From positions 1-20,487 of the IMG/VR virus record IMGVR_UViG_3300024518_001705: a stretch of 20,487 bases of DNA. One strand, given 5' to 3'. The notes below the pieces were generated by a model that worked only from the letters and a program-made list of their open reading frames with translations, made no database searches and had not been told where the DNA came from. The translations under genes and the position numbers were made by a program. Shown here piece by piece: positions 1 through 20,487 of the stretch (position 1 is its first letter; every line of letters begins with the position of its first letter). Origin of the DNA: a virus.

Positions 1-1
1 G

Positions 2-40
2 GAAAACATTCACGGTGACAATCTACCTTTTCCCAACTGA
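2..40 (+). CDS. possible 3' end of an upstream gene
   Basis: An open frame enters from the left edge and stops with TGA at 38-40; its last residues read ENIHGDNLPFPN. The stop overlaps the TGAGG that serves as ribosome site for the next gene, the tight packing seen elsewhere here. The fragment is too short to identify, and a second frame (stop at 72-74) is also open from the edge, so the reading is uncertain. In many related phages an HNH endonuclease or small gene sits at this position, but nothing in these residues shows that. Confidence 0.2.
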   Translation, partial: ENIHGDNLPFPN

Positions 41-49
41 GGATTTGCC

Positions 50-415
50 ATGCGACCGAAACCAAAGAACATGAAGGTTGAAAACCTGGCAGACCGCCGG
101 GCGGGCACCAACCCTGACCCAACAACCAGCAAGCCCGCTTTGCCTGATGCGCCGAAAATCAAAGCACCGAAACCGCCGACCTGGCTTGCCAAGGCAGCAC
201 ACCCGATTTGGAAAGACACGCTGAAAGTTCTGATTGGTCGCGGCACTTGGGATGAGTCATATATCACCATCACGGCGATGTTCTGCCACCTGGCGGCGCG
301 GTTCATGTATGAGCCTGAAACCATGAACACCGCGATGGTGTCGCAACTGCGGTTGCTTGCCGGTGACCTTGGGTTTTCGCCAACGCACATCAACAACATC
401 AAGCGGCGCGTATGA
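50..415 (+). CDS. terS: terminase small subunit, P27-like
   Basis: 121 residues. The small terminase subunit recognises phage DNA and hands it to the large subunit at the portal. The N-terminal 35 residues are basic and proline-rich, followed by a P-x-x-P-P-T-W-L segment and A-H-P-I-W (about residues 41-54). A C-terminal helix ends in L-G-F-S-P-T-H-I-N-N-I-K, the usual tail of the P27 family. Length is somewhat short for the family (often 130-170). The ATG at 50 is preceded by TGAGGA at 38-43. Its stop shares four bases (ATGA, 412-415) with the next small gene, and the large subunit follows about 350 bases later, which supports the assignment. Identified from motif memory and context, not from a search. 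Confidence 0.8.
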   Translation: MRPKPKNMKVENLADRRAGTNPDPTTSKPALPDAPKIKAPKPPTWLAKAAHPIWKDTLKVLIGRGTWDESYITITAMFCHLAARFMYEPETMNTAMVSQLRLLAGDLGFSPTHINNIKRRV

Positions 416-546
416 CCACGCTTGAGGTTTTTCTGTTGAGCGTGTTTCTCGGCATTGTGGTGCATCGCTTGGGCGGCGCTGCGGTTCGCGCTTGGCGGCG
501 CGCCTACCGGGCCGGTTATCGTTCATCGTCAGGCGGGCCGCGATGA
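412..546 (+). CDS. 44-residue membrane microprotein
   Basis: A short frame starting at the ATGA overlap with the small terminase and ending at another ATGA overlap (543-546) with the next gene. The product starts M-T-T-L-E-V-F-L-L-S-V-F-L-G-I-V-V-H, a single hydrophobic helix (about residues 4-18). It is followed by an Arg/Ala/Gly-rich tail (residues 19-44, at least seven Arg), so it should insert with the basic end in the cytoplasm. Exact stop/start coupling on both sides is the best evidence that it is translated. Function unknown. Small membrane proteins in head modules have been guessed to be extra holin or membrane-anchoring factors, but nothing here decides that. Confidence 0.6.
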   Translation: MTTLEVFLLSVFLGIVVHRLGGAAVRAWRRAYRAGYRSSSGGPR

Positions 547-749
547 ATCAGGTTGAGCAAATCAAGTTGGCGTGCGCCGTGTCGCACTTGCTTGAATACA
601 TCGACACCGGGCACGCGTTTGACCTTAGCGCCGCAATGAGCGCATTAAAGTCAAGCGACCTTTCGCAATGGGCCGCTGACAATCCGGTGATGCTGCCCGC
701 CCGCCGCGACGGCATAGCGCAATCAAGGCGGTGGGAATCGCCAGGTTGA
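543..749 (+). CDS. small hypothetical protein between terminase subunits
   Basis: 68 residues, starting at the ATG inside the ATGA overlap (M-N-Q-V-E-Q-I-K-L-A). The same frame is open further upstream to 492, but that extension would overlap the preceding microprotein and lacks the coupled start. The N-terminal 45 residues look helical and soluble (L-A-C-A-V-S-H-L-L-E-Y, then S-A-A-M-S-A-L). The C-terminus is Arg-rich. No transmembrane segment or known motif is seen. It sits 12 bases before the large terminase. No function is proposed. Confidence 0.55.
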   Translation: MNQVEQIKLACAVSHLLEYIDTGHAFDLSAAMSALKSSDLSQWAADNPVMLPARRDGIAQSRRWESPG

Positions 750-761
750 TATACTCGCCGG

Positions 762-2471
762 ATGAGTTGGGAAAGCCAGTACCCGCACGTTGCCGCCGCT
801 TATCAGTATTGCCTTGATGTAACTGACGGCAAGGTGCCCGCCTGCAAATGGGTCAACCTGGCGTGCCAACGCCAACTTGATGACTTGGATACCGCCACGG
901 CATTCACGTTCGATGCCGCCAAGGCTGAGGCGGTTTGCACGTTCATCAGCAAGTTGCCGCACGTGAAGGGTTCGCAATGGGCGGGCAAAACCATTGATTT
1001 GGAACCGTGGCAGGCATTCACGCTGACCACACCGTTTGGTTGGGTGTACCGGCATGATGTGATTGATGACGCAAACGGCGATGTGATAGCCCGATCGAAC
1101 ACCCGCCGGTTTCGCACGGTGCTGATAATGGTGCCGCGCAAGAATGCCAAAAGCACGATTGCCGCCGGTGTTGGGCTGTACATGCTGACCGATGAAGGAG
1201 AGTTGGGTGCCGAGGTTTACAGTTCAGCGACCACGCGCGCACAAGCAAAAATCGTTTGGCAGATTGCGAGGCAACAAGCGATGCGCACACCGGCGCTGAA
1301 ATTGGGCATTCAGATGCACAGTTTGCAGAACCTTGCCAACGCAAGTGTGTTTGAGGCGTTGCACGCGCAAGGCGAAACGCTTGACGGGTACAACATCAGC
1401 GCCGCCTTGAATGACGAGTTGCACGCTTGGTCAAAGCGCCAGGTGTACGGCGTGATTGAAACCGCTATGGGTTCGCGCGATCAACCAATGATTTGGAACG
1501 TATCAACCGCCGGGTTCAATCTCGATGGCGTGTGTTTTGAGTTGCAAGGCTATTTGCAACGGGTGCTTGAAAAGACGATTGCGGATGAATCGTTTTTTGG
1601 CTTGGTGTACGGCATTGATGAAGGTGATGACTGGACAAGCCCGGCATCGCATCGCAAGGCTAATCCCAACTATGGTGTCAGCGTGTCGCCGTTGGACATG
1701 AACAACCTTTGCGCAAAAGCGACCGAAATGCCGAGTGAGCAAAACGATTTCTTGACCAAGCGTTTGAACGTGTGGTGCAACGCGGCAACCGCCTGGATGA
1801 ATATGCAACAGTGGCAGGCGGGGCATGATTCGACTTTGCGTATCGAGGATTTCAAAGGTGAACCGTGTTGGTTGGGCATTGATCTGGCGTCGAAAATCGA
1901 CATAAACAGCATGGCGATTCTATTCAAGCGCGGCGACCACATTTATTGTTTCATGCGCCATTGGTTACCCGAGGCGGCAATTACATCTGACAATAACTCA
2001 CACTATGACGGTTGGGTACGCATGGGCGCGTTGCGGTCAACGCCCGGCAACGTGATTGACGTTGATGTGATTGAGGCGGAAACCGCCGCCATTTCTGATG
2101 TGGCGACCATCACCGAAATTGCAATGGACCCAGGGCACAACAGCACGCAATATGGCGTTCACATGGTTCGCCAGGGGTACAAGGTGATTGATGTTCGGCC
2201 GACCGTTATGGAATTCAGCGAACCAATGAAGTGGCTTGAAGCGTATGTGAAAGACGGCACGTTTCATCACAACTGCCCGGTGCTGACTTGGATGGTTTCT
2301 AATGTTGAGGCACGCCGGGACCAGAAAGACAATATTTATCCGCGCAAACCGGCGGGTGCGTCAAATAGGAAAATTGATGGCGTAGTGGCATTATTGATGG
2401 CGCTGAACCGCCTGAAAGCAAGCGAAGGGGTTTATGATGTATACGCTGACCATGAGTTGTTGATTGTATGA
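762..2471 (+). CDS. terL: terminase large subunit
   Basis: 569 residues, normal for the HK97-type large terminase. It is the ATP-driven packaging motor and headful or cos nuclease that docks on the portal. The ATPase half shows a Walker A-like P-R-K-N-A-K-S-T at 125-132, a Walker B-type A-L-N-D-E-L-H-A-W at 215-223 (D218, E219 catalytic) and the coupling motif W-N-V-S-T-A-G at 245-251. The C-terminal RNase H-like nuclease has the expected metal-binding acids: D374 in G-I-D-L-A, D456 in A-M-D-P and D539 in K-I-D-G. All key residues appear intact. The ATG at 762 has only a weak upstream ribosome site. The stop overlaps the next start by ATGA (2468-2471). Confidence 0.95.
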   Translation: MSWESQYPHVAAAYQYCLDVTDGKVPACKWVNLACQRQLDDLDTATAFTFDAAKAEAVCTFISKLPHVKGSQWAGKTIDLEPWQAFTLTTPFGWVYRHDVIDDANGDVIARSNTRRFRTVLIMVPRKNAKSTIAAGVGLYMLTDEGELGAEVYSSATTRAQAKIVWQIARQQAMRTPALKLGIQMHSLQNLANASVFEALHAQGETLDGYNISAALNDELHAWSKRQVYGVIETAMGSRDQPMIWNVSTAGFNLDGVCFELQGYLQRVLEKTIADESFFGLVYGIDEGDDWTSPASHRKANPNYGVSVSPLDMNNLCAKATEMPSEQNDFLTKRLNVWCNAATAWMNMQQWQAGHDSTLRIEDFKGEPCWLGIDLASKIDINSMAILFKRGDHIYCFMRHWLPEAAITSDNNSHYDGWVRMGALRSTPGNVIDVDVIEAETAAISDVATITEIAMDPGHNSTQYGVHMVRQGYKVIDVRPTVMEFSEPMKWLEAYVKDGTFHHNCPVLTWMVSNVEARRDQKDNIYPRKPAGASNRKIDGVVALLMALNRLKASEGVYDVYADHELLIV

Positions 2472-2740
2472 CGGTTCAAGTGACTTGCCGGATTGACGGC
2501 ACCGGCACCACGCGCACCCGCGACACGTTCACCATTCGCGCCGATGCTGATGGTGTTTTCATTGACCAATGTTGGCTTGGTTGTTCTGATGATTTCGATG
2601 AATTCACCGCGCACCTGGCGGCGGCGATTGGCGACATGAAACACGCCCGCAACGGCGGCATCAAGAAAGCGACCAAACCCAAGCAACCGAAACGCGGCAC
2701 ACCATCACAGTGGCCGAATTTGGAGCATAAGAAAGCATGA
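2468..2740 (+). CDS. small hypothetical protein between terminase and portal
   Basis: 90 residues, coupled to its neighbours by ATGA overlaps at both ends (2468-2471 and 2737-2740), which makes the start secure. The first 65 residues look like a compact beta-rich fold with two Cys in C-W-L-G-C, followed by an acidic D-D-F-D-E-F. The last 25 are strongly basic (K-K-A-T-K-P-K-Q-P-K-R), so the tail could touch nucleic acid. No family recognised. The position between terL and portal suggests a packaging or head accessory role, but that is context only. Confidence 0.65.
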   Translation: MTVQVTCRIDGTGTTRTRDTFTIRADADGVFIDQCWLGCSDDFDEFTAHLAAAIGDMKHARNGGIKKATKPKQPKRGTPSQWPNLEHKKA

Positions 2741-4005
2741 AATTGCTGAACCTGACGCCGAAACAGTTTGAGGACGTGCTTGAGGGCAAAAGTGAGTTGA
2801 CGCTTGACCGGTTAATTGAACGTTCGCTGATGGTTTCGGTGACCAATGCGGGCGAGTCAATCACGCCTGAACGCGCGTTGCAGGCACCAACGGTGTTTGC
2901 AATCGTGAATGCGTTATCAAGCATTGTTGGTTCACTGCCGTTTTCGGTTGTTTCTGATGACAGTGCTGAGGGGTTGCGGCGTCATAATTCGCAACCTGAC
3001 CATCAGGTGACGCACTTGTTGAACGTGCGACCGAATCGTTGGCAAACCCGGTTTGAGTATTGGGCGCTTGTGATGGTTCGGTTGCTGCTGTGGGGCGAGT
3101 TCTACGCACTGAAAAACGTTGCCGCCAACAAAAAGATCATGTCATTGCAACCGATTCATCCTGACAACGTTGAGGTCACGCAAGACAAGCGGTTGCGGTT
3201 ACAGTTCAAGATAACCGATGACGCTGGCGGTTCGCGCACGGTGTTCCAAGATCAAATGCACTTTATCCGTTCGGGCGTTTCGCTTGACGGTATACGCGGG
3301 CAATCGCCGGTCAGCAACATCAAGGAATCAATCGCCGTTGAGATAGCATCGGAAAAGTTCGGTGCGCGCACGTTCGGCAGCGGTGCCATTCCAAACGTTG
3401 TCATTCAGCGCAAAGGCATATTCAAAGACAATGAGGCGCGCAGCAAATTCAAACAGTCTTGGGATGCGATGTTCAGCAACAAGAAACGCGGAACCGCTGT
3501 GCTTGAAGGCGATGAATGGGAAATCACGCCTATTCAGATGACCAACGATGAAAGCCAGTATTTGCAAACGCGGAAACTGCAACGTTCGATCATCGCCGGT
3601 GCGTTCCGGGTGCCGCCGCACATTGTTGGTGACCTTGAGCGTTCAACGTTCAGCAACATCAACCAACAATCACTTGAACTGTTGACGTTGACTCTGACGC
3701 CTTGGCTTGAGTGTTGCGAACGCGCCGTTGAACGTGACTTGCTGACCAATGCAGAAGTTGATTCAGGCGTGTTCGCTCAATTCGACACCAAGCGGCTGAT
3801 GCGTGGTGACCCGGCAGCAATGGCGGATTTCATCGGCAAAATGCGTCAGTGGGGCATCATCAGCGCCAACGAAGCACGCACCATGCTTGACACTGACGGC
3901 AGAACCGATGACGCCGGTGATGATTACATTGTGCCGCTTAACTTCCAGAGTTCAGACGATACGCCCGCCGAGGATGACGCCGCACCGTTGCGGGCGGTAG
4001 AATGA
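2737..4005 (+). CDS. portal protein, HK97 family
   Basis: 422 residues, typical for the HK97 gp3-like family. It forms the dodecameric ring at one capsid vertex through which DNA enters and to which tail connectors bind. Recognisable segments are A-P-T-V-F-A-I-V-N-A-L-S-S-I-V-G-S-L-P (about 50-68), the helix W-A-L-V-M-V-R-L-L-L-W-G-E-F-Y (109-123), the A-F-R-V-P-P-H-I-V-G-D-L segment (289-300) with S-T-F-S-N-I-N-Q-Q just after it, and the stem/crown region G-D-P-A-A-M-A-D-F from 357. The C-terminus is acidic. Start and stop are both ATGA overlaps, linking it tightly to the upstream unknown gene and the downstream protease. Confidence 0.93.
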   Translation: MKLLNLTPKQFEDVLEGKSELTLDRLIERSLMVSVTNAGESITPERALQAPTVFAIVNALSSIVGSLPFSVVSDDSAEGLRRHNSQPDHQVTHLLNVRPNRWQTRFEYWALVMVRLLLWGEFYALKNVAANKKIMSLQPIHPDNVEVTQDKRLRLQFKITDDAGGSRTVFQDQMHFIRSGVSLDGIRGQSPVSNIKESIAVEIASEKFGARTFGSGAIPNVVIQRKGIFKDNEARSKFKQSWDAMFSNKKRGTAVLEGDEWEITPIQMTNDESQYLQTRKLQRSIIAGAFRVPPHIVGDLERSTFSNINQQSLELLTLTLTPWLECCERAVERDLLTNAEVDSGVFAQFDTKRLMRGDPAAMADFIGKMRQWGIISANEARTMLDTDGRTDDAGDDYIVPLNFQSSDDTPAEDDAAPLRAVE

Positions 4006-4778
4006 GAGTCACCAAGCCGAAGGAAGGCGAGGCACGCGATGATTTCGTTGCAAGGTGCATGGTTGATCTTGATGTTGTTTCTGAATTTCCTGACCGCGAG
4101 CAACGCGCGGCGGTTTGTTTCAGGCAGTTCGATGAGGGCAAAGGCATGAACTTGAAACACTTCCAATGCGGTTTAGAAGTCAAGGAAACGGATGACACCG
4201 GCATGATTGTTGGCTACGGTTCTATTTTCAACAACGTTGACCAGGGCGGCGACATAGTTGCGCCCGGCGCGTTCAAGGCGTCACTGAAAGCCCGAGGCAT
4301 GCCCGCGATGCTTTGGAGTCACAACGCGTTCACGCTGCCGGTTGGCAAATGGCATGACGCCACCGAGGATAAGAAAGGGTTGCGCCTTGAAGGCGAATTA
4401 TTCATTGATACCGAAGTTGGCAAGCACTTGCACACCGCACTTGCTGCCAAAGCGGTGACCGGTTTGAGCATCGGGTACGTTCCCGTCAAGTCAGAACTTG
4501 ACGATGACGATGACGTGCGCACGCTCAAGGAAGTTGATTTGTTTGAGGTTTCGTTTGTGAACTTTCCTATGAATGAGAGTGCCCGCGTTGAGGCGGTCAA
4601 AGCACGCTTAGGCAAAGGCGAGTTGCCAACGAAACGGATGCTTGAGGTGATTCTGCGGGATGCCGGATTCACGCGCGAGCAAAGCAAGGCGCTTATTGCG
4701 CACGGGTATGGTGGTTTGACGGCGCGGGATGATGACCGTGAAGCCTGGAATGAATTAGAAACATTGAGGTTTAATTGA
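4002..4778 (+). CDS. prohead protease with extra N- and C-terminal segments
   Basis: 258 residues. The HK97-type serine protease acts inside the prohead, cutting the capsid scaffold domain and then itself. The core (about 50-200) has the catalytic His in L-W-S-H-N (H107) and Ser in G-L-S-I-G-Y (S156), 49 residues apart, with a following E-V-S-F-V acid strand (E182 candidate). It is preceded by a 45-residue segment (E-A-R-D-D-F-V-A-R-C-M ... F-P-D-R-E-Q-R-A-A-V-C-F) of a kind I recognise in phage head modules, and followed by a small helical tail (L-R-D-A-G-F-T-R-E-Q-S-K-A-L). An in-frame ATG at 4146 with GAGGG at 4134-4138 could start a 210-residue form containing just core and tail. Start overlaps the portal stop (ATGA). 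Confidence 0.9.
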   Translation: MRVTKPKEGEARDDFVARCMVDLDVVSEFPDREQRAAVCFRQFDEGKGMNLKHFQCGLEVKETDDTGMIVGYGSIFNNVDQGGDIVAPGAFKASLKARGMPAMLWSHNAFTLPVGKWHDATEDKKGLRLEGELFIDTEVGKHLHTALAAKAVTGLSIGYVPVKSELDDDDDVRTLKEVDLFEVSFVNFPMNESARVEAVKARLGKGELPTKRMLEVILRDAGFTREQSKALIAHGYGGLTARDDDREAWNELETLRFN

Positions 4779-4779
4779 C

Positions 4780-6105
4780 ATGACGGACAAAACACCAAAA
4801 GAAATCGTTGAGGGTCTGCAAACAGATTTCAACGAATTCAAGGAAGCAAATGACGCGCGCCTTGACGCCGTTGAGAAACGGGAAGGCACCGCCGAGATTG
4901 ATGCGAAAGTTGACCGCATCAATACGTCACTGACCAACCTTGAGAAAGCCAACCAGCAAGTTGCCGCCGAAACCAAGGCGCGCGATGAGCGCATTGAGCA
5001 ACTTGAGGCGGAACTTGACCAGGCAGGCCCGGCGAACGGCAAGGCAGGAAAAGCCGCCGCCGACTACATGGAGAAGTTTGGTGATTGGATGCGAAGTGCC
5101 CGCGTTGGCGAGCAACCATCACCGGTGGTGACTCAAGCGTTGAAGGAAGCCGAAGCGGCGTTACCTGAGCATAAGCAAATCTCAGGTGCGACGGCGGCGG
5201 CTGGCGGTGCTTTGATCCCGGCGCAAATTGCCAACATCATTCACGACCAAGTGCGTGTTTTTTCACCGTTGCGTCAGTTGTGTCGCCAGGTGAACATCGG
5301 CGTGCGCACCTATGATGAGGTTGTGAACATTCACGGCGAGGCAAGTGCGTGGGTTGGTGAGGCGTCATCGCGTAGTGAGCAAAACACGCCAACGTTCCGT
5401 TCGCGTAGACCGACAATGGGCACGTTGTACACGTATCCGTTTGCGACCGAGGAAGCAATGGATGATTCCAACTATGACGTTGGCCGATTCCTTGTCGATT
5501 CAAGCGTGCAGGAATTTGCGATTGCCGAGGGCACCGCATTCTTGAGCGGCAACGGCACCAGCCGACCGACCGGCATGTTGAACACCGCGCCGCTTGCTGA
5601 CGATGACGATGCAAGCCCGCCGCGTTCTGCTGAGGCGTATGAGTTCATTCATTTGGACTTGAGTTCGCCAACCAGTGCGGTTGACCCGGATCAAATCATA
5701 CAACTGACTTATCAGTTGCGTGCCGGGTATCGTCAGGGTTCATCGTTCGCAATGAACAGCACCGTGGGCGCGACCATTCGCAAGTTGAAGCAAAACAGCG
5801 AATACATTTGGTCGCCGTCATTCATCGCGGGTCAACCGTCTACGTTGGTTGGTTTCCCGGTGACGTTCATTGAGGCAATGGATAACCTGACCGCACCGAC
5901 CGGTTCGCCGTTGGTGTACACGCATCCGATCATGTTTGGTAATTTCCAAGCGGGCTATTTGATCGTTGACCGTGTTGGTTTGCGCATCACCGTTGACAAC
6001 AACATCACCGCGCCCGGATTTATCAAATGGTATATCCGCAAGCGTGTTGGCGGCATTATCCTTGACAACAACGCCGTCAAGGTTGGTCGCTACAGCGCCA
6101 CGTAA
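4780..6105 (+). CDS. major capsid protein, HK97 fold
   Basis: 441 residues. It builds the icosahedral shell. The first ~82 residues are a charged coiled coil (the delta or scaffolding domain), rich in E/K heptads. A linker follows (about 83-135, with P-A-N-G-K-A-G-K), then the shell domain opening A-A-A-G-G-A-L-I-P. Typical HK97-fold segments are A-S-A-W-V-G-E, the E-loop region with R-R-P-T-M-G-T-L, and G-N-G-T-S-R-P-T-G-M-L-N, common in this family just before the A-domain. The protease immediately upstream should remove the coiled coil at or after the linker. GAGG at 4766-4769 precedes the ATG. The end lies 6 bases before the start of the accessory cassette. Confidence 0.95.
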   Translation: MTDKTPKEIVEGLQTDFNEFKEANDARLDAVEKREGTAEIDAKVDRINTSLTNLEKANQQVAAETKARDERIEQLEAELDQAGPANGKAGKAAADYMEKFGDWMRSARVGEQPSPVVTQALKEAEAALPEHKQISGATAAAGGALIPAQIANIIHDQVRVFSPLRQLCRQVNIGVRTYDEVVNIHGEASAWVGEASSRSEQNTPTFRSRRPTMGTLYTYPFATEEAMDDSNYDVGRFLVDSSVQEFAIAEGTAFLSGNGTSRPTGMLNTAPLADDDDASPPRSAEAYEFIHLDLSSPTSAVDPDQIIQLTYQLRAGYRQGSSFAMNSTVGATIRKLKQNSEYIWSPSFIAGQPSTLVGFPVTFIEAMDNLTAPTGSPLVYTHPIMFGNFQAGYLIVDRVGLRITVDNNITAPGFIKWYIRKRVGGIILDNNAVKVGRYSAT

Positions 6106-6111
6106 TATGGC

Positions 6112-6732
6112 GTGAGTGAAGTTCCCAAAGTTTGGGAAAATGGGCGGGTCGCTTGTTTAGCAAGCGGCCCGTCATTTCATGCGGATCAGGTTGACGCGTG
6201 CCGCGCCGCCGGGTTCGGGTTGGTTGCTTGCAATGAGCAACACCAGTTCAAGCCCGATGTTTTATATGCGCCTGACCTGGCTTGGCTCAATGAGAATGAC
6301 GCCAAGATTGCAGACGGGCCGATTCTGTTGACCGCCAATGAACCGTTTGCAAAGGCACACCCGCGTTGGCAGCACATCAATTGGCGCGATGAACCTGGCA
6401 TGTCACTTGACCGGGCAATGGTTCACACCGGCAGCAACGCCGGGTTCACGTTGGTCAATCTGGCAATGTTGATGGGCGCACAAACCATCCTGTTGATTGG
6501 TTACGACATGCGCCAGGTGAACGGGGCAAGTCATTGGTTTGGCGAACACCCGCCGCACATTGACCAGGGCCGAAGCAAAGACGGCAACAAATACATCAAG
6601 TGGCACGCCAAGTTTCAGAAAGCGGTGCCGGATATTGAACGGGCGGGCGTCACGGTTATCAATTGCACGCCTGACAGTGCGTTGCCGTGTTTTCCAATGA
6701 TGCCGTTGACTGAGGCGTTGGCGACACTGTGA
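6112..6732 (+). CDS. DUF115/MptE-like or sialyltransferase-like Rossmann protein
   Basis: 206 residues, GTG start, no visible ribosome site; it begins 6 bases after the capsid stop, so reinitiation is likely. The N-terminal R-V-A-C-L-A-S-G-P-S (12-21) is the nucleotide-binding strand-loop of the DUF115/GT42-like superfamily. G-S-N-A-G-F-T-L-V-N-L-A-M-L-M-G-A (107-123) and L-L-I-G-Y-D-M (127-133) are the second hallmark, followed by H-W-F-G-E-H-P (141-147). Members include the pterin enzyme MptE, flagellin sugar-transfer factors and CMP-sialyltransferase-like enzymes. With glycosyltransferase-like and methyltransferase neighbours, a nucleotide-sugar transferase role is the best guess. The exact reaction is unknown. 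The codons for residues 11-21 lie in a strong RNA hairpin. The stop overlaps the next start (GTGA). Confidence 0.7.
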   Translation: MSEVPKVWENGRVACLASGPSFHADQVDACRAAGFGLVACNEQHQFKPDVLYAPDLAWLNENDAKIADGPILLTANEPFAKAHPRWQHINWRDEPGMSLDRAMVHTGSNAGFTLVNLAMLMGAQTILLIGYDMRQVNGASHWFGEHPPHIDQGRSKDGNKYIKWHAKFQKAVPDIERAGVTVINCTPDSALPCFPMMPLTEALATL

Positions 6733-7364
6733 AGGCGGAACGCATCACCGTTGGCGATTGCGTGTACCTATTCGACGGGCCGCGCGATGTGTTGGCGCTT
6801 GATCCGGTTGAGTCTTGGAACAACAGAAGCGACCGCGCGCCGGTATTCAAGGCGGCGCTTGATGCGGTCACGCTGCCAGGCCCGTGGGCACAGTTTGGCG
6901 TTTACCAGGGGCACACCGCCAAGCGGTTCATCATTCCGCGCCTTGGCGACCATCAGTTGTATTTGTTCGATTCGTTTGACGGGTTACCCGAGGATTGGGA
7001 CAAAGGCGCAAGCGTTGAACCGCGCGGCAAGTATGCTTGTGAACCGCCAGCGTTTAATCATTCGCGCGTCACGGTGGTCAAAGGTTTGTTTGATGGCACG
7101 GTGAACGATTTCAAAGGAACTGAGGCGTTCGGGTTCGTTGATATTGATTGTGACTTGTATAGTTCAACGTCAGAAGTGTTGACCGGCATCAATGACCTGA
7201 TTGTGCCCGGCACCGTCATTCGGTTTGACGATTTGTTTTGTTTTCCGAATTGGCGCAACGGTGAATGGCGCGCATTGAAAGAATGGTTGCGGCACTATCA
7301 ACGAGAAATCAGATGGTTGGCGCGTGGGCAAATCTATTGGGCATGTTGTGAGGTTGTGAAATGA
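6729..7364 (+). CDS. TylF/macrocin-type O-methyltransferase
   Basis: 211 residues with GTG start in a GTGA overlap with the previous gene. The family methylates sugar hydroxyls with S-adenosylmethionine and Mg2+. Motifs: Q-F-G-V-Y-Q-G-H-T-A (55-64) as a modified SAM-binding glycine loop, L-F-D-S-F-D-G-L-P-E (79-88), the metal-binding acidic strand D-I-D-C-D-L-Y-S-S-T (138-147), a further F-D-D (166-168) and G-E-W-R-A-L-K-E-W (178-186). These are the TylF/NovP family hallmarks and all are intact. Usual length is about 220-260, so this is compact. As second gene of the cassette it would methylate a sugar placed by a transferase. The acceptor (capsid, tail or host glycan) is unknown. Confidence 0.8.
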   Translation: MKAERITVGDCVYLFDGPRDVLALDPVESWNNRSDRAPVFKAALDAVTLPGPWAQFGVYQGHTAKRFIIPRLGDHQLYLFDSFDGLPEDWDKGASVEPRGKYACEPPAFNHSRVTVVKGLFDGTVNDFKGTEAFGFVDIDCDLYSSTSEVLTGINDLIVPGTVIRFDDLFCFPNWRNGEWRALKEWLRHYQREIRWLARGQIYWACCEVVK

Positions 7365-7909
7365 ACAGTGTTGATGCGGAACAAGAAAAATATAGTGCGT
7401 GCTATGCACTGGAAACCTACCACATGCAAGGCGCACGGTTGGTTCAGGTGAAACAAGATATGTTGCAACTTGAACCGGGTTGCACATACCTTGACGTTGG
7501 TTGCGGGCGCGGCGAAACCGTCAGAATGGCGCGCGAACGGAACGTTGAGGCAAGCGGGCTTGAGTTGGTGCCCGAGTTGTGCGGCGAACACATCACGCAC
7601 GGGCGCGTGACCGCCATGCCGTTTGAGGCTGACGCATTCGACGTGGTGAGTTGTTATGACATGCTTGAACACTTACCAACGGAACAGGTTGATGACGCCT
7701 TAGACGAGTTGTGGCGCGTTGCCAGGCACACGCTTGTTCTAAGCACCAACAACAAGCAATCGCGGTTGGTCACGCCTGACGGGTTTCTTGAATTGCACTT
7801 GACGCGCAAGCCACGGGCTTGGTGGCAAGAAAAGTTTGATGCCCGTGGCGGCGATATGGTTGCAAGCGAATACGGCAACGATGAATGGCATTGGCGCATT
7901 TCGTTGTAA
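7361..7909 (+). CDS. class I SAM-dependent methyltransferase
   Basis: 182 residues, ATGA-coupled to the TylF-like gene. The SAM site is the classical L-D-V-G-C-G-R-G-E (44-52), with the acidic end of strand 2 at G-L-E-L-V (66-70), D-V-V-S-C-Y-D (94-100) and the post-IV M-L-E-H-L (101-105), all typical of the Methyltransf_11/25 group. The C-terminal third (H-L-T-R-K-P-R-A-W-W) is basic and aromatic and could bind acceptor. Similar enzymes sit in cell-surface sugar clusters and methylate sugars, small molecules or proteins. The substrate cannot be read from the sequence. The next gene starts 10 bases downstream. Confidence 0.82.
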   Translation: MNSVDAEQEKYSACYALETYHMQGARLVQVKQDMLQLEPGCTYLDVGCGRGETVRMARERNVEASGLELVPELCGEHITHGRVTAMPFEADAFDVVSCYDMLEHLPTEQVDDALDELWRVARHTLVLSTNNKQSRLVTPDGFLELHLTRKPRAWWQEKFDARGGDMVASEYGNDEWHWRISL

Positions 7910-7919
7910 ACTGCCCGCC

Positions 7920-8747
7920 ATGAACGTTCATTTTCACGCAACCGCGAAACATCACACCCGGTACATGACGGCGCTTGCCAACGGGCTTGCGCGGCGCGGC
8001 ATTCAATCAACAATCAATAGCGGGTTTCTACCCGCTGACATTCTGTGCGTGTGGGGTTTCCGTAGCATACCGGCAGCGCATCAAGGCCCGGTGCTTCACC
8101 TTGAGGCCGGTTATATCAACGGCACGTCAGGCGATTACGTGCCTGACCGGTTGCGGTTCATTTCAACCAGTTGGAACGGGATGCACGGGCGCGCACAGCA
8201 CACGCCGGTTGGTGAGGTTGGGCGTTGGGTGTCGCTTGGCATCGAGGTGCATCCGTGGCGCACCGGCGGTGATTATGCGCTTGTCATTGGGCAACACCCG
8301 AATGACGGCGCGTGCGTTGGTTATGACCAAGCCAAAACCGTTGACGATTTGGTTGACCGTTCGATGATCCCGGTGAGGTTTCGGGCGCACCCGTTGATTC
8401 AACCGACCGTGCCGCTTGCTGTTGACTTGCGTGACGCGGCGTTGTGCGTGACTTGGAACAGCACCGCCGCCGTTGAGTCTGTGATTGCAGGCGTGCCGAC
8501 CGTGGCGCTTGATGCGGGTTCGATAGCGCGCCCGGTGTGTTCGCACGATATACTTGAACCGCCGGTGCGGTGTGACCGTGTGCCTTGGCTTGCTGACTTG
8601 GCATACCGGCAATGGACTGAGGCGGAATTGGCAAACGGTTTGGCATGGGAGCATTTGCGCAATGACTTGGAAACGCACCAGCGTGGTGACGGCATCAGGA
8701 GAGGAACCGGTATCGGTCGCGGAAATGCGCGACCATCTAACGCTTGA
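7920..8747 (+). CDS. GT-B-like glycosyltransferase / KpsS-like protein
   Basis: 275 residues from the ATG at 7920. An earlier in-frame ATG at 7836 would run deep into the methyltransferase and is rejected. The C-terminal half carries V-R-F-R-A-H-P (152-158) and V-T-W-N-S-T-A-A-V-E-S-V-I-A-G-V-P-T-V (177-195). This is the donor-binding signature (Ser/Thr loop, Glu, G-x-P) shared by capsule KpsS/KpsC-like and other GT-B enzymes. R-Q-W-T-E-A-E-L-A-N-G then W-E-H-L (about 230-246) looks like the natural C-terminal helices. Residues 248-275 are Gly/Arg-rich and are encoded entirely within the overlap with the connector gene, so they are probably not part of the fold. The first 12 bases of the gene form a perfect palindrome. 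Likely function: sugar transfer, substrate unknown. Confidence 0.6.
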   Translation: MNVHFHATAKHHTRYMTALANGLARRGIQSTINSGFLPADILCVWGFRSIPAAHQGPVLHLEAGYINGTSGDYVPDRLRFISTSWNGMHGRAQHTPVGEVGRWVSLGIEVHPWRTGGDYALVIGQHPNDGACVGYDQAKTVDDLVDRSMIPVRFRAHPLIQPTVPLAVDLRDAALCVTWNSTAAVESVIAGVPTVALDAGSIARPVCSHDILEPPVRCDRVPWLADLAYRQWTEAELANGLAWEHLRNDLETHQRGDGIRRGTGIGRGNARPSNA

Positions 8748-9261
8748 GATTGACGCGGATGATGCTTACCTTGAACAACTGATTGCGGCGGCGCGTGGTC
8801 ACGCTGAGAGTTTGACCAACCGCAAAATCATGGACACCGTTGTACAAATGGTGGTGCCAGATTTCCCGATCAAGCAAATTGAATTGCCGTTTGGCGCAAC
8901 CATCAGCGTGACTAGCATCGCGTATGTTGACACGGCAGGCGCAACGCAAACGCTTTTGGGTTCGGCATCACCGGCGGTGTTTCAATCTGACTTGACTGAC
9001 GATGAAGGCGCGGTGCTTTGGCCGCTGAAAGGCACCGATTGGCCCGGCGTTGATACTGATGACATTTCACCGGTCACCGTGACGTGGGTTGCCGGTTATG
9101 GCACTGATTCTGAGGATGTGCCCGCCGCGTTGCGTCACGCAATCAAGTTGCAAGTTGCCGAGTGGTATGAGGCCCGATGGAATGCGGAAGCACCAGCGGG
9201 TTCAACGCCGCTGTTTGAAATGGCGCTTTCACCGTTCAAGGTCATTCGATATGGCGCTTGA
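8662..9261 (+). CDS. head-tail connector, gp6-like
   Basis: 199 residues starting at ATG 8662 with GGGAG at 8647-8651. The upstream extension of this frame to 8554 reads as basic shadow sequence. The N-terminus G-E-E-P-V-S-V-A-E-M-R-D-H-L (13-26) and the helix D-D-A-Y-L-E-Q-L-I-A-A-A-R (33-45) are the standard opening of the HK97 gp6/gene-transfer-agent connector family. V-P-A-A-L-R-H-A-I-K-L-Q-V-A-E-W-Y-E-A-R (153-172) is the matching C-terminal helix. The protein forms the ring below the portal. It overlaps the end of the glycosyltransferase-like gene by 86 bases and the next gene by 11 bases. Confidence 0.88.
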   Translation: MTWKRTSVVTASGEEPVSVAEMRDHLTLEIDADDAYLEQLIAAARGHAESLTNRKIMDTVVQMVVPDFPIKQIELPFGATISVTSIAYVDTAGATQTLLGSASPAVFQSDLTDDEGAVLWPLKGTDWPGVDTDDISPVTVTWVAGYGTDSEDVPAALRHAIKLQVAEWYEARWNAEAPAGSTPLFEMALSPFKVIRYGA

Positions 9262-9640
9262 ACGCCCGGCAGATATTCACCGCCGCATTTCACTGCGCAA
9301 CCGGTTTCAATTCCAGTTGCCACCGACAACGCGTGACTCATTCGGTGAACGGGAAAGCGGCACGTGGGTTTCACAGTTTGAAACGCGCGGCAGATTGCGA
9401 CCGATGCGCGGCACGGTGTTCACCGAGGGTCAATCAATCAACACCGAGTTCACGCACAACATCACGTTGCGGTATCGTGCCGGGGTTCAATCCGGCATGC
9501 GCGCGGTGACTTTGAACGTTGCGGGCAAGGTTGATTCTGCCTCACGCACGTTTGATGTTCGGATTGTTGACGATGTGCAAAGCAAAGCGCGGTGGTTGAC
9601 GCTTCGTTGCGTTGAGATACCGGCAGGCGCGACGGCATAA
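9251..9640 (+). CDS. head closure / head-tail joining protein
   Basis: 129 residues from the ATG at 9251, which overlaps the connector end. The longer frame from 9089 is rejected because its first 54 residues are shadow sequence. Family signs: R-I-S-L-R-N-R-F-Q-F-Q-L near the start, T-R-D-S-F-G-E (27-33), T-W-V-S-Q-F-E-T-R-G-R-L-R-P-M-R-G (38-54), I-T-L-R-Y-R-A-G-V and the final strand R-W-L-T-L-R-C-V-E. This matches the Phage_H_T_join / SPP1 gp16-like stopper that plugs the connector after DNA packaging. Length and position directly after the gp6-like gene fit well. Confidence 0.85.
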   Translation: MALERPADIHRRISLRNRFQFQLPPTTRDSFGERESGTWVSQFETRGRLRPMRGTVFTEGQSINTEFTHNITLRYRAGVQSGMRAVTLNVAGKVDSASRTFDVRIVDDVQSKARWLTLRCVEIPAGATA

Positions 9641-9641
9641 C

Positions 9642-10259
9642 ATGGGCGCGCGGATTGACCGCATTGTTCGGTCAGCACGCCGAGGCACCGGCATTGCGGC
9701 ATCGAGCGCCGCCACCACCGGCATTCCTATCAACGCCGCAAGCCAGATGATTGGCGCAAAGGAACTGAACGATGTGTTGCGCGCGTTACCTGATGCACTG
9801 GCGAAAAACGCACTTGATGCGGTGGCGCGCGCCGGTGCTGTTGAGTTCAAAAAACATGCTGACGTTCGGTTGCAATCCAAGATGACGCGCAGCGTGAGAA
9901 AAACAGACTTGGTGTTGAAAAAAAGCAAGATTGCCAACGCTGAACGCCGGTCTGAGTTTCGCGTTGGGCCGAATGTGAACCGCCCACAACTGCGTTGGTT
10001 GCACGATGGCACTGCGCCGCACGTGATAACCATTCAGCAAGCCGAAGTGCTAGGTACGCCCGCTGAGAACTTTGGTGAAGCGGTTGCGCATCCGGGGCAG
10101 CATAGCCGCCCGTATTTGCGTGAGGCGCTGTTTTCATCCAGTGACGCGGTGAAAAGGGTGATGGCCGAAAAGATGGCACCGGCACTTGCCAAGCAAGCCA
10201 ACAAGTTGTCTGATGAGGCGTACACCGGCAAGTTGCAGGCGAGGCGGCGGCGCAGATGA
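9642..10259 (+). CDS. HK97 gp10-like tail completion protein
   Basis: 205 residues from the ATG at 9642, one base after the previous stop. After a basic, Ala/Ser-rich leader of about 40 residues comes M-I-G-A-K-E-L-N-D-V-L-R-A-L-P-D-A-L-A-K-N (43-63), then the helix A-L-D-A-V-A-R-A-G-A-V-E, the usual signature of the HK97 gp10 family. R-W-L-H-D-G-T-A-P-H-V-I (about 116-127) and a late H-P-G-Q-H-S-R-P-Y-L-R-E-A segment are also family features. It helps join head and tail. It is longer than many members (about 130-150) because of the leader and a basic tail. It ends in an ATGA overlap with the tail terminator gene. Confidence 0.8.
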   Translation: MGARIDRIVRSARRGTGIAASSAATTGIPINAASQMIGAKELNDVLRALPDALAKNALDAVARAGAVEFKKHADVRLQSKMTRSVRKTDLVLKKSKIANAERRSEFRVGPNVNRPQLRWLHDGTAPHVITIQQAEVLGTPAENFGEAVAHPGQHSRPYLREALFSSSDAVKRVMAEKMAPALAKQANKLSDEAYTGKLQARRRRR

Positions 10260-10666
10260 GTACCTTTGAGGAAGCGATTGTGCAACGGCTGGCCGCTGAC
10301 GTTAGCGTTGCGGCGGTGGTTGGCACCCGCATCACGGTTGGCGGGCTTGAGACTGACATTGACCGCCCGTATATCACCGTGCGCCGCCTGGCGACCAACT
10401 ACAGCAACACGGTTGACGGGCGTGACGCGAACACCAACGCGTTGCTTGAAATCATTTCACACGGGCTTTCATTGGCGGTGGCGCACCCGCTGGCATCAGA
10501 TGTGCGTGATTCACTTGAACAGTTTGACGGCACCATTGCCGTTTCGGGCGGTTCCAATGTTCGCATCAGTGGCATTCTAATCACTGACATGCAACAATTT
10601 GAACCGCGCATTGGCTCAAAAACCTACCGGGTGGCGCAGTTCTATTCCGTGTGGGGCGAGGATTAA
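10256..10666 (+). CDS. tail terminator / DUF3168-like protein
   Basis: 136 residues, start coupled by ATGA. F-E-E-A-I-V-Q-R-L-A-A-D (4-15), V-A-A-V-V-G-T-R-I and D-R-P-Y-I-T-V-R-R-L are the opening features of DUF3168-type proteins, which cap the tail tube at the head-proximal end. D-S-L-E-Q-F-D-G and I-L-I-T-D-M-Q-Q-F-E-P (about 107-117) complete the pattern. Length (120-140) and position between the gp10-like gene and the tube gene are standard for siphophages and gene transfer agents. Confidence 0.82.
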   Translation: MSTFEEAIVQRLAADVSVAAVVGTRITVGGLETDIDRPYITVRRLATNYSNTVDGRDANTNALLEIISHGLSLAVAHPLASDVRDSLEQFDGTIAVSGGSNVRISGILITDMQQFEPRIGSKTYRVAQFYSVWGED

Positions 10667-10670
10667 AGTT

Positions 10671-11087
10671 ATGTCAGGAATCAGTTCACAAGGCGTTACG
10701 ATTTCACGCGGCGATGCGGCAAGCCCGGAAGTGTTCACGGTGCTGGCGGCGGTTGCTGATTATTCTGGCCCGAGTGCCGACCAACCGGAACTTGATGTGT
10801 CGGACCTATCAAGCACCGCCAAGGAATTCATCGCGGGCTTGATTGATAACGGTGAGGTCACGTTGTCGCTTCACTGGCAACCTGACAATGCAACGCACGT
10901 GACGATGTTGAGCGACTTTGACGCGGGCACAATCAGCAATTGGCGCGTCACGTGGTCAGACGCGTCACCGGCAAAGACTTGGACGTTCCCGGCGTTCGTC
11001 AAATCGTTTGTGCCGACCGCAAGCGTTGATTCGCCGCTTTCCGGTGATGTGACGCTACGCGTGACGGGTGCAGTGACCAGGGCATAA
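10671..11087 (+). CDS. major tail tube protein, lambda gpV-like
   Basis: 138 residues from ATG 10671, preceded by GAGG at 10659-10662. The opening G-I-S-S-Q-G-V-T-I-S-R-G-D-A-A-S-P-E-V-F (3-22), then the D-V-S-D-L-S-S-T-A-K-E-F-I-A-G-L segment with D-N-G-E-V-T and a late T-W-T-F-P-A-F-V-K-S-F, is the standard pattern of the TTP family (single-domain tube subunit, stacked as hexameric rings). The length is that of an N-terminal domain only, without the extra Ig-like domain of lambda gpV. It lies before the chaperone and tape measure genes, as expected. Confidence 0.88.
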   Translation: MSGISSQGVTISRGDAASPEVFTVLAAVADYSGPSADQPELDVSDLSSTAKEFIAGLIDNGEVTLSLHWQPDNATHVTMLSDFDAGTISNWRVTWSDASPAKTWTFPAFVKSFVPTASVDSPLSGDVTLRVTGAVTRA

Positions 11088-11089
11088 AC

Positions 11090-11452
11090 TTGGAACTGCT
11101 AACACGTGACAAGTTGTTTGCGGCAAAACTGCCGATTGAACGCGTTGATATACCGGCGCTTGATGCATTCGTTTTTGTTCGCGCCATGTCAGCGGTTCAA
11201 AAGGATGCGTATGACATGCAACTTGCGACCGGTGACAAAGCTGTTTCCTTTCGGGCTTTTGTTTTTGTGCGGTGTGCCGTCACTGAGGACGGGCACCGCA
11301 TCTTTTCCAATGACGATGAGGAAAAGGTTGCCAACGAAGTTCCACCCGCGTTGATTGACGCCGTGTTTGATAAGGCGCACGTGCTTGGCGGGCTGACCGC
11401 TGAGGCAGTGGCGACCGCTAAAAAAAACTCGAAACGCCCGAAAGCCGCCTGA
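11090..11452 (+). CDS. tail assembly chaperone (gpG-like, zero-frame product)
   Basis: 120 residues starting with TTG at 11090, two bases after the tube stop, with AGGG at 11079-11082. The next ATG (11187) would remove the conserved N-terminal beta region. The product has the usual gpG character: a short acidic/basic domain (P-I-E-R-V-D-I-P-A-L-D-A-F-V-F-V-R) and helices through 105, ending in a basic A-T-A-K-K-N-S-K-R-P-K. These proteins coat the tape measure during tail assembly and are absent from the virion. The slippery A8-C run near its 3' end makes a -1 fusion with the downstream frame. Confidence 0.82.
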   Translation: MELLTRDKLFAAKLPIERVDIPALDAFVFVRAMSAVQKDAYDMQLATGDKAVSFRAFVFVRCAVTEDGHRIFSNDDEEKVANEVPPALIDAVFDKAHVLGGLTAEAVATAKKNSKRPKAA

Positions 11453-11751
11453 ACTGGCGCATTGCCGTCAGTCTCGGGTACCCGCACCCGGACCTGATGT
11501 TTGAACAGTTGACCGCCATTCAGGCGCGCGAACTGCAAATGTATTTCTGTGCTGAACCGTTCGGTGAGTTGCGCCAGGACATGCGCACGGCGGCGGTGCT
11601 GGAAATGTACTACAACAGCAAACGCCGCAAGGGTGCCAAGGCGCTACAGTTGAGCGATTTTATTCTATACACTGACGTGGCAAAGCGAACCCGCGACAAG
11701 CGCACCGGCGCGAACCTGGCGGCGAGGCTTGACGCGATGAGTGAGGGTTGA
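11090..11751 (+). CDS. tail assembly chaperone -1 frameshift product (gpGT-like)
   Basis: Reading shifts by -1 at the heptamer A-AAA-AAC (11422-11428). The frame then stays open through the zero-frame stop at 11450-11452 to TGA at 11749-11751, giving about 220 residues. The junction reads T-A-K-K-K then L-E-T-P-E-S-R-L-N-W. The T part contains G-Y-P-H-P-D-L-M-F-E-Q-L-T and two helical segments, similar to gpT domains. There is no good ribosome site for an independent start at the internal ATG 11497, and the open frame joins exactly at the slip site. This is the conserved lambda G/GT arrangement between tube and tape measure. The fusion links tape measure to tube during assembly. Slip frequency cannot be judged from sequence. 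Confidence 0.82.
11422..11428 (+). promoter_or_regulatory. -1 ribosomal frameshift slippery site
   Basis: AAAAAAC with zero-frame codons AAA (11423-11425) and AAC (11426-11428); both tRNAs can re-pair with AAA after slipping back one base. It is part of an A8 run (11420-11427). Downstream, CGCC (11446-11449) can pair with GGCG (11456-11459), enclosed by CCCGA (11437-11441) with TCGGG (11474-11478), a possible stimulating structure. The heptamer is a classical slippery sequence; the structure is only a paper prediction. Confidence 0.8.
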
Positions 11752-11755
11752 CGAT

Positions 11756-13462
11756 ATGGCTGAGGACGTTGGTGTATTAGTTGCCCGGCTGACCGCCGAC
11801 ACCAAAGGCTTGCGCGCCGACATGGAAAAGGCGTCAAAGCAACTATCCGGTTCAACCGCAAAGATGAACCGTTCGCTGATGAAAACCGAGCGGCACACCC
11901 GGTCAATGGCGAAAGGGTTCAACACCGCAAACGTTGCGATTGTCGCCTACGCTGCCGCGATGACCGGGCGTTTTATCCGCGCGCAAATTGATGCCGCTGC
12001 CGCCATTCTTGATACCGCTGACAAAGTTGGTGTGCAAGTTGAGGCGTTGCAAGAATTGCGGTTTGCTGGCGCGCAGTACGGCATAACGCAACGCAACACC
12101 GACCTTGCCATTCAACGGTTTTCACGCCGCTTAGGTGAGGCAGCGATTGGCACCGGCGTTTTGAAAAACACCATTGCCGAGTTGAACATTCAGTTGTTCG
12201 ACAGTGAAGGCAAAATGCGTTCTGTTGAGGATGTGTTGGCAGACTATTCAGACAGCATACAAAGCGCCGAGTCACAGCAAGAAGCGTTGCGCCTGGCATT
12301 CCAAGCATTCGATTCCGAGGGTGCCGCTTTTGTCACGGTGATGCGCAACGGTTCGACGGGATTGAAAGCGTTTGCGTCACGGGCGCGTGAACTTGGCATT
12401 GTCATGGATCGTGAAATGATCGAGAAAGCCAAGTTGGCATCTGACCGATTCACAGAACTTTCATTTGTGATGAACCAACAAATGCTTGTTGCGGTCAATG
12501 AAAACGCTGACGCGTTTGTGAAGTTTGGCGAAACCGCAATCATTGCCGTTGAGGGTTTGACCAACGCCACCGGGTTTCTGTTGGGCAAGCTGAATGAGAT
12601 TGGTTTGTTTTGGTCAGCGATTGCAAGCGGTGACGGCAAGATTGCACTTGACCGATTGCGCACACTTTACGGTTTAACATCAGGCGCGGGCAACGGTGGC
12701 GGCACCGTCAGCGGCGTTTTGCCAGGCGTAGGCGGCGGCACAACTAGCAGTGCAGACGGCACCGCCGCCGGTGGCGGGTTGCAAGAAATCGTTTCAACAG
12801 CAACGAAAAAGTTTATGACGTTCGGCACTGAACACGCTGAAATCAATGAGGGTCTTGAGCGTGTGCGTTTGCTCAAGGAACAAATGGAAGAATCAATGAC
12901 GGCGTTGCACATTGCACACGCAACACGCCGCGCCGATGTTTCACGCGCCGAAGCGGAAGAACGCATCACGTCACAACAATCCGTTGTGAACGACACGTTG
13001 ACCGGGCTTGGCTTGCTTGCCCAACATTCAAAGAAAGCGTTCAAGGTTCAGAAAGCGGCAAAGATTGCGCAAGCGGTGATGGCAACGCACGCGGGTGTTG
13101 CCGAGGCGTTGACGTTACCTTACCCGCTGAACTTTGCGGTTGCGGCGGCGGTTGCGTTCAAGGGTGCCGCGCAAATATCTGCAATCAAGTCACAGACGTT
13201 CGGCGGCGGCAGCGGGTTCGCCGGTGTTGGTGGCACAACAGTTGGCACCAATCAAAACCCGGTGGTCACGCAACCGTCAACGGTGCAACCTGGCGATTCA
13301 TTCGGCAACGCGGTTCAGATTGTGTTTCAAGGTGACGTTTTCGGTTGGGATGATTTCATCCGCGAACGGGTAATTTCCGGCATACGCGAGGCGGTTGATG
13401 AACGCGATGTTGTCATCATCGGTGCGGAGTCGCGCCAGGCATCAGAATTGGGCGGTGGTTAG
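11756..13462 (+). CDS. tail tape measure protein
   Basis: 568 residues from ATG 11756, with GAGGG at 11743-11747; the GTG at 11741 in the same frame is the weaker choice. It opens V-G-V-L-V-A-R-L-T-A-D-T-K-G-L-R-A-D-M (5-23), the usual tape-measure start, followed by helical coiled coil, hydrophobic Ala-rich stretches (A-I-V-A-Y-A-A-A-M-T-G, about 61-71) and a Gly-rich hinge (about 314-344). A second helical region follows, with A-M-T-A-T-style repeats of Ala (V-A-A-A-V-A-F-K-G-A-A-Q-I). By the rule of about 0.15 nm per residue the tail would be near 85 nm, short for a siphophage. No peptidase or lytic transglycosylase domain is apparent. It is the longest gene after the chaperone, the expected place. 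Confidence 0.88.
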   Translation: MAEDVGVLVARLTADTKGLRADMEKASKQLSGSTAKMNRSLMKTERHTRSMAKGFNTANVAIVAYAAAMTGRFIRAQIDAAAAILDTADKVGVQVEALQELRFAGAQYGITQRNTDLAIQRFSRRLGEAAIGTGVLKNTIAELNIQLFDSEGKMRSVEDVLADYSDSIQSAESQQEALRLAFQAFDSEGAAFVTVMRNGSTGLKAFASRARELGIVMDREMIEKAKLASDRFTELSFVMNQQMLVAVNENADAFVKFGETAIIAVEGLTNATGFLLGKLNEIGLFWSAIASGDGKIALDRLRTLYGLTSGAGNGGGTVSGVLPGVGGGTTSSADGTAAGGGLQEIVSTATKKFMTFGTEHAEINEGLERVRLLKEQMEESMTALHIAHATRRADVSRAEAEERITSQQSVVNDTLTGLGLLAQHSKKAFKVQKAAKIAQAVMATHAGVAEALTLPYPLNFAVAAAVAFKGAAQISAIKSQTFGGGSGFAGVGGTTVGTNQNPVVTQPSTVQPGDSFGNAVQIVFQGDVFGWDDFIRERVISGIREAVDERDVVIIGAESRQASELGGG

Positions 13463-13464
13463 AT

Positions 13465-13899
13465 ATGGCAGTTGCATCATACTTGGCAAAGCGATCATTC
13501 ACCGGCGGCGCGGTGCTTGATGACCCGATTGTGAAAAACCTGACGTTGGCTGACATGGAACCGTCACGCAGCGTTGATAGAACGGACGCGAAAAGCATTG
13601 GCGGGCAGCGCGAAACAATCTACGACTTTGCCGAAAATCATTGGCAGTGTTCGTTCAAGCCCGTTGTGGTTGGCACCACCGCTGAACTTGAGTTGCTAAT
13701 GTTTTTGAATTCGATTGAATCGGGGCAAGTGTTTTCATTTGCACCGTATTCGGAAAGCACAGATTCACCGATTGGTTATACCAATGTGGTTATTGAGTCG
13801 AACGGTTGGCATGCGTCACGCGTGATGAAAGTTGGCGGTGCCACGCGCGGTGCGTCTGACTATCTGCAATACTCATTCACGTTGGTTGAACACCCGTGA
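13465..13899 (+). CDS. putative distal tail protein
   Basis: 144 residues, two bases after the tape measure. It starts M-A-V-A-S-Y-L-A-K-R-S-F-T-G-G-A and looks beta-rich. Middle: E-L-E-L-L-M-F-L-N-S-I-E-S-G-Q-V-F-S-F-A-P-Y (about 72-93), which resembles strands of small tail-tip proteins. The C-terminus ends Y-S-F-T-L-V-E-H-P, similar to the minor-tail/Dit-like proteins that end in a final strand. It would form the ring between the tube end and the hub. The assignment relies on position between tape measure and hub and on fold impression, not a clear motif. Its GTGA end couples it to the hub gene. Confidence 0.5.
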   Translation: MAVASYLAKRSFTGGAVLDDPIVKNLTLADMEPSRSVDRTDAKSIGGQRETIYDFAENHWQCSFKPVVVGTTAELELLMFLNSIESGQVFSFAPYSESTDSPIGYTNVVIESNGWHASRVMKVGGATRGASDYLQYSFTLVEHP

Positions 13900-16800
13900 G
13901 GCAGGACAATCTTGCATTCACTGCGGAACTACAGCAACAGGACAAGGAACCGCGTTTTGTTGTTGGCTTGGTGTATCCGACCGGTTCGCCGTATTTCTCA
14001 AGTCACGCCGGATTGAGCAACGTTCCCGGCGTTGAGATTGCGAACACACTGCAAAACATTGCAGGCACGTCACAAGAAATCAACCCGGATGAAGCGCGCG
14101 CCACCATCGGTGCCATTTCGTTTGACGTGGTTGACGTTGCTGGCGCGGTGACAACCGAGTTGCGCGACCAATTGACCGACAATGACCGCCAACCGCGCCG
14201 CATCGAGGCCCGTTTTTTCATGGGCTTCACTGATGATTTCAATGATTTCGTTCGGATAGCAACGCAGCAAGTTGAGAATGTTTCACTGAATGATGTGACC
14301 TATTCGATTCAGTGCGCCGACATTCAACGGCAGTTGCGTGAATCGGTGTTTGATTTCAAAACAACGCGGTTGAACGCGGCGCTGACTGACGTTGCCACAA
14401 GCATGACGGTGCTTGACGCGAGCGCATTTGAAACCGTTGTGCATACCGCCGCATTTACTGACGCGCCAAGCACGGCGGTTGGATACTTGAAAGTCAAAAA
14501 AACCGGTGAAGTGATTAGATTCACCGGCAAATCAGGGTCACCGGAAGTGACGTTCACCGGGTTGACGCGCGGCGTGTTGGGAACCACCGCCGCGCCGGTT
14601 GATATAAAGGCGGGCACCGACACCGACAAGTTGCCGGAAATTCAAGAATACATATATCTGGAAATGCCAGGCCCGGAAATACAATACGCGGTTCTGACTG
14701 GCGTGATTCGATCAAGCACCGCATCACCGCAAGACACGTTGCCAAGTCACTGGCACCGCGGCGTTGCTGAGGCGTCAGTTGACGGCGCGCAGTTCGATGG
14801 CATCGGGCTTGACTTGGTTGACCCGGCAGTTGCCACCACGGGCATGGTGTTTCGGTTTCAAGGATTAAAAAAGATAGACGGCAAGCGGTTCATTGAAACG
14901 GAACTTGGATTGCCAATGGGCACGTATATGCCAATTGATGTGTTTGGTGTGCTTGGGTTGCGCCGCATTTCGGCTATCTTGACCGACGCACCGCAATTGG
15001 TTGACCTTGATGAAACCAACGTGGTCAGCACGTCAACGTTGGTTCACGATCAAAAAAGCGTTATCAACCAAGTTCAATTTGATTGGAATTTTGACGGCAA
15101 GGATTACACCCGCCGCAATCTGTTCATTGATGCGGGCAGCATAAGCCGCAACGGTGATGCCACGTTAAAGCGTTTGAAGTTTCAAGGCATTGTTGGATCA
15201 AACCACACTGACCGCACGTTGCGTGCAATCGCGCGCGGGCTTTATGACCGATTCGGTGAACCGCCGGTGCGCATTGACGTGACCGTGTTGCCGTCATTCT
15301 CAATGATTGAAGTTGGCGACGTGGTGCGCCTGACGCTGGCGCGGGTGCGTGATTACCAGGGCAGCGCCACGCTTGACCGTTCGTTTGAGGTTCAACAAGC
15401 GGCGATTGATTGGCGCACCGGCAACGTGAACCTGACGTTGTTTGGTACGGGGCGTGAGACACCGGCAGAACCACCGAGCGGTGCCGCAGTGCCGTTGCCT
15501 GACAATTGGTATACGGGCGCGGGCACTAACCTTACAAGCCCGCTGACGATTGTTGCCGACGCCGTGACCGCGAACGGCACGTTGACCGGCAACGCCGACA
15601 TGAACAACGCCGGTGCGATTTTCTACTATGACGGCGACCTGACAATAAATGCGGGCGTGGTGGTCACGATCAGTGCAAACGTTCAGTTGCGCATCAAGGG
15701 TACGCTGACGGTGAACGGGCAGATTGATGGCGCGGCGAACGGGTTGACCGGCACCGCATCGCCAAACGTTGTTTCAAGCCCGATTGAGGATGACGTTTCG
15801 TTGTACCAGGGCACACCGGGTTGGTTGGGAAGCAATCGCGGCGGTGACTCAATGCGGTATGACCCGCCGTGGTATTGGAACCGTCACCAACATTACCCGT
15901 CGCGCGGTGTGCATAACACCACACCGGTTCTGAACCTTGAAGTGACCGGCGCGGATAGTTCACCACCGGCGGCGACGTTGCACGGGATACCGACCGACTT
16001 GCGCGGCACGTCAGGCGGTGCCGGGTACGCGATTGAAAATGTTTCATTCAGCGTTTTGGTTGACGGCGGTGATGGTGGTGATTCTGGCGCGGGTTTGGTT
16101 ATCGTTTCGCGCGGGCTGGCGTTCGGTGCAAGCGGTGACATTGACCTTTCCGGTGAGAATGGCAACAACGGTGGCGGGCCGACTTCTGTCGGTGGCAAGG
16201 ATATGTATGGCGGTTCAGGTGCGGGCGCATCACCTGGCGCGTTGTACGTGTTGCTTGATGGCGATGGCATTTCGTTGCCTGACCTTGACGGCAAGCTGAC
16301 CAACAATCGTGGCGTCACGCCGACACCGGGCACGCCTGGCACGGTGCAATACGGGTACAGCGGCAACCTTGAGTTTGATTCGCTGCCGGGCATGGGGCAA
16401 TTTCAAGGCATGGCGTTTGACGGGCACGTGTTGTCAGCGCATCAGATTCAATACATACCGACGCAAGGGCAACTTGGCGATACCGATGACGAGGCGGTGC
16501 CGCCGATCACCGGGCTTGCGATCAGTTCTGACTCTGACGGGGTTGTTGCAACGTGGGATGCACTGCCCGATGACAGTTATGATGTGATTGAAATTTGGTC
16601 AAGCACCGACAACGACCGAAGCAACGCGGTGCTTGTTTGGACCGGGACCGGAACAAAGGCGTTTATTGCTATGCAAGGCATATTCACACGTTGGTATTGG
16701 TGCCGCGTCATTCGCGCGGCGTTGCGTTCGCTATGGCATCCGGTGTCATCAACTGCCGGTGTTGCTGCTACCGGCGGCACGCCTGATATTCCGTTGATTT

Positions 16801-17948
16801 CAGGGCGCACGTATTGGGAAACGTTTGACGGTTACGCAAGCCGCGCAGACTTTGAACGTGAATGGGAAATTGTAAGCGGTGACCCAACCATAACGTTTGA
16901 AACCAACGGGTTGTTTGGTGGCAAGGCAATGCGCGTCACCGGCGAAATGTACGCGGTGTCGCGCCGGTTGTTGCCTTATGATCCCAACCGGTTAATGTTC
17001 ATTCAGGTTGAGGCGCGGCGCATCACCGCCGATGCGGGTGATGAAAACTTGCGCGCCGGGCTTGTTGCGATTGCTGCTGACGGTACGACAAAGATCAACA
17101 CCGGTGGCGCTAACTCATTCACCAACCCACACTCTTTAATCAACGTTGACATGGGCACGTGGTCGCTCAACACGTTCAAGCGGTTGTTCAATTGGTTCAC
17201 CGATACCGTCAACAGTTCGTCATCAACGTCAACGTCAGTCAATTACAGTTTCGGCGCGGCGTTTATTCCGTTCCAAATCCGTTCAACCGCATCGCTGCGC
17301 CCGTCTTATTTGCGCCCGTTTATTTATTGCAACGAATCGGTCACGGCATCGCCGCCCGTATCAACCGCCGTGTGCGAAGTTGATAACCTGTTGGTGTATC
17401 CGTTTGAGGCGGGCGCGTTGATGACGCAAATACCTGACCCGTCATTTGCGGAAAAGGATGAAATCAATTGGCGACTTGGCGCAGATGGCAGCGGTGACCC
17501 GTATGCCGAATATGCGCTTGGTGAAGGTGAGAACGGCAACGCCGCGTTGAAAGTTCCCAACATCAGCAACCAGAGCATTGCGAGTTTTCCGCGCCAGTTG
17601 GTTGCGCGTGTTGGCGACACGCTAAACGTGCGCATGCTTTATAAGCTGGTTGACAACAATTCACCGGCAAGCATCAACGCAAGTTCTTTGATTCGCGTGA
17701 CGGCGCTTGGGTACAATCCCGGTTCAACGTTTCCGGCGCGTTGGACGCTATCTAGCGAAGGGCCGAGCGTTGCAAAGTTAATATCAACATTGACGGTTGA
17801 CGGCGCTTGGCATGAAACTGACTTTGCGGTTGATATTTCAGGCATGACGGGCACCGATGGTATTGCCGTCACCATCACGGTTACATCAGCCGCCGCCGGT
17901 GATGACTTTGATTGTTGGACGTCACGGGTGACCATTCGGCAAAGCTAA
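13896..17948 (+). CDS. large tail hub / host-binding adhesin
   Basis: 1350 residues, GTG start within a GTGA overlap. Rough layout: hub-like N-terminal part (1-535) with repeated strands and segments such as V-T-F-T-G-L-T-R-G-V-L-G-T, comparable to gpJ-type tail-tip proteins; a beta-strand repeat region (about 540-630) with D-L-T-I-N-A-G-V-V-V-T-I-S-A-N-V; a Gly/Ser/Asp-rich segment (about 700-818); a fibronectin type III-like domain (about 863-960, P-P-I-T-G-L-A-I-S ... W-D-A-L-P); and two jelly-roll carbohydrate-binding-like modules (about 970-1160, opening W-E-T-F-D-G-Y, and 1180-1350, opening F-A-E-K-D-E-I-N-W). It probably combines hub, spike and receptor binding in one chain. No peptidoglycan hydrolase domain is evident. 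Being the last tail gene supports this. Confidence 0.7.
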   Translation: MRQDNLAFTAELQQQDKEPRFVVGLVYPTGSPYFSSHAGLSNVPGVEIANTLQNIAGTSQEINPDEARATIGAISFDVVDVAGAVTTELRDQLTDNDRQPRRIEARFFMGFTDDFNDFVRIATQQVENVSLNDVTYSIQCADIQRQLRESVFDFKTTRLNAALTDVATSMTVLDASAFETVVHTAAFTDAPSTAVGYLKVKKTGEVIRFTGKSGSPEVTFTGLTRGVLGTTAAPVDIKAGTDTDKLPEIQEYIYLEMPGPEIQYAVLTGVIRSSTASPQDTLPSHWHRGVAEASVDGAQFDGIGLDLVDPAVATTGMVFRFQGLKKIDGKRFIETELGLPMGTYMPIDVFGVLGLRRISAILTDAPQLVDLDETNVVSTSTLVHDQKSVINQVQFDWNFDGKDYTRRNLFIDAGSISRNGDATLKRLKFQGIVGSNHTDRTLRAIARGLYDRFGEPPVRIDVTVLPSFSMIEVGDVVRLTLARVRDYQGSATLDRSFEVQQAAIDWRTGNVNLTLFGTGRETPAEPPSGAAVPLPDNWYTGAGTNLTSPLTIVADAVTANGTLTGNADMNNAGAIFYYDGDLTINAGVVVTISANVQLRIKGTLTVNGQIDGAANGLTGTASPNVVSSPIEDDVSLYQGTPGWLGSNRGGDSMRYDPPWYWNRHQHYPSRGVHNTTPVLNLEVTGADSSPPAATLHGIPTDLRGTSGGAGYAIENVSFSVLVDGGDGGDSGAGLVIVSRGLAFGASGDIDLSGENGNNGGGPTSVGGKDMYGGSGAGASPGALYVLLDGDGISLPDLDGKLTNNRGVTPTPGTPGTVQYGYSGNLEFDSLPGMGQFQGMAFDGHVLSAHQIQYIPTQGQLGDTDDEAVPPITGLAISSDSDGVVATWDALPDDSYDVIEIWSSTDNDRSNAVLVWTGTGTKAFIAMQGIFTRWYWCRVIRAALRSLWHPVSSTAGVAATGGTPDIPLISGRTYWETFDGYASRADFEREWEIVSGDPTITFETNGLFGGKAMRVTGEMYAVSRRLLPYDPNRLMFIQVEARRITADAGDENLRAGLVAIAADGTTKINTGGANSFTNPHSLINVDMGTWSLNTFKRLFNWFTDTVNSSSSTSTSVNYSFGAAFIPFQIRSTASLRPSYLRPFIYCNESVTASPPVSTAVCEVDNLLVYPFEAGALMTQIPDPSFAEKDEINWRLGADGSGDPYAEYALGEGENGNAALKVPNISNQSIASFPRQLVARVGDTLNVRMLYKLVDNNSPASINASSLIRVTALGYNPGSTFPARWTLSSEGPSVAKLISTLTVDGAWHETDFAVDISGMTGTDGIAVTITVTSAAAGDDFDCWTSRVTIRQS

Positions 17949-17958
17949 GGTGAGGGGC

Positions 17959-18171
17959 ATGAGTGTTATTGATGTTTTGCTGACAGTGACCGGCGCATTG
18001 ATTGTTGCGTTGGCGGGTGTTGTTTGGCATCACGTGACTGATGGTTTCAGGCGTAATGAAAAGGAACACGGCGAGATTGCCGAAAGCGTGCGCGGCGTGA
18101 CCAAAAGAATTGACCACGTCATTCATTATCATGCCGGTATTCCGGCCTACCGTGACGAGGGTGATAAATGA
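17959..18171 (+). CDS. small one-TM membrane protein of the lysis cluster
   Basis: 70 residues from ATG 17959. The site AAGGTGAGGGG just upstream (17948-17957) is one of the best ribosome sites in the window and decides against the GTG at 17950. One hydrophobic helix (V-L-L-T-V-T-G-A-L-I-V-A-L-A-G-V-V-W, about 5-22), then a charged amphipathic helix (R-R-N-E-K-E-H-G-E-I-A-E-S-V-R-G-V-T-K-R) and a short polar tail. This is the shape of many small phage holin-like or membrane-anchoring proteins. Position before an ATGA-coupled second membrane protein and a cell-wall peptidase suggests lysis. Function not proven. Confidence 0.6.
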   Translation: MSVIDVLLTVTGALIVALAGVVWHHVTDGFRRNEKEHGEIAESVRGVTKRIDHVIHYHAGIPAYRDEGDK

Positions 18172-18530
18172 AAGCTGGAATAATCGCAAGCGTTGTTGCC
18201 ATTGGTGCCGGTGCCACGGCAATCGGCGGCGGCGTCAACCAATGGGAAACATACGGATGGGTGACGCGTTCAGCGTATGAGGCGGAACACCTTGACACGG
18301 TAAGTGCGGATCAACTTGACGCGTTGATTGAAGGCATTGGCGAATTGGGCCGAAAGATCGACGCGCAATCGGATGAGTGGCGCTGTGATGAGTTGCAGGA
18401 ACACATCATTGACCTGTTGATTCAGATTGAGAGTTTGCCGCCTGGTGGTGACCGCATACGCCTTGAGGAACAATTGCGGCAAGCCCGCGCCAGGGTCACA
18501 GAACTGGCGTGTGGGCGGTTCACCAACTGA
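18168..18530 (+). CDS. membrane-anchored coiled-coil protein, spanin-like candidate
   Basis: 120 residues, ATGA-coupled to the gene before. N-terminal hydrophobic/Gly-Ala helix (I-I-A-S-V-V-A-I-G-A-G-A-T-A-I, 4-18), then a periplasm-like helical region with heptads (about 41-115, L-D-A-L-I-E-G-I-G-E-L-G-R-K-I-D; later I-R-L-E-E-Q-L-R-Q-A-R-A-R). One TM with a long coiled coil and no other domain fits an inner-membrane spanin (Rz-like), but no matching outer lipoprotein frame was found. A holin cannot be excluded. Two Cys (73 and 115) could make disulphides. The stop TGA shares a base with the peptidase ATG. Confidence 0.5.
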   Translation: MKAGIIASVVAIGAGATAIGGGVNQWETYGWVTRSAYEAEHLDTVSADQLDALIEGIGELGRKIDAQSDEWRCDELQEHIIDLLIQIESLPPGGDRIRLEEQLRQARARVTELACGRFTN

Positions 18531-18991
18531 TGCAACTGTCACAGCACTTTTCACTTGATGAATTCCTTGTTAGCGAATGGATGGCACGCCGAGGCTTTAT
18601 GATAACGCCGTCAGATGCCGACATTGAGAACCTGACCAGATTGTGCCGCACGGTGCTTGAACCGCTTAGGCGCGATCTGAGTGCGCCTATTGTGGTCACC
18701 AGCGGGTTGCGCCCGGTAGAACTGAACACGGCGATTGGCGGCAGCAAAACCAGCGATCACATCACCGGCAGTGCCGCCGATATTCGGGCGATTGGTTGCA
18801 CGCCGTTGTTCATCGCCATGACCGTTGAAGAATTGAAACTTCCAGTGAAGCAAGTCATACATGAGTTCGGGCGTTGGGTGCATTTGAGCGTGCCGCCTGA
18901 CGGTGCCGTGCCTGGTATGCAAGCATTGACGGCGACGGCGGGCAAGAATGGCACCGAGTACAACCACGGGATTCACCCGGTAAACGTGTGA
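18530..18991 (+). CDS. M15-family peptidoglycan peptidase (endolysin candidate)
   Basis: 153 residues from ATG 18530 in a TGATG overlap; the earlier GTG at 18509 is unlikely. H-F-S-L-D-E-F (6-12) is the usual opening of the Peptidase_M15_3 family. Catalytic features: I-V-V-T-S-G-L-R-P-V-E-L-N (60-71), G-G-S-K-T-S-D-H-I-T-G-S-A-A-D-I (75-90, zinc His and Asp), and the last metal His in R-W-V-H-L-S (about 118-123). Glu before it (V-I-H-E-F) fits the general base. These enzymes cut peptide cross-links in the wall. With membrane-protein neighbours it is most likely the phage endolysin, though virion use cannot be excluded. Length is normal for a single-domain enzyme. Confidence 0.88.
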   Translation: MQLSQHFSLDEFLVSEWMARRGFMITPSDADIENLTRLCRTVLEPLRRDLSAPIVVTSGLRPVELNTAIGGSKTSDHITGSAADIRAIGCTPLFIAMTVEELKLPVKQVIHEFGRWVHLSVPPDGAVPGMQALTATAGKNGTEYNHGIHPVNV

Positions 18992-19000
18992 GGTATCGAC

Positions 19001-19114
19001 ATGGCGAAGAAAGCGGCAAAGAAAAAAGCACCGGCAAAGAAAAAAGCAACCCGGAAACTTGAACCCAAGGTGTCGAACGTCATCAAAATAATGAAATGGT
19101 TTGGTTTGCGATGA
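19001..19114 (+). CDS. 37-residue Lys/Ala-rich basic peptide
   Basis: Starts at ATG 19001 with GAGG 10 bases upstream (18990-18993); it ends in an ATGA overlap with the holin-like gene. The first half is M-A-K-K-A-A-K-K-K-A-P-A-K-K-K-A-T-R-K, a histone H1-tail-like run; the second half (residues 20-37) is a mildly hydrophobic helix ending K-W-F-G-L-R. Its net charge is about +14. It could bind nucleic acid or act on membranes like a cationic peptide, and lysis-linked antimicrobial-type peptides are known in phages. Which applies here is unknown. The coupled stop/start and ribosome site are the evidence that it is translated. Confidence 0.6.
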   Translation: MAKKAAKKKAPAKKKATRKLEPKVSNVIKIMKWFGLR

Positions 19115-19503
19115 ATCTATTCAAAGCGTTCGGCGGCAAGATAGTCGAAGCGGCAAGCGGTGCGTATCAGGCGCGCGTCAACCGCAAGGTCAAAGAGGCT
19201 GAGTTTGCCAACGCCGTTCACATCAAGAAGCTTGAAGCGGTTGAACAAGGTCGCATCAATGAAGCTGAGTGGAATTCCAACAGCATCAAAAAAGCGGGAT
19301 GGCGACCGGGGTACCTGACCGTGCTGTTGAGTGCGCCGTTGGTGCTGGCGTTTCTGCCACCGTTTGTGCCGTGGTTGCATGAAGGGTTCGCGGTGCTTGC
19401 TGAAATGCCGGTGTGGTATCGCAGTGCCGTTGCCGTGATGATTTCATCCGGGTTCGGTTACAAGGCATACGCTGACTACCAACTTGGCAAGAAATACGAT
19501 TGA
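19111..19503 (+). CDS. holin-like protein (GTA/3TM-type)
   Basis: 130 residues from the coupled ATG at 19111; an in-frame ATG at 19096 would add five residues and is less favoured. A cytoplasmic charged N-terminal half (K-V-K-E-A-E-F-A-N-A-V-H-I-K-K-L) is followed by W-N-S-N-S-I-K-K-A-G-W-R-P-G-Y-L-T-V, a signature I recognise in phage holin-like proteins. Two hydrophobic helices follow (about 68-87, L-T-V-L-L-S-A-P-L-V-L-A-F-L; and 101-122, with M-P-V-W-Y-R-S-A-V-A-V-M-I-S-S-G-F-G). Family members are proposed to permeabilise the inner membrane to release endolysin or gene-transfer particles. It is the last gene of the late operon. Confidence 0.65.
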   Translation: MNLFKAFGGKIVEAASGAYQARVNRKVKEAEFANAVHIKKLEAVEQGRINEAEWNSNSIKKAGWRPGYLTVLLSAPLVLAFLPPFVPWLHEGFAVLAEMPVWYRSAVAVMISSGFGYKAYADYQLGKKYD

Positions 19504-19593
19504 CTGAAACCGCGCCGCTGTAAGTCAACAGTTCCGTGCGCAAAACCGAAACCGTGCCGCCGCACGTCAATGCCTTGTTGGTTACTTTTTAAC

Positions 19594-19613
19594 CACATGC
19601 CGCTGCAACCCGC
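19594..19613 (+). repeat. 20-base direct repeat, copy 1
   Basis: CACATGCCGC-TG-CAACCCGC, matching the copy at 20398-20417 at 18 of 20 positions (TG versus CA in the middle). A perfect inverted repeat TGGTTA/TAACCA lies just upstream and overlaps its first bases. The -10 box at 19631 is 17 bases downstream of the repeat. Placement suggests a protein-binding operator, but binding is not shown. Confidence 0.6.
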
Positions 19614-19627
19614 ATAGATAAGCCGAA

Positions 19628-19636
19628 TGTTATAAT
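19628..19636 (+). promoter_or_regulatory. extended -10 promoter for the peptidase gene
   Basis: TGT-TATAAT: a perfect -10 hexamer at 19631-19636 with the extended TG one base upstream. No good -35 is visible 17 bases before (19608-19613 reads ACCCGC, within the repeat), which extended -10 promoters can do without. The predicted start is around 19642-19644, leaving a leader of about 140 bases before the peptidase ATG. Confidence 0.55.
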
Positions 19637-19763
19637 GAACACACGGCGCGTGATGCGCGCTAGGCGGTTAGACCACCGGCACGCTTGATGTGTTCTTTTA
19701 CAATTCGGTGCGCAAGGATGCGCGACAAAAAAGAACCCGCGCCAGTTTGCACACCGGCGCGGG
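19637..19763 (+). promoter_or_regulatory. structured leader with competing stems
   Basis: Stem A: GAACACA (19637-19643) with TGTGTTC (19689-19695), enclosing hairpins GCGCG-TGATG-CGCGC (19646-19660) and CGGT/ACCG (19665-19678). Stem B: GTTCTTTT (19692-19699) with AAAAGAAC (19729-19736), enclosing GCGCA-AGGA-TGCGC (19710-19723). Stem C: CCCGCGCC (19736-19743) with GGCGCGGG (19756-19763). Stems A and B both need 19692-19695, so they exclude each other. If transcription starts near 19643, the left arm of A is mostly lost. Pairing is by eye; no fold energy was computed. The region could be a regulatory leader, a small RNA or DNA operators. Confidence 0.45.
19727..19763 (-). terminator. intrinsic terminator on the minus strand
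   Basis: Read on the minus strand, an 8-bp GC-only stem (CCCGCGCC/GGCGCGGG, 12-base loop) is followed at once by TTCTTTTTT. This is a normal Rho-independent terminator for leftward transcription. On the plus strand the same stem has no T-run after it. No minus-strand gene is seen to the right within the window, so the transcript it would stop is not visible here. Confidence 0.6.
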
Positions 19764-19784
19764 CTAATCATCCAACGGAGAACC

Positions 19785-20333
19785 ATGATGAAATTTTATG
19801 ATAGCAGTAAACCGTGGGTGTCGCCAAAGTTGAGCGCGGTGACGCATGACGATTCAATGCCAAAGGTTCGCACGTGGTGTGGTCCGAGCGTTGTAGCAGC
19901 ATTCAGCGGGCAACCGATTGAACACGTTGCACACTGGATGTGGTTGCGGCGCGGTGATCGAACCGGCAACGGCACAGCGCGAGGCGTTCGCAGTACGGGA
20001 ACAGGCGAGTTGCGTGCGGCGTTAGGTGCGGCGGGATTCAACACCGGCATGATGGCGGTGGCGCAAACCGATGACGGCAACGCACCAACGCTTGCATACT
20101 GGTTGCGGAAACGCACACCGGATCAACGCAAGCGGTCATTTGTTGTGAACATCACCGGGCATTGGGTTGCGGTACGCGGCAACAAGTTCGTTGATTCATA
20201 CACGCTTGACCCGGTGTTCATTCGCAAGGCACCACACCGCCGGGCGCGAGTGCTGCGGATCATCGAAGTTCGCAAGCCGAAGTTGGCGAAGCGCAAAAAG
20301 TTGATGAACCATTTGCCAGCGTTTCAACTGTAA
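19785..20333 (+). CDS. cysteine-peptidase-like protein in its own transcription unit
   Basis: 182 residues. Two ATGs in a row (19785 and 19788); GGAG at 19777-19780 is better spaced for the second. W-C-G-P-S-V-V-A-A-F-S-G (31-42) resembles the nucleophile helix of papain-like/C39-like peptidases (Cys32). G-H-W-V-A-V-R-G-N-K-F-V-D-S-Y (125-139) supplies His126 and Asp137 in the expected order and spacing. The C-terminal 35 residues are strongly basic (A-P-H-R-R-A-R-V; K-P-K-L-A-K-R-K-K). No signal peptide. Similar unnamed proteins occur in other phages. It may cleave a peptide or isopeptide bond, on a virion protein, host protein or cell wall; which is unknown. Unlike all others here it has its own promoter and terminator. 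Confidence 0.65.
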   Translation: MMKFYDSSKPWVSPKLSAVTHDDSMPKVRTWCGPSVVAAFSGQPIEHVAHWMWLRRGDRTGNGTARGVRSTGTGELRAALGAAGFNTGMMAVAQTDDGNAPTLAYWLRKRTPDQRKRSFVVNITGHWVAVRGNKFVDSYTLDPVFIRKAPHRRARVLRIIEVRKPKLAKRKKLMNHLPAFQL

Positions 20334-20346
20334 ACCACCACCATTC

Positions 20347-20373
20347 AAGGCCCGCTTCGGCGGGCTTTTTTTT
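20347..20373 (+). terminator. rho-independent terminator after the peptidase gene
   Basis: GCCCGC-TTCG-GCGGGC with the stable UUCG loop (20350-20365), extended by A-T pairs below, followed by eight T (20366-20373). It begins 13 bases after the stop codon. This is a textbook intrinsic terminator. Confidence 0.9.
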
Positions 20374-20397
20374 GCCTTGGTTTGTCGCAAATCCCAA

Positions 20398-20417
20398 CAC
20401 ATGCCGCCACAACCCGC
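20398..20417 (+). repeat. 20-base direct repeat, copy 2
   Basis: CACATGCCGC-CA-CAACCCGC, 18/20 identical to 19594-19613. It too is preceded by an imperfect inverted repeat (TTGG-TTTG-TCG-CAAA-TC-CCAA, about 20378-20396). It lies after the terminator and ahead of a second promoter, so the pair of repeats marks two promoter regions about 800 bases apart. Confidence 0.55.
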
Positions 20418-20439
20418 GCCGTTGCTGGCTTTCCCGCCG

Positions 20440-20468
20440 TTGAGTCTGCCGCCAGGCAGGCGTATGAT
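20440..20468 (+). promoter_or_regulatory. sigma70-type promoter pointing out of the window
   Basis: TTGAGT (20440-20445), 17-base spacer, TATGAT (20463-20468): four and five of six matches to the consensus at ideal spacing. It follows a terminator and has no gene in the remaining 19 bases, so it should drive a gene or operon to the right of the window. Confidence 0.45.
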
Positions 20469-20487
20469 TGTTGGTGGGCAAGATGGT

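Follow-up and report, generated by a model that had tools for sequence, protein, structure and literature searches.

Why four genes for sugar and methyl transfer should lie between the capsid gene and the head-tail connector gene of a phage is the question raised by this locus. The window, which is the whole virus record of 20,487 bases, contains a standard siphovirus-type late operon, in which genes for the terminase (762-2471), portal (2737-4005) and S78 protease (4002-4778) precede that of an HK97-type major capsid protein (4780-6105, plus strand; PF05065, E 1.1e-56; phrog_10, 2.4e-61). A gp6-like head-tail connector (8662-9261; PF05135, 4.1e-9) and a head completion or closure protein (9251-9640; PF05521, 4.3e-15) are encoded downstream on the plus strand, both starts being read from the sequence, and the likely ATG of the connector lies inside the 3' end of the last cassette gene. 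Beyond them are tail completion and tail tube genes and a long open reading frame at 11741, which is probably the tape measure gene. The cassette itself runs in the direction of the head genes and comprises g1 (6112-6732, GTG start), encoding a Maf/GT42-like (DUF115-like) glycosyltransferase, g2 (6729-7364), a TylF-type O-methyltransferase, g3 (7361-7909), a class I SAM methyltransferase, and g4 (7920-8747), a GT-B enzyme similar to retaining beta-Kdo transferases. The coordinates and order in the original prediction were borne out, as were the 4-base overlaps joining its first three genes (g1/g2 at 6729-6732, g2/g3 at 7361-7364); the ATG of g4 follows 10 bases past the end of g3.

All four open reading frames have homologues in other phages, and in groups of close cassette homologues the median dN/dS of 0.09-0.21 denotes purifying selection, which indicates that they are real genes. 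Within the cassette no promoter or terminator signal exceeded the shuffled background, no tRNA or Rfam RNA was detected within the window, and a megablast search of the window against deposited phages gave no match. On balance, the cassette is probably a late-operon module by which Kdo, or a sugar related to it, is O-linked to a virion protein and then methylated.

The product of g4 had been described simply as GT-B-like, which understates the result: the only Pfam match is to DUF6716, a 'putative glycosyltransferase' (1e-4), and a profile match to KpsC (6mgc) was obtained at E 4.1e-7, the family profile against WbbB being below significance (0.07). The AlphaFold2 model has a pLDDT of 89, and all 13 Foldseek matches in the PDB at E<=1e-3 are retaining beta-Kdo transferases. 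By VIA, the Z scores were 13.3 for KpsC, 13.0 for WbbB and 10.3 for KrkA (10.2-13.3 over the Kdo-transferase matches), compared to 8.2 for the best other protein. Overall identity to KpsC is about 13-15%, and the region beyond residue ~258, which overlaps the next gene, is predicted to be disordered. The catalytic set of the retaining Kdo transferases has been defined (PMC9587256, PMC10148158, PMC12887879), and the g4 of the window keeps all four of its signature elements. Thus, Glu62 (codon 8103-8105, plus strand) aligns with the general base Glu66 of KpsC (PMC10148158), Q125xxxD129 (codons 8292-8306, plus strand) with the QxxxD nucleophile motif (KpsC Asp160, WbbB Asp232), and R155-A-H157-P158 (codons 8382-8393, plus strand) with the (K/R)xHP CMP-binding motif (PMC12887879). 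The fold and both motifs are common to g4 and families GT99 (WbbB), GT107 (KpsC) and GT140 (KrkA), and the general base is at the GT99/GT107 position. Whereas the known members of these families build capsule or O-antigen, the g4 product is short and has a single domain, and its gene lies in a phage head operon.

Across 44 relatives of g4 (set A5), the Glu is present in 43, the Gln in 39, the Asp in 33, and the His and Pro in all 44; D129 is invariant in the set A6. The nucleophile Asp is missing in 11 of the 44 and the Gln in five, and the homologue in locus L022 lacks the Glu, such that some family members may catalyse a different reaction. More distant homologues, often in tandem, were found in loci L081-L097 without the full catalytic set, and the family therefore includes enzymes of different or lost chemistry. 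Chromosomal g4 homologues also occur in Mesorhizobium and Pseudaminobacter (L178, L180), with a TylF homologue nearby on the opposite strand and no recognised phage head genes; these are perhaps cellular surface-polysaccharide loci.

The partner enzyme, g1, was modelled at a pLDDT of 94, and among known structures it most resembles the Maf flagellin glycosyltransferase (5mu5; VIA Z 14.4), followed by the GT42 sialyltransferase CstII (1ro7; VIA Z 12.2). In sequence searches g1 matched phrog_4603 (E 9.5e-33), annotated as 'alpha-2,3-sialyltransferase', while the Pfam MptE-like/DUF115 model reached only E 0.0019, below the cut-off. An assignment as an MptE-type pterin kinase was rejected on this score and on a VIA Z of 10.5, compared to that of Maf. 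In the GxGPS-type nucleotide-binding loop, G19 and S21 are invariant. The sequence match between g1 and CstII is weak (E 0.024), and the alignment does not reliably reach the position of the catalytic base, which we take to be His188 in CstII. The fold and the nucleotide loop are held in common with Maf and GT42 enzymes, and CMP-ulosonate chemistry would be expected for g1; Maf proteins, however, are about three times longer and have flagellin as their target, whereas g1 comprises the core domain only. g1 is proposed to be a CMP-ulosonate:protein transferase. The groups matched by g1 and g4 both use CMP-activated ulosonic acids, and the two domains are fused in a single open reading frame in three loci (L033, L038, L044). 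NCBIfam provided no name for g1, g2 or g4, and a related-locus search with g1 as the sole query gave no match.

Both methyltransferase assignments were sustained. The TylF model matches g2 (PF05711, 1.7e-8; 34.5 bits against a gathering score of 23) over the C-terminal part of the model only, and PF13578 matches at 1.2e-6. For g3, Methyltransf_11 (PF08241) matches at 1e-11 and no more specific family name was obtained; a g3 homologue immediately follows the capsid gene in ctUtU524. The nearest named relatives of g2 are enzymes of cluster F mycobacteriophages annotated as glycosyltransferases or methyltransferases, among them Che8 gp108 with its TylF domain, and some come from phages with reported capsid glycans. 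Glycosylation of capsid and tail-tube proteins is reported for mycobacteriophages (Che8, cluster O), and PMC11256854 and PMC11600133, both citing Freeman et al. 2023, describe virion glycosylation with an O-methyltransferase and glycosyltransferases in such phages. The Che8 system and the window are alike in combining phage glycosyltransferases with an O-methyltransferase, and in Courthouse such genes likewise lie between capsid and connector, in the order capsid, TylF, glycosyltransferase, GalT and, further on, glycosyltransferase and connector. The glycosyltransferases of Che8, Courthouse and Babsiella are nevertheless of other types, and the loci examined from these three phages showed no recognisable homologue of g1 or g4. 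Mycobacteria have no LPS. Membership of g2 in the core module was considered and rejected, for head genes were not recognised in the majority of g2 loci and most g1/g4 modules have no g2.

The survey of related phages that had been proposed as a check was performed on IMG/VR with g4 relatives, yielding 80 loci with 7 kb flanks. A capsid gene was recognised in 19 of these loci, which are not independent of one another, and in all 19 the capsid gene comes first, with the g1/g4 module beginning, according to profile searches, within about 3.4 kb downstream of it on the same strand. The flank limits the distance at which a capsid gene can be detected, and the constant side and strand are therefore the meaningful part of this result. 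The order of the module relative to the connector, closure and gp10-like genes varies among the 19. Other capsid families, as defined by PHROGs, are found upstream of similar sets: phrog_334 (L033, L038, L049), phrog_283 (L028), phrog_1328 (L050) and phrog_247 (L099, L156), the last being followed by g4-type and TylF-type genes. The module thus recurs beside at least five capsid families. Among 74 g4 members with the full catalytic set, g1 is nearby in 42 and g3 in 27. Such placement in many unrelated phages suggests decoration of the virus particle. There are exceptions: in Caulobacter Bertelyvirus the g1/g4 pair lies with an FkbM-type gene downstream of the tail fibre genes, in ct7QV12 and L075 the set is upstream of the terminase, and the g1 homologues of P1 are away from the capsid gene.

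In the related phages L014-L016 (terminase ~42% identical) the connector is 403-560 bases downstream of the capsid gene, and nothing in the interval was recognised as a gene; relative to these loci the 2.6 kb in the window is an insertion. The closest relative found (L013/L018; terminase 62%) contains g1, g3 and two copies of g4 in its head-tail block, with the connector relocated between g1 and g3, and L022 (capsid 47%) has the arrangement capsid-g1-g3-g4-connector, which is that of the window minus g2. A very large set of sugar genes occupies positions 1399-9232 of L050, flanked by the phrog_1328 capsid gene on one side and a gene for a virion structural protein on the other, and includes several glycosyltransferase-like open reading frames, methyltransferases, a cytidylyltransferase-like protein and an aminotransferase. 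A DegT-type sugar aminotransferase, confirmed by Pfam, follows g4 there, and DegT-like open reading frames were seen by inspection after g4 in L029, L034, L047, L056, L075 and L080, hinting at an amino sugar in those phage branches.

From these features we infer a donor, an acceptor, an order of reactions and a purpose for the cassette. During assembly, g1 would move a CMP-activated ulosonic acid onto Ser or Thr of a protein of the virion, for which the capsid protein encoded at 4780-6105 is the likeliest candidate; g4 would add a further Kdo-type sugar, with Asp129 as nucleophile, Glu62 as base and His157 in the CMP site; and g2 and g3 would O-methylate the sugar, perhaps protecting the particle surface or altering its binding. 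As donor the enzymes would draw on the CMP-Kdo of the host, which Gram-negative bacteria make because it is required for LPS, so that the phage would need no sugar-synthesis genes. A precedent is the co-expression of a Maf enzyme in E. coli, which placed Kdo on Ser/Thr of flagellin in +220 Da steps (PMC11339370). Hosts named among the listed g1/g4 phage matches are Gram-negative, leaving aside the Tetraselmis viruses, tailed phages that bear an algal label; of 12 genome loci, 11 belong to lineages usually counted as Gram-negative and one is an Anaerolineae MAG contig. The argument for virion modification, beyond the use of CMP-ulosonates, is derived from the genome position and the mycobacteriophage precedent. 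Virion glycosylation and methylation, as originally predicted, is the best-supported reading in view of the capsid families and the g2 relatives, yet the hexose mass steps predicted with it give way, owing to the g4 match, to steps of +220 Da (Kdo) and +14.

The virion could be the target and the sugar a different one, with g1 and g4 retaining their fold while acting on another CMP-sugar, be it that of sialic, pseudaminic or legionaminic acid or of 8-amino-Kdo, or on a donor of some unrelated kind. CMP-Neu5Ac is the donor of GT42 enzymes and nonulosonates are the sugars of Maf enzymes, the aminotransferase of L050 and the similar frames elsewhere would fit an amino sugar, and QxxxD is lost in part of the g4 family. 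Nonulosonates, however, are not universal, no sugar-nucleotide synthesis gene was recognised in the window, and the complete Kdo-transferase signature of its g4 argues for Kdo, such that another donor appears rather unlikely.

The target might instead be the host surface, with Kdo and methyl groups placed on the LPS core or O-antigen and blocking superinfection or re-adsorption to debris. In its favour, capsule and O-antigen are the targets of the known g4 relatives, KpsC and WbbB, and phage D3 is known for serotype conversion, although by other genes. The cassette is nonetheless embedded in a late head operon, its genes overlap, and promoter signals inside it did not exceed chance; neither a flippase nor any other membrane gene was recognised in its neighbourhood, its placement is repeated across the capsid families, and the closest TylF relatives come from phages with reported capsid glycans. 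A host-surface target is therefore quite unlikely. It is very improbable that the capsid-connector junction is a moron hotspot which tolerates insertions of enzymes with no virion role, for instance metabolic or DNA-related ones; the shifting position of the module relative to the connector and closure genes would agree with this, but the same families occur together, at times fused, their homologues are under purifying selection, and a defence role was rejected, PADLOC having given only a weak methyltransferase-domain match. Modification of the virion with Kdo or a related sugar remains the preferred reading.

More tentatively, and with somewhat less than even confidence, Gram-negative phages may widely hold a head-operon module that O-glycosylates virion proteins with host CMP-Kdo, by means of a phage-specific family of retaining Kdo transferases and a Maf-like partner. 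Many such phages would then coat their particles with an acidic sugar from LPS synthesis, Kdo being one of the components from which bacteria build their outer membrane. This would bear on how antibodies and receptors see phage particles, give the retaining Kdo transferases a phage branch, supply tools in the form of small cytoplasmic protein-Kdo transferases, and explain the unassigned 'sialyltransferase' genes of D3, PAJU2 and P1. The cassette belongs with phage virion glycosylation and is thus not categorically new, and its position is not unique to the window, comparable sets being present in D3, Tetraselmis virus S20 and Courthouse. What is new is the assignment of g4 to the retaining Kdo transferases, as a branch encoded by phages, and its pairing with a Maf/GT42-like enzyme, repeatedly beside capsid genes. 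Among open-licence papers, none was found to deal with phage DUF115 proteins or with Kdo transferases of phages, nor was there any description of the g1/g4 pair beside capsid genes.

In S20, numerous genes for sialyltransferases, glycosyltransferases and methyltransferases lie between capsid and head closure, and in Pseudomonas D3 the g1 homologue orf7 is situated between capsid and adaptor; no g4 homologue was found at maximum sensitivity in the D3, PAJU2, P1 or S20 loci. D3 orf7, PAJU2 ORF010 and P1 PmgO are phrog_4603 proteins of the same family as g1, and their annotations in the deposited records are by similarity or 'putative' only. D3 orf12 and PAJU2 gp11 (L003 7748-9143 and L002 6543-7935; 275 aa, no Pfam match) are encoded beside a methyltransferase gene downstream of head closure and may represent a further unrecognised glycosyltransferase; a heptosyltransferase assignment for orf12, based on a resemblance by eye, was dropped since no Pfam match was obtained. 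PAJU2 ORF010 (L190 1492-2061) is deposited as a 'structural protein', and if this label derives from an analysis of virions, the particle may carry the enzyme with it. P1 has, adjoining PmgO, a further and distant relative in the g1 family, PmgP (L007 4498-5124), matched with E 1.9e-11 when the search was run at maximum sensitivity.
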